From: a virus
Strand: one strand, 5' to 3'
Virus record (IMG/VR): IMGVR_UViG_3300003654_000069
Span: 64,001 to 121,971 of that record
DNA length: 57,971 nt
Below, in pieces: positions 1 to 57,971 of this stretch (position 1 is the stretch's first letter; each line of letters begins with the position of its first letter). The position numbers and the translations under genes are program-made. The notes below the pieces were generated by a model. It did not search any database. It was given only the letters and a program-made list of their open reading frames with translations, and was not told the DNA's origin.

Positions 1-1003
1 TATTCCAATCATGAGACCTAGTGGCATCATAGAATGAACCGTCATTCTGCTTACCAGGAATATTATATCCTGCTGCTTTAATAGGATAAAAACGTTCAAG
101 ACTTTCTAATTGCTCTTCATTCATAAGCCAGCCATACCCATCAATTACATCAGCAATTGTAAGCATATCAATTTTACCAACCGAGAATCCTTCAGAGATG
201 TATCTGGCCGATGGAGATTTGTGATAGAAGGTAAGAACCGGATTCCAGAGTTCAATATCATAATCATCCTCCAGCATTTTGTAATGCCAGAATTCACGGT
301 CAGCAATAAGGGAGTCCCTGAAACCTCTCTCTTCAAGCTCTTCCATCTTGAATCTTTCAATATCAACCTCTTTCTGGTGTTCTGCCCACTTCTCCGGGAT
401 ATTTCTATAATTCTTCTTGAAGAAGGACTGAATCTGGGGAAGTGTTTTGAGACTTTCAGGAGACATTTGCTGTTGGAACTCTTCCGATTCAGGATCAGCA
501 CCTTGCTGAATAAGATTCATAGCAAGTTTCTGTTGGGCATCACCAAGAAGAACCTCTTTGATCTGATCTTGTTTCAGCTCGAGCATTTCATTATATGACC
601 GTTCATCGGCAGCATGAAATGAAACTTTTGTATTTCTGGTAGCAAATTCAGATACCAAAGTATTTATAACATTTGGAATAATAGGATAGAACTTTAGTTC
701 CAGAGCACTACTATCCTCTTTTGTAAGTACATCAATCAGATCACCATATTCTGTATCTTCCTCAATAATATAATCACCTTTATCAATAATTCCCTTAGCT
801 AACTTGTAATTCTTCATGAGTCTACGAGCATTCCTGCGAATCTGCTTCATGCCTCTCCATTCTAACCAATCCATATTCCAGGCTCCCCAATCTGCATCCT
901 TCTCTTTTCTTGGTAAAAACTGGATGGGTTGCTGAAGAGTACCCATAGGAGTATTCTCTGCTCTCTTACCCCTCTTAAGATCCATTGCATTTAATATTTC
1001 CAT
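1..1003 (-). CDS. Portal protein, N-terminal part (runs off the left edge)
   Basis: The portal is the ring at the capsid vertex through which DNA is pumped and to which terminase docks. Only the first 334 codons are inside the window. The ATG at 1003 follows the terL stop by one base, so the two genes are translationally coupled. The sequence is helix-rich and charged, with a Q/M-rich stretch around residues 130-190 and no enzymatic motif. The call rests on position directly after terL and on recalled resemblance to crAss-like portals, which are roughly 750-800 residues long. Confidence 0.78.
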   Translation of the reverse strand, partial: MEILNAMDLKRGKRAENTPMGTLQQPIQFLPRKEKDADWGAWNMDWLEWRGMKQIRRNARRLMKNYKLAKGIIDKGDYIIEEDTEYGDLIDVLTKEDSSALELKFYPIIPNVINTLVSEFATRNTKVSFHAADERSYNEMLELKQDQIKEVLLGDAQQKLAMNLIQQGADPESEEFQQQMSPESLKTLPQIQSFFKKNYRNIPEKWAEHQKEVDIERFKMEELEERGFRDSLIADREFWHYKMLEDDYDIELWNPVLTFYHKSPSARYISEGFSVGKIDMLTIADVIDGYGWLMNEEQLESLERFYPIKAAGYNIPGKQNDGSFYDATRSHDWN

Positions 1004-1004
1004 A

Positions 1005-3203
1005 CTAGCTTAAATTTTTAAACGGCATTATTACTTTTTTCATTTTCGAAAAACTGTTACTACCTCCCATATGAACAAAGAGGCTCCTAGGTAATTTAAA
1101 CAAATCCTTGGACTTTTCCAACTTTTTTCCACTATCTTCTCTTCTTTTCTGATATCCCCTGTTAGATTGTTGAATTTTTGAGAAAGCTACAAGGGCAGAC
1201 AGAGAAACAAGTCTGTCCACATTGAGTCCCTTCTGATAGGCTACCATCTCTTTAAGTGCCATTGGGTCAGGTATTCTCTCTATTCCATATAGAGTTCTGA
1301 CAACAGTTCCGTCTTCTTTTACTTCATGATCAAGCTCTTCTTTAATAAAATCTACAAGATATTCAAGAAGATTTCTGTCAAAGAGATCTCCAGTATTCCT
1401 CCAGCCATATTCCTGAAAGACATTAGAACTAGCCTTAAGATCCTTGAAAAACATCATCTGATCCTTTGGGACAAGATACTTCTGTTTCTTACGGCCAATC
1501 ATATGTTGAATAAATCCAGGAATGTTATTCTCAAGAAGTGTCCATGCATTATACCATTCAATAATCAACTCAAGTCTCTGATGTGTTTTGTTAATATCAT
1601 CAAATCTACCACACCAGGCAGCTACTATCTTACCTTTCTCTACAAAATTCTCGATTTTCTCTCCATCAATCCTAGTCACTTCAACAGCATTTTTCATCAC
1701 ATAAATAGAGCATAAAGATTCTGAGGTAACAGTCTTTCCTTCTCCAACAGGGTCAATTGAGGCATAATACATACCAAAAGTAGGATCTTTTACCGGCCTT
1801 TCCCATACGACAAGAACACTCTCTTTATTCTCAGCTCTTCTACTCAGAGGAAATTCGGATATCGGGATCTTATTACTATCCTTTATATCTACTTTCCCTT
1901 CGGCATTAAAAGATATATCAATAAGTTCATAGGGGTATTCCTTGTCTTCTATTCTTCTCATCTGGGCAGATACAAGATGTTGTGGAAAACGGGAAATATT
2001 CCTATAGGCAAAAGCCTCATTAATATTTCGGGGATGCTGAGATATCCTAAGTTGATAGGTCTCAGGATTAAGATCTTTCTTCCACTGTTCAAATTGGAGA
2101 TCAAGTGCAAGGATAGCTTTCTCAATCTGAGAATTACCATATTCATCAATGTAAGGAGGCATAGACCATTGTTCAGGTATGAAAAGACCGGTCTTCCCAG
2201 TAGTGCCCTTACCATCTAGAAGATTACTTTCTACAGCATAAATTCCATTAGCTTCAGGGTGATAAGTAAACTCTTTCAGAGGTTCGCACTGATCAAGATC
2301 TCCTACTGAACCAGCTGCTATAAACATACCTGTAGTAGTAAATGGTCCTGATGAAAGAGCTGGTCGGATATACTCATAGGTCAGATTCATCTTGGGAGCA
2401 ATACCAGCCTCTTCATGAAAAAAGTATCTACATGGTCCACCAACACCATTAGTGGGATCCTTATCGAAAGTCATTCCAAGGAGAGATCCTTTAAGTCCCT
2501 TAAGAACCTTCCGGTTACCAACTTGTGTCTCAATCTGCTGTTGCCAGGCATGCATCTTCTCAGGAGCAAAAAGTCTTATCCATGCCGTATGCTCATTTAG
2601 AAAGTTCTTGTACTCTACAAAGAACTTCCATGTATTCTTCTCATTAATATGATCCTTAGATGATGCGCCTATCTTGAGAGTAACTCCTTCTTCAAACCAT
2701 AGTTGATTAATAAGTTTTGCAGTATGATAGTAAGATGATGCTATCTGTCGTTTTTTAAGTATTGAGGAATGCTTGTGGTGAAGCTCTGCTAGAAGTTCAT
2801 AAAGAGCCATGTGATATTGAGCATCTCTTACATCAACAAAACTATATTTTTGGCTCTCTTTGTTAAAAATCTTAAGAAAATTAATCCACATATAATAGTC
2901 TCGAGGAAGGTACCAGGTCAGGTTCCCGCTTTTGTAGATAGCTCCTACTCTACATTTATCTTTCTGATCATCCCAATAGCGTTTATAATCTACCGATCCC
3001 TTAGGTGCTGTACAATACAACCTATTTTTATTGAAAATTCTGGCTTGTTCATTAAATGCAAAAGTTGTATCATCAAACTTATACTCACCTGGTTCTTTAA
3101 AGAGTGGTATGACAAAATCACGGAACTGCTCTTTTGTATCAAAGCTAGTCTTAGTCCAAGAACCTTTCTCCCAGGTTGGTATTATAATAAAGGATTCGCT
3201 CAT
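1005..3203 (-). CDS. terL: Terminase large subunit (packaging ATPase-nuclease)
   Basis: This motor packages the genome and cuts the concatemer. The 732-aa protein has an ATPase half and a nuclease half. The ATP-binding region includes KKRQIASSYY (about residues 150-160), a Walker B-like RYFFHEEAG (about 260) and a coupling segment MFIAAGSVGD. The RNase H-like nuclease half has YYASIDPVGEG (first Asp), RFDDINKTH and a late NTGDLFDRNLLEY. The wording of these motifs resembles crAss-like terminases as I remember them. The start ATG overlaps the stop of the upstream gene by 4 nt. The gene ends in TAG, which argues against TAG recoding. Confidence 0.93.
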   Translation of the reverse strand: MSESFIIIPTWEKGSWTKTSFDTKEQFRDFVIPLFKEPGEYKFDDTTFAFNEQARIFNKNRLYCTAPKGSVDYKRYWDDQKDKCRVGAIYKSGNLTWYLPRDYYMWINFLKIFNKESQKYSFVDVRDAQYHMALYELLAELHHKHSSILKKRQIASSYYHTAKLINQLWFEEGVTLKIGASSKDHINEKNTWKFFVEYKNFLNEHTAWIRLFAPEKMHAWQQQIETQVGNRKVLKGLKGSLLGMTFDKDPTNGVGGPCRYFFHEEAGIAPKMNLTYEYIRPALSSGPFTTTGMFIAAGSVGDLDQCEPLKEFTYHPEANGIYAVESNLLDGKGTTGKTGLFIPEQWSMPPYIDEYGNSQIEKAILALDLQFEQWKKDLNPETYQLRISQHPRNINEAFAYRNISRFPQHLVSAQMRRIEDKEYPYELIDISFNAEGKVDIKDSNKIPISEFPLSRRAENKESVLVVWERPVKDPTFGMYYASIDPVGEGKTVTSESLCSIYVMKNAVEVTRIDGEKIENFVEKGKIVAAWCGRFDDINKTHQRLELIIEWYNAWTLLENNIPGFIQHMIGRKKQKYLVPKDQMMFFKDLKASSNVFQEYGWRNTGDLFDRNLLEYLVDFIKEELDHEVKEDGTVVRTLYGIERIPDPMALKEMVAYQKGLNVDRLVSLSALVAFSKIQQSNRGYQKRREDSGKKLEKSKDLFKLPRSLFVHMGGSNSFSKMKKVIMPFKNLS

Positions 3204-3718
3204 TGTTGATCATAGGCTGTTTCTGCACCACCTCTTGTTTTTGATTTCTGTTCCTCCTGTAAATCCTTATAGGCTCCTTTAAAAGACTCCCTGATGTCCT
3301 GATAATCCGAAGCAGCTTTTAGAAGAAAAGGTCCATTACCATCTCTACCGGTAGTAATCGGAGTTTCTTCCATAAATCTACTTAATCTATCAATCATAGT
3401 TGATATTCCTCGGTAAGCCCTATAAGTAGGAGTATCATAGAGACTATTGCATAATTTTAATGCTGCTATAATCTTCTCATCCTCTATGGAAAAATCTGCC
3501 TTAATCTGTTCCAGAATAAGCTGTTCTTTATCTTGTTGAATAGTATGAAAAAAAGGATTCTCATCAGCGTTAGGGCAGGTCATGTAAAAGAGGTACTGAT
3601 AAATCTTCATGTACTTATCTGGATATTCATCCATAATAATCTTCAGATCTTTCAAAGTATAACAGTGGGCTGTAGGAACTACTGTATCTCCAACTATATC
3701 AAAAAGTTTTACAATCAT
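3200..3718 (-). CDS. Unknown protein next to TerL (small-terminase candidate)
   Basis: A 172-aa, predominantly helical protein ending in a charged, disordered tail. Its TGA stop overlaps the terL ATG, so the two are probably translated together. Small terminase subunits often sit here, but no helix-turn-helix is evident and crAss-like small terminases are not well defined, so that role is only a guess from position. Confidence 0.8.
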   Translation of the reverse strand: MIVKLFDIVGDTVVPTAHCYTLKDLKIIMDEYPDKYMKIYQYLFYMTCPNADENPFFHTIQQDKEQLILEQIKADFSIEDEKIIAALKLCNSLYDTPTYRAYRGISTMIDRLSRFMEETPITTGRDGNGPFLLKAASDYQDIRESFKGAYKDLQEEQKSKTRGGAETAYDQQ

Positions 3719-3730
3719 AATTATTTATAG

Positions 3731-3943
3731 TTAATCCGGATGTGTTAACCTCTTTTCCCACTTAGTCCTTGGTCCCTTTAGTTTATTTGTTTTGCAAAAT
3801 CTAGCTATCAGTTCGGCAATTGGTGAACAAGCATGTCTTGTACTTATTACAGTTTCTTCTTTCCTGCAAGTTAGCCATGCTATAAATCCGTAAATTGCCT
3901 CACTTGCTATCATTTCGCCTTTCGGCTTTGTTTGTTTTTTCAT
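3731..3943 (-). CDS. Small basic protein, unknown
   Basis: A 70-aa Lys/Arg-rich protein with three Cys and a central hydrophobic helix (IYGFIAWL, residues 18-25). It overlaps the upstream nuclease stop by 4 nt and belongs to the same tightly packed late operon. No family recognised. Confidence 0.7.
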   Translation of the reverse strand: MKKQTKPKGEMIASEAIYGFIAWLTCRKEETVISTRHACSPIAELIARFCKTNKLKGPRTKWEKRLTHPD

Positions 3944-4770
3944 TGTTTTGGTCTTAGTTTATCTCGATTCTCATTTAGCCATTTTATAATACTAATTACC
4001 TCTGACTTCATATATGGTATAATATACTGTTTTACCTCTTTTACAATAGGTTCTCCGTTTACAAGTTTGTGAATAGGCATTCCATACTTATCTTTACTTT
4101 CAATCTCAAAACTTACATGATCCAATGTCATCTTTCCAGGTTTGAGATTGTAATTATGCTTAAGAATTATATACATATACATCGAAAGCTGAAGAGTATA
4201 ATGAATAAGATGACAATCATCTAAATGAGCTATTGGATCACTCATTGCACTTACTATTCCTTCCCAATTCTTGTATCCCTGAGTCTTCATCTCCTTATTA
4301 GTTTTGTAATCTGATATATTTACTTTGCCATTTACTACTTCTACCCTATCTGCCTGACCACATAGTCCGGCTGATTTGAGATATACAAAATGCTCAGGGT
4401 ATATACCTTCTACAAGAGTCTGGTCAGGAGCTTCCTTTATTTCACCATTAGTAAGTGGTCTGATTATTGGAAGCAGCACTCCTTCCCTAGTAATGCTATC
4501 TAGAGCAAGCAAATCACTCTCTCTTTGTGCATGATACCATGTTCCAGTAGAATCAGCTCTTTTAGCTTCTGATTTCCAAATAGCCTGTATTTCCTCAGGA
4601 GGGATACCAAACCACTTAGATTTTTTATTAGCGGAAGACTTACTAGCCTGGGCTACCGCATCAAACGGTTTCTTGAACTGAGATACCAAACTAGTTACAG
4701 ATACCCAATCTATCTTTTCAGATGGATCAATAGATTCGTACAGATGTCCCTTTTCTCTAAATGTTATCAT
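3940..4770 (-). CDS. PD-(D/E)XK nuclease-like protein (RecB/Cas4-type)
   Basis: A 276-aa protein. The signature is GQADRVEVV, a short hairpin, then ISDYKTNKE (about residues 137-160), which fits the D...(D/E)XK metal site with a Lys after the second acidic residue. A downstream Gln/Tyr-rich helix (YTLQLSMYMY) matches the QxxxY helix of RecB-family nucleases. It is the first of two such proteins in the window; the other is at 51953. Being in the packaging operon suggests a role in processing ends or branches before or during packaging. It overlaps the upstream gene by 14 nt. Confidence 0.8.
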   Translation of the reverse strand: MITFREKGHLYESIDPSEKIDWVSVTSLVSQFKKPFDAVAQASKSSANKKSKWFGIPPEEIQAIWKSEAKRADSTGTWYHAQRESDLLALDSITREGVLLPIIRPLTNGEIKEAPDQTLVEGIYPEHFVYLKSAGLCGQADRVEVVNGKVNISDYKTNKEMKTQGYKNWEGIVSAMSDPIAHLDDCHLIHYTLQLSMYMYIILKHNYNLKPGKMTLDHVSFEIESKDKYGMPIHKLVNGEPIVKEVKQYIIPYMKSEVISIIKWLNENRDKLRPKQ

Positions 4771-5095
4771 TAGGATCGAAATTAATTTTTGTATTTACCT
4801 CTACTTCTTCTTCAAGAGATAGAACAGCTTCCCATCTTGCACCATCAGGATCGGGACAAGAAGAAGATAAAGATCTAGTTGAAAATGCCAATTTACAACC
4901 ACATATACCACAGCATGGAGGAGCTACTCCAGGAAAGCATTTAGATCCTTCCTTATCTATATGAGGACAAGCATTACAGATTTTCATTCTCTCTGCTGCA
5001 ATGATCTCAACATCCTCTTTTTTAAACAATGTATTCATAAATCCTTCAAAGATTTTACCCTTATCATGCCATATGTCCAATATACTTTTAGGCAC
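4757..5095 (-). CDS. Zinc-binding protein, unknown role
   Basis: A 112-aa protein with a Cys cluster at about residues 39-75 (CNACPH, CFPG, PPCCGICGCK, SSCPDPDGARW), which must bind one or two metal ions. Short phage proteins with the same ending, CPxxxW, are common in structural operons, but I cannot name a function. It overlaps the HU-like gene by 8 nt upstream and the nuclease by 14 nt downstream. Confidence 0.75.
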   Translation of the reverse strand: MPKSILDIWHDKGKIFEGFMNTLFKKEDVEIIAAERMKICNACPHIDKEGSKCFPGVAPPCCGICGCKLAFSTRSLSSSCPDPDGARWEAVLSLEEEVEVNTKINFDPNDNI

Positions 5096-5450
5096 CTCTC
5101 AGTTTTCTTTTTATTCGTTTATTTGCATATTCCTCTACCAGTTTTACTTTTATCTCTTTCAGCTTTTCAAGTCTTATTTTACAGTTATCATGCCTCTGAG
5201 CCCTATAGTAGGTAAAGCCATGTGTCCCTATAAGCTGTTTCTCATATTTTTCTATTTTCTTATCAACCTTAGCTGAAACTACTTCAAAGGTACCAAGATT
5301 CGGAATACGAAGTCTATGATGCTTAACTTCTGATAACACCTTCCTTATCTCAGACCACATGAAACAAACAACATTATCAACAAACTCAGGATCTACATTG
5401 AGTTCTGCCGCTGTAGCAGAGATTGTATTTTTAGCTTCCTTGGGGATCAA
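5088..5450 (-). CDS. HU/IHF-like DNA-binding protein
   Basis: A 120-aa protein with an N-terminal helical pair and the phrase LRIPNLGTFEV (about residues 46-56), the hallmark turn of HU/IHF proteins before the DNA-embracing arm. A Lys/Arg-rich tail follows. crAss-like phages encode such a protein next to packaging genes. There is no in-frame ATG at the N-terminus: the reading frame begins at a TTG (5450), with an in-frame stop upstream near 5499. The TTG lies inside the end of the preceding gene, so coupled initiation is likely. Confidence 0.78.
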   Translation of the reverse strand: MIPKEAKNTISATAAELNVDPEFVDNVVCFMWSEIRKVLSEVKHHRLRIPNLGTFEVVSAKVDKKIEKYEKQLIGTHGFTYYRAQRHDNCKIRLEKLKEIKVKLVEEYANKRIKRKLRGA

Positions 5451-5829
5451 TTCTGAGTACTTTATAATCCAGCAAAATATTACCTGATGTCTGGATGGTT
5501 AATGTATGATTTACACTTATTCTCTTTTTGCTCTTCCCCGTCTTTGTTATTAATCCCTTCTTCTCAAGCTTTGCCAGTAGATTCCTCACGGATTGCTGAC
5601 TTGCCGAAATATTTTCTTTTACAGCAAGTATGCAGAATTCTCCAAGTTCTACATCCGGTGTCATTGTAAGAAAGGTAAGACAATTTAATTCCAGTTCAGG
5701 AATATTGATATTACCAAGATAACAATGTATCATAAGCTGAAACTTAACAATGTCCCATATGTCCATCCGGATCTTCTTCTGAACCTGGTTGACAACTGCA
5801 GTTTTTGATTTCTCTACTATTTCACTCAT
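5431..5829 (-). CDS. Winged-helix DNA-binding protein
   Basis: A 132-aa protein. Residues about 45-110 form a winged helix: helices, then SASQQSVRNLLAKLEKKGLI (recognition helix) and a basic wing KTGKSKKRISV. It may regulate late genes or act on DNA ends. Its ATG overlaps the stop of the upstream gene by 4 nt, and its 3' end contains the TTG start of the HU-like gene. Confidence 0.75.
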   Translation of the reverse strand: MSEIVEKSKTAVVNQVQKKIRMDIWDIVKFQLMIHCYLGNINIPELELNCLTFLTMTPDVELGEFCILAVKENISASQQSVRNLLAKLEKKGLITKTGKSKKRISVNHTLTIQTSGNILLDYKVLRIDPQGS

Positions 5830-6191
5830 TGTGGTATTTCAGTTTTAAGCCTCCTTCTTATCATAGGTTCTTTAGGAACACCCTCTTCAGGTTGTACCAT
5901 TTCAGTATCTGGTCCATTCGGTACATTTTCTTCAGGTGCTTGTTCAGGAGGTGCTGTGATCTGAGCAATTCTCATAAGTGCAATCATCCTACGGAGCTCA
6001 AGCTCTTCTTCAACAGCCATTTGTTCAGTAACAGCATTCCGTGCTTTGAGATAACCTACTTGTGCATTTAGAAAAAACTGCTGCTCTTTCCAGTAGTCCG
6101 TCATCTCTTTCTTTCTTTTTACAAGTTCCGCAGGGGAGATTTTCTGATTATCCTCTTTAGGAATGTTAGTTTCATCTGTTGATTTTACCAT
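5826..6191 (-). CDS. Coiled-coil protein with acidic Pro-rich tail, unknown
   Basis: The best start is the ATG at 6191. An in-frame TTG at 6224 lies inside the promoter -7 box and cannot be on the transcript. The 121-aa product is helical and charged up to about residue 75, then Pro/Glu-rich (PPEQAPEENVPN). It is the first gene of the operon that runs through HU-like, nuclease, TerL and portal genes. Confidence 0.75.
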   Translation of the reverse strand: MVKSTDETNIPKEDNQKISPAELVKRKKEMTDYWKEQQFFLNAQVGYLKARNAVTEQMAVEEELELRRMIALMRIAQITAPPEQAPEENVPNGPDTEMVQPEEGVPKEPMIRRRLKTEIPQ

Positions 6192-6221
6192 GATAATAAA
6201 TTTTATTGGTTTATAATTTGA

Positions 6222-6251
6222 CAAAGATACGATAAAAGTTTAAACTTGCAA
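6222..6251 (-). promoter_or_regulatory. Bacteroidetes-type promoter for the packaging operon
   Basis: On the minus strand TATCTTTG (6229-6222) fits the Bacteroidetes -7 consensus TAnnTTTG exactly. A TTG at 6251-6249, inside CTTGCAAG, lies 19 nt upstream, the usual spacing to the -33 TTTG box. Transcription would start about 25 nt before the ATG at 6191. Confidence 0.55.
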
Positions 6252-6591
6252 GGTTTAACTTAAAATAATTTATTAAGAGGTTCTGATTATTACCAATTAT
6301 GCCAATAAAGAGAAAGCAGTGGGGGATTGGTTACCCCCATTTCACCGTACAATCGATGGTCTTATTATTAGACGAACCGCTTTTTGTATCTTCAAAATTA
6401 CCTGCCGTGTAATTAAAAGGATATTATTCATGATGGTATTTCCCATCATTGATATATGATATTGAGTATAATGTCGGATAAAAGCGAATATTTTCCATTA
6501 TAAGTGACTAAATTGGTAATAATGTAGAATCTTTTCCATTACTCATCAAAAGATTTGACCGGATAGTAGTACTAACCACTTGACTGTAAAA
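6252..6591. other. Non-coding gap with hairpins
   Basis: About 340 bp without a credible gene. It holds a hairpin with TGGGGG and CCCCCA arms (about 6326-6344) and a 7-bp hairpin ATGATGG/CCATCAT with a 6-nt loop (about 6431-6452). Two similar stretches, TTTTCCATTA at about 6490 and 6532, may be a small direct repeat. It probably contains the end of one minus-strand operon and the promoter of the next. Confidence 0.5.
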
Positions 6592-6960
6592 TTATTTCTT
6601 CTTGTTTTTACTCAAACTTAACCAAAGTGCTTTCTCCTTCCTTGTCCCAGATTTCTTCTTTATATGTGACAACTTATATCCTATCTTCTTTCGCTTCTTT
6701 TTCTTCTTCCATTGTCCAAAACTCACGTTTTTTATACCCAGTATCTTTTTAAGTTGCTCAAATATGATGTTACTATGCTCTCCCCAGAACATCTCACAAC
6801 TTTTTTTCTTATGATTATACGGTGGTGTCATAAATGATGAATTTTGTGAGTAGTTTTTAACCCCACGTTGATTTTCTATTTTCTTAAAGTAATCATGTCT
6901 TCTACACCTATCCTTTATAGGACAGAGTTCACCTGAACAATGTGTAATATCCATTGACAT
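6592..6960 (-). CDS. Small Cys/Lys-rich protein, unknown
   Basis: A 122-aa protein. The first 20 residues carry three Cys (HCSGELCPIKDRCRRH), a likely metal knuckle. The last 40 residues are almost entirely Lys, Arg and Ser, with a run of six Lys, so nucleic-acid binding is likely. Its start overlaps the stop of the upstream 55-aa gene. Confidence 0.7.
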   Translation of the reverse strand: MSMDITHCSGELCPIKDRCRRHDYFKKIENQRGVKNYSQNSSFMTPPYNHKKKSCEMFWGEHSNIIFEQLKKILGIKNVSFGQWKKKKKRKKIGYKLSHIKKKSGTRKEKALWLSLSKNKKK

Positions 6961-7127
6961 TAGTTATCATGTATATTAGGTTTACTTACATCCACTTCAA
7001 GATAATCTACATCAGGATAAAGAATCCGCATATCTTTTAAATCATAGAAACATTGCAGCACCCCATCACAGACCTCTTTATCTTCTTCGGATACTTCGTA
7101 GAATATAAGTGGTACAAATAATTTCAT
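6960..7127 (-). CDS. Small acidic protein, unknown
   Basis: 55 aa from the ATG at 7127, which overlaps the TAA of the exonuclease gene. An upstream in-frame start would lie inside that gene and is not needed. The product is acidic and rich in Asp, Glu, Tyr and Val (FYEVSEEDKEV, YPDVDYLEVDV). No family recognised. Confidence 0.65.
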   Translation of the reverse strand: MKLFVPLIFYEVSEEDKEVCDGVLQCFYDLKDMRILYPDVDYLEVDVSKPNIHDN

Positions 7128-7849
7128 TATTGAATTGTATAAGGTGTTTGGAACCAGTGTCCACAATCATTACAACTTCTTTGTGTCTTTTTAATTCCTG
7201 CAGCTGTTATGAGTGTTCGCCTCCGTACATTATTCATAGTTCCGCATCTCGGACAGCCAAGAGTACTTCCGCCATAAACTACAGACATATTCGTTTTCAC
7301 TTTGGAATAACCTTCCAGTTTTAAGAATACCTTCTCCAATAAAATAACATCAAACTTACAATAAGCAATCATTTTTGTCATTGCTGCTGTGGAGTTCTTC
7401 AGAACAATATCCTTCCATAAAGTATAATCAGTTTTTATTTTCCCCTCTAATCCTAAAAACTTCGCAATGTAATCTAATTTATTTGAATTGAACTTAAATT
7501 GTTGTCTACTTATTTTCAGTGTATCTATTGTCTTGAACTGTGGCATTGTCTTTATGCCATGGAATATCGCCCTGGTCTTAAACCACTTTATATCAAAATT
7601 ATCAGAATTATGCCCTATTACCTCATCTGCCTTCAAAATCACTTTAAAGAATTTCTCAATCATTTCTTTATCGCTCCCCTTATCCCACTTCAGGTGGTGA
7701 ACTTTATCCTTCCCTGCCCATTTCCAGCAGATACAAATTATCTCTCTTTCTTTTATAATAGATTCGTGGGATATGTTTAACTCATAGCCGATGTTCCAAG
7801 TGAATACTAGGTTGGGAGAAGTTTCAATGTCGAAGAATAATCTGTTCAT
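7127..7849 (-). CDS. DEDDy 3'-5' exonuclease with C-terminal zinc ribbon
   Basis: A 240-aa nuclease of the RNase H-like DEDDy class. Exo I is FFDIETSP (Asp and Glu), Exo II is GHNSDNFDIKWF, and Exo III is IAYCKFDVILL, a YxxxD motif. It resembles a free-standing proofreading domain. The last 45 residues add a four-Cys zinc ribbon (CPRCGT and CNDCGHWF). It is encoded just upstream of two tiny genes in the late block, although PolB, at 54016, has its own exonuclease domain. Confidence 0.85.
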   Translation of the reverse strand: MNRLFFDIETSPNLVFTWNIGYELNISHESIIKEREIICICWKWAGKDKVHHLKWDKGSDKEMIEKFFKVILKADEVIGHNSDNFDIKWFKTRAIFHGIKTMPQFKTIDTLKISRQQFKFNSNKLDYIAKFLGLEGKIKTDYTLWKDIVLKNSTAAMTKMIAYCKFDVILLEKVFLKLEGYSKVKTNMSVVYGGSTLGCPRCGTMNNVRRRTLITAAGIKKTQRSCNDCGHWFQTPYTIQ

Positions 7850-7875
7850 TATAAACTGATTAAAATACCGGAATG

Positions 7876-8247
7876 TTACTTCTTTGGAGAGAGCTTATCT
7901 ATTACTAAGCTAAAAAGAGAGAAACCGGTAAGTTCCTTAGCCTTCTCATCTATGCTCTTGAGTTCTACTAATATAAGGAAACTACCTATTATCTTCATCA
8001 TCGGAATATCCGGGACAAGTATTACCTGACATCCATGAGCAACTAAGATAAAGATACATCCTGCTCCAAACTTTACTAAGGTTCTCCATAATTTACGTGA
8101 TATGATATCTTCCTTCTTTTTTACACAGATTATCAATCTGAGCATTAAATCGGCCATTATAAAGAACCCGATGGCTGCAAACCAATAAAGTACCGGGAAA
8201 AGGAAAGTTCCTACAACTGCTAAAAAAGGGATAATGTATTTTTCCAT
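7876..8247 (-). CDS. Holin
   Basis: 123 aa from the ATG at 8247; an alternative in-frame ATG at 8277 adds ten residues (MLIFIDKVSF), a dual-start arrangement reminiscent of some holins. Three or more membrane segments are visible: a long hydrophobic N-terminal stretch with a Pro turn (FLFPVLYWFAAIGFFIMADL), a middle one (GAGCIFILVAHGCQVILV) and MKIIGSFLILVEL. The tail is charged. It follows the amidase gene directly, which supports a role in opening the inner membrane at lysis. Confidence 0.8.
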   Translation of the reverse strand: MEKYIIPFLAVVGTFLFPVLYWFAAIGFFIMADLMLRLIICVKKKEDIISRKLWRTLVKFGAGCIFILVAHGCQVILVPDIPMMKIIGSFLILVELKSIDEKAKELTGFSLFSLVIDKLSPKK

Positions 8248-8270
8248 AAAAGATACTTTGTCTATAAAAA

Positions 8271-8972
8271 TTAACATATTACAGGTTTTGTTTCTAATGT
8301 TTTTAACATATCAATAAGTTTCGATTGAGGAGACATATCAGTTTTGTCTTTTCTAACTGAGGTGTGATTCCATATTCCAGGCTTGCCTGATAATGCATCC
8401 TTATTAACCTCAAACATACCTCCATTATAAGTTTTTGGAATACCGTATCTTTCACACAGATAAATCAGTAGGTCCCGTAAGGAAGCAATCTGAGCATCTG
8501 TATATTTATGGTAATACCGATAGCCACGATATTCAACTCCTAAATCCATTACTTCATCCACAGGCACTAATCCATTAACATAATTCATGAATGTTCCGTT
8601 TGCTTGTTTTTTCAAATATCCCCAATTACACACTTCGATGGCAACGCTTGTCTTATCAAGTGACTTATATGGTACATTAAACTTTTCGAATATTCCTGGT
8701 TTCAAACCAAGGTGGTAAGCCCACTTTTTACTTGAGAAGCATTGTAGTATATCTCCATCTTTCCACTTTGAGTCTTTATCTTTCACTTTCCCTGCAATTA
8801 CAAAAGCAGTTCCTACTCTATCTGAGTTAGAGTTCCACCAGTCAACTGGGCCGTATGGGGAAGACCGTCCGGCAGTATGGTGAATAAAAATTTGAGATTT
8901 CGGATGTTCCTCATTAAGGAATTGATCCGCCTTTAATGGGTATTGAATTATTTTGGATATGTCTAATGCCAT
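8271..8972 (-). CDS. N-acetylmuramoyl-L-alanine amidase (endolysin)
   Basis: A 233-aa Amidase_2/PGRP-like zinc enzyme that cuts the amide between MurNAc and the peptide stem. It shows FIHHTAG (first zinc His, residues 30-36), AYHLG (about 82) and a later NHTSVRKDKTDMSP, where the C-terminal zinc His and catalytic residues are expected. No separate cell-wall-binding domain is evident. It pairs with the holin downstream. Confidence 0.92.
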   Translation of the reverse strand: MALDISKIIQYPLKADQFLNEEHPKSQIFIHHTAGRSSPYGPVDWWNSNSDRVGTAFVIAGKVKDKDSKWKDGDILQCFSSKKWAYHLGLKPGIFEKFNVPYKSLDKTSVAIEVCNWGYLKKQANGTFMNYVNGLVPVDEVMDLGVEYRGYRYYHKYTDAQIASLRDLLIYLCERYGIPKTYNGGMFEVNKDALSGKPGIWNHTSVRKDKTDMSPQSKLIDMLKTLETKPVIC

Positions 8973-9012
8973 TTATTATAGTTCTAAAGTTATTGTTGTT
9001 CTTGTAAGTGTA

Positions 9013-9381
9013 TTAGAATTTATCAATCAGTTTTTCGTGAACACATTGTTTTATTGCTTCTACTCTCAATTTAAGTTCAGGCCATTCAGGATGTTCTTTA
9101 CACAACCCATCTCTTTTAGCCATTATCAGTTTACCTCGTTCTTCAAATGGTTGGTGTTTTGTTGCCGAATCTTTTCCTGCTTCTGCATCTGCTTTCACCT
9201 CTTCCATTGTCTTTACTCTTGCTTCTGAATCCTTTTCTATCTCCTTCATTATTGCTTCTGAAACTTCTTTTATTGCCTCCATTCTTAATTGATGTTCTTT
9301 CCAATCAGGATTTGCTAATTTAAGAGTGGCTATTTTTTCTGTGAGTTGTTTTTCAAACTCTTCTTTTGTTAAATGTTTCAT
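9013..9381 (-). CDS. Coiled-coil protein, unknown
   Basis: A 122-aa protein, nearly all helix and rich in Lys, Glu and Ala. Two related halves are visible: residues about 1-40 (KLANPDWKEHQLRMEAIKE) and about 80-118 (CKEHPEWPELKLRVEAIKQ), an internal duplication. It lies between tail-fibre genes and the amidase; a tail accessory role is possible but unproven. Confidence 0.75.
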   Translation of the reverse strand: MKHLTKEEFEKQLTEKIATLKLANPDWKEHQLRMEAIKEVSEAIMKEIEKDSEARVKTMEEVKADAEAGKDSATKHQPFEERGKLIMAKRDGLCKEHPEWPELKLRVEAIKQCVHEKLIDKF

Positions 9382-9402
9382 ATTATTTATTATGTTATGG
9401 GA

Positions 9403-9603
9403 TTAGACATTCTCACATACTATATCATTTGTTCCATAACGTACACGTAGAGATATTGTATCTTTAATACAATTACGCTCCTCCTTGTCAGGAAACACAG
9501 TAGCCTCTGCCTTAGTATTAGCCCAAACATCATCTTTTTTTACCATACTTCCGAACTTAACAAAGTACTTGCTTGTTGAAATTCTTTTAATTACTTGTTC
9601 CAT
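9403..9603 (-). CDS. Small protein, unknown
   Basis: A 66-aa, beta-prone, mixed-charge protein with two Cys. It sits alone between the LRR-like tail protein and the coiled-coil protein with short A/T-rich leaders. No family recognised. Confidence 0.65.
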   Translation of the reverse strand: MEQVIKRISTSKYFVKFGSMVKKDDVWANTKAEATVFPDKEERNCIKDTISLRVRYGTNDIVCENV

Positions 9604-9629
9604 TTTGTTATATTTTTTAAGTTAATAAA

Positions 9630-10862
9630 TTAGTTATTTTGTATATTCCATCCATTATTCACCAATATTGTTCTTAGAGCATCTGCTTCAAAATCAAAAG
9701 CTGCATTTGTGCCACCACTAAAATTAGCACTTCCTCCTGAATTTCCACCTGCTATTAAAGCAGTTAGTAACTCAATTTCATTGGCTAATGTTAAAGCATT
9801 ATTCCTTACACCAAGTATCATTAAATTTGGAACAGCATTTAAAGTAATGGTTGTTAAAGATATATTATCAGCTATCCTTAATCTTCTGGGGTAACCTTCA
9901 TTACCAAACTTAGTTTGTGATGGAAGTGATACTGTTTCTAATATCGGATTGTCTGAAATGTTAAAATTCCATTGCCCATAATCATTACCTATATAATTTG
10001 GCATTGATATTGAAACTAAATTAGCATTACTTTGTATATTATACCCTTGTTGTTGACTTCCATCAAAACTTGAAGTATCTGTTCCATCATATGCCGGTAG
10101 TACCAGTGTAGTATTACCGATATTGTATAAATATAAATATCCCTGCTCAAACAAAGGTAAATTTATTGTAGCAAGAGGAGAACTGTTAATACCAAAACCA
10201 GAGGCTATCTGCTTTAGAATCGGTGTTAAAACAGTTGTTAATAAAGGACTGTTAGTCCAATCTCCTATCCATACCCAGTCAAGACCATATTCTAGAGAAG
10301 ATAAATCAATTTTAGTTACATTTTCCCCATCTAAGTAAATATGAAGTATTGGTATTATTCCATCAATTGCATAAGTAGCATACCCCTGATGATCTGATTT
10401 GTATAATTTAGGTAAATTAATTTCCAATAAAGGTGTATTATAATAAATATCAATCTCTGAGGCAGACTCTAACTTATCAAGATTGATGGTTTCTAATAAC
10501 GACATGTATTGGATAACAAACGGTTCAATTACAGTATTTAGATTAGAAAAAGATATTTCTCTAATTGTACTACCCATGTTTCCATTAAACTTAATACCGG
10601 CAAATTGTTTACCTAAATTATTTGACTGAAATATGTCATACTGGGATGGACTCAGGGGAGGAACTTCACCCCATATCGCCATACTAGATACATGAATAGT
10701 TATGAAAGCATCAAAGAGGCCAGAACCACCACCAAGAGGAGTTACTATGCCATTACTATCTTTTGTATAATATGCACCACCGTTATTAAATAGTGCATCT
10801 ACACTGACTGGAGGTGTTACCACATTTCCAGAAGTTGTTCTCGTTACGTTTATTTGTGCCAT
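9630..10862 (-). CDS. Tail-associated LRR-like beta-solenoid protein
   Basis: A 410-aa protein. From about residue 95 onward short strands recur about every 20-25 residues, with L-x-x-I-x-L-x-x-L patterns (LLETINLDKL, LLEINLPKL, LVSISMPNY, LETVSLPS, LTTITLNAVPNL), as in irregular leucine-rich or BspA-like repeats. The N-terminus (MAQINVTRTTSGN) and Gly-rich linker suit a particle-attached fibre. The C-terminal FEADALRTILVNNGWNI ending recurs in Bacteroidetes phage tail proteins as I recall. A receptor-binding role is inferred. Confidence 0.75.
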   Translation of the reverse strand: MAQINVTRTTSGNVVTPPVSVDALFNNGGAYYTKDSNGIVTPLGGGSGLFDAFITIHVSSMAIWGEVPPLSPSQYDIFQSNNLGKQFAGIKFNGNMGSTIREISFSNLNTVIEPFVIQYMSLLETINLDKLESASEIDIYYNTPLLEINLPKLYKSDHQGYATYAIDGIIPILHIYLDGENVTKIDLSSLEYGLDWVWIGDWTNSPLLTTVLTPILKQIASGFGINSSPLATINLPLFEQGYLYLYNIGNTTLVLPAYDGTDTSSFDGSQQQGYNIQSNANLVSISMPNYIGNDYGQWNFNISDNPILETVSLPSQTKFGNEGYPRRLRIADNISLTTITLNAVPNLMILGVRNNALTLANEIELLTALIAGGNSGGSANFSGGTNAAFDFEADALRTILVNNGWNIQNN

Positions 10863-10903
10863 TTTATTTGTTTATTTGTTTATTTTTATATGTGGTTAAT
10901 GTC

Positions 10904-11197
10904 TTATGCAGGATAATTCACTCCCTGCACAGGTCCACCTGCCCACCCATTAATTAAAATAAAAGTTTTACCTATTGTAAAAGCACCTTTTAGTGTGCCT
11001 CTGTTCACTCCAATAAAACTCCACTCAATATCACCAATAGTATTTTCTAAAATAGTTACTACGGGTGCGTCTCCTCCTGTTTGAGTTAGTAAAGCAGTAT
11101 ACACTTTGTATTTACCAGTATATAATTCAGTAAAGTTTTCATTAATCTTATTTCTTACAATAAGACCCGTTTCTCCGTTATTAATAGTTTGTTGCAT
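10904..11197 (-). CDS. Small tail-fibre protein
   Basis: A 97-aa protein. The N-terminal GETGLIVRNKINENFTELY (residues 8-26) is a familiar anchor segment at the head of phage tail-fibre proteins. The remainder is Gly/Thr-rich beta structure (GWAGGPVQGV). It may be a fibre tip subunit or a detached fibre domain. Confidence 0.75.
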   Translation of the reverse strand: MQQTINNGETGLIVRNKINENFTELYTGKYKVYTALLTQTGGDAPVVTILENTIGDIEWSFIGVNRGTLKGAFTIGKTFILINGWAGGPVQGVNYPA

Positions 11198-11228
11198 GGT
11201 GTTTATTTTTAATTGTTATAATTTATAA

Positions 11229-11720
11229 TTAATCATTCCAAATGGCATTATCTATCCAATTACCAGTATCAGACCAAATAGCATTCTCTAAAATCCACTC
11301 AGCTGGAGGTGGACAACAACCGATAATCAATTGTCCATTCACTACCACACTACCTTCTATCCATAATGTAGTTTGAACTTGTAATAAAGCCTCATCTGAA
11401 AATGAAACAGCTCCAAATGTATATGAGCCAGTTCCAGCACTTATTGTGAGTGTCTGACCACTTGTTACAAATGTATCATAAGTAACCTCTTGTTGTCCTG
11501 GTGTAAGAGATTGTGAAGTTGTTATAAATCTCCACTTATTTGAGTCACCACCAAATACTTCTAAAACAGTTCCTGAAAGGTTTTTATAGTATGCTAATCT
11601 ATCGGTTTTGTCATAGAAATAAGTATCATTATTTAGACCAGACCAATCTGCTGATGAATCTGTTTCGTGAGTATATTTTATTGCCCCTGAAGGTAAACCC
11701 TGTACTAATGTTATTGCCAT
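11229..11720 (-). CDS. Tail-fibre protein
   Basis: A 163-aa protein with aromatic and Gly/Thr-rich beta structure, a double Cys near residue 139 (GCCPPP) and a terminal direct duplication (LENAIWSDTGNWIDNAIWND). It stands in the fibre cluster between the 97-aa fibre protein and the repeat-rich adhesin. Confidence 0.7.
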   Translation of the reverse strand: MAITLVQGLPSGAIKYTHETDSSADWSGLNNDTYFYDKTDRLAYYKNLSGTVLEVFGGDSNKWRFITTSQSLTPGQQEVTYDTFVTSGQTLTISAGTGSYTFGAVSFSDEALLQVQTTLWIEGSVVVNGQLIIGCCPPPAEWILENAIWSDTGNWIDNAIWND

Positions 11721-11726
11721 TTTGTT

Positions 11727-13709
11727 TTAGTTTATTGGGTTGTCATTTATTAAGTTGAAACTTGAATCATAATAGAATAATCTAAATACTCCACCTACCA
11801 CTACTTTAATTTCACAATCATAAGGTAATCTGATATGAGTAGATTGGTGAGTTAAATCGCTTCCATTACTATAATCGGTAGGAGTATCGCCTGTGGCTGT
11901 AAATACTTCCCACGTTTGATTATTTACTGCTCCCACATTTGTAAAATCATCAAACGGCATATAATTAGTGATAGTATATTCAACACCTATAATTAAAGGT
12001 CCATTTGTAATCATTGTAATAGGTGTGAAGTTCAACCCCGTAATTAAGTTTGTAAATGAATTTTGTCTGCAATTATTCCCGAAAGTGTTGGAAGAGTTGG
12101 AATCTCCAAAATTGTTGGAGTAGTTGTTATTTACAAAATTGTTGGAAGAGTTGCCATCTCCGAAAGAATTAGAGTAGTTGTTATTTACAAAAGTGTTGTA
12201 ATAGTTGTAGTTTCCAAAAGTGATGGAAGAGTTGTCATTCTCAAAAGTGTTGGAATTGTTGTTGTTCCCGAAAGTGTTACCAGAGTTGCCAGTCCCGAAA
12301 GTATTCTGCCAATTACCCCACCCAAAAGTGTTATTTTGGTTGTAGTTCACAAATGAATTATAACCATTACCATTTCCGAAAATATTACGGAGGTTACCAT
12401 CCCCGAAAGTGTTATAGCGGTTGCCATTCACAAATGAATTATTGTTGTTACCATTTCCAAAAGTATTCCCACCGTTATTATTTAGGAAAGTGTTTCTGTT
12501 GTTGTTATTTACAAAAGTGTTGGAGGAGTTGCCATTCCCGAAAGTATTGGAGGAGTTGTCATTTCCAAAAGGGTTGAAGTTGTTGTAATTTCCGAAAGTG
12601 TTGGAATAGTTGCCATCCCCGAAAGTATTAGAGTAGTTGCTATTTCCAAAAGTGTTGTAAGAGTTGTTATCTCCAAAAGTGTTGTAAGAGTTGTTATCTC
12701 CAAAAATATTGGAAGAGTTGTAATTTCCAAAAGTGTTATTGGTATTGAAATTCCCGAAAGTGTTAGTGGTGTTGTAATACCCAAAAGTGTTATTCATAAA
12801 AAACACACCTGTTCTATTAGCAAAAGTAGAACTACCAAACACATTATTACTTAATAAAAATGGCATACCCCAATCCATAAAATAAAATTGTGTAAAATTC
12901 CCGATGTAGTTATTGATACTTTCTACATCTGTACTAAATGTTAATTGTTCTACACTTCCAAAACCCGTGTCTTTATATGAATTGAAGATAGGAACAACAG
13001 GTGTAATAGTATAGAATGTTGTTGTAACAATATCGACATCATTCGTAAGTGGTTCCCAATATTGAAACGTACCGACAACATTCGTTACATAAATAAAAGT
13101 GCCCCATCCTCCCCACTCGTCTATTGTTTGGTTATACACTATTGCTGTTGCACCAGAGTTTACTCCTGTAATGGTAGAACCAATAGGCATTAAATTAGGA
13201 CTATATGCGTGAATCTGCATAGCATTAGGTGGAATGAACTCTTTTTGATATCTCAAAAATAAAACTTCTCTATTGTCATAATCTGTCCTGTTTCGTCTAT
13301 CATCAATTCTTTCTGTGATAAAACCTTTTGTTGCCACTCCACTTTCTGTCATTGGAATGGGGTATGGAAGCCACATCACCGACTGGGCATTAAAATCAAT
13401 CTGATATTTCAGCGTATCGTCTGGAAAAAGAGTTGAATAAACATCTTCTGAAAATTCTGTTGTAGAAATTGCTAAAAGAATAATAGGTTCAACTGCCCCT
13501 GTTTTAGTTACTAGGGGATATTTCGGGTTACCATTAATATCAAAATCTGGTTGGTCGTAAATAGTTTCAAAATCAGTCATTAGGTAAAGTTGCCCTTGTA
13601 CTAATGTTCCTGCATTTTTTTTGGCAAGTAGTTGGTCAAATGTGCCGCTTTCAATAGTAGTTCCTCCAGCTAACTGGAAGTTACTTTCAAGTAATGGATA
13701 ATATCTCAT
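11727..13709 (-). CDS. Large tail adhesin with nonapeptide NTFGN repeats
   Basis: A 660-aa protein in three parts. Residues 1-300 form a globular N-terminal part that begins with a strand-rich segment and contains LYLMTDFETI. Residues about 305-550 are roughly 27 tandem nine-residue repeats of the form N-x-F-(G/V/L)-(N/D)-x-N-x-x, most often NTFGNxN plus two variable residues. Residues 550-660 are a C-terminal cap with DCEIKVVVGG. The strict Asn and Phe ladder suggests a regular beta-solenoid shaft. Within the unit the last two positions vary widely (SS, YS, RY, GG, WQ, QN), which would place variable side chains along one face. Receptor binding is inferred. Confidence 0.8.
   Translation of the reverse strand: MRYYPLLESNFQLAGGTTIESGTFDQLLAKKNAGTLVQGQLYLMTDFETIYDQPDFDINGNPKYPLVTKTGAVEPIILLAISTTEFSEDVYSTLFPDDTLKYQIDFNAQSVMWLPYPIPMTESGVATKGFITERIDDRRNRTDYDNREVLFLRYQKEFIPPNAMQIHAYSPNLMPIGSTITGVNSGATAIVYNQTIDEWGGWGTFIYVTNVVGTFQYWEPLTNDVDIVTTTFYTITPVVPIFNSYKDTGFGSVEQLTFSTDVESINNYIGNFTQFYFMDWGMPFLLSNNVFGSSTFANRTGVFFMNNTFGYYNTTNTFGNFNTNNTFGNYNSSNIFGDNNSYNTFGDNNSYNTFGNSNYSNTFGDGNYSNTFGNYNNFNPFGNDNSSNTFGNGNSSNTFVNNNNRNTFLNNNGGNTFGNGNNNNSFVNGNRYNTFGDGNLRNIFGNGNGYNSFVNYNQNNTFGWGNWQNTFGTGNSGNTFGNNNNSNTFENDNSSITFGNYNYYNTFVNNNYSNSFGDGNSSNNFVNNNYSNNFGDSNSSNTFGNNCRQNSFTNLITGLNFTPITMITNGPLIIGVEYTITNYMPFDDFTNVGAVNNQTWEVFTATGDTPTDYSNGSDLTHQSTHIRLPYDCEIKVVVGGVFRLFYYDSSFNLINDNPIN
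12063..12800 (-). repeat. Tandem 27-bp coding repeat (adhesin)
   Basis: Roughly 27 imperfect copies of a 27-bp unit, read on the plus strand as variants of CCGAAAGTGTTGGAAGAG plus nine more bases. Neighbouring copies near 12640-12700 are almost identical, which suggests recent duplication by slippage or unequal recombination. Confidence 0.9.
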
Positions 13710-13711
13710 AA

Positions 13712-14299
13712 TTATGAATAGGTTATTACAACTACATTAGATCCGGCTACAGAGTCATCATCATATGTCAAGGTCTCAAGAATAGTCTCTACACCAAGAG
13801 CGGTAGTACCGGTATGTGTAATAGTAAGTACATTAGAACCTGGAGTGGCTACTGCAAAGTAAGTAAGAGCTCTATTATAATCAGCTGATCCTTTAATCCG
13901 GTTCATCTTAGAAGTAACATTGTCCCTTACTTCAAGCTGTGTAACTTCTAAGTTAAAAGGATTAGCTACAGTTACATTACCAGGAGGTGAATAAGGAGTA
14001 ATATCAGTTGAAACAGGAGCAGCTATTGTAGTTTGGTCAGTCTGGTTAAACCACAGTGTACTAATCAGTATAGAAGTTGCTACATCTATAATATCATATC
14101 TAACTATAATATCATTAACGGCATATCCGGCACCTGCGGTAATTACTATATAAGTAGTAGTCCGGGTCTCATAGTCTATCCCAACCGGGATGGCCAGGAT
14201 ACTAGCATTGATAGTCTCAAGTAACTTAAGAGAAGCATACTCATACCTCCAGTTACTTCCCTGATTACCAGTGTTTGGATTTGCATTACCTAGTCCCAT
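13712..14299 (-). CDS. Tail protein of the fibre cluster
   Basis: A 195-aa protein that opens with MGLGNANPNTGNQGSNWRYE, then helix KLLETIN. That opening recurs in crAss-like tail proteins as I recall. Two beta-rich domains follow (TTTYIVITAGAGYAVNDIIV and a C-terminal NVLTITHTGTTALG). It is the first gene of the fibre cluster, 2 nt from the adhesin gene, so it probably forms an adaptor between tail and fibre. Confidence 0.75.
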   Translation of the reverse strand: MGLGNANPNTGNQGSNWRYEYASLKLLETINASILAIPVGIDYETRTTTYIVITAGAGYAVNDIIVRYDIIDVATSILISTLWFNQTDQTTIAAPVSTDITPYSPPGNVTVANPFNLEVTQLEVRDNVTSKMNRIKGSADYNRALTYFAVATPGSNVLTITHTGTTALGVETILETLTYDDDSVAGSNVVVITYS

Positions 14300-14586
14300 G
14301 ATGAATTGTTTTTAGACTTGTTATATATCAATATACTAAAAATTCAGGTACCATCCAAATCTTATAATAAAAATGTTATTAAAATAGATACCCCCCAGGG
14401 TCTAATACCATATCAAAATGGAATGCATACGGTATGGGTAGGGACATACGTATTGTATTGGTAGGGGTCTTAAACCAGCATTTGGAAATCTTGTAGCTTT
14501 TCCTCTATCCCCCGGCCTTCTTTATAGCAAGGCTGAAAAATTCAGCTGTACCTACCAGAATAAGCATTCTTTTTTTTGGGAAGAGA
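14300..14586. other. Divergent intergenic region between late and early blocks
   Basis: This gap separates the leftward late block from the rightward early array. It has G-rich near-repeats (GGTATGGGTAGGGAC and TTGGTAGGGGTC at about 14429-14470) that can pair with upstream C-runs (TACCCCCC, 14390). A tight hairpin GCTGAA-AAA-TTCAGC lies at 14532-14546, followed by CATTCTTTTTTTT, a probable intrinsic terminator of a short plus-strand RNA. It should also hold the promoter of the tail genes, but I could not pick a convincing one. Confidence 0.5.
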
Positions 14587-14622
14587 AATTTACCCTTCAT
14601 ATCTATGAACTAATCAACTAAT
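14587..14622 (+). promoter_or_regulatory. Array element copy 1 (protein type)
   Basis: Starts AATTTACCCTTCATATCTAT and continues into a diverged leader (GAACTAATCAACTAATC). It lies 46 nt before the ATG at 14633. See the array entry for the consensus. Confidence 0.7.
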
Positions 14623-14632
14623 CTATCTAACT

Positions 14633-14830
14633 ATGAAAAAGTATCCTATGTTCAAAGCAATGCTTCAATCTTGTGCATCTATTGATGATGTACTGAAAGT
14701 GTATGACTGCTTCATTAAGCCAGGTTATTCATTCAATGAAGAAGTCAGTGATCAAGGTCTTCTCGATCTTCTGGCTGTTATGTATGCTAAGATTGAAGAA
14801 CTAATAGTTGCAAAGACACTGCCATTCTGA
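14633..14830 (+). CDS. Array protein 1, unknown
   Basis: 65 aa, mainly helical, two Cys, with a hydrophobic C-terminal helix (LLDLLAVMYAKIEELIVAK). Headed by element copy 1 and closed by the terminator at 14845. No family recognised. Confidence 0.75.
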   Translation: MKKYPMFKAMLQSCASIDDVLKVYDCFIKPGYSFNEEVSDQGLLDLLAVMYAKIEELIVAKTLPF

Positions 14831-14844
14831 TGACTGATGTGTAT

Positions 14845-14869
14845 AACAAGGCTAGCAACCTTGTTTTGT
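14845..14869 (+). terminator. Intrinsic terminator after array protein 1
   Basis: AACAAGG/CCTTGTT stem with a 7-nt loop, followed by TTGTTTC. Confidence 0.75.
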
Positions 14870-14887
14870 TTCTTACCAATAACAGCC

Positions 14888-14919
14888 AATTTACCCTTTA
14901 TTACTATAAATCAATTAAA
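14888..14919 (+). promoter_or_regulatory. Array element copy 2 (protein type)
   Basis: Core AATTTACCCTTTATTACTA followed by TAAATCAATTAAA; 41 nt before the ATG at 14929. Confidence 0.8.
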
Positions 14920-14928
14920 TCTTATTTT

Positions 14929-15093
14929 ATGTTTAAACTACACAAATTTATTACTGCGTACAACGACCCAGCATTCGACAAGACCGAATTCTACTCCTTG
15001 TATATGTATTTGCTCTATGTCTGTGGCGGAGATTTCAGTATGTTCGATGACCAAACTCTGCTAAAATCAGCACTTATGGCTAATACACACTAA
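14929..15093 (+). CDS. Array protein 2, unknown
   Basis: 54 aa, chosen from the ATG at 14929 because it lies at the standard distance from element copy 2; a longer in-frame start at 14830 would run across that element and the previous terminator. Rich in Tyr, Phe and Leu (FYSLYMYLLYV). The TAA stop lies inside the terminator stem. Confidence 0.7.
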   Translation: MFKLHKFITAYNDPAFDKTEFYSLYMYLLYVCGGDFSMFDDQTLLKSALMANTH

Positions 15094-15112
15094 CCCTTCG
15101 TGGTTAGTTTTT
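15090..15112 (+). terminator. Intrinsic terminator after array protein 2
   Basis: CTAACC/GGTTAG stem followed by TTTTTAA. The gene's stop codon TAA is part of the left arm. Confidence 0.75.
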
Positions 15113-15144
15113 AATTTACCCTTTATTACTGTAAACCAATTAAA
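15113..15144 (+). promoter_or_regulatory. Array element copy 3 (protein type)
   Basis: Core and AAACCAATTAAA leader complete; 42 nt before the ATG at 15155. Confidence 0.85.
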
Positions 15145-15154
15145 ACTACAAACT

Positions 15155-15343
15155 ATGAAAAAGAACTCATTAAACTTCTTCCTTGTCCTAATTGCTGTGT
15201 CCTTCACGGCTACTCTTATTATCTCTCTATTTGAAGGTTATTTCGGAATTGAAATGATCTGTATTAGTGCCATTGTTATTGTGCCACTTGCTTTGCTTTG
15301 GGTTATCATTATGAACCACAAACAAAATAGGCACAACAGGTAG
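15155..15343 (+). CDS. Array protein 3, two-span membrane protein
   Basis: 62 aa with two hydrophobic segments (about residues 8-26 and 33-52) and a basic C-terminal tail (NHKQNRHNR), so both ends are probably cytoplasmic. Its small size and early position suit a host-envelope modifier such as a superinfection-exclusion protein, but this is only a guess. Confidence 0.75.
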   Translation: MKKNSLNFFLVLIAVSFTATLIISLFEGYFGIEMICISAIVIVPLALLWVIIMNHKQNRHNR

Positions 15344-15360
15344 TTGCTTGCTTGCTGAAT

Positions 15361-15384
15361 AAAGGGGCATTATGCCCTTTTTAA
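15361..15384 (+). terminator. Intrinsic terminator after array protein 3
   Basis: AAAGGGGCAT/ATGCCCTTT hairpin with one bulged G and a TTTTT tail. Confidence 0.75.
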
Positions 15385-15387
15385 AAG

Positions 15388-15406
15388 AATTTACCCTTTA
15401 TTATAG
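15388..15406 (+). promoter_or_regulatory. Array element copy 4 (RNA type)
   Basis: Core AATTTACCCTTTATTATAG. The AAACCAATTAAA leader is absent, and no ORF follows. Confidence 0.8.
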
Positions 15407-15489
15407 TAGTGTATACATAAGCAGGACCTCACGACGATGGGGATAGACCAATGGTCAAGTATGGAACGATCTTCCTGCTCCTGCTTTTA
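15407..15489 (+). ncRNA. Array non-coding RNA A
   Basis: Closing stem AGCAGGA (15420-15426) with TCCTGCT (15473-15479). The CCTGCT is repeated immediately (15480-15485) and followed by TTTTA, so the 3' arm can choose between two partners. Inside lies a GACC-AAT-GGTC hairpin. No ORF. Probably a stable small RNA or antisense regulator; target unknown. Confidence 0.6.
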
Positions 15490-15495
15490 TTGTAA

Positions 15496-15598
15496 AGAAT
15501 AACCTGTTTGTGAGTTCTTCAAACTCTCAATGCACCATCCTTGCATTACTATGCTTGAAAATGGACACACGGCGACGGGGTAAAACCCGTTGCTTTTT
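15496..15598 (+). ncRNA. Possible non-coding RNA A2, ending in a terminator
   Basis: About 100 nt with no own element copy. It shows small hairpins GAGTT-CTTC-AAACTC and TGCA-CCATCC-TTGCA, then a strong terminator GCGACGGG/CCCGTTGC with TTTTT (15572-15597). A ten-codon reading frame overlaps the terminator stem and is probably chance. Confidence 0.4.
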
Positions 15599-15603
15599 AA
15601 TAA

Positions 15604-15632
15604 AATTTACCCTTTATTACTTTAAACCAATG
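15604..15632 (+). promoter_or_regulatory. Array element copy 5 (RNA type)
   Basis: Core intact, followed by TAAACCAATGATTT: the leader is cut short after ACCAAT, and no ORF follows. Confidence 0.75.
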
Positions 15633-15836
15633 ATTTTGAATATAGCATAAGTGTTGATGAAACAATGCAGGTTATACGTTACCTACTAATGTACATATAG
15701 GTTAAAAATGCCTTAAAAACCACTACTCTCTCAGCATGCGACATAGACTTGTAACAGTCGAACCTTCGCAAAGAGAAACCTTGCCTTGTTACAAGGGCTA
15801 TGGATCTTCCTATAGGGAAGAGTGTGGTTTTTATAT
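15633..15836 (+). ncRNA. Array non-coding RNA B, long structured RNA
   Basis: The strongest fold spans 15715-15832: AAAAACCAC-ACTCT pairs with AGAGTGTGGTTTTT, which also acts as the terminator. A second stem, CTTGTAAC (15748-15755) with GTTACAAG (15788-15795), is nested inside. The first 80 nt contain a weaker CCTA/TAGG hairpin. An ORF on the opposite strand here is a by-product. Confidence 0.65.
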
Positions 15837-15838
15837 AA

Positions 15839-15870
15839 AATTTACCCTTTATTATCATAAACCAATTAAA
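15839..15870 (+). promoter_or_regulatory. Array element copy 6 (protein type)
   Basis: Core and leader complete; 42 nt before the ATG at 15881. Confidence 0.85.
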
Positions 15871-15880
15871 ACTATATATT

Positions 15881-16189
15881 ATGAACAAAATCACAAAACC
15901 TTTTAATCTTATGCTTCTTGGATGGTATCCATATGAAGAAGCACACGTGTGTAACGGTATTGAAATCCACGGTGACCAAGTATCTGAATTCATTCACTCT
16001 ATTGTCGACTCCACTTGGACAGTTGGTAACAAATCCACACTTGTGTTCGGTTCTTTGGATGAAGAGTATTCTGAAAACAAACTCTATGTGACCTATTGGG
16101 ATAATGTGCTCTATATCGGAACCGATATCTATTTCAATAGAAAAGACACCTCATTCAGACCAATGAAAGCAGAATATCTACCAAGATAG
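15881..16189 (+). CDS. Array protein 4, unknown
   Basis: 102 aa, beta-rich and aromatic (WYPYEEAH, LYVTYWDNVLYIGTDIYF), a compact soluble fold. Headed by element copy 6 and closed by the terminator at 16204. No family recognised. Confidence 0.8.
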   Translation: MNKITKPFNLMLLGWYPYEEAHVCNGIEIHGDQVSEFIHSIVDSTWTVGNKSTLVFGSLDEEYSENKLYVTYWDNVLYIGTDIYFNRKDTSFRPMKAEYLPR

Positions 16190-16203
16190 CATATGATAAG
16201 AAT

Positions 16204-16231
16204 AACAAGGGGGAATTCCCCTTGTTTTTTT
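16204..16231 (+). terminator. Intrinsic terminator after array protein 4
   Basis: AACAAGGGG/CCCCTTGTT stem with loop GAATT and a long T-tract; one of the strongest in the array. Confidence 0.85.
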
Positions 16232-16263
16232 AATTTACCCCTTATTACCATAAACCAATTAAA
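16232..16263 (+). promoter_or_regulatory. Array element copy 7 (protein type)
   Basis: Core (C variant: TTTACCCCTTATTA) and leader complete; 43 nt before the ATG at 16275. Confidence 0.85.
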
Positions 16264-16274
16264 ACCTATTTATT

Positions 16275-16487
16275 ATGAAAACAGATGGAATGCCGACTTA
16301 TCGGGATGAGCCAGTAGAATTGTATTCTACCTACAAAGAGAGAAAAACCTCTGATGTCAAATTGCGTAACCTGTCATTAATTACACGGGTTAATGAATTA
16401 TCTTTAAAGCAAGAAGACAAGGTAATGTTGCTTATGGAGATGAAACAGCAATTAGAATTAGCTCTGTTGTATCATTCGTTACACTAA
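16275..16487 (+). CDS. Array protein 5, unknown
   Basis: 70 aa with an extended polar N-terminus (RDEPVELYSTYKERK) and a C-terminal amphipathic helical half (LSLKQEDKVMLLMEMKQQLE) that could dimerise. Closed by the terminator at 16493. Confidence 0.75.
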   Translation: MKTDGMPTYRDEPVELYSTYKERKTSDVKLRNLSLITRVNELSLKQEDKVMLLMEMKQQLELALLYHSLH

Positions 16488-16492
16488 TCTAT

Positions 16493-16516
16493 AACAGGGT
16501 AAAACCTGTTTTTTTA
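16493..16516 (+). terminator. Intrinsic terminator after array protein 5
   Basis: AACAGG/CCTGTT with loop GTAAAA, then TTTTT. The AGGGTAAA here is complementary to TTTACCCT in the next element. Confidence 0.75.
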
Positions 16517-16548
16517 ATTTACCCTTAACTACTGTAAACCAATTAAAC
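16517..16548 (+). promoter_or_regulatory. Array element copy 8 (protein type)
   Basis: Core slightly diverged (TTTACCCTTAACTA), leader complete; 41 nt before the ATG at 16558. Confidence 0.8.
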
Positions 16549-16557
16549 CCATTCTAT

Positions 16558-16803
16558 ATGTCAACAGAACTAAATTCAAGTCCAAGTAGATTATACATAA
16601 TACCTGTATATTCTTCCGACTTTAAAAGCAAAAGTTTCAGAAGGTTTGCACTACCTGTAAACTTTGAGAACACCTGTGCAAAAGCAACGTGGTATTTCTA
16701 TCAAATGGATATGTTCTCTTGTGGAGAAGAAGCATACCCATTAGAAATGCATGTCGTTGTATCTGAAATGCAACCGGGATTTGTAATGAATCAACAAGGG
16801 TAA
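16558..16803 (+). CDS. Array protein 6, unknown
   Basis: 81 aa, mixed alpha/beta, with two Cys. It ends ...NQQG, and the codons CAA GGG TAA of that end form the left arm and loop of the terminator. No family recognised. Confidence 0.75.
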   Translation: MSTELNSSPSRLYIIPVYSSDFKSKSFRRFALPVNFENTCAKATWYFYQMDMFSCGEEAYPLEMHVVVSEMQPGFVMNQQG

Positions 16804-16814
16804 AAACCTTGTTG
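16792..16814 (+). terminator. Hairpin overlapping the stop codon of array protein 6
   Basis: CAACAAGG/CCTTGTTG stem, with the TAA stop in the loop. The T-tract is weak (ATAAAAATTT), so termination may be partial. Confidence 0.6.
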
Positions 16815-16819
16815 ATAAA

Positions 16820-16841
16820 AATTTACCCTTTATTACCGTAA
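16820..16841 (+). promoter_or_regulatory. Array element copy 9 (RNA type)
   Basis: Core AATTTACCCTTTATTACCG, then TAAGCAGTG: no leader and no ORF. Confidence 0.8.
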
Positions 16842-16920
16842 GCAGTGAACGACTTCTTTGATAGCACCATGGCCTCAACAACCAATATGGTACGACTATC
16901 AGAGAAGTTGCAACTGTTTT
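16842..16920 (+). ncRNA. Array non-coding RNA C, long single hairpin
   Basis: One long interrupted stem: CAGT/ACTG, ACTTCT/AGAAGT, TGATAG/CTATCA and ACCAT/ATGGT, capped by a 16-nt loop rich in C and A (GGCCTCAACAACCAAT) and followed by TTTTT. The exposed loop would suit base pairing with a target RNA. No ORF. Confidence 0.75.
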
Positions 16921-16926
16921 TAAAAG

Positions 16927-16959
16927 AATTTACCCTTTATATCTATACAACCAATTAAA
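16927..16959 (+). promoter_or_regulatory. Array element copy 10 (protein type)
   Basis: Core with TATATCTATA variant, leader ACCAATTAAA complete; 44 nt before the ATG at 16971. Confidence 0.8.
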
Positions 16960-16970
16960 CCATATATACT

Positions 16971-17168
16971 ATGAACAAAGATGAACTTATTGCTCTCAAA
17001 GCCGAACTCGAACAAGAGTTACGTGATCTTCCGTACATTTCAACAGTTGACAATGACGGGGAAACTGATGATGATGCCTATCAAGAGAAACTTGAACAAG
17101 ATTGGCATAAAGATGAGATTAGAGATAAACTCGTCTCAATCGGTAGACGAATAGCAAAACAAGGGTAA
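16971..17168 (+). CDS. Array protein 7, coiled-coil; related to the protein at 25974
   Basis: 65 aa, acidic and helical. It shares DDDAYQ plus spaced Leu/Glu pattern and length with the 73-aa protein at 25974-26195, so the two look like paralogues. Both halves flank the DDDAYQ turn as helices (ALKAELEQEL and KDEIRDKLVSIGRR). It ends ...KQG with the stop in the terminator loop. Confidence 0.8.
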   Translation: MNKDELIALKAELEQELRDLPYISTVDNDGETDDDAYQEKLEQDWHKDEIRDKLVSIGRRIAKQG

Positions 17169-17184
17169 AAACCTTGTTTTCTTT
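17158..17184 (+). terminator. Terminator overlapping the stop codon of array protein 7
   Basis: AACAAGG/CCTTGTT stem with the TAA stop in the loop, then TTTTCTTTAA. Confidence 0.75.
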
Positions 17185-17216
17185 AATTTACCCTTTATAT
17201 CTATAAACCAATTAAA
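17185..17216 (+). promoter_or_regulatory. Array element copy 11 (protein type)
   Basis: Core with TATATC variant, leader complete; 43 nt before the ATG at 17228. Confidence 0.85.
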
Positions 17217-17227
17217 CTCATACACTT

Positions 17228-17401
17228 ATGAAACTAAACCGTCAATTCAAAAAGAAATTCAGCAATGCGGGTATTAAGTTAACTGCATTAGACGCACTGA
17301 AACAAGTTAAGATTACAGAACCACAACTAAAAATCATTCTCGGTAATGATGATGAGCGGTTCGATGCATTCGTAACTCGTTGGCTTATCCGTAATAGATA
17401 G
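17228..17401 (+). CDS. Array protein 8, small basic protein
   Basis: 57 aa, with a basic N-terminus (KLNRQFKKKFS) and a helical C-terminus (RFDAFVTRWLIRNR). The canonical element spacing supports the call despite the small size. Might bind nucleic acid; no family recognised. Terminator at 17404. Confidence 0.7.
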   Translation: MKLNRQFKKKFSNAGIKLTALDALKQVKITEPQLKIILGNDDERFDAFVTRWLIRNR

Positions 17402-17403
17402 GT

Positions 17404-17431
17404 AACAAAGGGGTAACACCCTTTGTTTTTT
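17404..17431 (+). terminator. Intrinsic terminator after array protein 8
   Basis: AACAAAGGG/CCCTTTGTT with T-tract; strong. Confidence 0.85.
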
Positions 17432-17463
17432 AATTTACCCCTGATTACCATAAACCAATTAAA
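17432..17463 (+). promoter_or_regulatory. Array element copy 12 (protein type)
   Basis: Core TTTACCCCTGATTA, leader complete; 44 nt before the ATG at 17476. Confidence 0.8.
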
Positions 17464-17475
17464 TCATATATATAT

Positions 17476-17646
17476 ATGCAAGAACCACGACTGTATGGTG
17501 ATGAACACGATGGTATGTCCCTACCTGAACAAGTGTATCTATCTGCCTGTGAAGGAAACTCACGGTTGAGAGAAAGCAACTTTCAGTTAAACGGGGATAT
17601 GGCTCAACAGTTCATTGAAAGCCAAGAGCAAGAAGAGGACTATTAG
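17476..17646 (+). CDS. Array protein 9, small acidic protein
   Basis: 56 aa, acidic and rich in Gln and Glu, with tail ESQEQEEDY. Such small acidic early proteins can be DNA mimics, but nothing here proves it. Element copy 12 and the terminator at 17657 frame it. Confidence 0.7.
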   Translation: MQEPRLYGDEHDGMSLPEQVYLSACEGNSRLRESNFQLNGDMAQQFIESQEQEEDY

Positions 17647-17656
17647 TCCTGTTCGA

Positions 17657-17684
17657 AACAAGCATAATGGCTTGTTTTTTAAAG
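17657..17684 (+). terminator. Intrinsic terminator after array protein 9
   Basis: ACAAGC/GCTTGT stem with loop ATAATG and TTTTTT. Confidence 0.75.
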
Positions 17685-17716
17685 AATTTACCCTTTATTA
17701 CTTTAAACCAATTAAA
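17685..17716 (+). promoter_or_regulatory. Array element copy 13 (protein type)
   Basis: Core and leader complete; 42 nt before the ATG at 17727. Confidence 0.85.
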
Positions 17717-17726
17717 CCCCTTTTAT

Positions 17727-18026
17727 ATGATAAACACAAGAGCAAGAGATATTTATATAATATCTGCGATTAAAGAAACTTGGAAACAACTGTTTAAAAC
17801 TGATTTTGATTTAAACACTCTCCAATCTTTGGATATAGAAGAATTAGAAGACCCGAATGATTTTCCTAAATCTTCTGTCCACGATAGAGTAGACGGTAGT
17901 GCTATACTTCTAGAACATACCAAGTATACTAATAAAGAAGTAATTGGTGTATTGTTTGCACATTACCACAGGCAAACAAGAAAAGATAATTATGGTTGCA
18001 CTGTCTATATCTTAAAACAAGGGTAA
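17727..18026 (+). CDS. Array protein 10, unknown
   Basis: 99 aa from the ATG at 17727, at standard spacing. An upstream in-frame start at 17667 would translate through the terminator and element and is rejected. Acidic middle (LDIEELEDPNDF), His-rich segment near residue 80 (LFAHYHRQTRKDN). Ends ...KQG with the stop in the terminator loop. Confidence 0.75.
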   Translation: MINTRARDIYIISAIKETWKQLFKTDFDLNTLQSLDIEELEDPNDFPKSSVHDRVDGSAILLEHTKYTNKEVIGVLFAHYHRQTRKDNYGCTVYILKQG

Positions 18027-18040
18027 TACCTTGTTTTTTA
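18016..18040 (+). terminator. Terminator overlapping the stop codon of array protein 10
   Basis: AACAAGG/CCTTGTT with the TAA stop in the loop, then TTTTA. Confidence 0.8.
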
Positions 18041-18044
18041 ATTA

Positions 18045-18076
18045 AATTTACCCCTCATTATCATAAACCAATTAAA
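18045..18076 (+). promoter_or_regulatory. Array element copy 14 (protein type)
   Basis: Core TTTACCCCTCATTA, leader complete; 46 nt before the ATG at 18091. Confidence 0.8.
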
Positions 18077-18090
18077 ACCCAATATATATT

Positions 18091-18393
18091 ATGGAAACAA
18101 TCCAATTAGAAAACGGCAAAACAGCAATCAGTTTTATCGCTGATGACAACTCACCATTGGCAATTGTGCACCTCTCTGTTATACAGAGATTAACACGGTT
18201 ACTGCGAAAGAAAAACTTCTCTGAAATTCAGGGGGATATCATTGATCGTATTACTCTCTCACTGAATTTGAAAGACCTTATTGAAATAATGCACGATGAA
18301 GTAGCATTCCACCAATCGGTTAATCTGATACAGGAATACAGTGTACCAAAAGAAGAGTCTACTCCTATTGATCATGCTGATATATGTCAATAA
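18091..18393 (+). CDS. Array protein 11, unknown
   Basis: 100 aa. A beta-like N-terminus (TIQLENGKTAISFIADDNS) is followed by helices (VIQRLTRLLRKKNF, DRITLSLNLKDLIEIMHDE). Soluble, slightly acidic. Terminator at 18396. No family recognised. Confidence 0.78.
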   Translation: METIQLENGKTAISFIADDNSPLAIVHLSVIQRLTRLLRKKNFSEIQGDIIDRITLSLNLKDLIEIMHDEVAFHQSVNLIQEYSVPKEESTPIDHADICQ

Positions 18394-18395
18394 TG

Positions 18396-18420
18396 AAAGG
18401 GGAGTAATCCCCTTTTTAAT
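18396..18420 (+). terminator. Intrinsic terminator after array protein 11
   Basis: AAAGGGG/CCCCTTT with loop AGTAAT and a T-tail. Confidence 0.8.
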
Positions 18421-18422
18421 TA

Positions 18423-18445
18423 AATTTACCCCTTATTAGAATAAG
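18423..18445 (+). promoter_or_regulatory. Array element copy 15 (RNA type)
   Basis: Core AATTTACCCCTTATTAGAA, then TAAGGCTGA: leader absent, no ORF. Confidence 0.8.
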
Positions 18446-18554
18446 GCTGATAATTACGGGTGGGGTACTTAAAGGCCAGTCTCTCAAGAAGAGCAATACC
18501 CCCACAAGAATTGTTTCTAGCATATCGGAGTACCACTAGAAAGGTACTTTTTTA
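18446..18554 (+). ncRNA. Array non-coding RNA D
   Basis: Stem GTGGGGTA (18460-18467) with TACCCCCAC (18497-18505), containing a small CTC/GAG hairpin, then a separate terminator GTACC/GGTAC (18530-18547) and T7. No ORF. Confidence 0.7.
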
Positions 18555-18558
18555 AAAG

Positions 18559-18590
18559 AATTTACCCTTCATTAACATAAACCAATTAAA
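18559..18590 (+). promoter_or_regulatory. Array element copy 16 (protein type)
   Basis: Core TTTACCCTTCATTA, leader complete; 44 nt before the ATG at 18603. Confidence 0.85.
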
Positions 18591-18602
18591 ACCATATACA
18601 TT

Positions 18603-18926
18603 ATGAAACAATTAAGAGTAACAACAAGTACACCTTGCAGTATGTTTGGGTTCAGCCAAATGGAACCATTAGTTAAGCCCGATAATATCGGCGAGTTAAT
18701 CGTGAGTACACCTGATAATCATATCAAAGGAAAGACAGCGTACATTGATGATAATGCCGAAGATATTGCGGGATTTGATATCCCAATATTCATTGACGGT
18801 AATATGCACCAACTTGATGAACCTAAAGATAATCAGGATATCCTAATGGTATTACCTTCGGGTGAGTATCCACTACTTGCTGAACTAGTAGATGATACAT
18901 ATTACCTCACACTGAAATCAGTGTAG
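18603..18926 (+). CDS. Array protein 12, unknown beta-rich protein
   Basis: 107 aa, acidic (DDNAEDIAGFD), beta-prone, with Met/Pro-rich turns (SMFGFSQMEPLVKPD). It reads like a small beta-barrel of about 100 residues. Terminator at 18934. No family recognised. Confidence 0.78.
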   Translation: MKQLRVTTSTPCSMFGFSQMEPLVKPDNIGELIVSTPDNHIKGKTAYIDDNAEDIAGFDIPIFIDGNMHQLDEPKDNQDILMVLPSGEYPLLAELVDDTYYLTLKSV

Positions 18927-18933
18927 AATAAAG

Positions 18934-18958
18934 CTAACCCAATCAGGGTTAGTTTTTA
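18934..18958 (+). terminator. Intrinsic terminator after array protein 12
   Basis: CTAACCC/GGGTTAG with TTTTT. Confidence 0.8.
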
Positions 18959-18962
18959 ATAA

Positions 18963-18984
18963 AATTTACCCTTTATCAATATAA
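18963..18984 (+). promoter_or_regulatory. Array element copy 17 (RNA type)
   Basis: Core AATTTACCCTTTATCAATA, then TAAAGAGAG: no leader, no ORF. Confidence 0.75.
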
Positions 18985-19109
18985 AGAGAGAGAGTATATT
19001 GCTATGTGGTATCAGCAAGCTACTGATATGGAGAGTGTTTCCTATTAATTACAGGAATCACCATGCAACACCGTCTGCAAGGGAACTGGGAGCAGTACTC
19101 CTCTTTTTT
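18985..19109 (+). ncRNA. Array non-coding RNA E
   Basis: Three local hairpins: TATCAG/CTGATA (19010-19028), TTCCT/AGGAA (about 19038-19057) and a terminal GGAG/CTCC (19089-19101) followed by TCTTTTTT. No ORF. Confidence 0.6.
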
Positions 19110-19115
19110 AATACA

Positions 19116-19147
19116 AATTTACCCTTCATTAGTATAAACCAATTAAA
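19116..19147 (+). promoter_or_regulatory. Array element copy 18 (protein type)
   Basis: Core and leader complete; 41 nt before the ATG at 19157. Confidence 0.85.
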
Positions 19148-19156
19148 CCCTTTTAT

Positions 19157-19384
19157 ATGAAAAAAATGAAATATGTAAGATTAGGCGATGGTTATAACGA
19201 CATTGTTATATTCCCTACAAGCACAACACATGATACATTTGCTAATATTAGACATAAACCTATATCAGCGGGATTTTGCTATATATCAAGTGATAAAATT
19301 GAGTGCTTTGGATATTCAGAATCATTACAATTAGACTCACATGAAGATGATTCTATGTATGCTACTAAGCAATATTTTGATTAA
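19157..19384 (+). CDS. Array protein 13, unknown
   Basis: 75 aa, beta-rich N-terminal half (YVRLGDGYNDIVIFPTSTT) and acidic C-terminal half. Terminator at 19396. No family recognised. Confidence 0.75.
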   Translation: MKKMKYVRLGDGYNDIVIFPTSTTHDTFANIRHKPISAGFCYISSDKIECFGYSESLQLDSHEDDSMYATKQYFD

Positions 19385-19395
19385 CCTTCAACTAT

Positions 19396-19420
19396 AACAA
19401 GGGTAATACCTTGTTTTTTA
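19396..19420 (+). terminator. Intrinsic terminator after array protein 13
   Basis: AACAAGG/CCTTGTT with loop GTAATA and TTTTTA. Confidence 0.8.
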
Positions 19421-19423
19421 TTA

Positions 19424-19456
19424 AATTTACCCCTTATTATCATAAACAATACTAAA
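19424..19456 (+). promoter_or_regulatory. Array element copy 19 (protein type, variant leader)
   Basis: Core complete; leader reads TAAACAATACTAAA instead of TAAACCAATTAAA. 44 nt before the ATG at 19468. Confidence 0.8.
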
Positions 19457-19467
19457 CTACATATTAT

Positions 19468-19650
19468 ATGGAACAACCTTTCAAACCCACAAACTTTAAA
19501 GAACTGTGTGATGATTTCATTAAAACAATGTCTTATGATGATATGGACATTGATGATGTGCCTACAAAGGTATTCATACGTGATTTTGCTAAATGGCTTG
19601 ATGCATACTATGAATTGCCAATAGCCAAACCTGATAAAATTGAAGACTAA
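19468..19650 (+). CDS. Array protein 14, small acidic protein
   Basis: 60 aa, strongly acidic (SYDDMDIDDVP) and helical. The stop codon region overlaps the left arm of the terminator at 19646. No family recognised. Confidence 0.72.
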   Translation: MEQPFKPTNFKELCDDFIKTMSYDDMDIDDVPTKVFIRDFAKWLDAYYELPIAKPDKIED

Positions 19651-19670
19651 CCCTTTGGTTAGTTTTCTTT
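19646..19670 (+). terminator. Terminator overlapping the stop codon of array protein 14
   Basis: ACTAACC/GGTTAGT; the TAA stop lies in the left arm. T-tail TTTCTTT. Confidence 0.75.
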
Positions 19671-19671
19671 A

Positions 19672-19703
19672 AATTTACCCCTTATTAATATAAACCAATT
19701 AAA
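19672..19703 (+). promoter_or_regulatory. Array element copy 20 (protein type)
   Basis: Core and leader complete; 42 nt before the ATG at 19714. Confidence 0.85.
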
Positions 19704-19713
19704 CCAACTCACT

Positions 19714-19899
19714 ATGGAACCACACGAACACCCTATTGTAATGTTAGCAGAGATTATTGTAAAACAACTTGAACTTGCAAAAAAGAGCAGAGATGTAAAC
19801 AATTTTGCAAATTCTATGGAAAATAGTCATAATGAAATTATAATTTATCTTCAGGATAAATCTGCTGAAATAGCACATAAGCTCAATGTTACATTGTAA
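19714..19899 (+). CDS. Array protein 15, small helical protein
   Basis: 61 aa, almost all helix with regularly spaced Leu/Ile (MLAEIIVKQLELAKK ... IIIYLQDKSAEIAHKL), likely a helical hairpin or dimer. Terminator at 19905. Confidence 0.72.
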   Translation: MEPHEHPIVMLAEIIVKQLELAKKSRDVNNFANSMENSHNEIIIYLQDKSAEIAHKLNVTL

Positions 19900-19904
19900 C
19901 ATAG

Positions 19905-19930
19905 AACAGGGTAATACCTGTTTTTTAAAG
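19905..19930 (+). terminator. Intrinsic terminator after array protein 15
   Basis: AACAGG/CCTGTT with loop GTAATA and TTTTTT. Confidence 0.8.
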
Positions 19931-19931
19931 A

Positions 19932-19965
19932 AATTTACCCCTTATTACTTTAAACAATACTAAAT
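19932..19965 (+). promoter_or_regulatory. Array element copy 21 (protein type, variant leader)
   Basis: Core complete; leader TAAACAATACTAAA as in copy 19. 42 nt before the ATG at 19974. Confidence 0.8.
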
Positions 19966-19973
19966 CTATATAT

Positions 19974-20189
19974 ATGGAAACAATTATCAGAGAGTACATT
20001 TTCTCACCAAGCAGACGGTTGAAACTGTTGAACAAGAAGAGAGAGTTCTATGTGTCACCTTATCAGTTCTATAAGGTAGTCGGACACTTTGACCTTCCTT
20101 CGTTCTATGCCCGTGAAAGAGATATCTATCACAAGGGTCAGCAACTGATGAAGACATACATTGCAAAGACAAGAAACAGGGGGAAATAA
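19974..20189 (+). CDS. Array protein 16, small basic protein
   Basis: 71 aa, rich in Arg, Lys and Tyr (SRRLKLLNKKREFYVSPYQF, KTYIAKTRNRGK), so probably nucleic-acid or ribosome binding. The GGGGGAAATAACCCC stop region is the terminator. Confidence 0.73.
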   Translation: METIIREYIFSPSRRLKLLNKKREFYVSPYQFYKVVGHFDLPSFYARERDIYHKGQQLMKTYIAKTRNRGK

Positions 20190-20206
20190 CCCCTTGTTTT
20201 TTAAAT
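20174..20206 (+). terminator. Terminator overlapping the stop codon of array protein 16
   Basis: GGGG/CCCC hairpin with the TAA stop in the loop, flanked by AACA/TTGTT and followed by TTTTTT. Confidence 0.75.
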
Positions 20207-20207
20207 C

Positions 20208-20231
20208 AATTTACCCCTTATGATAATAGGT
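20208..20231 (+). promoter_or_regulatory. Array element copy 22 (RNA type)
   Basis: Core AATTTACCCCTTATGATAATA with no leader and no ORF. Confidence 0.75.
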
Positions 20232-20303
20232 TAAAGTTGGACCTGTACCCACGGGATAGGTGAAATGCTGAAGGAGAGTTAAACCACCTCTCCTCCAACT
20301 TTT
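20232..20303 (+). ncRNA. Array non-coding RNA F, three-way junction
   Basis: Closing stem AGTTGGA (20235-20241) with TCCAACT (20294-20300). Inside are a weak arm around CCC-AC-GGG and a strong arm GGAGAG (20273-20278)/CTCTCC (20288-20293) that stacks directly on the closing stem. TTT follows. The outline is tRNA-sized but lacks a T-loop and anticodon arm. Confidence 0.75.
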
Positions 20304-20308
20304 AAAGA

Positions 20309-20340
20309 AATTTACCCCTTATTATCATAAATCAATTAAT
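20309..20340 (+). promoter_or_regulatory. Array element copy 23 (protein type)
   Basis: Core complete, leader TAAATCAATTAATC; 53 nt before the ATG at 20362. Confidence 0.8.
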
Positions 20341-20361
20341 CAACTTAATACCTTACACACT

Positions 20362-20679
20362 ATGTCAAAACTAACACCTCTTCAAAAATCAGTTGCTGAA
20401 AAACTGAATGCTCTTATCGTTGAACAGAACCAATGGATAGAGATTACCAACAAGGAAGTTCAGAAAGGGCTTATCGGTTGTTGCACTAACGGTTGGAACC
20501 TCCGTCAGAACATTCAGGCTCTGAACACGGGGAAACTAACACTTACTGCTCTACGTGACTCCTTCACAGAAAACATAGGTATGCCCTATGAAGTATATGT
20601 AGAAGATAATAAGAAAGCAGATAAGCCGACTATTGAAAGCCGACTTGCTACTATCATTAAAGACCTTATCAGAATGTAA
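20362..20679 (+). CDS. Array protein 17, unknown helical protein
   Basis: 105 aa, helical, with paired Cys (GLIGCCTNGWNLRQNIQAL). The central helix-turn-helix-like stretch is suggestive of nucleic-acid binding but not diagnostic. Terminator at 20684. Confidence 0.78.
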   Translation: MSKLTPLQKSVAEKLNALIVEQNQWIEITNKEVQKGLIGCCTNGWNLRQNIQALNTGKLTLTALRDSFTENIGMPYEVYVEDNKKADKPTIESRLATIIKDLIRM

Positions 20680-20683
20680 GGTG

Positions 20684-20706
20684 AAAGGGGACCTTTCCCC
20701 TTTTTA
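20684..20706 (+). terminator. Intrinsic terminator after array protein 17
   Basis: AAAGGGG/CCCCTTT with loop ACCTTT and a T-tail. Confidence 0.8.
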
Positions 20707-20718
20707 ACTACCGCTTTA

Positions 20719-20740
20719 AATTTACCCTTGACTACTGTAA
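20719..20740 (+). promoter_or_regulatory. Array element copy 24 (RNA type)
   Basis: Core slightly diverged (AATTTACCCTTGACTACTG), no leader, no ORF. Confidence 0.7.
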
Positions 20741-20808
20741 CTTAATGAAAGCGGGCTTCTCTATTCGGTGTGATACCGTGTAGGGAAGCAACCTTTCATT
20801 CTTTTCTA
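20741..20808 (+). ncRNA. Array non-coding RNA G, long hairpin
   Basis: AATGAAAG (20744-20751)/CTTTCATT (20793-20800), then GCTTCTCTA (20755-20763)/TAGGGAAGC (20781-20789), capped by CGGT/ACCG. It ends in TCTTTTC. No ORF. Confidence 0.75.
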
Positions 20809-20821
20809 TTTACAAAAAAGG

Positions 20822-20850
20822 AATTTACCCTTTATTACTCTAAATCAATA
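20822..20850 (+). promoter_or_regulatory. Array element copy 25 (protein type)
   Basis: Core complete, leader TAAATCAATATA; 55 nt before the ATG at 20877. Confidence 0.75.
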
Positions 20851-20876
20851 TATATTCACTTAATACCTATTCAACT

Positions 20877-21251
20877 ATGTTAGCACATTTTAAGAGTTCC
20901 TACCGTAAAATCGGTAAAGATGAAAGACCCTTAACCGTATTCGTTTATAAGGTTAAAGGCACCGAAACGGAAATTGCCTCGTTTATCAAAGCCCAAGGCG
21001 AACATTACAAGCCCGAAGCCGACGGTTCTATCACTTGGTTCACACCCCGATTTAACGGGAAAGTTGTGAAATTGTTGATTAGTGCCAAATCGGGTAAAGT
21101 CGTTGCCGATAACACGGAAAGTGACCAAGTCCGTTCTATGTTAGAGCAAAACGACAATGCTCTCGGCCGTGCCATTGCGGAACTCTATGCCAAGCAAATG
21201 CTCGGTAAGTTCAAAGGCCCTGATGAAGCAAGTGACCTCGTACCTGCGTAA
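20877..21251 (+). CDS. Array protein 18, paralogue of the protein at 21546
   Basis: 124 aa. It shares with the next gene FKSSYRK near the N-terminus, TVFVY about 15 residues later, a central DGS, then KTGK/KSGK with DN(T/S)E and a C-terminal helix. Codon use is clearly more G+C-rich and more uniform than its neighbours, as in a highly expressed protein or a recent arrival. A DNA-binding accessory role is possible; I do not recognise a family. Confidence 0.82.
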   Translation: MLAHFKSSYRKIGKDERPLTVFVYKVKGTETEIASFIKAQGEHYKPEADGSITWFTPRFNGKVVKLLISAKSGKVVADNTESDQVRSMLEQNDNALGRAIAELYAKQMLGKFKGPDEASDLVPA

Positions 21252-21257
21252 GGAAGA

Positions 21258-21292
21258 AAGAATAGGGGCCCTCAGCCCTATTCTTTTTTTTC
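21258..21292 (+). terminator. Strong intrinsic terminator after array protein 18
   Basis: AAGAATAGGG/CCCTATTCTT stem with an 8-nt loop and eight or more T. Confidence 0.9.
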
Positions 21293-21309
21293 TTGTGAAC
21301 CGCTTGTAA

Positions 21310-21430
21310 TTTACTAAACTACATATCTACGGGTGGCTGTTGTAGCTCCTTGAGACACACTCTTCTAAATAGTACCAGCTAGAGCCACGAGTGCTACCGG
21401 TGCTTGACATACTCCTTATACACCGCTTTT
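21310..21430 (+). ncRNA. Non-coding RNA H, degenerate element upstream
   Basis: Preceded by a decayed element (AATTTACTAAAC at about 21307). Stems GTGGCT/AGCCAC (21333-21388) and CGGTG/CACCG (21399-21425), the latter followed by CTTTTAATTT, a plausible terminator. No ORF. Confidence 0.5.
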
Positions 21431-21450
21431 AATTTACCCTTTATTGGGCT
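21431..21450 (+). promoter_or_regulatory. Array element copy 26
   Basis: Core AATTTACCCTTTATTGGG; leader absent. It is the last copy, 115 nt before the ATG at 21546, with a G-rich non-coding stretch between. Confidence 0.65.
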
Positions 21451-21545
21451 AGGTGGATTAGGGGGACTACGTTGTCGGTGTGACTCGTCGGCTAATAGTA
21501 TCTCTATCAACTATCAAATCAATATCAACTTAAAACCAATTTAAA
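21451..21545 (+). ncRNA. Leader or non-coding RNA I
   Basis: GGCTAGGTGGATTAGGGGG... can fold by pairing TTAG with CTAA around a GTCGG/CGTCGGC region. No terminator separates it from the ATG at 21546, so it may be a long structured leader of that gene rather than a separate RNA. Confidence 0.4.
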
Positions 21546-21965
21546 ATGAAAATCTCATTTAAATCGAGCTATCGTAAGATGGCAAAAAATGGTAAGCCCG
21601 TGACTGTATTCGTGTACAACATTAAGGCTACCGACAAAGAACTCGCTTCTGCTAAAGCAGCAGAGCAGCAGAACATAGTTGTTCAGCCTGACGGCTCAGC
21701 ATTACTGTTCTCTGTAAACTATGCGGGTGAACACGCAACTCTTATTCAGTCACCAAAGACGGGTAAGTTTAATGTTGACAATAGCGAGCTTGACAAAATT
21801 CGCAACATTGTTGACAGTAACCCCGGTGCCTTAGGTAACGCAGTTGCTGCTATATTTGCTCAAACTTTGATGACTGCACCCCGTGCTTCGTCTTCAACAA
21901 GTTCAGCAGGTGCAACAGTAGGTGCTGGTACTACAGGTGACGGTGGTTCTATTGACGGCAAATAG
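21546..21965 (+). CDS. Paralogue of array protein 18 with low-complexity tail
   Basis: 139 aa. The first 115 residues align with the gene before it (SFKSSYRK, TVFVYNIKATD, KTGKFNVDNSE, IFAQ). The last 25 residues are a Ser/Thr/Gly/Ala tail (ASSSTSSAGATVGAG) absent from the paralogue. The leader TTAAAACCAATTTAAA is intact. Ends before a strong nested hairpin at 21986. Confidence 0.82.
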   Translation: MKISFKSSYRKMAKNGKPVTVFVYNIKATDKELASAKAAEQQNIVVQPDGSALLFSVNYAGEHATLIQSPKTGKFNVDNSELDKIRNIVDSNPGALGNAVAAIFAQTLMTAPRASSSTSSAGATVGAGTTGDGGSIDGK

Positions 21966-21985
21966 AACGGTATAACATTATAGAT

Positions 21986-22036
21986 AGAAAGCAAGGTGTC
22001 CACACTAACCTGTGGGCACCTTCACTATCGCTTTCT
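21986..22036 (+). terminator. Nested hairpin after the 139-aa gene
   Basis: AGAAAGC/GCTTTCT encloses AAGGTG/CACCTT and CCACA/TGTGG. Only a short T run follows, so it may stabilise the mRNA end as well as terminate. Confidence 0.75.
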
Positions 22037-22593
22037 ATAATAAATGTTGATTATTGATGAATATTTGAAGGTTTTACACACCTCATATCCTTCAAAGATG
22101 AGATACTCTATTTGAAATTTACTAAAAAATGCTAAATCTGAAAAGATAGCTAATGTGATACTCCTTATGTATACCTATGCCCTCCCCTACGGTTCCCATT
22201 GTTCTTATACATATAAAGGAAATGATTACCTGATCCAAGTGGTGGTTATCCACGAGTTTTAAATCCTTAATTATTAAGGGTAGCCTGATTAGTATGTGTG
22301 ACCGGGGATAAGTAAGATACATATTATATTTAACTATGCAACTATTCTATCGGATATCTTTTGATATACCGTGGTCTTTGATGACAGATACGAATCACAA
22401 TCTCTAATGTCGTCGGTGATGAGCCGAGTAATCAGAAGTAAGGGTATCAATCAGTTATGCCAAGTAGGGTGTTCTATTATTAGAACTACGGACTCTTAAG
22501 TGGGGTTGCGAAAGGCTATGAAACTGAGACGCTGAAATGAGCATTAGCAGGCATTTAGTTAGAATCTTTAATATCAATTTAAATCAACTCAAA
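22037..22593 (+). other. Long non-coding, hairpin-rich region
   Basis: About 550 bp without a credible ORF. Perfect or near-perfect hairpins include TTTGAAGG/CCTTCAAA (about 22066-22097), TATGTATA/TATACATA (about 22167-22215), CCTTAAT-T-ATTAAGG (about 22264-22278), TCGG/CCGA around TGATGAG (about 22414-22428) and GTTCT/AGAAC (about 22470-22485). GTGG-TTAT-CCAC near 22242 contains TTATCCACG, one mismatch from a DnaA box. The stretch 22480-22560 has an A-rich structured look. It may hold several small RNAs or an origin. Confidence 0.5.
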
Positions 22594-22782
22594 ATGAAAC
22601 CATTTACATTTTGCTACGGCAAAACTTATTTTACATTGCATAACATTAATAATGATTTTATGCAATATTGGGATTTAACAAACCAAGCAGGTGAAAGAAC
22701 TCTTGTTCCATTTATAGTTGTTGAGAAAGTATTCCCTGAATGGATCATTAATATGTGTAAAATTCAAAAATTAATGCAATAA
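22594..22782 (+). CDS. Small protein, unknown
   Basis: 62 aa from the ATG at 22594, chosen because AAATCAACTCAAA, the leader used throughout this region, ends right before it. Aromatic and Asn-rich (FCYGKTYFTLHNINNDFMQYW). No family recognised. Confidence 0.7.
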   Translation: MKPFTFCYGKTYFTLHNINNDFMQYWDLTNQAGERTLVPFIVVEKVFPEWIINMCKIQKLMQ

Positions 22783-22801
22783 CCTTTAAAACCAACTCAA
22801 A

Positions 22802-22897
22802 ATGAAGGCATTTAACAAACTCAATGAGGATGTGCGTAGTTTAATTATTACCGTTATCATTGTGCTTATAATTATAGTGATAAAAATTAATTATTAA
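22802..22897 (+). CDS. Tiny single-span membrane protein
   Basis: 31 aa: a charged start (MKAFNKLNEDVR) followed by one strongly hydrophobic helix (LIITVIIVLIIIVI) and a short polar end. The leader AACCAACTCAAA directly precedes the ATG. Likely inserted in the host inner membrane. Confidence 0.65.
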   Translation: MKAFNKLNEDVRSLIITVIIVLIIIVIKINY

Positions 22898-22913
22898 TCT
22901 AAACCAACTCAAA

Positions 22914-23294
22914 ATGAAAGAAATTACATTTAAATGGTCAGGTGCTATCATTACTGGAACTATTGAAGCACAGGTATTCTCTACTATTCAAGGTCAAAAG
23001 ACCGAGATACTTGGAGATGATGGTGTTGAGTATACCTTATACGGAATATGTAAGGTAGGTAAGTGTGGTCCTTTTGAAGTTCTGTCTATTAATGATATAG
23101 AAGAACAACCGAATTCTGATGATTTAGCTAACAAACTAACAGGTGATATTCCTCAATGGATAACTGTTATCAACAGAAATGGGTCTAAATGTGAATTTGA
23201 TACTACGGCACACCCTTGGTTAAAAACTAAACAAGAGTTTGTTGATGAAGCCAATAGATTAGCAGATTTAGTTGCTTCATTTGAAGATAAGTAA
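22914..23294 (+). CDS. Unknown protein
   Basis: 126 aa, beta-rich N-terminal half (ITFKWSGAIITGTIEAQVF) and a helical C-terminus (FVDEANRLADLVASFEDK). Leader AACCAACTCAAA before the ATG. A weak hairpin (GAGGG/CCCTC at about 23304-23320) follows the stop. No family recognised. Confidence 0.8.
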   Translation: MKEITFKWSGAIITGTIEAQVFSTIQGQKTEILGDDGVEYTLYGICKVGKCGPFEVLSINDIEEQPNSDDLANKLTGDIPQWITVINRNGSKCEFDTTAHPWLKTKQEFVDEANRLADLVASFEDK

Positions 23295-23342
23295 AGAATA
23301 ATAGAGGGTGAAATTCCCTCTTTAATTAATAAACCAATTCAA

Positions 23343-23606
23343 ATGGAAACATACATACAAATATTAGAGGAAAAGCAGAGAGTAATCTCTGATATGATAC
23401 GAAGAGGTGAAAGTGTTGAAAATCTTAGTACAGTGTCAGCTTCCTTTAATCTTAGAGCTGATAAAGCAATTATGAAAGTGCTTAATGAACAGCCAAATCC
23501 TACTGATTATCCTGATACACCTGAAGGTGTGCAAGAATTTCGGGATGATTATTGGGGTGGTAACAGTGAAGCAGAAGCCTATCACGATGATATGGGTGAT
23601 AGATAA
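23343..23606 (+). CDS. Unknown acidic protein
   Basis: 87 aa. Helical N-terminus (YIQILEEKQRVISDMIRRG) and an acidic tail with NPTDYPDTPEG and EAEAYHDDMGDR. Leader AAACCAATTCAA precedes the ATG. No family recognised. Confidence 0.75.
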   Translation: METYIQILEEKQRVISDMIRRGESVENLSTVSASFNLRADKAIMKVLNEQPNPTDYPDTPEGVQEFRDDYWGGNSEAEAYHDDMGDR

Positions 23607-23745
23607 TTAAATATTAGTAATCTGATAATAGGGTCTTACAATCCTAAAAACAGGTTAATTCTCTTGTAAGAGAGATGAGTGATAGCTCTAAAACACCGGG
23701 TTTCCCGGTAGTATAGAGTTCACGGTGACTCGAAGTCACTGAAAT
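23607..23745 (+). ncRNA. Structured RNA region J1
   Basis: TCTTACAA (23634-23641) pairs with TTGTAAGA (23664-23671). GCTCTA/TAGAG encloses CCGGG-TTT-CCCGG (23696-23708). GTGACT/AGTCAC (23725-23739) follows. Three adjacent compact hairpins, no ORF and no clear terminator. Confidence 0.6.
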
Positions 23746-23759
23746 AGATATTTGAATTA

Positions 23760-23824
23760 GACTACCTTCTGCATTGAAAAAGCTAAGTTTCAAGCAGTCA
23801 CAGAGTGCGACTTTGGGTAGTTTA
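23760..23824 (+). ncRNA. Three-way-junction RNA J2
   Basis: Closing stem ACTACC (23761-23766)/GGTAGT (23816-23821). The first arm is CTGC-TTGAAA with TTTCAA-GCAG (23769-23797). The second arm is AGTC/GACT (23796-23812), sharing bases with the first. The outline resembles array RNA F. Confidence 0.6.
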
Positions 23825-23827
23825 TGT

Positions 23828-23884
23828 TTTGTCCTAATGTATTCAGTTGTAGTAATGTGAGTCAGGACATAGTCTCACTACGAT
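23828..23884 (+). ncRNA. Pseudoknot candidate J3
   Basis: GTGAG (23857-23861) pairs with CTCAC (23874-23878), extended by GTA/TAC. The loop contains AGGACA (23864-23869), which is the exact complement of TGTCCT (23830-23835) upstream, so a pseudoknot can form. Confidence 0.5.
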
Positions 23885-24149
23885 AATATCAGATAGGTGG
23901 TTATCAAGACCTATTATTATAACTAAATGCAAAGGGATTATATACCTGCTCTGTTTTACCAGGGAAATTTCTGTTCCAAAGTTTAATATAAACTTCAGAG
24001 AGTTAGTATGCACTTCGATAAGCATATTATTGATGATAACATACACTGCTTCCTAATGCAAACAGTCGTATTGTTGTCCCTGCGTAACTGCGGGTGGCAC
24101 AATATGGCTGGATGCAAAAGGATAATAATTAATTTAAAATCAACTCAAA
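23885..24149 (+). other. Remainder of the non-coding region
   Basis: More hairpins: ATAGGT/ACCTAT (23893-23914), GTTT-AATAT-AAAC (about 23981-23993) and CCTGC/GCGGG (about 24080-24094, with a G-U pair). Ends in the AAAATCAACTCAAA leader of the lipoprotein gene. A 67-codon frame here spans the next gene's leader and is not convincing. Confidence 0.45.
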
Positions 24150-24380
24150 ATGAAAAAAATCATTGTGGCTATATCAGTAATAGCCTTAACATTTACTGGA
24201 TGTTCGTCTAAATCAGGTGAAAGAACAAAGGGTCAGAAGATTGTAAGAGTACAAGAAATCTCATACAACGGATATTCTTATTTTGCTATAATGGGTATTC
24301 AACTTAGATCTATGGATACTCTCTATAGGGAAGGCGATACTGTATCAACCAAAATGGGAACATTTGTTATTATTCCTTAA
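24150..24380 (+). CDS. Small lipoprotein
   Basis: 76 aa with a lipoprotein signal: basic start (MKKII), hydrophobic core (VAISVIALTF) and lipobox TGC at residues 16-18, then SSKSGER. The mature part is a short beta-rich domain. Early-expressed phage lipoproteins often block superinfection at the outer membrane; that role is inferred. Confidence 0.8.
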   Translation: MKKIIVAISVIALTFTGCSSKSGERTKGQKIVRVQEISYNGYSYFAIMGIQLRSMDTLYREGDTVSTKMGTFVIIP

Positions 24381-24392
24381 ACCAATTAAAAT

Positions 24393-24503
24393 ATGGAAAA
24401 AATCATTAAAATCGTTGATTGTGTAATGAATATTGTTCCCTGGATAATAATTCCAGGATTTATAATTCTAATTATATATAATATAACCAGACTAAATAAT
24501 TAA
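24393..24503 (+). CDS. Tiny membrane protein
   Basis: 36 aa with a short amphipathic start and one hydrophobic span (VPWIIIPGFIILIIYNI). Leader AAACCAATTAAA lies just before the ATG. Function unknown. Confidence 0.6.
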   Translation: MEKIIKIVDCVMNIVPWIIIPGFIILIIYNITRLNN

Positions 24504-24513
24504 ACCAAATCAA

Positions 24514-24951
24514 ATGAAAAAACTAATAATAATTTTCGTAATGTTATTCTCAGTAATGGGATACGGGCAGAAGGTAAGTAAACCAGCAAAGGTGTGTAAA
24601 GGAATTACTCTTAAAGGATTACCTTGTAAAAGCATAATGGTAGATTCTACCAACTATTGTCGTTCTCATAACCCTAAAGCTATAAACTGTTCAGGTGTTA
24701 ATGCGAAAAAGAAAAGATGTGGTAATAAAGTAGCTAAAATTGGTAATTTTTGTAAATTTCACACAAATAAGTCCAGTAAAGTGAAATGGGAAGATGATAT
24801 TCGTAATGAAGAGAATGATGAATTTACAGTAGAGGTTGCGTTCAACCTTAATATCCCATTTAATGAGGTAACCCAGGAACAGTTTAATGAACGGTATCTT
24901 GAAAATGATAAGAGTTTTGATACAAAGTACAATGAAAAATATCCAAAATAA
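24514..24951 (+). CDS. Secreted protein with two CxxH zinc-like motifs (DUF5763-like)
   Basis: 145 aa with a Sec signal peptide (MKKLIIIFVMLFSVMGYGQ). Two repeats follow: CKGITLKGLPC...YCRSH (residues 28-52) and CSGVNAKKKRC...FCKFH (59-83). This C-x-G-x-x-K-x-x-x-C...(Y/F)CxxH pattern matches the small DUF5763-type motif as I recall it. The acidic C-terminal half is likely helical. It acts outside the cytoplasm; role unknown. Confidence 0.75.
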   Translation: MKKLIIIFVMLFSVMGYGQKVSKPAKVCKGITLKGLPCKSIMVDSTNYCRSHNPKAINCSGVNAKKKRCGNKVAKIGNFCKFHTNKSSKVKWEDDIRNEENDEFTVEVAFNLNIPFNEVTQEQFNERYLENDKSFDTKYNEKYPK

Positions 24952-24968
24952 TTTTAATCAACTCAATT

Positions 24969-25400
24969 ATGAAAAATCAAATTTTTATGTATTTAGTACA
25001 AGGAACACGATTATCAGTATCATTTGTTCGTGGATGGGGAAACGGTTATGTTGCTGTTCCAAAAGGACACCCTTGGTATGGAATGAATGATGGTGATATC
25101 AATGCAAATGTTCACGGGGGACTAACTTATACAGATCTTGGGGGAGATTATTGGGTTGTAGGTTTTGATACTTGTCATCTTGATGATACTCCGGAACTGT
25201 GGCCTATGGAAGCTGTTGTAGCAGAAACTAGACAGTTAATGGAACAAGCAATTAAGGCTTGTTCATCAGAGGGGCAATTGGAATTGGAATTGAATGAGCC
25301 CATAGAATCTCATGCTGATTTGGTAAGAGCATTAGATGAACATGAGGCACGGAAGAATGAGACAGCAAGAAAAAGTAATATTGAAGAGACCTCTTGTTGA
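24969..25400 (+). CDS. Conserved phage protein, unknown
   Basis: 143 aa. The core GNGYVAVPKGHPWYGMN ... VHGGLTYTDLGGDYWVVGFDT (residues 22-70) is a recurring phage and prophage module of unknown function. The C-terminus is a helical, acidic extension (RQLMEQAIKA...). It starts with a low-pressure leader ATCAACTCAATT. Confidence 0.8.
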   Translation: MKNQIFMYLVQGTRLSVSFVRGWGNGYVAVPKGHPWYGMNDGDINANVHGGLTYTDLGGDYWVVGFDTCHLDDTPELWPMEAVVAETRQLMEQAIKACSSEGQLELELNEPIESHADLVRALDEHEARKNETARKSNIEETSC

Positions 25401-25505
25401 AGGAAATTCCTTTGTACTAACTCAGAAATGAGCAGTTGTAATAAAGAAGGACAGCTTACATCCTTTGTAGTAATTAAGCTATTATAACTGAGTGCAGAGG
25501 GAATA
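25401..25505 (+). other. Non-coding spacer
   Basis: About 100 bp with a long imperfect stem around CTCAG...CTGAG (about 25421-25483) and inner TTGTAATAA/GTAATTAA-like pairing. No ORF. Confidence 0.4.
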
Positions 25506-25569
25506 TACTAATATTTCGGAGAAGTCCTATTAATAAGATAGGATAGAGGTTCAACTCCTCTTATTAGTA
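25506..25569 (+). ncRNA. Degenerate tRNA-like RNA with T-arm
   Basis: An 8-bp acceptor-like stem TACTAATA (25506-25513)/TATTAGTA (25562-25569). A canonical T-arm AGAGG-TTCAACT-CCTCT (25545-25561) abuts the 3' strand. An anticodon-like hairpin CCTAT-TAATAAG-ATAGG (25526-25542) is present, but position 33 is A rather than U. The D-arm is reduced to TTC-GGA-GAA. About 64 nt in all. It is unlikely to decode; it may be a decayed tRNA or a tRNA mimic. Confidence 0.6.
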
Positions 25570-25605
25570 CTGTAATTATAATTATAAATTAAAACCAAAA
25601 ATAAA

Positions 25606-25821
25606 ATGAAAAAACTGAGAATTGTGACAGTCGCCATATGGCTTATTTTAACACTGTTATCATTTATAGGTGTATTAGCACCTATTATTATTATGATACT
25701 TGGTAGAGCGGATCATTATGCTGTTATGTGTATAAGAATTTGTCTACCTGTCTTTGTATTAAGTGTTATGACTATACTTGCATTAAGAGATGATACAGAA
25801 CAAAACTCTAAACCAAAATAA
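25606..25821 (+). CDS. Two-span membrane protein
   Basis: 71 aa: two hydrophobic segments (about residues 8-33 and 43-60) joined by a short loop with HY, and a charged tail (RDDTEQNSKPK). Leader AAAACCAAAAATAAA precedes it. Role unknown. Confidence 0.75.
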   Translation: MKKLRIVTVAIWLILTLLSFIGVLAPIIIMILGRADHYAVMCIRICLPVFVLSVMTILALRDDTEQNSKPK

Positions 25822-25822
25822 A

Positions 25823-26008
25823 ATGAGTAAAATAAAAGAACACTTCCACGATAAAATTGAAGCAGATATGAGAAAAGTAGGATGGAGAGATAGGCTTATA
25901 AATATGATTGACAGATTTTTCACTAAAACGGAACATAAAACAATAACAAAAAATCAATTTAAAACCAACTCAGATGACATGTCAAGAAATCAAAACAGCA
26001 ATAGCTGA
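25823..26008 (+). CDS. Small charged protein, unknown
   Basis: 61 aa from the ATG at 25823, behind the leader AAACCAAAATAAA. Helical, Lys/Asp-rich start (IKEHFHDKIEADMRK), polar tail. Its last 35 nt overlap the next gene and include that gene's leader (AAAACCAACTCAG), so the tail may be dispensable. Confidence 0.65.
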   Translation: MSKIKEHFHDKIEADMRKVGWRDRLINMIDRFFTKTEHKTITKNQFKTNSDDMSRNQNSNS

Positions 26009-26195
26009 TCTTAGAGAAGAATCAGCTAACATGGGGTATGTTAAACCTTTATTTTTAATAAGTGATGATGATGATGCATACCAGGATGCATTAGAAGTAG
26101 AGTATGAGCAAAGCCGGATAAGTAGCATAATTGAGGAACTCGAAGAGCAACTGGTTGACCAGTACGATAATGGTCAGGATGATGAGAAATTATAG
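25974..26195 (+). CDS. Coiled-coil protein, paralogue of array protein 7
   Basis: 73 aa. It shares DDDAYQ with the protein at 16971, plus the surrounding helix pattern (IKTAIADLREES ... SIIEELEEQL). A strongly acidic tail is added. The leader AAAACCAACTCAG lies inside the end of the previous gene. The TAG stop touches the tRNA-like minihelix at 26195. Confidence 0.78.
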   Translation: MTCQEIKTAIADLREESANMGYVKPLFLISDDDDAYQDALEVEYEQSRISSIIEELEEQLVDQYDNGQDDEKL

Positions 26196-26240
26196 CAGTA
26201 ACCGATGGGGTGTAGGTGGTTCAATTCCACCTACTGCACA
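26195..26240 (+). ncRNA. tRNA-like minihelix (acceptor stem plus T-arm)
   Basis: GCAGTA (26195-26200)/TACTGC (26232-26237) forms an acceptor-like stem. GGTGG-TTCAATT-CCACC (26215-26231) is a textbook T-arm directly stacked on it. The D and anticodon arms are replaced by 14 nt (ACCGATGGGGTGTA). The 3' end reads ACA, close to a CCA tail. It could mimic a tRNA for processing or elongation enzymes. Confidence 0.65.
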
Positions 26241-26267
26241 ATGAAACGTGGTATATTACCGTTATAG

Positions 26268-26303
26268 AACAGGGTAATATAAGCCGAATACTGTTCTTTT
26301 CTT
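26268..26303 (+). terminator. Terminator before the DUF1287-like gene
   Basis: GAACAG/CTGTTC stem followed by TTTTCTTT. ATATTACC upstream (about 26253) can compete with the loop's GGTAATAT, so two exclusive folds exist. Confidence 0.6.
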
Positions 26304-26318
26304 TGTAAATTAAAAACT

Positions 26319-26918
26319 ATGAAACTATATATATTATGGTTGGTCTGTATTGCTTGCAATACACCAATCGAAAAAGAAAGGGTTATTGATACACACTTTA
26401 GTGGGAGGTTATCCCAGGCAGTCAGTAACCAAGTTAAGGATAAGGTTGTATATAACGGATCCTATTATAAAATAGGATACCCAAATGGTGATGTTCCTAA
26501 AGGAATAGGTGTATGTACTGATGTTGTAATCAGGGCATATAGAGCTGTGGGTGTTGATCTTCAGAAGGAAGTGCATGAAGATATGGTTAAGGCTAAATCC
26601 GAGTATGATAAACGAAGACATACAGATAAACTGGATCCAAGTATAGACCATAGAAGGTGTCCTAATTTGATTACTTACTTTACCCGTCAGGGTGCAAAGT
26701 TGAGTATAACAAATAAGGATACTGATTATAAGCCAGGAGATATAGTCTTTTGGGATTATGGTGGAGGTCATGTAGGAATGGTTAGTAATGTAAAGGTACC
26801 GGGTACTAAGCGATTTTATATGGTTCACAACCACGGTTGGGGAAATCAGATGCAAGATTTTCTATTTAAACATAAAATTGTTGCTCATTTTAGATGGGTA
26901 CCAAGTGATACTAAATAA
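26319..26918 (+). CDS. Secreted or lipid-anchored DUF1287-like hydrolase
   Basis: 199 aa. The N-terminus (MKLYILWLVCIACN) looks like a signal or lipoprotein peptide. The mature part has the DUF1287 pattern, an NlpC/P60-like fold: GVCTDVVIRAYRAVG (catalytic-type Cys), GDIVFWDYGGGHVGMVS (His) and MVHNHGWGNQMQ (Asn/His). It probably acts on peptidoglycan or another periplasmic amide. It is far from the late lysis genes, so it may be an early envelope-modifying factor. Confidence 0.82.
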   Translation: MKLYILWLVCIACNTPIEKERVIDTHFSGRLSQAVSNQVKDKVVYNGSYYKIGYPNGDVPKGIGVCTDVVIRAYRAVGVDLQKEVHEDMVKAKSEYDKRRHTDKLDPSIDHRRCPNLITYFTRQGAKLSITNKDTDYKPGDIVFWDYGGGHVGMVSNVKVPGTKRFYMVHNHGWGNQMQDFLFKHKIVAHFRWVPSDTK

Positions 26919-26937
26919 TAACTAAAACTAATAAACT

Positions 26938-27093
26938 ATGGCAAAGCAAGGAAGATTAAGAAAAAGAACTAATAAAAGTGCTCAACAGAAAGTAAACGAC
27001 AACAATCAAATGTTATCTAATTTTAGACAGGAAGGTGGACATTGGGCAGCATTGAAAAATATATGGAAAAACCAATCAGTTAAAACCAAATGA
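26938..27093 (+). CDS. Small basic protein, unknown
   Basis: 51 aa, Lys/Arg/Gln-rich start (MAKQGRLRKRTNKSAQQK), probably nucleic-acid binding. The TGA stop overlaps the ATG of the next gene (ATGA). Confidence 0.65.
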   Translation: MAKQGRLRKRTNKSAQQKVNDNNQMLSNFRQEGGHWAALKNIWKNQSVKTK

Positions 27094-27260
27094 AAACATA
27101 TTTACATTCAATGTCAACAGGACGAATGCCTAAAGCCTCAAAAACTAAGGCTTGTCCGTGTGGTAAAAAAACTGGAAAGTTTGTAAAAGGATTATGTAAT
27201 GCTTGCTATAATAAGAAGCAATGGAAGAAAAAAGAGTTAAAAAGAAGATCTATATTTTAA
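27090..27260 (+). CDS. Small zinc-finger-like basic protein
   Basis: 56 aa with CPCGKKTGKFVKGLCNACY (residues 22-40), four Cys in a treble-clef-like arrangement, flanked by Lys/Arg-rich tails. Starts within the ATGA overlap of the previous gene. Confidence 0.7.
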   Translation: MKTYLHSMSTGRMPKASKTKACPCGKKTGKFVKGLCNACYNKKQWKKKELKRRSIF

Positions 27261-27272
27261 AACTAATCTAAA

Positions 27273-27446
27273 ATGGAAAAACTATTAACTTATTTAGCGA
27301 TTATATATGTTGTAATGTCACAATTATGTGCTATATATTTTTGGTATCTGTGGGCTAAAGACCCTGATAATGGATTTTTGAGTACCATATTCATTGGGCC
27401 TATTGTAGCAGAATTTAAAGGTCTGTTATGGCCATTCTTTATTTAA
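27273..27446 (+). CDS. Small membrane protein
   Basis: 57 aa with one or two hydrophobic spans (LAIIYVVMSQLCAIYFWYLW and FIGPIVAEFKGLLWPFF). Role unknown. Confidence 0.65.
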   Translation: MEKLLTYLAIIYVVMSQLCAIYFWYLWAKDPDNGFLSTIFIGPIVAEFKGLLWPFFI

Positions 27447-27621
27447 ATAAATGATTAGTTCGGTTAGGCCTAAATCAACTGATTCAACAAAGTAACTGTT
27501 TGGCGTGTTACTACTAGTCAGGATATTGGATATATCGGAGACAACTCAAAAAGAGAGCTGTATCAATAAAAGGTACGGGTAGCCGGGATATTCAACGTAT
27601 TAACAATTTAATTTAAAAATT
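27447..27621 (+). other. Non-coding, foldable spacer
   Basis: 175 bp without an ORF. A GTAAC-(10 nt)-GTTAC hairpin (27492-27511), palindrome TTAGGCCTAA (about 27464) and CTC-AAAAA-GAG (about 27545-27555) suggest a structured leader or small RNA. Confidence 0.45.
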
Positions 27622-27789
27622 ATGATAACACTTGTCTTCGGATTAGCTCTATTCTTCTCAATAACTCTGGTAATCTGGCTTATATCCTATCTTACAGATA
27701 CCAGAAGTTATAAAAGGGTAAATCCAATGATAGCTATAGCTATAGTATCAGCATTTTGGATGTATTACTATTGGCTTGTGAATAAATAA
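27622..27789 (+). CDS. Two-span membrane protein
   Basis: 55 aa: hydrophobic segments about residues 2-23 (LVFGLALFFSITLVIWLI) and 36-52 (MIAIAIVSAFWMYYYW), with a polar basic loop between. Role unknown. Confidence 0.65.
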   Translation: MITLVFGLALFFSITLVIWLISYLTDTRSYKRVNPMIAIAIVSAFWMYYYWLVNK

Positions 27790-27905
27790 ATATTTCCTAT
27801 ATTAGCCTTAATTTAGTAACTTTACTAAAGGGGATTGGATATTCTCTATGGGAACCAAAATGTAAATTGATTTGTAAAATTAACTTAAAATATCTATATT
27901 ATATT

Positions 27906-28247
27906 ATGGATACCAAGGAATCTATTAAACAATATATTCGCTCTGATTTTGAACAATCGGGGGAATCATTAGGAAAGTTTGCTTTCAAAAGAATGAATTT
28001 GTATGATAATCTCAATTATGAGCTCATATTTAGAGATGCTAAGAGTCGTGGTCGGAAAATAGAAGGATCAGCTATGATGGATGATCTTGATAAGCTTCAC
28101 AAACTTATTATAGAATTTGAAATTACAGGTGATTATATCATTAGGATAACTGATCCGCAAAAGCAGTTTTTCCTTTTATTGGCAGAGATACAAGCAGATA
28201 TTGAGTCTCAGAATAAGACAAGTGGGTACACACAGGAGGGGCAATAG
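27906..28247 (+). CDS. Unknown protein
   Basis: 113 aa from the ATG at 27906. Helical and charged (DTKESIKQYIRSDFEQSG; FLLLAEIQADIESQN). A possible Bacteroidetes promoter, TAACTTTA at 27827, lies upstream. Its stop codon lies in the tip of the structured element at 28226. Confidence 0.75.
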   Translation: MDTKESIKQYIRSDFEQSGESLGKFAFKRMNLYDNLNYELIFRDAKSRGRKIEGSAMMDDLDKLHKLIIEFEITGDYIIRITDPQKQFFLLLAEIQADIESQNKTSGYTQEGQ

Positions 28248-28276
28248 TAATATTGGTGTGTACAGCCTACCCCTCC
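28226..28276 (+). ncRNA. Bulge pseudoknot at the end of the gene
   Basis: GTACACAC (28226-28233) pairs with GTGTGTAC (28256-28263). Inside, CAATA-GTAA-TATTG (28242-28255) is a stem capped by a GUAA tetraloop. The bulge between them contains GGAGGGG (28235-28241), the exact complement of CCCCTCC (28270-28276). The TAG stop codon lies in the tetraloop stem. The fold may terminate transcription or protect the mRNA 3' end. Confidence 0.65.
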
Positions 28277-28348
28277 CCCTTTATGGGCTATTACAAGTAA
28301 TTACATATATCAATTCAAAACCAATTAAAAACCAATAAATTTACAACT

Positions 28349-29506
28349 ATGAGAGTAGAATTAGAAAAAAGTAATGATGCAAAGTTCACAGAGTTCTTTG
28401 CAAGACCTATCGAGGAACAGAGATTTCTGTTCTATACCGATAAGGTAGTAAAAACAGAGTCAATAATTATTAAGTATGAAACTGAAGAGAAGTTATGTTA
28501 CTTCAGAGAGATACGAGACATTAAATGTTTCAGTAAGCCTTTTATAAAAAGGAATACTGATTGGGGACTTACTTATGATAAGAAGACAAAGAAGGTAAAG
28601 ATGTGGTTTGGAAGTAGTGTAAGAAGGGATCGTAGTGGTATTGGTGTGGAAGTAATGAATGCGATGTGTAAGGATTTAGGAATAATGTGGTATGTAGAAA
28701 TGCCAAGAGACCTGAAAGTGCTTGCTACTCCAACTATGATTGGTTTGATGCTATCGAAGAAGATATATAATCCTATTCAGTATTGTCAGGTATATCTGAA
28801 AAGAAGTATGAAATCAAAGGCTTCTCCGAGATTATTTTATGATAGGATAATAAGTGCGACTAAAGCATTTGGAAGTATGTCTGGTTTTGTTAGTCTTACA
28901 CAGATGATGATGCTTGCTAAGGATCCGGATAAAGTATTTAGCTGTGTCCTATTAGATGAGAATCTTATTAATGATATTCTGAAGGAATGTAAGATACTCG
29001 GAGTAAAGTTTGATTGGTCTTGGTCTGAAAAGAGAATTATGCAAGAGCATACCTTGATGACCAGACTGATAATGGATATGGAACTGAAGTTTATAGTAGA
29101 TAAATCAGTAACTTATACAAGTGAACTTGCTATGCCAAAGGGATGGAGAATGATTACTAACAATAAGGATCTCTATAGATTAGGCAGAGAACAAGATCAT
29201 TGTGTATATGGTTATTGGGACAATGTTGAACGTAAGACCAATTTTATAATTGAGGTTGCTCACAATAATCTTATCTATACATTGACAGTATCCAGAAGGT
29301 ATGAGTGGCAAAAGGGAGATCGTGAGTTTATAAATAGCCAGTTTCGTGGAAAGAGAAATAGTGAGCCTACGGATGAAGCAAAGGAATTGGTTAATGAATT
29401 TGTTAAGAAAAATTCAGATTTCTTTGAGGCAAATTCCCCTAAGAAAGTAGAAACAATAGATCAGTATATCCCTGTTGGGATTTTTGCTGATGAAGTAGCA
29501 ATTTAA
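28349..29506 (+). CDS. PcfJ-like protein
   Basis: 385 aa. The C-terminal part (residues about 255-345) matches the PcfJ pattern: LYRLGREQDHCVYGYWDNV (conserved HCV with Tyr/Trp after it), FIIEV, YTLTVSR and FINSQFRGKRNSEP. PcfJ-like proteins occur in conjugative elements and phages, and their biochemical role is not settled. The N-terminal 250 residues are helical and unknown. Confidence 0.78.
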   Translation: MRVELEKSNDAKFTEFFARPIEEQRFLFYTDKVVKTESIIIKYETEEKLCYFREIRDIKCFSKPFIKRNTDWGLTYDKKTKKVKMWFGSSVRRDRSGIGVEVMNAMCKDLGIMWYVEMPRDLKVLATPTMIGLMLSKKIYNPIQYCQVYLKRSMKSKASPRLFYDRIISATKAFGSMSGFVSLTQMMMLAKDPDKVFSCVLLDENLINDILKECKILGVKFDWSWSEKRIMQEHTLMTRLIMDMELKFIVDKSVTYTSELAMPKGWRMITNNKDLYRLGREQDHCVYGYWDNVERKTNFIIEVAHNNLIYTLTVSRRYEWQKGDREFINSQFRGKRNSEPTDEAKELVNEFVKKNSDFFEANSPKKVETIDQYIPVGIFADEVAI

Positions 29507-29517
29507 TAATAAAAACA

Positions 29518-29772
29518 ATGAAAAAAACATTAAATGAACTAAAGAAAGAAGTGGATACTAATATCTCTCTGGCAAAAAAGACCAGAGAGATTACTGTATT
29601 CACTATAAAGGATGAGTATTATGCCGAAGATGATGGTGTAGGTTTTGGATTTCACCAGTTAAAACCTGTTTACAAAGACTTAGTGCATATTCTTGTAGGA
29701 AAGTATAAGAATAAGATAAGTTTTGAACCAGGTAGTGCAAAAAGGGAAGTACACATAAAAGTAACAATGTAA
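29518..29772 (+). CDS. Unknown small protein
   Basis: 84 aa: helical, Lys-rich N-terminus (LNELKKEVDTNISLAKK), then FGFHQL and a basic beta-rich C-terminus. The final TAATG overlap couples it to the next gene. Confidence 0.75.
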   Translation: MKKTLNELKKEVDTNISLAKKTREITVFTIKDEYYAEDDGVGFGFHQLKPVYKDLVHILVGKYKNKISFEPGSAKREVHIKVTM

Positions 29773-30233
29773 TGAGTAAAAAAAATTTCACAATAGAAGT
29801 ATCTTCAGATTTTCTTATGAAGAGATTGAAGAGTGCTCTTGGAACTGAACCCCATGCAGATTTAATTGCTGAAATGATAATTGGGAACCTATCTCTAACT
29901 GAGATAGGTTTATCCCAGTTATATACAGCATTCTCCGGATTTGTGGAGAAAATACCATTTATGGTAGGTGATGAGATAATGTTTTCTGAAAGTAAATTAT
30001 ATTCTTGGCATACCGATAAGTCAGCCATGATTGAGAAAGGTCTTATTGTAAATGGTATGGTAAAAGGAGTCATAACAAGTATTAATATCCATAAGTTAAG
30101 ATCTATAATGGTTACATATGACGGAGTAAAGAATGGAATAGTAGTTAAAGTTGAAGATGATATCAAGGCAGAGGATGCGGTAAGAGATGATAATTGTCTA
30201 TTAGCAAGACAGAATGTTGCAGATATAATATAA
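29772..30233 (+). CDS. Unknown protein
   Basis: 153 aa, helical first half (SSDFLMKRLKSALG, LIAEMIIGNLSLTEIG), beta-rich second half with a possible small barrel (GVITSINIHKLRSIMVTYDG). No family recognised. Confidence 0.78.
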   Translation: MSKKNFTIEVSSDFLMKRLKSALGTEPHADLIAEMIIGNLSLTEIGLSQLYTAFSGFVEKIPFMVGDEIMFSESKLYSWHTDKSAMIEKGLIVNGMVKGVITSINIHKLRSIMVTYDGVKNGIVVKVEDDIKAEDAVRDDNCLLARQNVADII

Positions 30234-30282
30234 TTTTTGACATAGCAAAGAAAATAAGTCTTATGTTTACAAAAATTATTCA

Positions 30283-30600
30283 ATGCTTATCCAATTACCA
30301 AATGGTAAGACAGTAAATATGTCTATAGAGCAATATCTTGCTTTGGATGATGCGGATATTAAGTATATGATAAGTACGAATTGTGGTTCAGTAGCATCTA
30401 GTCCGTGGTGTGGCTCTGTCTTAAAGCAAGTAAAGAGATCAACACTTATGAAAGAAGAGTTTATAGAAGAAGAAGAAGGAAAAGAAGTAGACAGAGAAGA
30501 CGAATTAGAAGAAGAAGTAACCTTTGAGGATTCTTCCGAAGGTAATGCTGAGTACAGAGATGAGGAAGATGATCCCACTTATAGGGATGATGAAGATTAA
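30283..30600 (+). CDS. Protein with very acidic C-terminal half
   Basis: 105 aa. The first 60 residues hold GKTVNMSIEQYLALDDADIKY and two Cys. The last 45 are Glu/Asp-rich (EEFIEEEEGKEVDREDELEEE). It may be a DNA mimic or a chaperone-like tail. A promoter-like TTG near 30236 and TATGTTTA near 30260 precede it. Confidence 0.75.
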   Translation: MLIQLPNGKTVNMSIEQYLALDDADIKYMISTNCGSVASSPWCGSVLKQVKRSTLMKEEFIEEEEGKEVDREDELEEEVTFEDSSEGNAEYRDEEDDPTYRDDED

Positions 30601-30617
30601 CTAAGATTTTTTAAGAT

Positions 30618-30673
30618 AGTCACAACAGTTGTGCGGGAAGGAATGGCCGCATGACTGGTGGTAATACCATTCC
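30618..30673 (+). ncRNA. H-type pseudoknot in the leader of the 149-aa gene
   Basis: Stem 1 is TGCGG (30632-30636)/CCGCA (30647-30651). Loop 1 is 3 nt. Stem 2 is GGAATGG (30640-30646) with CCATTCC (30667-30673). There is no gap between stem 2's 5' strand and stem 1's 3' strand, so the stems can stack. A separate CACAA-CAG-TTGTG hairpin (30621-30633) shares an edge with stem 1. It lies 36 nt before the ATG at 30709. Confidence 0.65.
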
Positions 30674-30708
30674 ATCAATCAATCAAAATCAATTAAAAAT
30701 CAACTCAA

Positions 30709-31158
30709 ATGAACAAAGTAACAATTAGTGCTGACCCAAGCGGTCAGGTTGTGGTTGTTGGAAAGAACAACCCAGAGTATGGCTACATTCGTGTAAGCCA
30801 GACAAGAATGGTAGTAGATGATCGAGGATGGGCAAGGGCTAAGCCTACAAGTGCTCTTATCCTTGGAACTACTTCCGAACTACGATCTTTTGGCTACAAA
30901 AATGGTCAAGAGCTCGAAGGTAGAGTTGTTGTACGGGAGATGCTTACTCCATTCAACAAAAAGAATCCTGAAAAGGATCTGAAAATTGCAGGTGATACTA
31001 AAATCATTTGTGTAATAGGTGATCAACCTATTTACAGGAAGACATTTTTCAGTGTCAATCCCGATGCTCAGGATACTCTTCTTGAACATACCAACAAAGA
31101 GCAAATCAAAGCAGCATTCGATGCCAGTAAAGTGGCAGTCGTAACTGATAAGCTGTAA
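30709..31158 (+). CDS. Conserved crAss-like protein, likely highly expressed
   Basis: 149 aa. Opening VTISADPSGQVVVVG and NPEYGYIRVSQTRMVVDDRGW, then beta-rich segments (TKIICVIGDQPIYRKTFFSV) and a helical C-terminus. I recall related proteins as conserved in crAss-like phages, perhaps ssDNA-binding, but cannot confirm. Codons are more regular than in neighbouring genes. It has a structured pseudoknot leader and a strong hairpin after its stop. Confidence 0.78.
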   Translation: MNKVTISADPSGQVVVVGKNNPEYGYIRVSQTRMVVDDRGWARAKPTSALILGTTSELRSFGYKNGQELEGRVVVREMLTPFNKKNPEKDLKIAGDTKIICVIGDQPIYRKTFFSVNPDAQDTLLEHTNKEQIKAAFDASKVAVVTDKL

Positions 31159-31165
31159 ACCAGCA

Positions 31166-31206
31166 AAGGTACGGGGCCGGCAACAGGGCTGGCCCCCAAT
31201 ACCTTA
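31166..31206 (+). terminator. Hairpin after the 149-aa gene
   Basis: GGTA-GGGGCC (about 31168-31178) pairs with GGCCCC-TACC (about 31191-31204). No long T-tract follows, so it may be a partial terminator or an mRNA-stabilising hairpin. Confidence 0.6.
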
Positions 31207-31229
31207 ATGAAATCCCTGCACCAAAAAAT

Positions 31230-31793
31230 ATGTCAACAATCAATGAAAAAGAGATTGATTATCTCGTAGATTTATGTGAATTTCATGAATTCGGAAAGAT
31301 TGTTTGGGGTAATGGTGTATGTCATATATATCAGTTTCAACAAAAGATCAGGTATCAGAATTTAGAAATTGACCAGTTTACAATGTACCAGAATTTCCTG
31401 TATAGGAGATGTCTGTTCGGATTAAATGTTTACACAGAAGAAGAAGTTAGGACTATGCATTATGACAAAAAAGAAAGAATTAAAAAGGTACACAGAAGAG
31501 CCCAAATAGTTCTAAATTTGTGGAAGCAACAAATTACCAACTCATATTTCAATCAATTTATTCGACTCAAAATTGAATATAAAGGAGCAGAAGAATTTTT
31601 AGCTGTATTTCAAGATGTTACGGATATCAATTTTATCTGTAAGTTTGACTTCAAATCATTGAAAATTACAAAAGAAATTATTATATTGAAGTTAATGATG
31701 GAAGGTATACTACCTAAAGATTTTCACCAATTAAAAACTGTACCTGTAAGTCAGCCTATTGTAAGGTTGCGAGGCAAAAAAGATGCATTATGA
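31230..31793 (+). CDS. Unknown protein
   Basis: 187 aa, helical with many aromatic residues (MYQNFLYRRCLFGLNVY) and a basic tail (VRLRGKKDA). First gene of an overlapping run. No family recognised. Confidence 0.78.
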   Translation: MSTINEKEIDYLVDLCEFHEFGKIVWGNGVCHIYQFQQKIRYQNLEIDQFTMYQNFLYRRCLFGLNVYTEEEVRTMHYDKKERIKKVHRRAQIVLNLWKQQITNSYFNQFIRLKIEYKGAEEFLAVFQDVTDINFICKFDFKSLKITKEIIILKLMMEGILPKDFHQLKTVPVSQPIVRLRGKKDAL

Positions 31794-32191
31794 AAAAACA
31801 AGAATTAATTCATAGCCACATAATAATGGCTATCTTTTGTGGATGGGAATCCCGTAAACCAAATAAGGAATTTCCGAACGGATACTTGTATCTAAAAGAA
31901 GAAAGTGATGAAGAAGAAGAAGAATTTTTTGTATCTTTTGATACTATCCTTGAAGAACTTCCTTATGCGGAAGACTGGAATTATCTTATGGCAGTATGGG
32001 GTAAATTCAGAGATGAGTGTTTAAATAATGAAGATGAAGATTCACGTAAAACTACTGCCTTTTTTACTGAGATAGAAGAAAGTATTATAAGTGTTTGTTT
32101 CTATAATGGAGATAAAGATCTTCTATTCAGAGAACTTATCCGAGGCATTGAGAAATTTAATGAAATAACAAATCAAACTGAAAAAGTATGA
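31790..32191 (+). CDS. Unknown acidic protein
   Basis: 133 aa with a long acidic stretch (EESDEEEEEFF, residues 39-49). Overlaps both neighbours by 4 nt. No family recognised. Confidence 0.75.
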   Translation: MKKQELIHSHIIMAIFCGWESRKPNKEFPNGYLYLKEESDEEEEEFFVSFDTILEELPYAEDWNYLMAVWGKFRDECLNNEDEDSRKTTAFFTEIEESIISVCFYNGDKDLLFRELIRGIEKFNEITNQTEKV

Positions 32192-32424
32192 AAGTATTAA
32201 CAATAATCAATGGAGGAGTTTCTCTAGTGTTGGAACCTGAAAATACTATGGAGGAAGAGGTATTAAAAGCTCTTACGAAACAGTCTAATCAGATAGTTGA
32301 AATAAGAAATTCAGTTACTATATTATCCAGAATCATTAAAGGTTCTGTACTTATAGCCGGTAAAAACACTTATCAGGAATCCTCTGATACAAATCTAAAA
32401 AAAAATGAAACAGAAAATTTGTAG
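32188..32424 (+). CDS. Unknown small protein
   Basis: 78 aa: beta-hairpin start (VLTIINGGVSLVLEP), then amphipathic helix. Overlaps the next gene by 20 nt in another frame. Confidence 0.7.
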   Translation: MKVLTIINGGVSLVLEPENTMEEEVLKALTKQSNQIVEIRNSVTILSRIIKGSVLIAGKNTYQESSDTNLKKNETENL

Positions 32425-32866
32425 TAAGTGTTTAAAGCCAAGAGTAATTTGGAAAAGGGTAGCCCGATTGGGTTATTGTAGAAGTTGCTGGAGTTGCCAA
32501 AATCCCAGTAAGTTTAAACCATCTGCGGTAAAACCAATTAGGGTTGCCTCATCCAAAAAAGGTAAGTTAATTCAGTTGTATACTATTCTTCGTAAGAAAT
32601 ACTTAATGGATCATTCAGTATGTCATGCTAAGATAGATTTTAGATGTTTACAGAAGTCAGATTCTATTCACCATAAATGTGGTAGAATAGGAGAGTTATT
32701 TCTGAATCAGCAGTTTTGGCTTCCGATTTGTACACCGTGTCATGAGTTTGTAGAAAAAAATCCTAACATTGCAAAAGAATTAGGATTGTCACTAAATAGA
32801 TTGACAAATGAAAAAGAAGAAAAAGAGAAACTGGATCCTCCAAATGCAATGGAAATCAGCAGATGA
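32405..32866 (+). CDS. Zinc-finger / HNH-like nuclease
   Basis: 153 aa. An N-terminal four-Cys finger (CSKCLK...YCRSCWSC) is followed by a core with CHAKIDFRC, IHHKCGR and PICTPCHEFVEKNP. The arrangement of two Cys pairs around HH and a late H resembles an HNH metal site of phage Nin/HNH proteins. Nuclease activity is inferred. Confidence 0.7.
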   Translation: MKQKICSKCLKPRVIWKRVARLGYCRSCWSCQNPSKFKPSAVKPIRVASSKKGKLIQLYTILRKKYLMDHSVCHAKIDFRCLQKSDSIHHKCGRIGELFLNQQFWLPICTPCHEFVEKNPNIAKELGLSLNRLTNEKEEKEKLDPPNAMEISR

Positions 32867-33092
32867 TTATGAAAAGTATTGCTACAAGGCAAGAACAATA
32901 CTTTTCATAAGTCGGTGGGAGAACTGGACAAGAAACTTTGCAGATGTTGCTATTGCTAAAATTAAGTTACAAAGAGAACTAGATGATGGAATTTATGATT
33001 TCTTTATAGGAAGGAATTGGAGATTATTTAACAAACAAACACAGAAAATCCTCTCTGTTATAATAGAGGGAAAAACAATAATTTTAAAATAA
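32844..33092 (+). CDS. Unknown basic protein
   Basis: 82 aa from the ATG at 32844, which overlaps the end of the previous gene by 23 nt. A longer version beginning at 32808 would add a run of Lys. Aromatic and charged (SRWENWTRNFADVA). No family recognised. Confidence 0.65.
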   Translation: MQWKSADDYEKYCYKARTILFISRWENWTRNFADVAIAKIKLQRELDDGIYDFFIGRNWRLFNKQTQKILSVIIEGKTIILK

Positions 33093-33099
33093 AACTAAT

Positions 33100-33294
33100 A
33101 TGACAAAAGAACAAAAAAAAGTATCAGACAAAAATATAGATAAAGAAATTAAATCCCTTAAATTGGAACTTCTTATATTGGAAACTATGCTAAAGTATCC
33201 TCTTGAAGACAGAATTGATTATTTGAGAAGTATCGAAAATTTATTAACTAAAGAACTTAAAACTAGAAAAAATGGAAAAACCAGAAAGCATTAG
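33100..33294 (+). CDS. Coiled-coil protein, unknown
   Basis: 64 aa, a single Lys/Glu-rich coiled coil (IKSLKLELLILETMLKYPLEDR). It overlaps the WGR start by 23 nt. Confidence 0.68.
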   Translation: MTKEQKKVSDKNIDKEIKSLKLELLILETMLKYPLEDRIDYLRSIENLLTKELKTRKNGKTRKH

Positions 33295-34335
33295 TCTTTT
33301 CTATAAAGATGGAGGTTCTGATAAAGAATATCAGGCTTCCCTTGAAGAAATGGGGGCAGGATGGATTGTAAATTATAGGTATGGTAGAAGAGGTTCTGCA
33401 AATACAGCAGGAACTAAGACAGATGGGCCTCTACCATATGAGGAGGCTTGGAATGTATACTGTAAGCTTGTTAAAAGTAAAACAGATAAGGGATACACAG
33501 AAAAAAATGGTGATATACCTTTTCGATAGGGGCTGTAGCAGCAACTGATACAGGCTACCGTCCCCAATTACTCAATTCCATTGAAGAAGATGAACTTGAG
33601 AAGTATCTAAAAAATGATGAATTTTGTGCTCAGGAGAAGTTTGATGGTCGAAACAGACTATTGATCAAGAAAGGAAAAGAATGCACAGGATCTAACAGAA
33701 AGGGGTTAGAAGTGGCTATTTCTGATGCAATTAAGAAAGAGATGAAGAAATTACCGGATTGTGTGTTGGCTGGAGAAGATCTTGGAGATAAAGTGATGGT
33801 ATTTGATATCATATCCCGTAAAGACTTACATTTTTGGGAAAGAGATGAAGAACTGAAAGACCTTCTTAAGGAATTCTTTTACCTCAGAACCGTACATACT
33901 GCCTGGGATGAGATGGATAAACGAGCTCTGCTTAAAAAGATTAGAGAAGAAAATGGAGAAGGTATAGTATTCAAGCATAAAGATGCTTTATATACTGCAG
34001 GAAGACCGGCTTCAGGTGGAGCTCAACTTAAATTTAAGTTCAAAACTACAGCTTCAGTTATAGTAGAAAGTATAACAAAGGGAAAGAGATCGGTAAAAAT
34101 GCAGGTTTATGATGGATCTAAGTTAGTAAGTATCGGAAATGTTACGGTATATCCAAATCAGGATGTTCCCAAAAAGGGAGAAATCATTGAAGTGGAATAT
34201 CTTTATGCATATAAAGGTGGAAGTTTATTTCAACCTGTTTTACAAGGTAGAGATAATTGTTCCAGAACTGATATTGAACTAGAAGATTGTAATATTAACC
34301 AATTAAAATACAAAAAAGAAGATGATACAAATTAA
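33272..34335 (+). CDS. WGR-DNA ligase fusion, split by an apparent -1 frameshift
   Basis: The WGR domain runs from the ATG at 33272 (84 residues; YGRRGS signature). It meets TAG at 33527. The ATP-dependent ligase continues in the -1 frame: QEKFDGRNRL (motif I, catalytic Lys), VMVFDII (motif III), EGIVFK (motif IV) and LKFKF (motif V), then an OB-fold. No start codon lies between the upstream in-frame TGA (33511) and motif I. CCT TTT CGA TAG allows TTT to re-pair with TTT one base back, giving a fusion of about 354 aa. WGR-ligase fusions are familiar, so the ends fit. Either programmed frameshifting or a single-base sequence error explains it. Confidence 0.8.
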
Positions 34336-34618
34336 AAATGTTATATTATACAATAATAAGATTTGTTTTGACGGTGGAAGTAATCTTTTGGAAGAAGTAA
34401 CCGAAGCTGAATTTCCTGATTGGTTTATTAAAAAAGGAGATATTGTAACTTATGATAAATATCATGGAAAAGTCTTTATTATTATGGATATAGAAGGATC
34501 CGGAAAAGAAAGAAAGTTTACAATGAGTATTCCTGAGGATGGTATTGATATAAAATACATACAAAAAGGAACATATTTAATGAAGAAAAATGAACTAAAA
34601 CAAAAAGAAGATGAATGA
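34322..34618 (+). CDS. Unknown protein
   Basis: 98 aa, beta-rich (NVILYNNKICFDGGSN; KYHGKVFIIMDIEGSG), Lys-rich end. Overlaps the ligase end by 14 nt. Possibly a small barrel; no family recognised. Confidence 0.73.
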   Translation: MIQIKNVILYNNKICFDGGSNLLEEVTEAEFPDWFIKKGDIVTYDKYHGKVFIIMDIEGSGKERKFTMSIPEDGIDIKYIQKGTYLMKKNELKQKEDE

Positions 34619-34769
34619 AACAGAAGAACTAATCATGAAAAGGACTGAAATACTCTGTCCTGAATGTATGAAGAAGAAGGTATTACAAGAAACAAAAACC
34701 AAATGCTATTGTGATAACTGTGGAACACGGTTTATCCTAATAGCACCTAATACTCTTAAATATGAGTAA
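34611..34769 (+). CDS. Zinc-ribbon protein
   Basis: 52 aa with CPEC (residues 16-19) and CYCDNC (32-37), a simple zinc ribbon as in nucleic-acid-binding proteins. Its stop overlaps the ATG of the next gene (ATGAGTAA). Confidence 0.7.
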   Translation: MNETEELIMKRTEILCPECMKKKVLQETKTKCYCDNCGTRFILIAPNTLKYE

Positions 34770-34986
34770 AACAATAGAAACAACAAGAAATCTCACAGAT
34801 GATGAGATAGAACAATTTGAATTTCTGGATAGTTTAAGAGATTCTGGAGAAACTAATATGTTTGGATCACCATCATATCTTGTAAATGAATATGGTATGG
34901 ATAAAATAGAAGCTCGTAGAGTAGTTTCTTTATGGATGCACAACTGTGATGAAGATTACAAAAGTCTGAAAGTAGATATAGAATAA
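34762..34986 (+). CDS. Unknown small acidic protein
   Basis: 74 aa, helical (NLTDDEIEQFEFLDSLRDSG), C-terminal NCDEDYKSLK. No family recognised. Confidence 0.72.
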   Translation: MSKTIETTRNLTDDEIEQFEFLDSLRDSGETNMFGSPSYLVNEYGMDKIEARRVVSLWMHNCDEDYKSLKVDIE

Positions 34987-34992
34987 AATAAT

Positions 34993-35019
34993 TTCAGATA
35001 GGCTCGATACCTGTCTGAA
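34993..35019 (+). ncRNA. T-loop-like hairpin
   Basis: A 10-bp stem TTCAGATAGG/CCTGTCTGAA (one G-U pair) with the 7-nt loop CTCGATA, similar to a tRNA T-loop (TTCGATA). It is in the 50-nt gap between genes and has no T-tract, so it is not a terminator. Confidence 0.5.
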
Positions 35020-35038
35020 GTTCTAACAAATTAAAATT

Positions 35039-35203
35039 ATGAATATAGAATTAAATGATCCACAACTCAAACAGCTCAAAGAGATGTATGAACAAGCAGT
35101 AAAAGATAAGAAAAATGAATTTATATTTATGAATATGCCTGTACTTACACAATACGTAAAATATCTGATTGAGTATGCAGAGCAACAATTTCAAAAAAAA
35201 TGA
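35039..35203 (+). CDS. Unknown small protein
   Basis: 54 aa: helical, with QLKQLKEMYEQAVKDKKNE. Stop codon overlaps the next ATG (ATGA). Confidence 0.65.
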   Translation: MNIELNDPQLKQLKEMYEQAVKDKKNEFIFMNMPVLTQYVKYLIEYAEQQFQKK

Positions 35204-35370
35204 TAACTAAACTTGTAAAAGTGCATTTAACAGAAGAGGAGATTGATTCTCCGGAACCTATTGAGATAATACTCGAGGTTCATGATAAAGAAGGACATAT
35301 TGCATATGTAATCACATATCCTAAGGATGGTGAAAAAAGTATATTTTTGCAGAAAGAATTACCAAATTAA
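35200..35370 (+). CDS. Unknown small protein
   Basis: 56 aa: beta-hairpin style (KLVKVHLTEEEIDSPEPIEI, HIAYVITYPKDG). No family recognised. Confidence 0.65.
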   Translation: MITKLVKVHLTEEEIDSPEPIEIILEVHDKEGHIAYVITYPKDGEKSIFLQKELPN

Positions 35371-35375
35371 TAGTT

Positions 35376-35717
35376 ATGGAAAATGAAGCATGTATTTTAT
35401 GTGGAAGACCTATAAATGCTCCTGAGGGTAATAAACTCTCTGTGAATATTACAGGATTTACTGAAAAGCCCTGTGAGAAATGTCAGGGAATGATGGAGAA
35501 AGGATTCCTGCTTGTAGGAATAGTTCAGTCTAAGACTGAAGATGTGAAAAACCCGTACAGATCAGGTAATCTATGGGTTATCTCGAATGAAAAAGCTAAA
35601 GCAATATTTGAACCAAAAAATCTGGATAATGGAGCATGTTTTATTGATGTAAATGATGCATTAGCTCTTGATCTTCCTGATATAAATTTAGGATATGAAA
35701 AAGAAAAAAAAGAGTAA
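35376..35717 (+). CDS. Zinc-binding phage protein, unknown
   Basis: 113 aa: CILCGR (residues 6-11) and CEKCQGMMEKG (33-43) form a four-Cys metal site, then LLVGIVQSK and RSGNLWVIS. A recurring phage protein of unknown role. Confidence 0.75.
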   Translation: MENEACILCGRPINAPEGNKLSVNITGFTEKPCEKCQGMMEKGFLLVGIVQSKTEDVKNPYRSGNLWVISNEKAKAIFEPKNLDNGACFIDVNDALALDLPDINLGYEKEKKE

Positions 35718-35904
35718 AATAGAAAAAGCTATTGATACTCTTGCAAAATCCAATATACTAGATTTTTATGAATTACCAAAAGAATTAGGTGCTCTTAGCA
35801 TAGATGATATGGTAAGAAATGATAATCAAAAGTGGTATGCTGTAGGATATCGTATGGCAATAGAACATCAAAAATTAAAATTAAAAAAATATGGGTTGCC
35901 ATAG
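35695..35904 (+). CDS. Unknown small protein
   Basis: 69 aa with a Lys-rich start and NDNQKWYAVGYRMAIEHQ. Overlaps the previous gene by 23 nt. Confidence 0.68.
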   Translation: MKKKKKSKIEKAIDTLAKSNILDFYELPKELGALSIDDMVRNDNQKWYAVGYRMAIEHQKLKLKKYGLP

Positions 35905-35933
35905 AACAAATACAAATTATTAAACCAACTAAC

Positions 35934-37040
35934 ATGAACAAAGCAGATATACAGAAAATAGCATTAGATAAAGCTATTACACATATGAGATGTGGAATAG
36001 CAATGTCTATGGGTACTGGGAAGACTCTTGTTGGTCTGCAATATATAGATTATTTTGCAGCTAAGCGAGATGTCAGGGTACTGGTAGCAGCTCCGAAGAA
36101 GAGTATTTTTATGACATGGCTGGATGAGATGGAAAAATTTAACATGGGGCATTTAATAGATATGATGGAATTTACAACATATATCTCTATGCCTAAGAAA
36201 GATACTAATTATGATATTCTGATATTAGATGAGTGTCATAGTTTGACACCAGCTTGTATAGGATATCTTAAGGAACATACAGGAAAGATACTAGGATTAA
36301 CAGGTAGTCCTCCGAAAGATTTTTCAGAGAAAGGTCAGATAGTATCTGCATTCTGTCCAATAGTATATGAGTATTTTACTGATGATGCTGTAGAAGACGG
36401 ACTACTGAATGATTACAGAATAGTAGTCCATACAATGCCATTAAATAATCAGAAGGCTCTAAAGAAGACAAGAAAAGACGGTGGAACCTGGATGACATCC
36501 GAGGTAGCTGATTATGCATACTGGACAAACCGGTTATATATGGCAACACCTGGAAAAGAGGAACAGATAATGAGAGTAATGAGAATGAAAGCTCTTATGA
36601 ACTTTCCTACTAAAGAAGTATATGCAAAGAAACTCTTTAATTCAATTGATGATAAATGTATTCTCTTTGCTAATACTATGCTTCAGGCAGATAAACTGTG
36701 TAATCATAGACATCATAGTAAAGATCCTTGTTCTGAGGAGAATCTTGAGATGTTTAAGGAAGGCGAGATAACAAAGTTAGCTGCAGTATTACAGTTGAGT
36801 GAAGGGGTTAACATCCCAGGACTAAAAGCTTGTATTATACTTCACAGTTACTCAGGAGGGTCAGCAAAAACTCTGCAAAGATTAGGTCGATGCCTAAGAT
36901 TGAGTACTGATGATGTGGCAACAATTCATATACTTGCCTATTCTGGTACAGTAGATGAAAAGTGGGTTAGAGACAGTCTTGTGAAGTTTGATCAAAGTAA
37001 AATCACCTGGCAAGTAGCAGGTACAAAACAATTAGTATGA
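35934..37040 (+). CDS. SNF2-type superfamily 2 helicase
   Basis: 368 aa from the ATG at 35934 behind a TAAACCAACTAAC leader; an upstream in-frame start at 35832 would add 34 residues over the previous gene. Helicase motifs: MSMGTGKTLVGL (I), LILDECHSL (II), LTGSPPKD (III) and LQRLGRCLRLS (VI). A DNA translocase is expected, probably in replication or recombination, as in other crAss-like phages. Confidence 0.9.
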   Translation: MNKADIQKIALDKAITHMRCGIAMSMGTGKTLVGLQYIDYFAAKRDVRVLVAAPKKSIFMTWLDEMEKFNMGHLIDMMEFTTYISMPKKDTNYDILILDECHSLTPACIGYLKEHTGKILGLTGSPPKDFSEKGQIVSAFCPIVYEYFTDDAVEDGLLNDYRIVVHTMPLNNQKALKKTRKDGGTWMTSEVADYAYWTNRLYMATPGKEEQIMRVMRMKALMNFPTKEVYAKKLFNSIDDKCILFANTMLQADKLCNHRHHSKDPCSEENLEMFKEGEITKLAAVLQLSEGVNIPGLKACIILHSYSGGSAKTLQRLGRCLRLSTDDVATIHILAYSGTVDEKWVRDSLVKFDQSKITWQVAGTKQLV

Positions 37041-37255
37041 TACTAGGAAGATACAAAATCACTTATGATAATGGAATGGTTCAAGAGAAAGATCTTATTT
37101 CACATTCTGATTATGAAGCAGTAAAGGATTCTTATAGGGGAGTAGAATCTCTAGGGGAATTCTTTACTGATCAATCTCCTATGTTTGATGCTATTGAAAC
37201 AGGTATAATTAAACACTTTGGAGGAGAATCTCCAATTAAAATTGAAAAAATATGA
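37037..37255 (+). CDS. Unknown small protein
   Basis: 72 aa; beta start (YKITYDNGMVQEKDLI) and acidic helix. Overlaps the helicase and ClpS-like genes by 4 nt each, so the three are co-translated. Confidence 0.72.
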   Translation: MILGRYKITYDNGMVQEKDLISHSDYEAVKDSYRGVESLGEFFTDQSPMFDAIETGIIKHFGGESPIKIEKI

Positions 37256-37560
37256 AACAATCAATGATACCTCTTATAGATAGACCAGTAATAATAAGGG
37301 ATGATAAAGAAGTCTTAAATAAACCTGGTACTGTAACAGAACCTATGATTATTCTGTACAACGATGATGTAAATTCATTTGATACAGTTATAGATGCACT
37401 AATGAAGTATTGTGAGCATACTGAGCAACAAGCTCATCAATGTGCTATGATTGTACATAACAATGGAAAAATAGATGTAAAGAGAGGAACTTATAATAAG
37501 CTCCGACCAATTTATGAGGCACTTTTGGATGCCGGGCTATCAGTAAAAATAGAAATTTAA
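37252..37560 (+). CDS. clpS: ClpS-like N-degron adaptor
   Basis: 102 aa. IILYNDDVNSFDTVIDALM (about residues 36-54) is the ClpS NDD signature and first helix, followed by TEQQAHQCAMIVHNNGK (His of the HxxG turn) and a final beta strand AGLSVKIEI. The N-terminal 25 residues are unstructured, as expected. ClpS hands N-degron substrates to ClpAP. A phage copy could redirect host proteolysis. The match is by motif. Confidence 0.82.
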   Translation: MKQSMIPLIDRPVIIRDDKEVLNKPGTVTEPMIILYNDDVNSFDTVIDALMKYCEHTEQQAHQCAMIVHNNGKIDVKRGTYNKLRPIYEALLDAGLSVKIEI

Positions 37561-37590
37561 ATCAATAATTAATAATCAAAAACAAAAACA

Positions 37591-38049
37591 ATGGAAAAAG
37601 AAAAACAAAATGTAGAAGATGCTCTCAACAATATGATAAATTATCATCTTGATGAAGCAAGAAAATACCAAGCAATGATTGGAATGCTTAATAAAGAAGC
37701 AAATTTTAAAATTACTGTTAATGAAGAAAAACAATGCACTCCTAAAAGAAATGCTAACTTTGGAACGAAAAGAGGTCCTTACAAAAAGAATAAGAAAGTT
37801 AAGAAATCTGGTATGAAGATACCTATTGTAAACTGGGCAGAAGTATTTCCAAGAGTTCTAAGAGAAACTGGAAAAGCTATGACTGCAGGTGAAATAGTAA
37901 ATCACGAATTTAGTAGTAAACATAAGAATACAAGAAGAGTTCTCAAATCAAGAGCTTCTGCAATGTCTAGTTTTCATGTAACTGCAGGAACATTAATAAG
38001 ACATAAGAGTCCTACAGGAGGAGTTAAACTCAGTCTGGCAAATGCATAA
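37591..38049 (+). CDS. Winged-helix-like basic protein
   Basis: 152 aa: coiled-coil start (residues 1-38), a very basic linker (GTKRGPYKKNKKVKK) and a C-terminal winged-helix-like domain (FPRVLRETGKAMTAGEIVNHEF ... TLIRHKSPTGGVKLS). DNA binding likely. Confidence 0.73.
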   Translation: MEKEKQNVEDALNNMINYHLDEARKYQAMIGMLNKEANFKITVNEEKQCTPKRNANFGTKRGPYKKNKKVKKSGMKIPIVNWAEVFPRVLRETGKAMTAGEIVNHEFSSKHKNTRRVLKSRASAMSSFHVTAGTLIRHKSPTGGVKLSLANA

Positions 38050-38251
38050 TATTATTACAACAATACTTGCAGGAACAGCTTTGTGTCTTGCTGTATTGGC
38101 TTATCAGAAATCAGTAACTCGGGCATGTATTGTCCGGGTTACTATACCTGATAAAATAATAGGAAAATGTCCTCGGTGTAATACACCTGTAACAACTTAT
38201 TTAAGAGATAGTACCTATGGTGAAACATACTATGACACAATTAAAAGATGA
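38042..38251 (+). CDS. Membrane-anchored zinc-knuckle protein
   Basis: 69 aa: one N-terminal transmembrane helix (IITTILAGTALCLAVLAY) and a CPRCNTPV knuckle outside it. Overlaps both neighbours. Confidence 0.66.
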   Translation: MHNIITTILAGTALCLAVLAYQKSVTRACIVRVTIPDKIIGKCPRCNTPVTTYLRDSTYGETYYDTIKR

Positions 38252-38495
38252 TGAATTTGTAAAGTACAGAGAGTGTAATTTCTGTGAAGGAACAGGAGAT
38301 GATTTTTCCTCCTGCTGTGGTGATGATATGCGTAACAGCGATCATGGTATATGTCCTAGTTGTGGAGAGCACGCAGATTATGAACCCAGAAATGGAGATT
38401 GTCAAGAATGTGGTGGAACAGGAGATGTTGAGATGACAGCAGATGAGATAAGAGAGATGGTAGAAGAACAATTTGAAAATAAACAAGAATTATGA
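38217..38495 (+). CDS. DnaJ-type zinc-finger protein
   Basis: 92 aa with CNFCEGTG, CCGDDMRNSDHGICPSCG and CQECGGTG, typical CxxCxGxG knuckles of DnaJ-like zinc domains. Acidic C-terminus. Two starts are possible (38217 and 38232). Confidence 0.75.
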   Translation: MVKHTMTQLKDDEFVKYRECNFCEGTGDDFSSCCGDDMRNSDHGICPSCGEHADYEPRNGDCQECGGTGDVEMTADEIREMVEEQFENKQEL

Positions 38496-38872
38496 GTCAA
38501 TTACCGATAACAGTAACATTTGTAAAAAAAGATGGAGAGTTAATATCCAGTGGAGGTAAACTGGACAAAATCAAGTCAGATATCTTTCTTCAGAATATGA
38601 GGGAAGGTCAACTTGTATCAGTTACCTATGAGGTAAATGGTGAGTTGGGTACTTATGCTCAACTGGCCAAATTACATGCGTGTATAAGAGAACTGGCGAA
38701 GGATACCGGAACTACTTTTGAAGATATGAAAAGTGAAATTAAACGAAGGTCAGGACTAGTGAATGCTGATAAGACATTGAAATCATTCGCAGATTGTAGT
38801 ATTGATGACTTATCAGGAGCTATAGTAACATGTATGGATATTGGTGAAATGCTAGGGATCAATCTGCGTTAA
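38492..38872 (+). CDS. Unknown protein, possibly NinB-like
   Basis: 126 aa: beta start (PITVTFVKKDGELISSGG), then a helical domain with LAKLHACIRELAKDTGTTFEDMKSE. The latter faintly recalls phage NinB recombination proteins, but the match is weak. Convergent with the next gene; the 3' ends overlap by 4 nt. Confidence 0.72.
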   Translation: MSQLPITVTFVKKDGELISSGGKLDKIKSDIFLQNMREGQLVSVTYEVNGELGTYAQLAKLHACIRELAKDTGTTFEDMKSEIKRRSGLVNADKTLKSFADCSIDDLSGAIVTCMDIGEMLGINLR

Positions 38873-39189
38873 TCAACATGCTTACCAGTAGTGAGATTGA
38901 ATTTCTTAACAAGAGTTTGATCTTGTTTTTCTGCAGCTTCTTCAATTAGACCAAGAAGCCAAACAAGAGTACGAACATGATATGTTTCGGCATTAGGATC
39001 TTTAGTACCTGCTGCTACAGCAGTAATTGCTCTTTTAGCTGTTTCTGGATCTTTAAAATGTATTCCAGAATATAAAAGATTTTGTAATCTTTCAAACATT
39101 TCAGCAGGAACAGTAATGTTTAACTGAGCATCACCTTTGATGACATTAATATCCACAAATTTATCTTCGGGTACTTTCTTGTCAGACAT
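38869..39189 (-). CDS. Unknown protein on the opposite strand
   Basis: 106 aa from the ATG at 39189; an upstream start would overlap the UNG region. Content: VDINVIKGDAQLNITVPAEMFERLQNLL and a helical C-terminus with ETYHVRTLVWLLGLIEEAAEK. It is an isolated minus-strand gene inside a plus-strand operon and might be part of the late programme. Only 22 nt separate its ATG from that of UNG. Confidence 0.78.
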   Translation of the reverse strand: MSDKKVPEDKFVDINVIKGDAQLNITVPAEMFERLQNLLYSGIHFKDPETAKRAITAVAAGTKDPNAETYHVRTLVWLLGLIEEAAEKQDQTLVKKFNLTTGKHVD

Positions 39190-39211
39190 AAATAATAATT
39201 TTTGCAAACAT

Positions 39212-39919
39212 ATGGAAAAAGTAAATACATCCGACATACAAAAGAAATTAATTGAAAAGCTTACTCCGAGTGGGTGGGCAACAAGAATGAGAACATTCTT
39301 AAATTCTGCAGATATGAAGAAGATTTTAGATACTCTGCTTGAGGAATCAAATGATGGTAAGAGATTTACTCCTCCTGTAAAGATTATGTTTCGGGCATTT
39401 GAAGAATGTCCATATGATAAGATTAGAGTAGTGATTATTGGACAGGATCCTTATCCACAAATAGGAGTAGCAGATGGACTTGCATTCAGTTGTAGTCTTG
39501 TTCCATATGAACAACCTTCATTAGAGTATATATTTAGTAATATCCAGGATACTATATATTCAGCAGGATATACCGGTGATAAAGATCTTAAAAGATGGGC
39601 AGATCAGGGTGTATTACTACTTAATAGTGCCTTTACTACTACAATAGGTAAGCCAGGAACTCATCAAATGTTATGGAGACCATTTCTGATTCATGTATTA
39701 GATTATCTGCGTTGGAACAATCCAGGATTAATATATGTATTTATGGGTAAAATGGCTCAGGAATACATAGATATTGTTGGAGAGACTGGTTACAAACTAG
39801 TATGTAGTCATCCGGCAAGTGCAGCATATCAAGGTACTAAAATATGGGATAGTGGAGATATATGGAATCAAATTAACAACATTTTATATAAAAACAATGG
39901 CGATAAAATCACGTGGTAA
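39212..39919 (+). CDS. ung: Uracil-DNA glycosylase (family 1)
   Basis: 235 aa from the ATG at 39212. Motifs: VIIGQDPYPQIGVADG (catalytic Asp; most UNGs have GQDPYH, here the last residue is Pro), LLLNSAFTT, MGKMAQEY and CSHPASAAYQG (catalytic-type His). It removes uracil from DNA, protecting phage DNA or countering host dU. Diverges from the gene at 38869. Confidence 0.9.
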   Translation: MEKVNTSDIQKKLIEKLTPSGWATRMRTFLNSADMKKILDTLLEESNDGKRFTPPVKIMFRAFEECPYDKIRVVIIGQDPYPQIGVADGLAFSCSLVPYEQPSLEYIFSNIQDTIYSAGYTGDKDLKRWADQGVLLLNSAFTTTIGKPGTHQMLWRPFLIHVLDYLRWNNPGLIYVFMGKMAQEYIDIVGETGYKLVCSHPASAAYQGTKIWDSGDIWNQINNILYKNNGDKITW

Positions 39920-40091
39920 AAAAGAAGAATCACTTCCAAGAACGTTTTTCAAAATGAATATATATTACAACATAGATGAAAAAAATGAGTTTGTATTAGA
40001 TACTGATTCTATGGAAGATGACTTTGATTGGAAGATGAATAAACTGGAGGAGAAAATAAAAGAACTTAATAAAAAAAGAAAAGCCCGGTGA
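39897..40091 (+). CDS. Unknown small protein
   Basis: 64 aa from the ATG at 39897, overlapping the UNG end by 23 nt. Basic start (AIKSRGKKEES), acidic middle (DTDSMEDDFDW) and a Lys/Glu coiled-coil end. Confidence 0.65.
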   Translation: MAIKSRGKKEESLPRTFFKMNIYYNIDEKNEFVLDTDSMEDDFDWKMNKLEEKIKELNKKRKAR

Positions 40092-40156
40092 CAAACCGAG
40101 CTAATCTCAAATCAAATCAAAATCAAAACCGGTACAAATATATAACAATTATTAAT

Positions 40157-40339
40157 ATGGCAACAAAAAGTTATGAACAAATAGAACAGAAGCAGCATTA
40201 CTCTATACTGATAACTGCATATGAGCATGAGATAACTCTCCATCAGGGAGAAAGTTATATTGAGATAGAATGGGATAATATCAATGATCTGATTGATAAA
40301 CTCACTGAAATGCAAAGTAAGAGACTGCCACAGTCATAA
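40157..40339 (+). CDS. Unknown small protein
   Basis: 60 aa from the ATG at 40157, rich in Glu, Gln, Tyr and Ile (HYSILITAYEHEITLHQG). Convergent with the minus-strand spanin-like gene; the 3' ends overlap by 38 nt. Confidence 0.66.
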   Translation: MATKSYEQIEQKQHYSILITAYEHEITLHQGESYIEIEWDNINDLIDKLTEMQSKRLPQS

Positions 40340-40703
40340 GTAAAGAGGTAGTTACCCAGCCAAACTTAGTCCATTTCAACTTACGGTTGGTCTTCTTAAG
40401 GTCAGCTGTAAGATTGGAAATTGCTATCTCATGATGGCTGATAATAGATTCTTTAAGCATGGATTCAGCAATGTATCCTTTGGCCTGTATATCTTTCAGA
40501 GTAATTGTTGAATCTCTGTTGATAACTTGTTCATTACTAATTTTAAGGAGTGTATCACATTCCTGTCCGGCTACCAGTTTGGTAGCTATTTTCTGGAGTT
40601 GTTTAACTCCATAACATTTTACTGTATCAGATACCTGCGATATTCCGAATAATGGAATCAAGCTTAGCAGGATCAGCAGTAAAAATGAATTTGTATTTCT
40701 CAT
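40302..40703 (-). CDS. Spanin-like protein 2 (signal peptide, coiled coil, C-terminal anchor)
   Basis: 133 aa from the ATG at 40703. Signal peptide (NSFLLLILLSLIPLFGISQ) without a lipobox Cys, a periplasmic helix-rich region and a C-terminal hydrophobic span (WVTTSLLMTVAVSYFAF). It begins inside the upstream gene in another frame, the Rz/Rz1-style overlap. An outer-membrane spanin would normally be a lipoprotein, so the pair may be atypical. Confidence 0.68.
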   Translation of the reverse strand: MRNTNSFLLLILLSLIPLFGISQVSDTVKCYGVKQLQKIATKLVAGQECDTLLKISNEQVINRDSTITLKDIQAKGYIAESMLKESIISHHEIAISNLTADLKKTNRKLKWTKFGWVTTSLLMTVAVSYFAFQ

Positions 40704-40944
40704 TATATATATGTTTAACTTTTTGCTTGGTAACAAGTAAACTGTCATAGGAGTCACTCAGAGACCTGATCTTGGTCTCTATCTCCTGTCTATCCCTAAT
40801 AAGTATATTGATACTATCCCTCATGGGCTTAGTGTCCACCGCTAACCCGTTTCTGGGTTCACCTTTCCCAAAAAAAATAATATAGGCAATAAGTGCTATT
40901 ACTAAAAGAATTAATACTATAATTGCCTTCGTTGAATTGAGCAT
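40627..40944 (-). CDS. Spanin-like protein 1 (Rz-type)
   Basis: 105 aa: one N-terminal membrane helix (AIIVLILLVIALIAYIIFF) and a long periplasmic coiled coil (MRDSINILIRDRQEIETKIRSLSDSYDSLL), the Rz-type inner-membrane spanin layout. The downstream gene overlaps its last 77 nt. Lysis is inferred from layout only; the other lysis genes are 32 kb away. Confidence 0.68.
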   Translation of the reverse strand: MLNSTKAIIVLILLVIALIAYIIFFGKGEPRNGLAVDTKPMRDSINILIRDRQEIETKIRSLSDSYDSLLVTKQKVKHIYNEKYKFIFTADPAKLDSIIRNIAGI

Positions 40945-41015
40945 AAATGCCGTATATTTTTTGGTTTTTTTGGCTTTCTTTGTAATAATAAGTAAAAGTA
41001 ATTAAATTAATCAAT

Positions 41016-41618
41016 ATGGAAGAAGATATAGTAAAATTAAATAAAGCAACAAGTGAACTTGTACAAGGAATTAATAGATTACTCATTCAATACTTGGATG
41101 AGTTAGGTATTCCATTTAGACCCGTTGTAATGTTAAAAACTAAAGCTGATATAGATATGAGAATAGAACCAAAAGATATGGTTGAAATTCTTGATGAAAT
41201 TCTTGGTGATAAGTTAGTTTATCCTAAGGGAGTAAAAACCAAGGCAAGAAGACGAAGAGTAGTACTATATAGACAAATAGGATTTAAACTCCTAAGAGAT
41301 ATGGGCTTATCCCACGAAAAAATCGGTAAAGCCTTTGATATAAGCCATGCTACGGTAATACATGGTGTAAAATCATTAAATAATCTTCTTGAAACAAATG
41401 ATCATGAAACAATAATAACCTATACAGATGTTCTAACCAAAGTAAAAGAACTTTATAACAAGAAATATGGAACAAATGTATCATTGCCTAATCCGACACC
41501 AATTAAGCCCAAATCAGTTTTATCTATTGTGGGCGATAAAAAACGGAATAAGCCCACCACTAATAAATATACACCAAGAAATGAGGCAGCTCTCAACGAA
41601 TTCATGGGTAGAGGGTGA
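41016..41618 (+). CDS. DnaA domain IV-like DNA-binding protein
   Basis: 200 aa. Residues about 75-130 resemble the DnaA C-terminal helix-turn-helix: LRDMGLSHEKIGKAFDISHATVIHGVKSL, where the HATV-H motif fits DnaA box recognition. No AAA+ domain is present. It could bind the phage origin or host DnaA boxes. The C-terminal 50 residues are a basic, Pro/Lys-rich linker. Confidence 0.8.
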   Translation: MEEDIVKLNKATSELVQGINRLLIQYLDELGIPFRPVVMLKTKADIDMRIEPKDMVEILDEILGDKLVYPKGVKTKARRRRVVLYRQIGFKLLRDMGLSHEKIGKAFDISHATVIHGVKSLNNLLETNDHETIITYTDVLTKVKELYNKKYGTNVSLPNPTPIKPKSVLSIVGDKKRNKPTTNKYTPRNEAALNEFMGRG

Positions 41619-42048
41619 AAAGTTGAGTCAGAAAGCATTTGATGTTCTGAATGAGATTGAAGCTTATTTTAAGACTCAGAAGAAGAAGACAGATGTTATA
41701 ATTCTAGGTGATTCTTTTAATGAGAATATCCAGAGATATCTCGAAATGTTTCCTAATAAGAAACTACCAAGTGGTAAACAAGCAAGAGTAGCTCCAGCTA
41801 ATCTGGTAGAGCATTTTAGATGGTTCTTCACTAAGTTTAATTACGATTGGAAAACTGTACTAAAAGCAACTGCCAATTATGTTGATGAGTATGAAGCAAA
41901 GAACTATGAGTTTATGAGAAATTCACAGTATTTTGTTAAGAAACAAGATAAAGATAAATCAGTAATATCAGACCTTGCAGATTACTGCAATGCTGTTGAT
42001 ACTGGTCAAGAACCTGACAAAGAATATTTCTCTGAGAAGGCAACTTGA
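41581..42048 (+). CDS. Unknown replication-module protein
   Basis: 155 aa from the ATG at 41581, overlapping the DnaA-like gene by 38 nt. Helical, with VEHFRWFFTKFNYDWKTVLKATANYVDEYEAKNY. Lies directly before the helicase, so a loader or partner role is possible but unproven. Confidence 0.74.
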   Translation: MRQLSTNSWVEGEKLSQKAFDVLNEIEAYFKTQKKKTDVIILGDSFNENIQRYLEMFPNKKLPSGKQARVAPANLVEHFRWFFTKFNYDWKTVLKATANYVDEYEAKNYEFMRNSQYFVKKQDKDKSVISDLADYCNAVDTGQEPDKEYFSEKAT

Positions 42049-42107
42049 TAGGAGAAATTGTTTATGTTTGCAACCCTTTTATTAAAACCAATAATGAAAA
42101 AAATCTT

Positions 42108-43103
42108 ATGAGTTTGTATCCATGGAAATCACAGAGAGATGGATTCTTAGATAGTCTTCGCTATCTTAAAGGAAGAAAAGAAGGTACAATAAAAAGTTTC
42201 AGGACACCGTGGAAGAAGTTTAATGATGCAACCATTGATGGTTTAGAATGGAATAGTATGACTGTTATAGCAGGAAGACCTGGTACATTCAAGACAGGTT
42301 TGAAGGATCAACTTGTAAGAGAATCCTTTACTATCAATCATGGTGAAACATTTAGGATATTAGAATTTCAGTTTGAAATGCATCCTAGAGTAAGTGCTAT
42401 CCGGGAGTACTCAAGTGTTCTTGGAAAATCTTATAAGCATTTATGTAGTGCAGATGGTATATTATCAGATGAAGATCTGGTAGCATGTCATGAACATGCA
42501 AAAATACGGGTGAAGTATCCGATTGATGTTGTAGAAGATCCCTGTACAGTAAATGATTTTAAGAAGACCATCATTGCTTATATGAGCATGCATGTGGTAA
42601 ATGTAGGTGGAGAATCTGTATATACTAATACGGTGGTCACATTAGATCATACTATCCTAATGAAACTGGATCCGTATGAAAAAAGTAAGCTGGATATGCT
42701 CTATAATCTAGGTGCTGCAATAACAGACCTGAAAAGGAAGTATCCAATAGCTTTTGTGATACTAAGTCAATTGAACAGAGATATTGACCGTCCTGAGAGA
42801 AGCGAAGATGGTAAGTATGGAAATTATGTTCTGGAGAGTGATATCTTCGGTTCGGATGCAATGCTGCAACATGCAGATACAGTAGTAGGTCTAAGCCGGC
42901 CTGGTAAACAAAGAATAAGATTTTATGGACCTGACAGGTACATAATTGAAGATAATAGTATTATAGTAATGCACTATTTGAAATGCAGGAATTCTGATAC
43001 AAGAATGTCCTTCTATAAAGGTGTATTTGAAAAGATGGTAATAGAGGAGATACCTGTACCACCACAAGCAGAAAGACGATCTAAATCAAACAAAGATGAA
43101 TGA
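42108..43103 (+). CDS. DnaB-like replicative helicase
   Basis: 331 aa from the ATG at 42108; the earlier TTG is unlikely. RecA-like core: VIAGRPGTFKTG (Walker A), VVTLDHTI (Walker B), IAFVILSQLNRD (motif with Gln sensor) and DAMLQHADTVVGLSRPG. Only the C-terminal DnaB motor is present, without the N-terminal primase-binding domain. It unwinds the replication fork. Confidence 0.85.
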   Translation: MSLYPWKSQRDGFLDSLRYLKGRKEGTIKSFRTPWKKFNDATIDGLEWNSMTVIAGRPGTFKTGLKDQLVRESFTINHGETFRILEFQFEMHPRVSAIREYSSVLGKSYKHLCSADGILSDEDLVACHEHAKIRVKYPIDVVEDPCTVNDFKKTIIAYMSMHVVNVGGESVYTNTVVTLDHTILMKLDPYEKSKLDMLYNLGAAITDLKRKYPIAFVILSQLNRDIDRPERSEDGKYGNYVLESDIFGSDAMLQHADTVVGLSRPGKQRIRFYGPDRYIIEDNSIIVMHYLKCRNSDTRMSFYKGVFEKMVIEEIPVPPQAERRSKSNKDE

Positions 43104-43632
43104 CACAAGAGAAAAAACAACAGCTGAAAAGCATGCTGAACTATTTCAGCATCACAAAGAGTTCTTTGAAACTCTTAACCCAGATGACTATGTATATAAG
43201 CCAAAGTGCTTTTATCACAACAAATCTCATAGAAGTATAGATGCAGGAGTACTGATTATTGGATTCTTCAAAAATGAGTTGCAGAAGACTGTCGGAGGAA
43301 AGGACTTCTATACTGAGAAAGTAAATATAGAGAATTACTCTGAAGATCTTACAAGAACATTATATATGCTGCCGTTTGATGCAGGATGGGCAGATAAATA
43401 TGAATGTATTGAAGAAGAGGGAAAGGCAACAAGATATATTGTGCCTGTAAGTGACTTTGAAGTAATATCTCATATAAAAGTTATAAAAGATGACTTTACC
43501 TTTGATCTGGCTAATCCTGATGAGGATTTACCAATAGATCAAATGACAATAAGGGATTTTTATGCTATTATATGTAATAGTCCTGTAAGTAAAAAGGAAT
43601 TTCTAAATAAACTAATACGAAAGAACCAATGA
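43096..43632 (+). CDS. Unknown protein of the replication module
   Basis: 178 aa, charged, with a possible helical domain (AEKHAELFQHHKEFF) and beta-rich DAGVLIIGFFKNEL. Overlaps the helicase by 8 nt and the ATPase by 4 nt. No family recognised. Confidence 0.78.
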   Translation: MNDTREKTTAEKHAELFQHHKEFFETLNPDDYVYKPKCFYHNKSHRSIDAGVLIIGFFKNELQKTVGGKDFYTEKVNIENYSEDLTRTLYMLPFDAGWADKYECIEEEGKATRYIVPVSDFEVISHIKVIKDDFTFDLANPDEDLPIDQMTIRDFYAIICNSPVSKKEFLNKLIRKNQ

Positions 43633-44384
43633 GTGAAATTGTATTGCCAACAAAGAAAGAACCAGCAACAATTAAAAGTCCGAAGAATCTTATTATTTTC
43701 AGTAAGCCAAAGGTAGGTAAGACAAGCTTATTTGCAGACCTGGATGGATGGTTATTACTGGATTTGGAAGAAGGTTCGGATTATGTAAATGCTATGAAAC
43801 TTAAGGCTTCATCGATAGATGATATTAAGGCCATAGGTAAGAAAATAAAAGAATCAGGTAATCCTTATAAGGGTATTGTGATAGATACTATCACAGCTCT
43901 GGAGGAGATGTGTATTCCTTATGCAGAAACAATTTATTCAAGAACTCCTATGGGAGCAAACTGGTTCACAGAAGGGACTGGTGGAAAAGCAAAGTATAAT
44001 ACAATTATAGGTTTGCCGAATGGTGGAGGTTATATGTATTTAAGAGAGGCCTTTACAAAGGTTGTTGATTATATCAAGACATGGGCTCCCAGAACAATAC
44101 AGGCAGGTCACGTAAAGGAAATACTGCTGGAAAAAGCAGGAAATGACTTTACCTCAATGGATCTTGACCTGACAGGTAAACTAAAAAGAATAGCTACTTC
44201 TAATTCAGATGCTATCGGGTATCTGTATAGAAAGGGTAATAAGAATATATTAAGTTTTAAAACTTCGGACGAGGTATCATGTGGTGCAAGACCGGAGCAT
44301 TTAAGAAACAAGGAGATAACAATCTCTGAAGTATCAGATAAAGGAAAACTAATAACTCACTGGGATGAAATCTTTATTGATTAG
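43629..44384 (+). CDS. RecA-like ATPase (Sak4-type)
   Basis: 251 aa. FSKPKVGKTSLFADL (Walker A), LLLDLEEGSDY and GIVIDTITALEE (Walker B) match the Sak4/AAA_24 recombinase family. It probably drives annealing or strand exchange together with the SSB-like protein encoded next. Confidence 0.82.
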   Translation: MSEIVLPTKKEPATIKSPKNLIIFSKPKVGKTSLFADLDGWLLLDLEEGSDYVNAMKLKASSIDDIKAIGKKIKESGNPYKGIVIDTITALEEMCIPYAETIYSRTPMGANWFTEGTGGKAKYNTIIGLPNGGGYMYLREAFTKVVDYIKTWAPRTIQAGHVKEILLEKAGNDFTSMDLDLTGKLKRIATSNSDAIGYLYRKGNKNILSFKTSDEVSCGARPEHLRNKEITISEVSDKGKLITHWDEIFID

Positions 44385-44404
44385 TCCCATTAATCTAATA
44401 TACA

Positions 44405-45088
44405 ATGAGCAAATTAAGCACAAAGGGTATCAAGTCAGATGTTGGAGTACAGAAAGTAATCCAACCAGGTAATAACACATGTAAAATCAATAATGTGAAA
44501 CTGGAAACAGTTCCCTATAAGAAGGATGCCTATCACGTTGTAATGAATTGTGAAGGCCCGGATATGGGTAAGGAATTTGAAGGATTCCTGATTAAGAAAG
44601 AAGATCCTAGTCTAGGAAGGCATAAGGGTCAGGTCGGAAAGATAAAAGCCGGTGAGTGGGCATATTCCGATGGAGAAACAAAAAGTGGAATCAAGATAAG
44701 CAGAGATAAGGAAATCATGAGATTTATCCAGAATATCTGTAAAGAGGTTGATGCTTTGAAATGGTTTGAGAAGCAAGATAATAAGCATGATACAATTGAA
44801 GAGCTGATAGCTCAATTTGATACTGATAAACCATTTAAAGATAAGTTTATCAGAATGTGTATCTGTGGAAGAGAATATCAAAATAGAGAAGGTTATACCA
44901 ACTATGATCTGTATCTTCCAAAATGGAGCAAAACAAATGTTCCATTTGAATCAGAAGGAGTGAAAGATAGTAAGGTATATAAGTATGATCCAGATAAACA
45001 TATCAAAAAGAAGAAGCCTGAGGTAGTTGTATCTTTCGGAGAGGAAAAATCTGTTAGTAAGAATACAAAACAGGATTTCGAGCTTTAA
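44405..45088 (+). CDS. SSB-like protein
   Basis: 227 aa. It follows the Sak4-like ATPase, has an OB-like beta-rich core (NTCKINNVKLETVPYKKDAYHVV) and ends in an acidic-hydrophobic tip (KQDFEL), typical of ssDNA-binding proteins. The sequence is not clearly assignable to a named SSB family, so the call depends on context. Confidence 0.62.
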   Translation: MSKLSTKGIKSDVGVQKVIQPGNNTCKINNVKLETVPYKKDAYHVVMNCEGPDMGKEFEGFLIKKEDPSLGRHKGQVGKIKAGEWAYSDGETKSGIKISRDKEIMRFIQNICKEVDALKWFEKQDNKHDTIEELIAQFDTDKPFKDKFIRMCICGREYQNREGYTNYDLYLPKWSKTNVPFESEGVKDSKVYKYDPDKHIKKKKPEVVVSFGEEKSVSKNTKQDFEL

Positions 45089-45098
45089 TCAATAACAG

Positions 45099-45133
45099 GT
45101 ACGGGTAATACAATGTTACCCGTACTTTTTATT
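45099..45133 (+). terminator. Intrinsic terminator after the SSB-like gene
   Basis: GTACGGGTAA/TTACCCGTAC, a 10-bp stem, then TTTTTATTT. Confidence 0.9.
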
Positions 45134-45148
45134 TAACAATTAAATCGA

Positions 45149-46144
45149 ATGCTAAGCACAAAGTTCTTAATAAGTAATATAACTGAGGTACCAGATACAT
45201 GGATATTTGAGACCTATTGTAAACTAGATGTGAAGCTCACTGGACAGGAGGTAATGATAAAATCTCTATTTAATCCTACAGAAAAGATTGCATCATTTTC
45301 AGTCTACTTTAAGGATGGTAAGTATAAATTTAAGGACTTCTCAACAGGATATGGAGGTGATTCTATATCTCTGGTAATGAAGTTATTTGAAATAGAATAC
45401 TATGCTGCTGTGGAAATGATCATTAATGGATATAATGACTATGTTCTCCAGAATGGTGACTATGGAATAGGTGAGTTTAAGAAACATACAAAGTATAAGG
45501 TAACAGAGACTTGTAAAAGGCAATGGAATGTAATGGACAGAGATTATTGGATGTCATTTGATATCAGTAGTAGTGTTCTGGAACATTACAAAGTGTATCC
45601 GTTATCATTCTATAAGATGGAGAAAGTAGATGAGTATGAGACCAAAGAACTTAATATTAGTGGTCAATACATCTATGGTTATTTCAAGAATGATGGTACT
45701 CTTTATAAGATCTATCAGCCAAAGGTGCAAGATAAACGGTTCCTGAAGATATGTAATTATATCCAAGGATCTGAACAACTAAAATTTGAACAACCTTTCT
45801 TGTTAATAAATAAGTCCATGAAGGATATTGTATGCTTTGATGGATTTCACTGGCCATTCGAATCAGTAGCACCCGATAGTGAAAACACTCTTATTCCAAG
45901 AGAAATGATCAGTGCATGGAAACACAAGTACAGATTGATCATAACTATGATGGATAATGACGATGCCGGAATACGAGCAATGCAGCGATATAAACAGGTA
46001 TATGGATTACCTTTTATACATCTGAAGATGAGTAAAGATCTGTCTGATTCTGTAAAGGATCATACTAGAGAGAAGGTAAAAGGAGAATTATATCAATTAT
46101 TAAAAAATGTAATCTTTGAAAAATATGAAAAACAACCAAGATAA
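45149..46144 (+). CDS. DNA primase (Toprim-type)
   Basis: 331 aa. FSTGYGGDSISLVM near residue 70 resembles the N-terminal primase zinc-domain region but lacks obvious metal ligands. The INKSMKDIVCFDG segment and TMMDNDDAGIRAMQRY match the Toprim catalytic core with its acidic metal ligands. It makes primers for replication. Confidence 0.8.
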   Translation: MLSTKFLISNITEVPDTWIFETYCKLDVKLTGQEVMIKSLFNPTEKIASFSVYFKDGKYKFKDFSTGYGGDSISLVMKLFEIEYYAAVEMIINGYNDYVLQNGDYGIGEFKKHTKYKVTETCKRQWNVMDRDYWMSFDISSSVLEHYKVYPLSFYKMEKVDEYETKELNISGQYIYGYFKNDGTLYKIYQPKVQDKRFLKICNYIQGSEQLKFEQPFLLINKSMKDIVCFDGFHWPFESVAPDSENTLIPREMISAWKHKYRLIITMMDNDDAGIRAMQRYKQVYGLPFIHLKMSKDLSDSVKDHTREKVKGELYQLLKNVIFEKYEKQPR

Positions 46145-46715
46145 AAATTTCTGGATAGGAATAGATATAGGAAAGCACGGTGCAATTTGTATACAAAAGT
46201 CACTACTAGATATTGAGGAAACCACTAGTGGTAGACCTGATTGGTTAGCTACTACGAAAATGGTAAATGATATAAACATATTATCTATGCCAATGATAGG
46301 TACAGAACTAGATTATGTAAAACTATATCATGAAATATTAATGCCTTACGAGGCAGGAAGAGGTATAGTAGTATTTGAGAAGCTCGGGGTAATATTCGGT
46401 ACAAGTAAAGCAACAGCATTTAGTATGGGTCATCAGGCTGGTGCTATAGAAATGGCCTGTATAGGCCTAAGTATTCCATTTACCAGAGTTCCACCTAAGA
46501 TTTGGCAGAAGGAAATGTTTACAGGAATAACCGAAGTAAGAAAAACAAGTAAAGCTAAAAGTGGAACAAGTCGGGATACTAAAGCTATGGCATTATTAGC
46601 TGTAAAACAATTATTTCCACAGGTTAAATTAACCTTTGGAGATAGAGCTACTAAGCCACATGACGGTTTAATTGACGCACTTTTACTTTCAGAATATGCA
46701 AAAAGAAAATTATGA
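46125..46715 (+). CDS. RuvC-like Holliday-junction nuclease
   Basis: 196 aa from the ATG at 46125, overlapping the primase by 20 nt. WIGIDIGKHGAI (first Asp), IVVFEKLGV (Glu) and HDGLIDALLLSEYA (final Asp) fit the RuvC/RNase H catalytic set. It resolves branched DNA before packaging. The helix between the acidic strands (GHQAGAIEMACIGL) is also RuvC-like. Confidence 0.82.
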   Translation: MKNNQDKNFWIGIDIGKHGAICIQKSLLDIEETTSGRPDWLATTKMVNDINILSMPMIGTELDYVKLYHEILMPYEAGRGIVVFEKLGVIFGTSKATAFSMGHQAGAIEMACIGLSIPFTRVPPKIWQKEMFTGITEVRKTSKAKSGTSRDTKAMALLAVKQLFPQVKLTFGDRATKPHDGLIDALLLSEYAKRKL

Positions 46716-47131
46716 AAAAACAAGAAAAAGTAAAAATAGGTATAGATAATTATGAACAGTTCTGGAATATGTTAAATTCTTCGGATAAAGAAAATGCAGT
46801 TGTTGGCTTAAGTGTCATGGAAACTGCTAACTTTAGGGACTCGTTACCATATATACTTTTGCTGTTAAAAAACCAGCATGGTACAAGTAGAAAACTGTGG
46901 GATGATCACTGTCCTAAGGTTCTGAAAAATCTAAAGTCAGTAGGAATAAAAATAGATGAACCAATAACATATCAGAAGATATATGATTTGGTAAAAGAAA
47001 AATGTTCAAAAGAAGCACTTCACTTTGTAGTAGAAAAATTCATACCTATATTACAAAGGTATGCTATTGAATCATGGGGATTTAAATTTTTAAATGATGT
47101 AATAATAACAACAAAACTAAAAGATGAATAA
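46712..47131 (+). CDS. Unknown protein
   Basis: 139 aa, helical (YEQFWNMLNSSDKENAVVGL, LVKEKCSKEALHFVV). Overlaps the RuvC-like gene by 4 nt and the metallopeptidase gene by 8 nt. No family recognised. Confidence 0.75.
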   Translation: MKKQEKVKIGIDNYEQFWNMLNSSDKENAVVGLSVMETANFRDSLPYILLLLKNQHGTSRKLWDDHCPKVLKNLKSVGIKIDEPITYQKIYDLVKEKCSKEALHFVVEKFIPILQRYAIESWGFKFLNDVIITTKLKDE

Positions 47132-48428
47132 CAACGAAACATTAGCGAGAGCATGTAAAGATCTGTGTTATCAGGAGGCTTTCTATGGTCTCTATATGAT
47201 GATGCTGAATAAATACTGGGATTCAAGAGTCCCAACTGCTGGAGTCAGCAAAAATGGTATCAATTACCAGTTAAGTATTAATGAGAAGTTCTGGGAAAGA
47301 CTTGAACCGATTCACAAGATGGGAATAATGAAACATGAATTATTACACATATGTTTCTTTCATCTGGAAAAACACTTTGAATTTGAAGATCATGTAATAG
47401 CTAATATGGCTGAGGACATGGAGATTAATCAGTATATTGATAATAATTGGTTACCTGGAAAGGATGTGACAAGAGCTCAGTTCATGAAAAAATGGACTCC
47501 TATAGTACAGGATATTACTGATAGATTTAATGCTAAAACCATTGATGAGGCCCAATATGATGAAGAGATGGGCAAAGTTCCTCCAAGAGGGTTCTATTAT
47601 GAGGACTATAAGGATGACCTGAAGTTGGATCCAAAAGCAGGAAGTCATTACTATTATGATAAACTGAAAAAGAATCTTACTTGTAAGAAACCAAATCCTC
47701 AATTAAAGGGAATGTATGATGCTATGCAATGTCATAGGCATCCTCTTGGACATGGTACATGGAAGGAATTCGAAGGTCTGACTGAAGCTGAAAAGAAGCT
47801 TATGAAGGCTCAGGTAGACTTTCATCTAAGAGCAGTAGCCGATCAGGTTAAAAGTCGTGGAACAGTTCCAAGTGAACTTCAGGGCTATATTGATAGTCTT
47901 GACAAAGAGGAACCACCTAAGTTTGACTGGAAAAGGTTCATTAGACAGTTCTCTGGAGGCTCTCAGAAGGTTTATACTAAGAAGTTAAGGAGAAAGTACA
48001 ATAAACGATTTGAAGATAACCCTGGGCTTAAGGTGAAGCCAAGGAGGCATATACTGGTAGCTGTGGATACATCAGGATCAGTAAATGATACAGAATTAAA
48101 GGAATTCTTTCATGAAATTCATCATTTACAGAAAACTGGTAGTGAGGTAACCGTACTTCAATGTGATGCTGCAATAAGCAGTATCGAGCCTCTTAAAAGA
48201 GGTATTGAGGAAAGGATCAAGATTACTGGCAGAGGAGGAACTGATTTTAACCCTCCATGTGAGTATTTTACTCAAAATTCGGATAAATATACATGTATGA
48301 TCTATTTTACAGATGGAGAATGTAGTCCACCAGATAATGATGTAAGAGGAAGAATGTTGTGGGTGTTATCATCAAATTCAAGTGAAAATAATAATTTACC
48401 AGGAGTAACAATTAAATTACCAAAATAA
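47124..48428 (+). CDS. Metallopeptidase-vWA protein (DUF2201-like)
   Basis: 434 aa. The N-terminal part contains KHELLHICFFH, an HExxH zinc-protease motif (residues about 73-83). The C-terminal part (about 310-425) is a vWA domain with ILVAVDTSGSVN (MIDAS, DxSxS) and GGTDFNPP. Such vWA proteins act with the MoxR ATPase encoded next. Its stop overlaps the ATPase start. Confidence 0.82.
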   Translation: MNNNETLARACKDLCYQEAFYGLYMMMLNKYWDSRVPTAGVSKNGINYQLSINEKFWERLEPIHKMGIMKHELLHICFFHLEKHFEFEDHVIANMAEDMEINQYIDNNWLPGKDVTRAQFMKKWTPIVQDITDRFNAKTIDEAQYDEEMGKVPPRGFYYEDYKDDLKLDPKAGSHYYYDKLKKNLTCKKPNPQLKGMYDAMQCHRHPLGHGTWKEFEGLTEAEKKLMKAQVDFHLRAVADQVKSRGTVPSELQGYIDSLDKEEPPKFDWKRFIRQFSGGSQKVYTKKLRRKYNKRFEDNPGLKVKPRRHILVAVDTSGSVNDTELKEFFHEIHHLQKTGSEVTVLQCDAAISSIEPLKRGIEERIKITGRGGTDFNPPCEYFTQNSDKYTCMIYFTDGECSPPDNDVRGRMLWVLSSNSSENNNLPGVTIKLPK

Positions 48429-49681
48429 TGGCAAAAAAAGCTAACCAAAAAGTAGAAATAAATGTGGACGAGCTTAATGGATTGCTCACACATATGATCA
48501 ATAATAACCGTTATATTCAAGAGAAGGGTGAAGTACCTGTAGCTGTGAATATTGAAGGGACAGCAGGATTGGGAAAAACCTCCGTGGTTTTACAGCTCGC
48601 AAACAAATTAGGTTTAAACTTTTATAAGTTAAACCTGGCTCAGATTGAGGAATTAGGGGATTTAGTTGGATTTCCAATTAGACAATTCCAAATGTGTAAA
48701 GATACAAAAGCTATCCTATCTACTCAGAAGGTTATAGATGGAAAGGTTGTAACAATGCCTGCAATAACTGCAGGAACAGAATGTCTGTGGATTGATGAGC
48801 AGGCGGTAGGTGCATATGACAAGGAGGGCTATAAGTTCACCGGTCTGAAAAGAATGGATTATTGTCCTCCAGTATGGATCGCTGGTATGCAAGGAGGAGG
48901 TATCCTGTTAATCGATGACTTCAATAGAGCTGATACCAGGTTAATCCAGGCAGCAATGGAAATTATTGACAGGCAGGAGTATATCTCGTGGAAGTTACCT
49001 AAGGACTGGCATATCATAATGACAAGTAATCCGGATGACGGAAAGTACATGGTTAATAGCCAGGATGATGCTCATAAGACTAGGTATATGACTGTTACAT
49101 TGAAGTTCGATGTAGAGTGTTGGGCAAGATTTGCTGAAGCAAAAGGAATAGATACAAGATGTATTAACTTTTTGCTATTACATCCTGAAGTAGTAAAGGA
49201 TGATGTAAATCCAAGAAGTGTCACTAAGTTCTTCAATAGTATAAGCTCAATTGAGAGCTTTGAGAAGGAGCTACCACTGATTCAAATGATTGGTGAAGGA
49301 ACAATAGGAGCAGACTTTGCTACATTGTTTACTACATTCATTAATAACAGACTGGATAAGTTGATTAGTCCGAAGGATATCCTTACAAAGGACTGGGCTT
49401 ATGTTAAAGGAGCATTAACAAATACTGTTGGAGTAGATAAGAATTATCGGGCAGATATTGCAGGTATTCTTGCAACAAGGGTAATCAATTATTCTGTAGT
49501 GTATTCTGAAAAGAATTCAGTTGATCAGAAATTAATTGATAGAATTGCTGCATTAAGTACCGAAGATGTATTTTCCAATGATCTGAAGTATTATATGTTC
49601 AAAGGAATCTTGAACTCAAATAAGAGTAAATGGCAGAAACTATTGTTAAATCCGACAGTAGCAAAAATGACTTATAAATAA
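48428..49681 (+). CDS. MoxR-type AAA+ ATPase
   Basis: 417 aa. EGTAGLGKTSVVLQL (Walker A), ILLIDDFNRADTR (Walker B with sensor-like Asn/Arg) and TSNPDDGKYM (sensor). The order metallopeptidase-vWA then MoxR is typical of partner pairs in which the ATPase remodels or loads the vWA protein's target. Confidence 0.85.
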   Translation: MAKKANQKVEINVDELNGLLTHMINNNRYIQEKGEVPVAVNIEGTAGLGKTSVVLQLANKLGLNFYKLNLAQIEELGDLVGFPIRQFQMCKDTKAILSTQKVIDGKVVTMPAITAGTECLWIDEQAVGAYDKEGYKFTGLKRMDYCPPVWIAGMQGGGILLIDDFNRADTRLIQAAMEIIDRQEYISWKLPKDWHIIMTSNPDDGKYMVNSQDDAHKTRYMTVTLKFDVECWARFAEAKGIDTRCINFLLLHPEVVKDDVNPRSVTKFFNSISSIESFEKELPLIQMIGEGTIGADFATLFTTFINNRLDKLISPKDILTKDWAYVKGALTNTVGVDKNYRADIAGILATRVINYSVVYSEKNSVDQKLIDRIAALSTEDVFSNDLKYYMFKGILNSNKSKWQKLLLNPTVAKMTYK

Positions 49682-49687
49682 AATACG

Positions 49688-50794
49688 ATGGATTTATTTC
49701 CAAAGGTGGAAGTAGAGAAAATGGGGAAATTACCTTTTGTTAAAAGTACCCATACTCTTTACTTCATGACCACAACAAATGTCGCTAAATGCGGTACTAT
49801 ATATAAATTAAAAGAAGGAAGCCTGGATAAGGCTCAGGCATTAGTAACAGGAAAATCTAAGCATATCTTCACTAAAGGAGATAAGGTTTACACTCTTCCT
49901 GGATGTAAGGTGCCTGGATTTAAAGTTAAGGAATTCTTAAGAACTCTGGAAGCTACAATTACTGGTGATATATCAAAAGCAACTGTAGTAATAGGTAATA
50001 AAAATCTAATGCAAAGGAATTATGGTGGAGAGGCTTTACTCTTGGGTAATAAATCACTAATATTTAAAACAACAGTACAGATTACTCCAATCAGTGAACA
50101 TGTTATTGGAGAAGATACCGAATCAATGCAGAGTTATGACAGAGACAGGACAGTAATGATGACCATGCCTTATGCAAGACAGCTTACTTATGAACATAGG
50201 AATGATAAAATGTCAGAGATAGCTGAATTTATGACTCCTTATGCTGCTAATGTTATATATTATATTCTATCTAAGAAGCTAGAGGTAGTAAATGAAGAAG
50301 ATCTTTTATTACAACTTCCTACAACAACTAAACTAGATAGAGAAATGTATGATAGACTGGTAGTGATGTTTAGTAGTACAGATGAGGAAGACCGAAAGAT
50401 TGCAGCTGAACTCCTAGCAAATAGTGATTTTTCAGAAGGAGAACTATATGTTTACCTTCTATCAAAAGATTACTATTGGGAGATAGAGAGATCTAGATAT
50501 AAAAACATCGGATTATTTGTAGAGAAATCTGGATGGAATCAGGTTTATAGAAAAGATGAGGATGATTATCTTAAGGAACATCTGGTTGCAGGAACTCTTA
50601 CTAAAGAACATTTACATTATCTACTTCCTGAAGTTCATAAGAATGTATCAGATAGAATAAAGGATTATTTGGGTGATTTCTTTGTAGTAGAACTAAAGCC
50701 TACACCGGCAATTACATTAATTCTAGAAGATGAACTCGAAAAATTTGTATCAATAATAGATAACCAAAAACCAATATTAGAAGAAAATGAATAA
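49688..50794 (+). CDS. Partner of the MoxR system, paralogue A
   Basis: 368 aa. It shares with the next gene a GxKVPGFKVKEF/TAVPRFKIKQF segment, then SKATVVIGNKN/SKADIIFYSKD, and later STDEEDRKIAAELLANSDF/STDSDNHVVALELMANSDY. The first shared stretch has a BRCT-like feel, but no firm family is recognised. The position suggests a role with the ATPase. Confidence 0.8.
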   Translation: MDLFPKVEVEKMGKLPFVKSTHTLYFMTTTNVAKCGTIYKLKEGSLDKAQALVTGKSKHIFTKGDKVYTLPGCKVPGFKVKEFLRTLEATITGDISKATVVIGNKNLMQRNYGGEALLLGNKSLIFKTTVQITPISEHVIGEDTESMQSYDRDRTVMMTMPYARQLTYEHRNDKMSEIAEFMTPYAANVIYYILSKKLEVVNEEDLLLQLPTTTKLDREMYDRLVVMFSSTDEEDRKIAAELLANSDFSEGELYVYLLSKDYYWEIERSRYKNIGLFVEKSGWNQVYRKDEDDYLKEHLVAGTLTKEHLHYLLPEVHKNVSDRIKDYLGDFFVVELKPTPAITLILEDELEKFVSIIDNQKPILEENE

Positions 50795-51956
50795 CATATT
50801 AGATAGATTTCAGGATACAGCATTCCTTATGGAGACTAATGAAAATGGTAAGCTAATACTTACAGTAGAGGTCAATAAGACCTGGGTTGGTGAGCTTGTA
50901 AAACAAGACCCTGATAATTCAGATGAAGAAAATGAGGAACTGTCTGAATTTGAGATAAAAATGGTTATAGAACAACTCAATAACAGAAAGTTGGTTCTAG
51001 GAAAGAATCAGAAGATATTCTTCATGGAAGGAACAGCAGTTCCAAGATTTAAGATTAAACAGTTCTGTGAAAATAACAGGATGCAGACAACCAGAGATAA
51101 AAGTAAAGCAGACATTATCTTTTATAGTAAAGATACTATTGACAAATGTTTTAAAAATAATTCTGGTAATCAGTATCAGAAAAGCTATATTCTCAATAAG
51201 CTGAAAGGATCAAGTATAAGTAACAAAATCCAACTAATCACAGCAATTCAATCTATTCCAAGGGAAACGGTTTTTTGTGATTATAATATATCATTATTAA
51301 ACCTGAAGGATGATAAAGGAAAGTGGATACGTGAAACCATGCTGAAAAATGAGGATATAATAGAGATAATGTTTAATTCTAAATATATAAATCAGGATGA
51401 GATTCTAAGACTAGTAAGTTCAACTGTAATAGGAGAACATGAATTCAATGAAATCAATAAGATGCTTGATAGTACTGATAGCGATAATCATGTGGTAGCT
51501 TTGGAACTTATGGCTAATTCAGATTATGAGGCAAGTTTTGTATATCTTTCAGAGCTTCTGAAAAGGCATTATAATTCACCAATAAGACATACAAAAACCA
51601 AGAATCATGTATCATTTAAGGCAATGTTAAGCTATATGGATATGAATCTGAGTTTTGGTTATGATCATGTGACAGAAACAATGGTTGAAAAGAAGATTTT
51701 CACACAAAAGCATGCTGACAGATTGATGAAGTTTATCTTAGCAGAAGTACAAGAAAATGAAAATTATGATAACTATGAAGTAACCCTGGTGAATTACAAG
51801 AAAGAAGTACAAGCTCAGATTATTCCGAATGTAGTTATACCTGAGCCAACTAAGAGTGAGTTCCTTCAAGAGATGGAAGCAGTTAATAAGGAAATACAAG
51901 AAGCAGTTGAAAAATTAGAGTTAGTTATACCAACAGAAACAAGTAACCTACTATGA
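50787..51956 (+). CDS. Partner of the MoxR system, paralogue B
   Basis: 389 aa, related to the previous gene over three segments. The N-terminal 60 residues and C-terminal coiled-coil tail (EMEAVNKEIQEAVEKLEL) are specific to it. It overlaps the previous gene by 8 nt and the following one by 4 nt, so the four-gene unit at 47124-51956 is tightly packed. Confidence 0.8.
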   Translation: MNNILDRFQDTAFLMETNENGKLILTVEVNKTWVGELVKQDPDNSDEENEELSEFEIKMVIEQLNNRKLVLGKNQKIFFMEGTAVPRFKIKQFCENNRMQTTRDKSKADIIFYSKDTIDKCFKNNSGNQYQKSYILNKLKGSSISNKIQLITAIQSIPRETVFCDYNISLLNLKDDKGKWIRETMLKNEDIIEIMFNSKYINQDEILRLVSSTVIGEHEFNEINKMLDSTDSDNHVVALELMANSDYEASFVYLSELLKRHYNSPIRHTKTKNHVSFKAMLSYMDMNLSFGYDHVTETMVEKKIFTQKHADRLMKFILAEVQENENYDNYEVTLVNYKKEVQAQIIPNVVIPEPTKSEFLQEMEAVNKEIQEAVEKLELVIPTETSNLL

Positions 51957-52927
51957 CAGAAGAAAAAACAGTATTACAGCTTGAAGCAGAATATTATGAA
52001 AAAAAGTTGTATCACAGCTACTCATCATTGAATCTTTTGCTATATTCGCCAAAAGCATATTACAAAAAATATGTGCTACAGCAGAGAGAAGAAAAGCTGG
52101 ATCAGCACTTGATAGAAGGCAAGGTCATACACTGCCTGTTACTAGACAATGGATCATTCGATAAGAACTTCATTGTTTCACCAACAAAGTTACCTGGGGA
52201 CAACGCTAGGTTAATTGTAGATAAGATATTTCAATTTGCTAAGGGTAATCCAGGGGAATTAGTTGATTACTCTGTTGAAATTGTTCAAACCCTAGTGAAT
52301 ATAAACTTACATCAGTCATTAAAAACTGATCAGCAAAGAATAGATAAGATAATAACAGATGAGACCCTGAGTTATTGGGCTTATCTCAAGCAGAAGGGTA
52401 ATAAAGATATACTAGATCAGGAAACCCTTACTAAATGTCAGGAGTCAGTAACTGAACTCCGGGCTAACGAGAGAGTAAGCTCTTTATTAAAATTAAATGA
52501 AAAGTCAAATGATGTAATGAATGAGTTCTATACAAAGATAGAAGGAGATCCTTTCGGTCTGAAAGGAACTGTGGACAACACAGTCATTGATCATGCGGCC
52601 AAGGTTATATACATAAATGATTTAAAGACTACCGGAAAAACTATATCTGAGTTTAAGGAAACAGTAGAATTTTATAAATACTGGCTCCAAGCTGCTGTAT
52701 ATATGCATCTGGTAAGAAATATGGGAAATATGCCTCCGTATGATATCATATTCACTTTTGTAGTGATTGATAAATATCTACAGGTGTATCCATTTGAAGT
52801 AAGTAAAGTAACTAGAGATAATTGGTTACTTAAATTCGAAGAGGTGAAAAAAGCAGCCGAGTTTCACTACAAAGAAAGAAGGTATAGTCTACCTTTTGAA
52901 TTCGAAATACAAACGGTAACCCTTTAA
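51953..52927 (+). CDS. PD-(D/E)XK nuclease (RecB-like exonuclease)
   Basis: 324 aa. GKVIHCLLLDNGSF, then LKGTVDNTVIDHAAKVIYINDLKTTGK (GxxD...DxK) and a YKYWLQAAVYMHLV helix (QxxxY) are the RecB-nuclease hallmarks. It probably resects ends for recombination with the Sak4-like ATPase. This is a different branch from the nuclease at 3940. Confidence 0.88.
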   Translation: MTEEKTVLQLEAEYYEKKLYHSYSSLNLLLYSPKAYYKKYVLQQREEKLDQHLIEGKVIHCLLLDNGSFDKNFIVSPTKLPGDNARLIVDKIFQFAKGNPGELVDYSVEIVQTLVNINLHQSLKTDQQRIDKIITDETLSYWAYLKQKGNKDILDQETLTKCQESVTELRANERVSSLLKLNEKSNDVMNEFYTKIEGDPFGLKGTVDNTVIDHAAKVIYINDLKTTGKTISEFKETVEFYKYWLQAAVYMHLVRNMGNMPPYDIIFTFVVIDKYLQVYPFEVSKVTRDNWLLKFEEVKKAAEFHYKERRYSLPFEFEIQTVTL

Positions 52928-52931
52928 TAAT

Positions 52932-53603
52932 CTGAAAATAACATCAGTATACAGGAATCCTCACAATGGTAAGTACTATGACTTTCAAAGGTCCAAGGTG
53001 TTTCTTTATCCTATGCTAGGTATACCAAGAGGAGTAAGTGTTACTCCTATTGAAACATATGTGGCATGGAAGGATAATATAGACGCTGAGGATGGATGGT
53101 TAATATGTACTTACCACTTGAGAGATGATCTTGAATTTATCAAATTTGAGAAGACAGCTCTCCTCGGAAATACCCTTTTCGAGGATTTCAAGATAGGAGA
53201 TGATGGAAATGGAATATATGTGTTTAACTTCACAAAATACATGAAGGACTGGGATAATTTTCTTAGAGGAAAATATTCTAAATTTAGTCCTATATTAAAA
53301 AATAAGATAAGAAATTGGTATACAGGCAATAGTAATTTGGTATATGTAGATAGTTTCATAAATCCAGCAGGATATTATGCTATCTATGCAGAACTCCTTG
53401 GAGTAAACATTGAGCATCTGAAAGTAGGAGTTGAACTATGCCCGTCACCAGAAATTTCAACAGAAACATTAATAATGTCAATAAAAAATTCTCTGGAAAT
53501 AGAGATACTAAATGTTGACTCAAATCAAACATATGAAAAACATGATGTTAATAACATCATTCTGGAAGGAGAAGGAAACCTTCAGGATGATACCAATGGA
53601 TAA
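52932..53603 (+). CDS. Conserved replication-module protein with a non-ATG start
   Basis: The frame is open and protein-like from 52932 (KITSVYRNPHNGKYYDFQRSK...) but has no ATG until 53013. The likely start is the CTG at 52932, 4 nt after the previous stop. From there the product is 223 aa, with a beta-rich core (GDDGNGIYVFNFTKYMKDW). An alternative GTG start lies at 52998. I cannot name a function. Confidence 0.7.
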   Translation: MKITSVYRNPHNGKYYDFQRSKVFLYPMLGIPRGVSVTPIETYVAWKDNIDAEDGWLICTYHLRDDLEFIKFEKTALLGNTLFEDFKIGDDGNGIYVFNFTKYMKDWDNFLRGKYSKFSPILKNKIRNWYTGNSNLVYVDSFINPAGYYAIYAELLGVNIEHLKVGVELCPSPEISTETLIMSIKNSLEIEILNVDSNQTYEKHDVNNIILEGEGNLQDDTNG

Positions 53604-53958
53604 AAATTGTCCCTATGTAGAAGTTATCCTAGATAACACAAATGGAGTACTTGTGGTAATAGGAGCAAGTATTAAAGAGACCTATCATATGATACCAACT
53701 CTTGATAAGAATGGAGACAGAATCCAGGTAAAAGTAAAAGGAGCAAAAATAGGTGAATCGGTACAAGAAAGAAGAATGATACAAACCTATCAGGAATATA
53801 TACTATTTAATCCAAGTGAGATAACGGATTTTATCAAAGTATATGCATTCAATGCAGACAGTTTTGATTATAAAAAGTATCTTAATGTTCTGGCAGTTCC
53901 TTCACCGGACACTGTTGGACCAAAAGTAGTTAACCTCCAGGGTGAGGAAGTAAAATAA
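53587..53958 (+). CDS. Unknown protein
   Basis: 123 aa from the ATG at 53587, just inside the end of the previous gene. Beta-rich (YVEVILDNTNGVLVVIGASI), with a later coil and VLAVPSPDTVGPKVVN at the C-terminus. It ends before the strong terminator at 53978. No family recognised. Confidence 0.72.
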   Translation: MIPMDKNCPYVEVILDNTNGVLVVIGASIKETYHMIPTLDKNGDRIQVKVKGAKIGESVQERRMIQTYQEYILFNPSEITDFIKVYAFNADSFDYKKYLNVLAVPSPDTVGPKVVNLQGEEVK

Positions 53959-53977
53959 TAAGAACACATTAATTAAT

Positions 53978-54008
53978 GGGGATACATGAATAATGTATCC
54001 CCTTTATT
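53978..54008 (+). terminator. Intrinsic terminator before the polymerase gene
   Basis: GGGGATACAT/ATGTATCCCC, a 10-bp stem, then TTTATTTTT. Confidence 0.9.
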
Positions 54009-54015
54009 TTTAAAT

Positions 54016-55947
54016 ATGGAAGAAAAATCTCATTGGATAATGGATTATGAGTGCATGATCGATTGTTTCGTGCTCTGTGTGGTTCATTATAAAAAAGATA
54101 ATCAGAAAGATTTTGTTGTAAATAAGTTCAGGAATGATTTTAAGATTATGGTGAAATTCCTTGAAGAGAGTATCGACAAGAGGGAATATCATATATCATA
54201 CAATGGACTAGCATTCGATGCTCAGCTTACTCAGTTTATTCTTATTGAGAAAGAGAGATTAGGCGGAATGCTTTCTGGAGAAATAGCTCATGAGCTATAT
54301 CAGAAAGCCCAAGAGGTAATTCAGAAATCAAGTCAGAGAGAATGGCCGGAATACAGAGAAAGAGATCTGTATATCAAGCAAATTGATCTGTTTAAGCTGA
54401 ATCACTGGGACAATCCCGCAAAGATGAGTTCACTAAAATGGATTCAATATACAATGGACTGGCATAATATTCAAGAGATGCCTATCCATCACAGCACGCC
54501 AATCGATACAAAAGAGCAGCTAAATGATGTAATAGAATATTGTAAGAATGATATCCTGTCTACCAAGGAGATTATGATAAGATGTAAGGACCAGATAAAC
54601 CTGAGACGTGACTTAAGTGCTGAATATAATGTAAACTTAATGAGTGCTTCAGAACCAAAGATAAGTAGGGAATTGTTTCTACACTTTCTTTCACAGAAGA
54701 CAGGGAAAAGTAAATATGACCTCAGAAGCTACCGAACTAAACGGAATCTAATGAAAGTAGAGGAATTACTACTCCCATATCTGAAATTTGATAAACCTGA
54801 GTTCAAAAGAGTTCATGAGGAGTTTAAAGGAAAGACCATTGATGCCATGAACCTAAAAGGCGCAATTAAGTTTTCTATGTGGCATAAGGATGTGGAAACC
54901 GTATTTGGTCTGGGAGGAATTCATGGATCAAGAAAGTCTGGAATATATGAGTCCAAGGAAGGAAAGATCATTATGAGTAGTGACGTTGTATCATTCTATC
55001 CAAGACTGGCTATTGTTAACAGGTGGGCTCCGGCTCATCTACCAAAACAGGACTTCTGTGATGTATATGAGTGGTTCTTTAATGAGAGAATGAAATTACC
55101 TAAATCAAATCCTAAGAATTATATATACAAGATTGTACTGAATAGTACATTTGGTTTATCAATTGAGCAGAATTCTCCATTGTACGATCCACAATTAGGG
55201 ATGACAATTACAATCAATGGTCAGCTAAGCTTGCTTATGTTATACGAGATGCTCAGTACTAATATACCTGGAAGTTTACCACTTCTTCAGAATACAGATG
55301 GACTAGAGATGATTATCCCGGCTAACATGAAAGACAAATACATGGAAATCTGTAAAGAATGGGAAGATATTACAAAATTACAACTCGAACATGATCAGTA
55401 TCAAAAGATAGTGATTAGGGACGTAAATAATTATGTGGCTATCAACATGGAAGGAAAGATTAAGGCAATTGGCATCTTTGCATATGCAGAGATACATCTT
55501 CCGAAGAATCTACATAAAAATAAGAGTTTTCTAGTTGTAGCAAAGGCTCTACATGCATTCTTTGTGGATAATATCACTCCTGAGGCCTATCTAGACAGTA
55601 ATAATAACATTCTGGACTATTGTGCCGGAATTAAGGCCAAGGGCTCCTGGAGGTTCAGAGAGACCTGTATGAAGGCTGGTATAGTACATGAGAGATGGCT
55701 TCAGAAGATAGTCAGGTATTATGTCTCAAGAAAAGGATCTAAGATCATTAAGGTGAATAAACAGGATGCACGGGAAATAAGTACTTTGGCCGGTAAATGG
55801 TACCAGACAGAGTATAATATCCACACTCCTAATAAACCTTTCAATGAGTATGATATCCATAAGGAATATTATTTACAGTCAATCTATAAGGAAATAGCAA
55901 ACATTAACTCAGATGCCGCTAATGGGCAAATGGAATTATTTACATAA
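54016..55947 (+). CDS. Family B DNA polymerase
   Basis: 643 aa from the ATG at 54016; an earlier in-frame start lies in the terminator and is rejected. Exonuclease motifs: MDYEC (D-x-E), NGLAFDAQL and YCKNDILSTKE. Polymerase motifs: SDVVSFYPRLA (A), KIVLNSTFG (B) and LLQNTDGLEM (C, normally YGDTD; here NTDG). The protein is shorter than typical family B enzymes and matches the compact crAss-like PolB. It replicates the genome with proofreading. Confidence 0.9.
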   Translation: MEEKSHWIMDYECMIDCFVLCVVHYKKDNQKDFVVNKFRNDFKIMVKFLEESIDKREYHISYNGLAFDAQLTQFILIEKERLGGMLSGEIAHELYQKAQEVIQKSSQREWPEYRERDLYIKQIDLFKLNHWDNPAKMSSLKWIQYTMDWHNIQEMPIHHSTPIDTKEQLNDVIEYCKNDILSTKEIMIRCKDQINLRRDLSAEYNVNLMSASEPKISRELFLHFLSQKTGKSKYDLRSYRTKRNLMKVEELLLPYLKFDKPEFKRVHEEFKGKTIDAMNLKGAIKFSMWHKDVETVFGLGGIHGSRKSGIYESKEGKIIMSSDVVSFYPRLAIVNRWAPAHLPKQDFCDVYEWFFNERMKLPKSNPKNYIYKIVLNSTFGLSIEQNSPLYDPQLGMTITINGQLSLLMLYEMLSTNIPGSLPLLQNTDGLEMIIPANMKDKYMEICKEWEDITKLQLEHDQYQKIVIRDVNNYVAINMEGKIKAIGIFAYAEIHLPKNLHKNKSFLVVAKALHAFFVDNITPEAYLDSNNNILDYCAGIKAKGSWRFRETCMKAGIVHERWLQKIVRYYVSRKGSKIIKVNKQDAREISTLAGKWYQTEYNIHTPNKPFNEYDIHKEYYLQSIYKEIANINSDAANGQMELFT

Positions 55948-56153
55948 TGGAATATACTAAATCACCAGCAAGAAGAAAATGTGCTATCTGTCAACAGATG
56001 CACATCAAGAAGGATGACATGATCTTTTTAGAATATGGAGCAAGATATTGGGGTAATAGACAAACCTATAATTATGCTCCAGAGTGTCTGACAGACTTTG
56101 TACATAAAGCTAAAAAATTATATATAAAAAATCAATTTAATCTAAAAAAATGA
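55947..56153 (+). CDS. Small zinc-finger-like protein
   Basis: 68 aa with CAICQQMHIKKDDM (residues 12-25) and a later APECLTDFVHKAKK; a Cys/His metal site is likely. Start overlaps the polymerase stop (TAATG). Confidence 0.68.
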   Translation: MEYTKSPARRKCAICQQMHIKKDDMIFLEYGARYWGNRQTYNYAPECLTDFVHKAKKLYIKNQFNLKK

Positions 56154-56368
56154 AAATACCAAAAAACATATATAAAAAACTTTATGCTGCATATCAAAAA
56201 CACGGTGCTTCTGCAGTTTATGAGATAGCAAATAAATACAAACTTCCGTATTCTTATTGTGTTCCATGTGAAACTGATACTCCTACTGTCTTACATGTGT
56301 GTAAAGTTTGTGGAGTATGTGGAACTGTAAAAAGAAGAAAAATACAAACTAAACTTAAAACTAAATAA
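56150..56368 (+). CDS. Small Cys-rich protein
   Basis: 72 aa with YCVPCETD and VCKVCGVCGTVKRRK, a four-to-five-Cys zinc site flanked by basic segments. Overlaps the previous gene by 4 nt. Confidence 0.68.
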   Translation: MKIPKNIYKKLYAAYQKHGASAVYEIANKYKLPYSYCVPCETDTPTVLHVCKVCGVCGTVKRRKIQTKLKTK

Positions 56369-56369
56369 C

Positions 56370-57275
56370 ATGCCAAAACGTGCTCTGACAACGACAAAAG
56401 AATATTTAATAAATGCAGCTCTCCCTAGTTATAGTGGAGATACATATACTGTAATACCCCATGAGGATGTAATTAAAGCTACTATTGAGCAGCTGCATCT
56501 GAAAGGATTTCAGATTAACACGGAACTATACCGTTGTAGTGATGATGCCCAGGTAGCTCAAGGTATTTACTACCTGAATTCTGATAAAGATCCTGAAATA
56601 GGAATGATGTTCGCATGGAGTAACTCATATGATAAGAGTATGAGATTCCGTTGTGCTGTAGGTGGATACGTATTCATCTGTATGAATGGAATAGTAGCCG
56701 GAGATATGGCAACATGGGGAAGGAAGCATACAGGCACCGCTGACACTGAGATGGTCTTGAACGTACATAACCAGCTAGCTGATGCTGATACTTATTTTGC
56801 AGATATCACAAGTGCACGGGACAGTATGAAACTGATAGATCTAAGCAGAAAACAACAAGCAGAACTCATAGGAGTACTTTATGCTGAAGAAGAGATTATT
56901 ACTCAAGAACAATGTGGGATAATTAAATCCCAAATGAAAGATCCGAGTTATGATTATAACTGCAGTAGAAACACTCTGTGGACATTCTACAATCATGTTA
57001 CCCATGCATTGAAGAAATGTCATCCTAGAGATTGGTTATCTCAGCAAAGGGCTGCTCATATGTTCTTTAATAATAATTTCATCACAAAAACACCTGTAAT
57101 TACAGGTATTCAGATGGTTACATTATCAAATGAAGAATCTAAGACTATCCTGGAAGGAAATGACTCTCAACTACCTATTAGAATATCTGAAGGTGAAGAG
57201 GGAATAACTCCCGAGGAACAAGCTCTCATTGATTCAAGAATGGAAGCAATGAATCTTGAGTTACCAAATTTATGA
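56370..57275 (+). CDS. DUF932-like protein
   Basis: 301 aa. RFRCAVGGYVFICMNGIVAGD and KHTGTADTEMVLNVHNQLAD followed by helices match the phage/plasmid DUF932 (LGT_TIGR03299) type as I recall it. Function unknown; often in replication or mobile modules. Confidence 0.75.
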   Translation: MPKRALTTTKEYLINAALPSYSGDTYTVIPHEDVIKATIEQLHLKGFQINTELYRCSDDAQVAQGIYYLNSDKDPEIGMMFAWSNSYDKSMRFRCAVGGYVFICMNGIVAGDMATWGRKHTGTADTEMVLNVHNQLADADTYFADITSARDSMKLIDLSRKQQAELIGVLYAEEEIITQEQCGIIKSQMKDPSYDYNCSRNTLWTFYNHVTHALKKCHPRDWLSQQRAAHMFFNNNFITKTPVITGIQMVTLSNEESKTILEGNDSQLPIRISEGEEGITPEEQALIDSRMEAMNLELPNL

Positions 57276-57478
57276 TAGAATTCACAATGCGTGAAGAAGA
57301 CGGGACTCCATGGTGTGTCTGGCAGGTGCCAGATACCCATGTTAGGTCCTTTGGTAATATTATACAAGGTATTACTGAAGAAATCAGTAAGGCCAATTAT
57401 AGTAATAAGCAAGATATGCTTAATGCTATGGAAAATGCTATGACTAAGTACAATATCAAATTGTTTAGACCAGATTAA
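57272..57478 (+). CDS. Unknown small protein
   Basis: 68 aa, mixed alpha/beta with a C-terminal KYNIKLFRPD. It overlaps the previous stop by 4 nt. Confidence 0.7.
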   Translation: MIEFTMREEDGTPWCVWQVPDTHVRSFGNIIQGITEEISKANYSNKQDMLNAMENAMTKYNIKLFRPD

Positions 57479-57479
57479 T

Positions 57480-57743
57480 ATGAATATACCAAATATTAAA
57501 GTAGAACAATTTTATGGAAAAAATCAATTTAAAATAATAACTAAAGAAGGAATATTATTTCAAAGTTATGGTAGTACTATAGTTTTTGTTGATACCTTAG
57601 GAAATACAGCATTAGATGAAAAATACTGGGACTATAGTAAAACAACAGGAAAATACAGAAATAAGTTTCTTGGTGAAGGTATCGATGAAACTAGAAGAAA
57701 AATTGAGAATCGTGAATATATATTAATGAATTTAAACATATGA
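57480..57743 (+). CDS. Unknown small protein
   Basis: 87 aa, beta-rich and aromatic (VEQFYGKNQFKIITKEGILFQSYGSTIVFV). The final TGA overlaps the next ATG. Confidence 0.7.
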   Translation: MNIPNIKVEQFYGKNQFKIITKEGILFQSYGSTIVFVDTLGNTALDEKYWDYSKTTGKYRNKFLGEGIDETRRKIENREYILMNLNI

Positions 57744-57971
57744 GTGAAATAATTGAAGAAATAAAATTAGAAAGTGGAAAAATACTGGAAATACATCAGG
57801 ATTCTGATCCTGAAAGCCCAAGAAACTGGGAAAATCTCGGAACTATGTTTTGTAGTCATAAGAGATATGAATTAGGCGATACAGATGCATCGTTTGGAAA
57901 AAAATGTAGTCCTGATAATCTGTCTACAGATGATTTTAATGGATGGGATGAGATAGAAGACCATATTAGGA
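57740..57971 (+). CDS. Conserved phage protein, N-terminal part (runs off the right edge)
   Basis: The 77 codons present include DSDPESPRNWENLGTMFCSHKRYELGD, a segment shared by many phage proteins of unknown function. The remainder is beyond the window. Confidence 0.75.
   Translation, partial: MSEIIEEIKLESGKILEIHQDSDPESPRNWENLGTMFCSHKRYELGDTDASFGKKCSPDNLSTDDFNGWDEIEDHIR

Follow-up and report, generated by a model that had tools for sequence, protein, structure and literature searches.

An array of 26 promoter-like elements, each heading a small cassette, in a distant crAss-like phage

Background

Why would a phage carry the same short sequence 26 times over, always in one orientation and always ahead of a tiny gene or RNA? 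The question is raised by a stretch of 57,971 nucleotides (positions 64,001 to 121,971 of IMG/VR record IMGVR_UViG_3300003654_000069; hereafter the window, in whose numbering all positions are given). Judging from its terminase, the source record belongs to a distant crAss-like phage: TerL is 22-25% identical to that of Crassvirales records, with the best matches covering 77-93% of its length, and it matches phrog_6681 with an E value of 1.2e-52. Here we describe the array, its counterparts in relatives and the enzyme that may read it.

Results

The sequence AATTTACCC is present in 26 exact copies within 6.8 kb (14587-21431), where about 0.2 would be expected (Poisson -log10 p ~49 against a Markov-2 model). 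All lie on the + strand, bearing out the number and the single orientation reported in the initial annotation. Alignment of the copies gives the consensus AATTTACCCyTTATTAnnnTA and a near-invariant first block: positions 1-9, 11, 13 and 20 do not vary among the 26/26 copies, and 25/26 have A at position 21. The full core as first written is found exactly in 14 copies and in none of the shuffles; the remaining copies depart from it by a few bases, all in the second half. Outside the array there is one weaker, solitary copy on the - strand at 32007, within an ORF.

The elements divide the region into 26 cassettes (Table 1). An ATG-initiated ORF begins 41-55 nt downstream of 18 of the copies, at 41-46 nt in 16 of these, much as had been claimed. 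From the copy at 21431 a 115-nt leader runs to the ORF at 21546, so the ORF-less cassettes number 7/26 rather than eight. The protein of this last cassette (139 aa) is 39% identical to that of cassette 25. Cassettes measure 101-410 nt, except for cassette 25 with 609 nt, and the range of about 60-350 bp given initially was therefore slightly off. For several of the RNA cassettes, folding surpasses that of shuffled sequences only by a modest margin. Structure in most of the ORF-less cassettes begins some 20-25 nt past the first base of the element, at the invariant T or immediately 3' of it, as would fit a transcription start at this place. Cassette proteins searched against Pfam and PHROGs gave only sub-threshold matches or families of unknown function; an Rfam search returned nothing credible and a tRNA scan no tRNA.

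Table 1. The array and its cassettes in window coordinates; each cassette opens with one copy of the element.
Feature	Coordinates	Strand	Content after the element
Whole array	14587..21965	+	26 units: promoter-like element, small ORF or structured RNA, intrinsic terminator
Cassette 1	14587..14887	+	ORF 14633-14830 (65 aa)
Cassette 2	14888..15112	+	ORF 14929-15093 (54 aa)
Cassette 3	15113..15387	+	ORF 15155-15343 (62 aa, hydrophobic; weak sub-threshold Phage_holin_2 match)
Cassette 4	15388..15603	+	ORF-less RNA (z -3.5)
Cassette 5	15604..15838	+	ORF-less RNA (z -1.4; long closing stem, T run at end)
Cassette 6	15839..16231	+	ORF 15881-16189 (102 aa)
Cassette 7	16232..16515	+	ORF 16275-16487 (70 aa)
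Cassette 8	16516..16819	+	ORF 16558-16803 (81 aa)
Cassette 9	16820..16926	+	ORF-less hairpin RNA (z -6.3 to -6.5)
Cassette 10	16927..17184	+	ORF 16971-17168 (65 aa)
Cassette 11	17185..17431	+	ORF 17228-17401 (57 aa)
Cassette 12	17432..17684	+	ORF 17476-17646 (56 aa)
Cassette 13	17685..18044	+	ORF 17727-18026 (99 aa)
Cassette 14	18045..18422	+	ORF 18091-18393 (100 aa)
Cassette 15	18423..18558	+	ORF-less RNA (z -1.4 to -1.6)
Cassette 16	18559..18962	+	ORF 18603-18926 (107 aa)
Cassette 17	18963..19115	+	ORF-less RNA (z -2.3 to -2.5)
Cassette 18	19116..19423	+	ORF 19157-19384 (75 aa; phrog_3988, unknown function)
Cassette 19	19424..19671	+	ORF 19468-19650 (60 aa)
Cassette 20	19672..19931	+	ORF 19714-19899 (61 aa)
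Cassette 21	19932..20207	+	ORF 19974-20189 (71 aa)
Cassette 22	20208..20308	+	ORF-less branched RNA (z -2.4 to -2.8)
Cassette 23	20309..20718	+	ORF 20362-20679 (105 aa)
Cassette 24	20719..20821	+	ORF-less hairpin RNA (z -5.1 to -5.6)
Cassette 25	20822..21430	+	ORF 20877-21251 (124 aa)
Cassette 26	21431..21965	+	115-nt leader, ORF 21546-21965 (139 aa)

Nearly every copy is preceded by an intrinsic terminator or a T-run. T-runs lie within 28 nt upstream of 25/26 copies, and 35 terminator-like sites were counted in the region, compared with 4.2±2.3 in shuffles. Each unit thus reads as terminator, element, then ORF or RNA, a layout that supports the earlier view of independent expression cassettes. 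The T-runs and terminators ahead of the copies were absent from that earlier description.

About 18 arrays were found across relatives, each with its own start element; these elements fall into about nine types, with a downstream half that is partly shared. The relatives' arrays that could be mapped occupy the same interval, between the exonuclease and helicase genes, and arrays carrying the same gene families can have wholly different elements. Some were missed by genome-wide k-mer enrichment and recovered by enrichment upstream of ATG codons or through the F01 gene; by the enrichment methods used, phi14:2, crAss001 and about ten relatives have no dense array. TACTA-type arrays considered to be hidden in G065, G049, G051 and G050 were not supported.

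No AATTTACCC array was present in any searched relative. The array DNA had no match among 50,697 phage records, the exact long pattern was absent from viral contigs, and a search for related loci with the 660-aa and 139-aa neighbours found none; a scan of genome contigs gave a single match, in an unrelated contig, which we judged to be chance. Relatives lacking the element had been named at the outset as grounds for abandoning the cassette idea. Literally this is what we see, yet the idea is not refuted, because the relatives share the architecture with a different element that tracks their virion RNA polymerase (vRNAP).

Between close relatives, whole cassettes of putative promoter, ORF and terminator have been replaced (G028/G029, L173/L172) and cassette order has been swapped (L166/L167, L199/L201, G009/L169), with the breaks falling at shared elements. 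These comparisons lend support to the suggestion that cassettes may be swapped by homologous recombination without an integrase. The array in the window has no cassette protein family in common with the other arrays, so exchange is seen in relatives and not in this genome.

The phage also encodes a 4038-aa protein that carries IDFDGDK (the DxDGD catalytic motif) and is homologous to the vRNAP of phi14:2 (tblastn E 3.6e-11). Its profile A2 matches 6VR4_A (E 6.5e-20); the profile was needed, as a single-sequence PDB search with the protein matched only other domains fused to the polymerase. Among the relatives, element type tracks the vRNAP clade, not the genome clade. In a partial Mantel test on 9 genomes, near-copies included, devised after inspection of the data and carried by two or three discordant events, element similarity gave 0.90 with vRNAP (permutation p 0.0002) and -0.14 with TerL. 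G035 and G058 have TerL proteins 96% identical, vRNAP cores 33% identical and unrelated elements; G053 and G029 have vRNAPs 86% identical and the same element, though TerL places G053 with G049/G065. In G019/G037 the vRNAP lies within a block of about 42 kb that was exchanged along with its cargo and tail genes, and the element reader could thus be a different cargo protein.

Discussion

Based on these observations, we propose, with a probability of roughly three in four, that the vRNAP reads the elements as early promoters, that each terminated cassette has one of them, and that cassettes are exchanged through homologous recombination at these elements. The array would be the early region of a crAss-like phage, and each element a compact promoter, reaching from about -20 to +1, that a virion-packaged RNA polymerase recognises. 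From each promoter a single monocistronic transcript would run to the cassette's own intrinsic terminator, specifying either a small protein or a structured RNA. Because all units begin with the same 30-45 bp and end in a terminator, they could be replaced or reordered between co-infecting relatives through homologous recombination at the repeats, and a lineage gaining a different vRNAP block would come to have array elements of a different type. The phi14:2 vRNAP is known to produce early transcripts (PMC10136315).

It is unlikely, in our estimation, that the host RNA polymerase instead uses the elements as promoters, with the help of an activator or of a sigma factor that is alternative or phage-encoded. 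Bacteroidetes hosts do possess alternative sigma factors (PMC9723704), and the vRNAP moves in its exchanged block alongside other cargo proteins. However, the Bacteroidetes sigma-A box (TTTG / TAnnTTTG, consensus from PMC6847099 and PMC9723704) occurs as TAnnTTTG near 0/26 copies, while it is present in several late or middle intergenic regions of the same phage; sigma-70-like sites are not enriched in the array region; early transcription in phi14:2 is rifampicin-resistant (PMC10136315); and the element goes with the vRNAP rather than with the genome.

Being one-directional, repeated and intergenic, the elements could also be pictured as stoperator-like binding sites for a repressor or silencer between units. 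We consider this improbable: each copy sits between a terminator and the next unit with no other promoter signal found, so transcription must start there, the distance to the ATG is held at 41-46 nt in 16 cases, and no repressor or integrase was recognised among the proteins scanned. More doubtful still is a role in the 5'-UTR or in translation, comparable to that of the start-associated sequences in cluster K mycobacteriophages, as the element also heads the seven ORF-less cassettes, adjoins terminators some 40 nt ahead of the ATG and looks leader-like only in its AAACCAATTAAA part, even though its distance to the ATG is near-constant in 18 cassettes and A-rich leaders matter in Bacteroidetes (PMC6847099). 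Integron-like sites for site-specific recombination would account for the breaks at elements, and are the least credible reading given that the element has no attC-like palindrome, that it is wholly different between relatives whose arrays share gene families and that 30-45 bp of identity could suffice for ordinary homologous recombination. Among the proteins scanned, no integrase was seen.

A broader proposal, to which we give even odds, is that crAss-like phages of this group use “transcription dialects”. When the infection block with the vRNAP is swapped, every promoter in the unlinked early array would change to suit, and a phage's dialect would determine the accessory cassettes open to it for expression and exchange; the array would also carry structured RNAs, each with its own terminator, that play a part early in infection. 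The elements provide concrete, testable candidate promoter sequences for crAss-like vRNAPs, together with the cognate enzymes from several lineages, and may amount to a set of orthogonal polymerase-promoter pairs. The joint change of a polymerase and up to 26 promoters would be a natural experiment. The region itself is densely packed with accessory small orphan proteins and RNAs, which may act in host takeover or anti-defence, and such regions could be found in other genomes from architecture alone.

The initial annotation held that no described system matches the array. This needs correcting: the promoter-early stem-loops (PeSLs) of T4-type phages are promoter-terminator motifs that mediate gene shuffling (Arbiol 2010; Comeau 2014, both as cited in PMC4503421), and the modular shuffling seen here resembles theirs, so the array is not without precedent. 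PeSLs place a terminator stem-loop beside an early promoter; in the array a terminator lies beside a repeated element that is a putative early promoter. Both recur between small variable genes, and both go with gene shuffling at the motifs between near relatives, seen here in relatives of this genome. The present array differs in its phage group (crAss-like, not T4-like myovirus) and host phylum, in a putative promoter that is not sigma-70-like, in units that are nearly all single-gene, in its ORF-less RNA cassettes and in an element sequence that changes between lineages with the vRNAP. The novelty lies in the setting, in the RNA cassettes and in a switch of element type that accompanies that of the vRNAP.

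Promoters of the T7/T3/SP6 type combine a specificity block that differs from phage to phage with a downstream half that varies little, and the promoters of the N4 virion polymerase are a few hairpins. The elements share with the former a diverging specificity block and a partly shared downstream half, but the putative reader, a two-barrel vRNAP embedded in a giant protein, is not a single-subunit T7-type enzyme. As in N4, P23-45 (gp96; PMC10770324) and phi14:2 (gp66; PMC10136315), where early or pre-early genes have promoters that a packaged polymerase recognises or is believed to recognise, the array would be served by an enzyme carried in the virion. In P23-45, some of the pre-early genes are accompanied by an AT-rich motif (PMC10770324); unlike in N4 and P23-45, 7-26 elements here head separately terminated units, with about nine motif types. 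The SAS and ESAS of cluster K mycobacteriophages are likewise short motifs repeated upstream of numerous small genes, with one orientation predominating, SAS being tied to translation starts and ESAS being inverted repeats of unknown role (PMC3203893). The motif described here differs from both in lying between a terminator and its unit and in heading ORF-less RNAs as well.

A uniform element heads each terminated unit

In the window, which covers bases 64001-121971 of a virus record of 121,971 bases, the element AATTTACCC occurs 26 times between positions 14587 and 21431, always on the + strand, where about 0.2 copies would be expected (-log10 p ~49); the number and orientation noted in the initial annotation are thus confirmed. 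Twelve of its positions (1-9, 11, 13 and 20) are invariant in all copies. A small ORF follows 18 of the 26, with its ATG 41-55 nt from the element start and, as had been claimed, mostly at 41-46 nt (16 of 18), while the copy at 21431 has a 115-nt leader before an ORF at 21546. The array begins at a strand switch, from late genes on the - strand to genes on the + strand. Terminator-like sites number 35 in the array region versus 4.2±2.3 in shuffles, and a T-run lies at most 28 nt upstream of 25 of the 26 copies. Together with the spacing of ORFs and RNAs, these features delineate a unit made of a terminator and then the element, about 40 nt, an ORF or RNA, and a terminator.

Seven copies head ORF-less cassettes. 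Compared with shuffles, folding is much stronger for the cassettes at 16820 and 20719 (z ~-6.4 and ~-5.3), good for the one at 15388 (z -3.5) and modest for the rest. The final cassettes of other arrays, like the last two here (see table), code for larger proteins, of families F02 and F15.

Putative promoter class and polymerase

The Bacteroidetes sigma-A box, TAnnTTTG (PMC6847099, PMC9723704), was found within -60 to +45 of the element in 0 of 26 copies, and sigma-70-like sites are not enriched in the array region. Elsewhere in this phage the box does occur, with an upstream TTG, in several intergenic regions of late or middle genes. The element is not an ordinary host promoter. It fits a compact phage-type promoter whose final conserved bases, TA, would lie at the start site, since predicted folds begin 20-25 nt past the element start in most ORF-less cassettes.

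TerL of this phage matches Crassvirales at 22-25% identity, and giant ORFs sit in the left half of the record. One of these, the 4038-aa candidate virion RNA polymerase (vRNAP), contains IDFDGDK and matches phi14:2 gp077 (tblastn, E 3.6e-11). A profile built from its core and those of three relatives matches PDB 6VR4, the DNA-dependent RNA polymerase of phi14:2 (E 6.5e-20). In Crassvirales, early genes are transcribed by the vRNAP and late genes are thought to be transcribed by host RNAP (PMC10136315, PMC8375218). Judged from sequence, the elements are most likely vRNAP promoters, one for each terminated mini-gene, which would also provide homology for cassette exchange.

Coordinates of features in the phage and its relatives
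Feature	Location	Strand	Remarks
4038-aa vRNAP-bearing protein	L006 7250-19366	-	His-phosphatase-like stretch, residues 1143-1209; cpYpsA/SLOG domain, residues 3655-3813
TAnnTTTG with upstream TTG (examples)	record 29852, 62172, 70222	-	
TAnnTTTG with upstream TTG (example)	record 106063	+	
ORFs of last two cassettes	window 20877-21251, 21546-21965		paralogues, 39% identical; no Pfam or PHROG match
TAATTTACTAAACTACATATCTA	window 21300-21330		resembles a degenerate 27th copy of the element; lies between cassettes 25 and 26
DUF1287/CHAP-type protein	window 26319-26918	+	immediately downstream of early region
AATTTACCCCATACTGCCATAAG	window 32007-31985	-	lone weaker element copy, antisense within an ORF, distant from array; chance or antisense start
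'Empty' cassette, 82 nt	G029 (L106) 68990-68909		element, few-codon frame and terminator; kept in G028

Arrays in relatives

Relatives were identified by DNA polymerase, MCP and TerL (~50-66% identity). Four (G009, G019, G028 and G029) have, in the exonuclease-helicase interval, an array built to the same plan around a different element; further arrays were reached through a common small cassette protein, F01 (IIFIWYLITG), present in 17 arrays. The 18 arrays measured, including that of this phage, have elements of the types AATTTACCC, GTACTGTG/TAACTGTG, TACAGCT, CCACTTTTAA, TACTGTTCT, TACCTCTT, ATC(C/A)CCTTG, AATCTTTARTAA and CARCTTTTATT. Many types have in common a downstream half, TACTA-n-T-n-(A/T)TAA or TTTATT, and vary in the upstream block. 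The search for the original core in related crAss-like genomes, proposed in the initial annotation, came back empty in all 25 relatives tested. Twenty-eight cassette protein families recur between arrays, often with differing element types, and none is found in the array of this phage. No such array was found in phi14:2 or crAss001, nor, by the methods used, in several other relatives. Three genomes (G014, G034 and G037) repeat a leader-like string, AACTGAGTGCAGAG, in the interval that holds the array in other relatives; it may be a further RNA or control element.

Element type appears to follow the vRNAP, as judged from these comparisons. The TerL and vRNAP-core trees conflict: G035 and G058 are TerL sisters (96% identity) with vRNAP cores 33% identical and elements TAACTGTG versus AATCTTTARTAA, and G053 groups by TerL with G049 and G065 and has the vRNAP (86%) and element of G029. 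Across nine array genomes, which represent few independent events and include near-copies, and in a test devised after the data were seen, the elements are more alike where vRNAP identity is higher, with TerL controlled for (partial r 0.90, permutation p 0.0002), and show no such correlation with TerL when vRNAP is controlled for (-0.14). The correlation is further qualified by G019 (L121-L126) and G037 (L109-L114), whose proteins are mostly 80-95% identical; these genomes differ in the early array and in an exchanged ~42 kb block (G019 55-97 kb) that holds the vRNAP with other cargo and tail genes. Array and vRNAP are widely separated in the genome, at 21-23 kb and 61-73 kb respectively in G019, and their match is therefore not accounted for by simple linkage.

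Cassette exchange between near relatives

The arrays of G028 and G029 are near-identical over most of their length except at two places, where unrelated cassettes sit inside near-identical flanks and the breakpoints fall within element and terminator. Replaced units in loci L173 and L172 have the first 30-42 nt (the element) in common and unrelated bodies. In three pairs (L166/L167, L199/L201 and G009/L169) the order of two adjacent cassettes is swapped, and the matches start at unit base 1 or 2. Because replacements and swaps break at elements, these comparisons support exchange at the repeats that would need no dedicated recombinase, and with it the earlier idea of integrase-free exchange, for the relatives' arrays only. 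The arrays resemble the promoter-early stem-loops (PeSLs) of T4-type phages in cassette shuffling but belong to another phage group and lack a sigma-70 promoter, and are therefore not PeSLs by membership. The likeness to vRNAP transcription in N4, P23-45 and phi14:2 lies in the mode of array expression proposed here.
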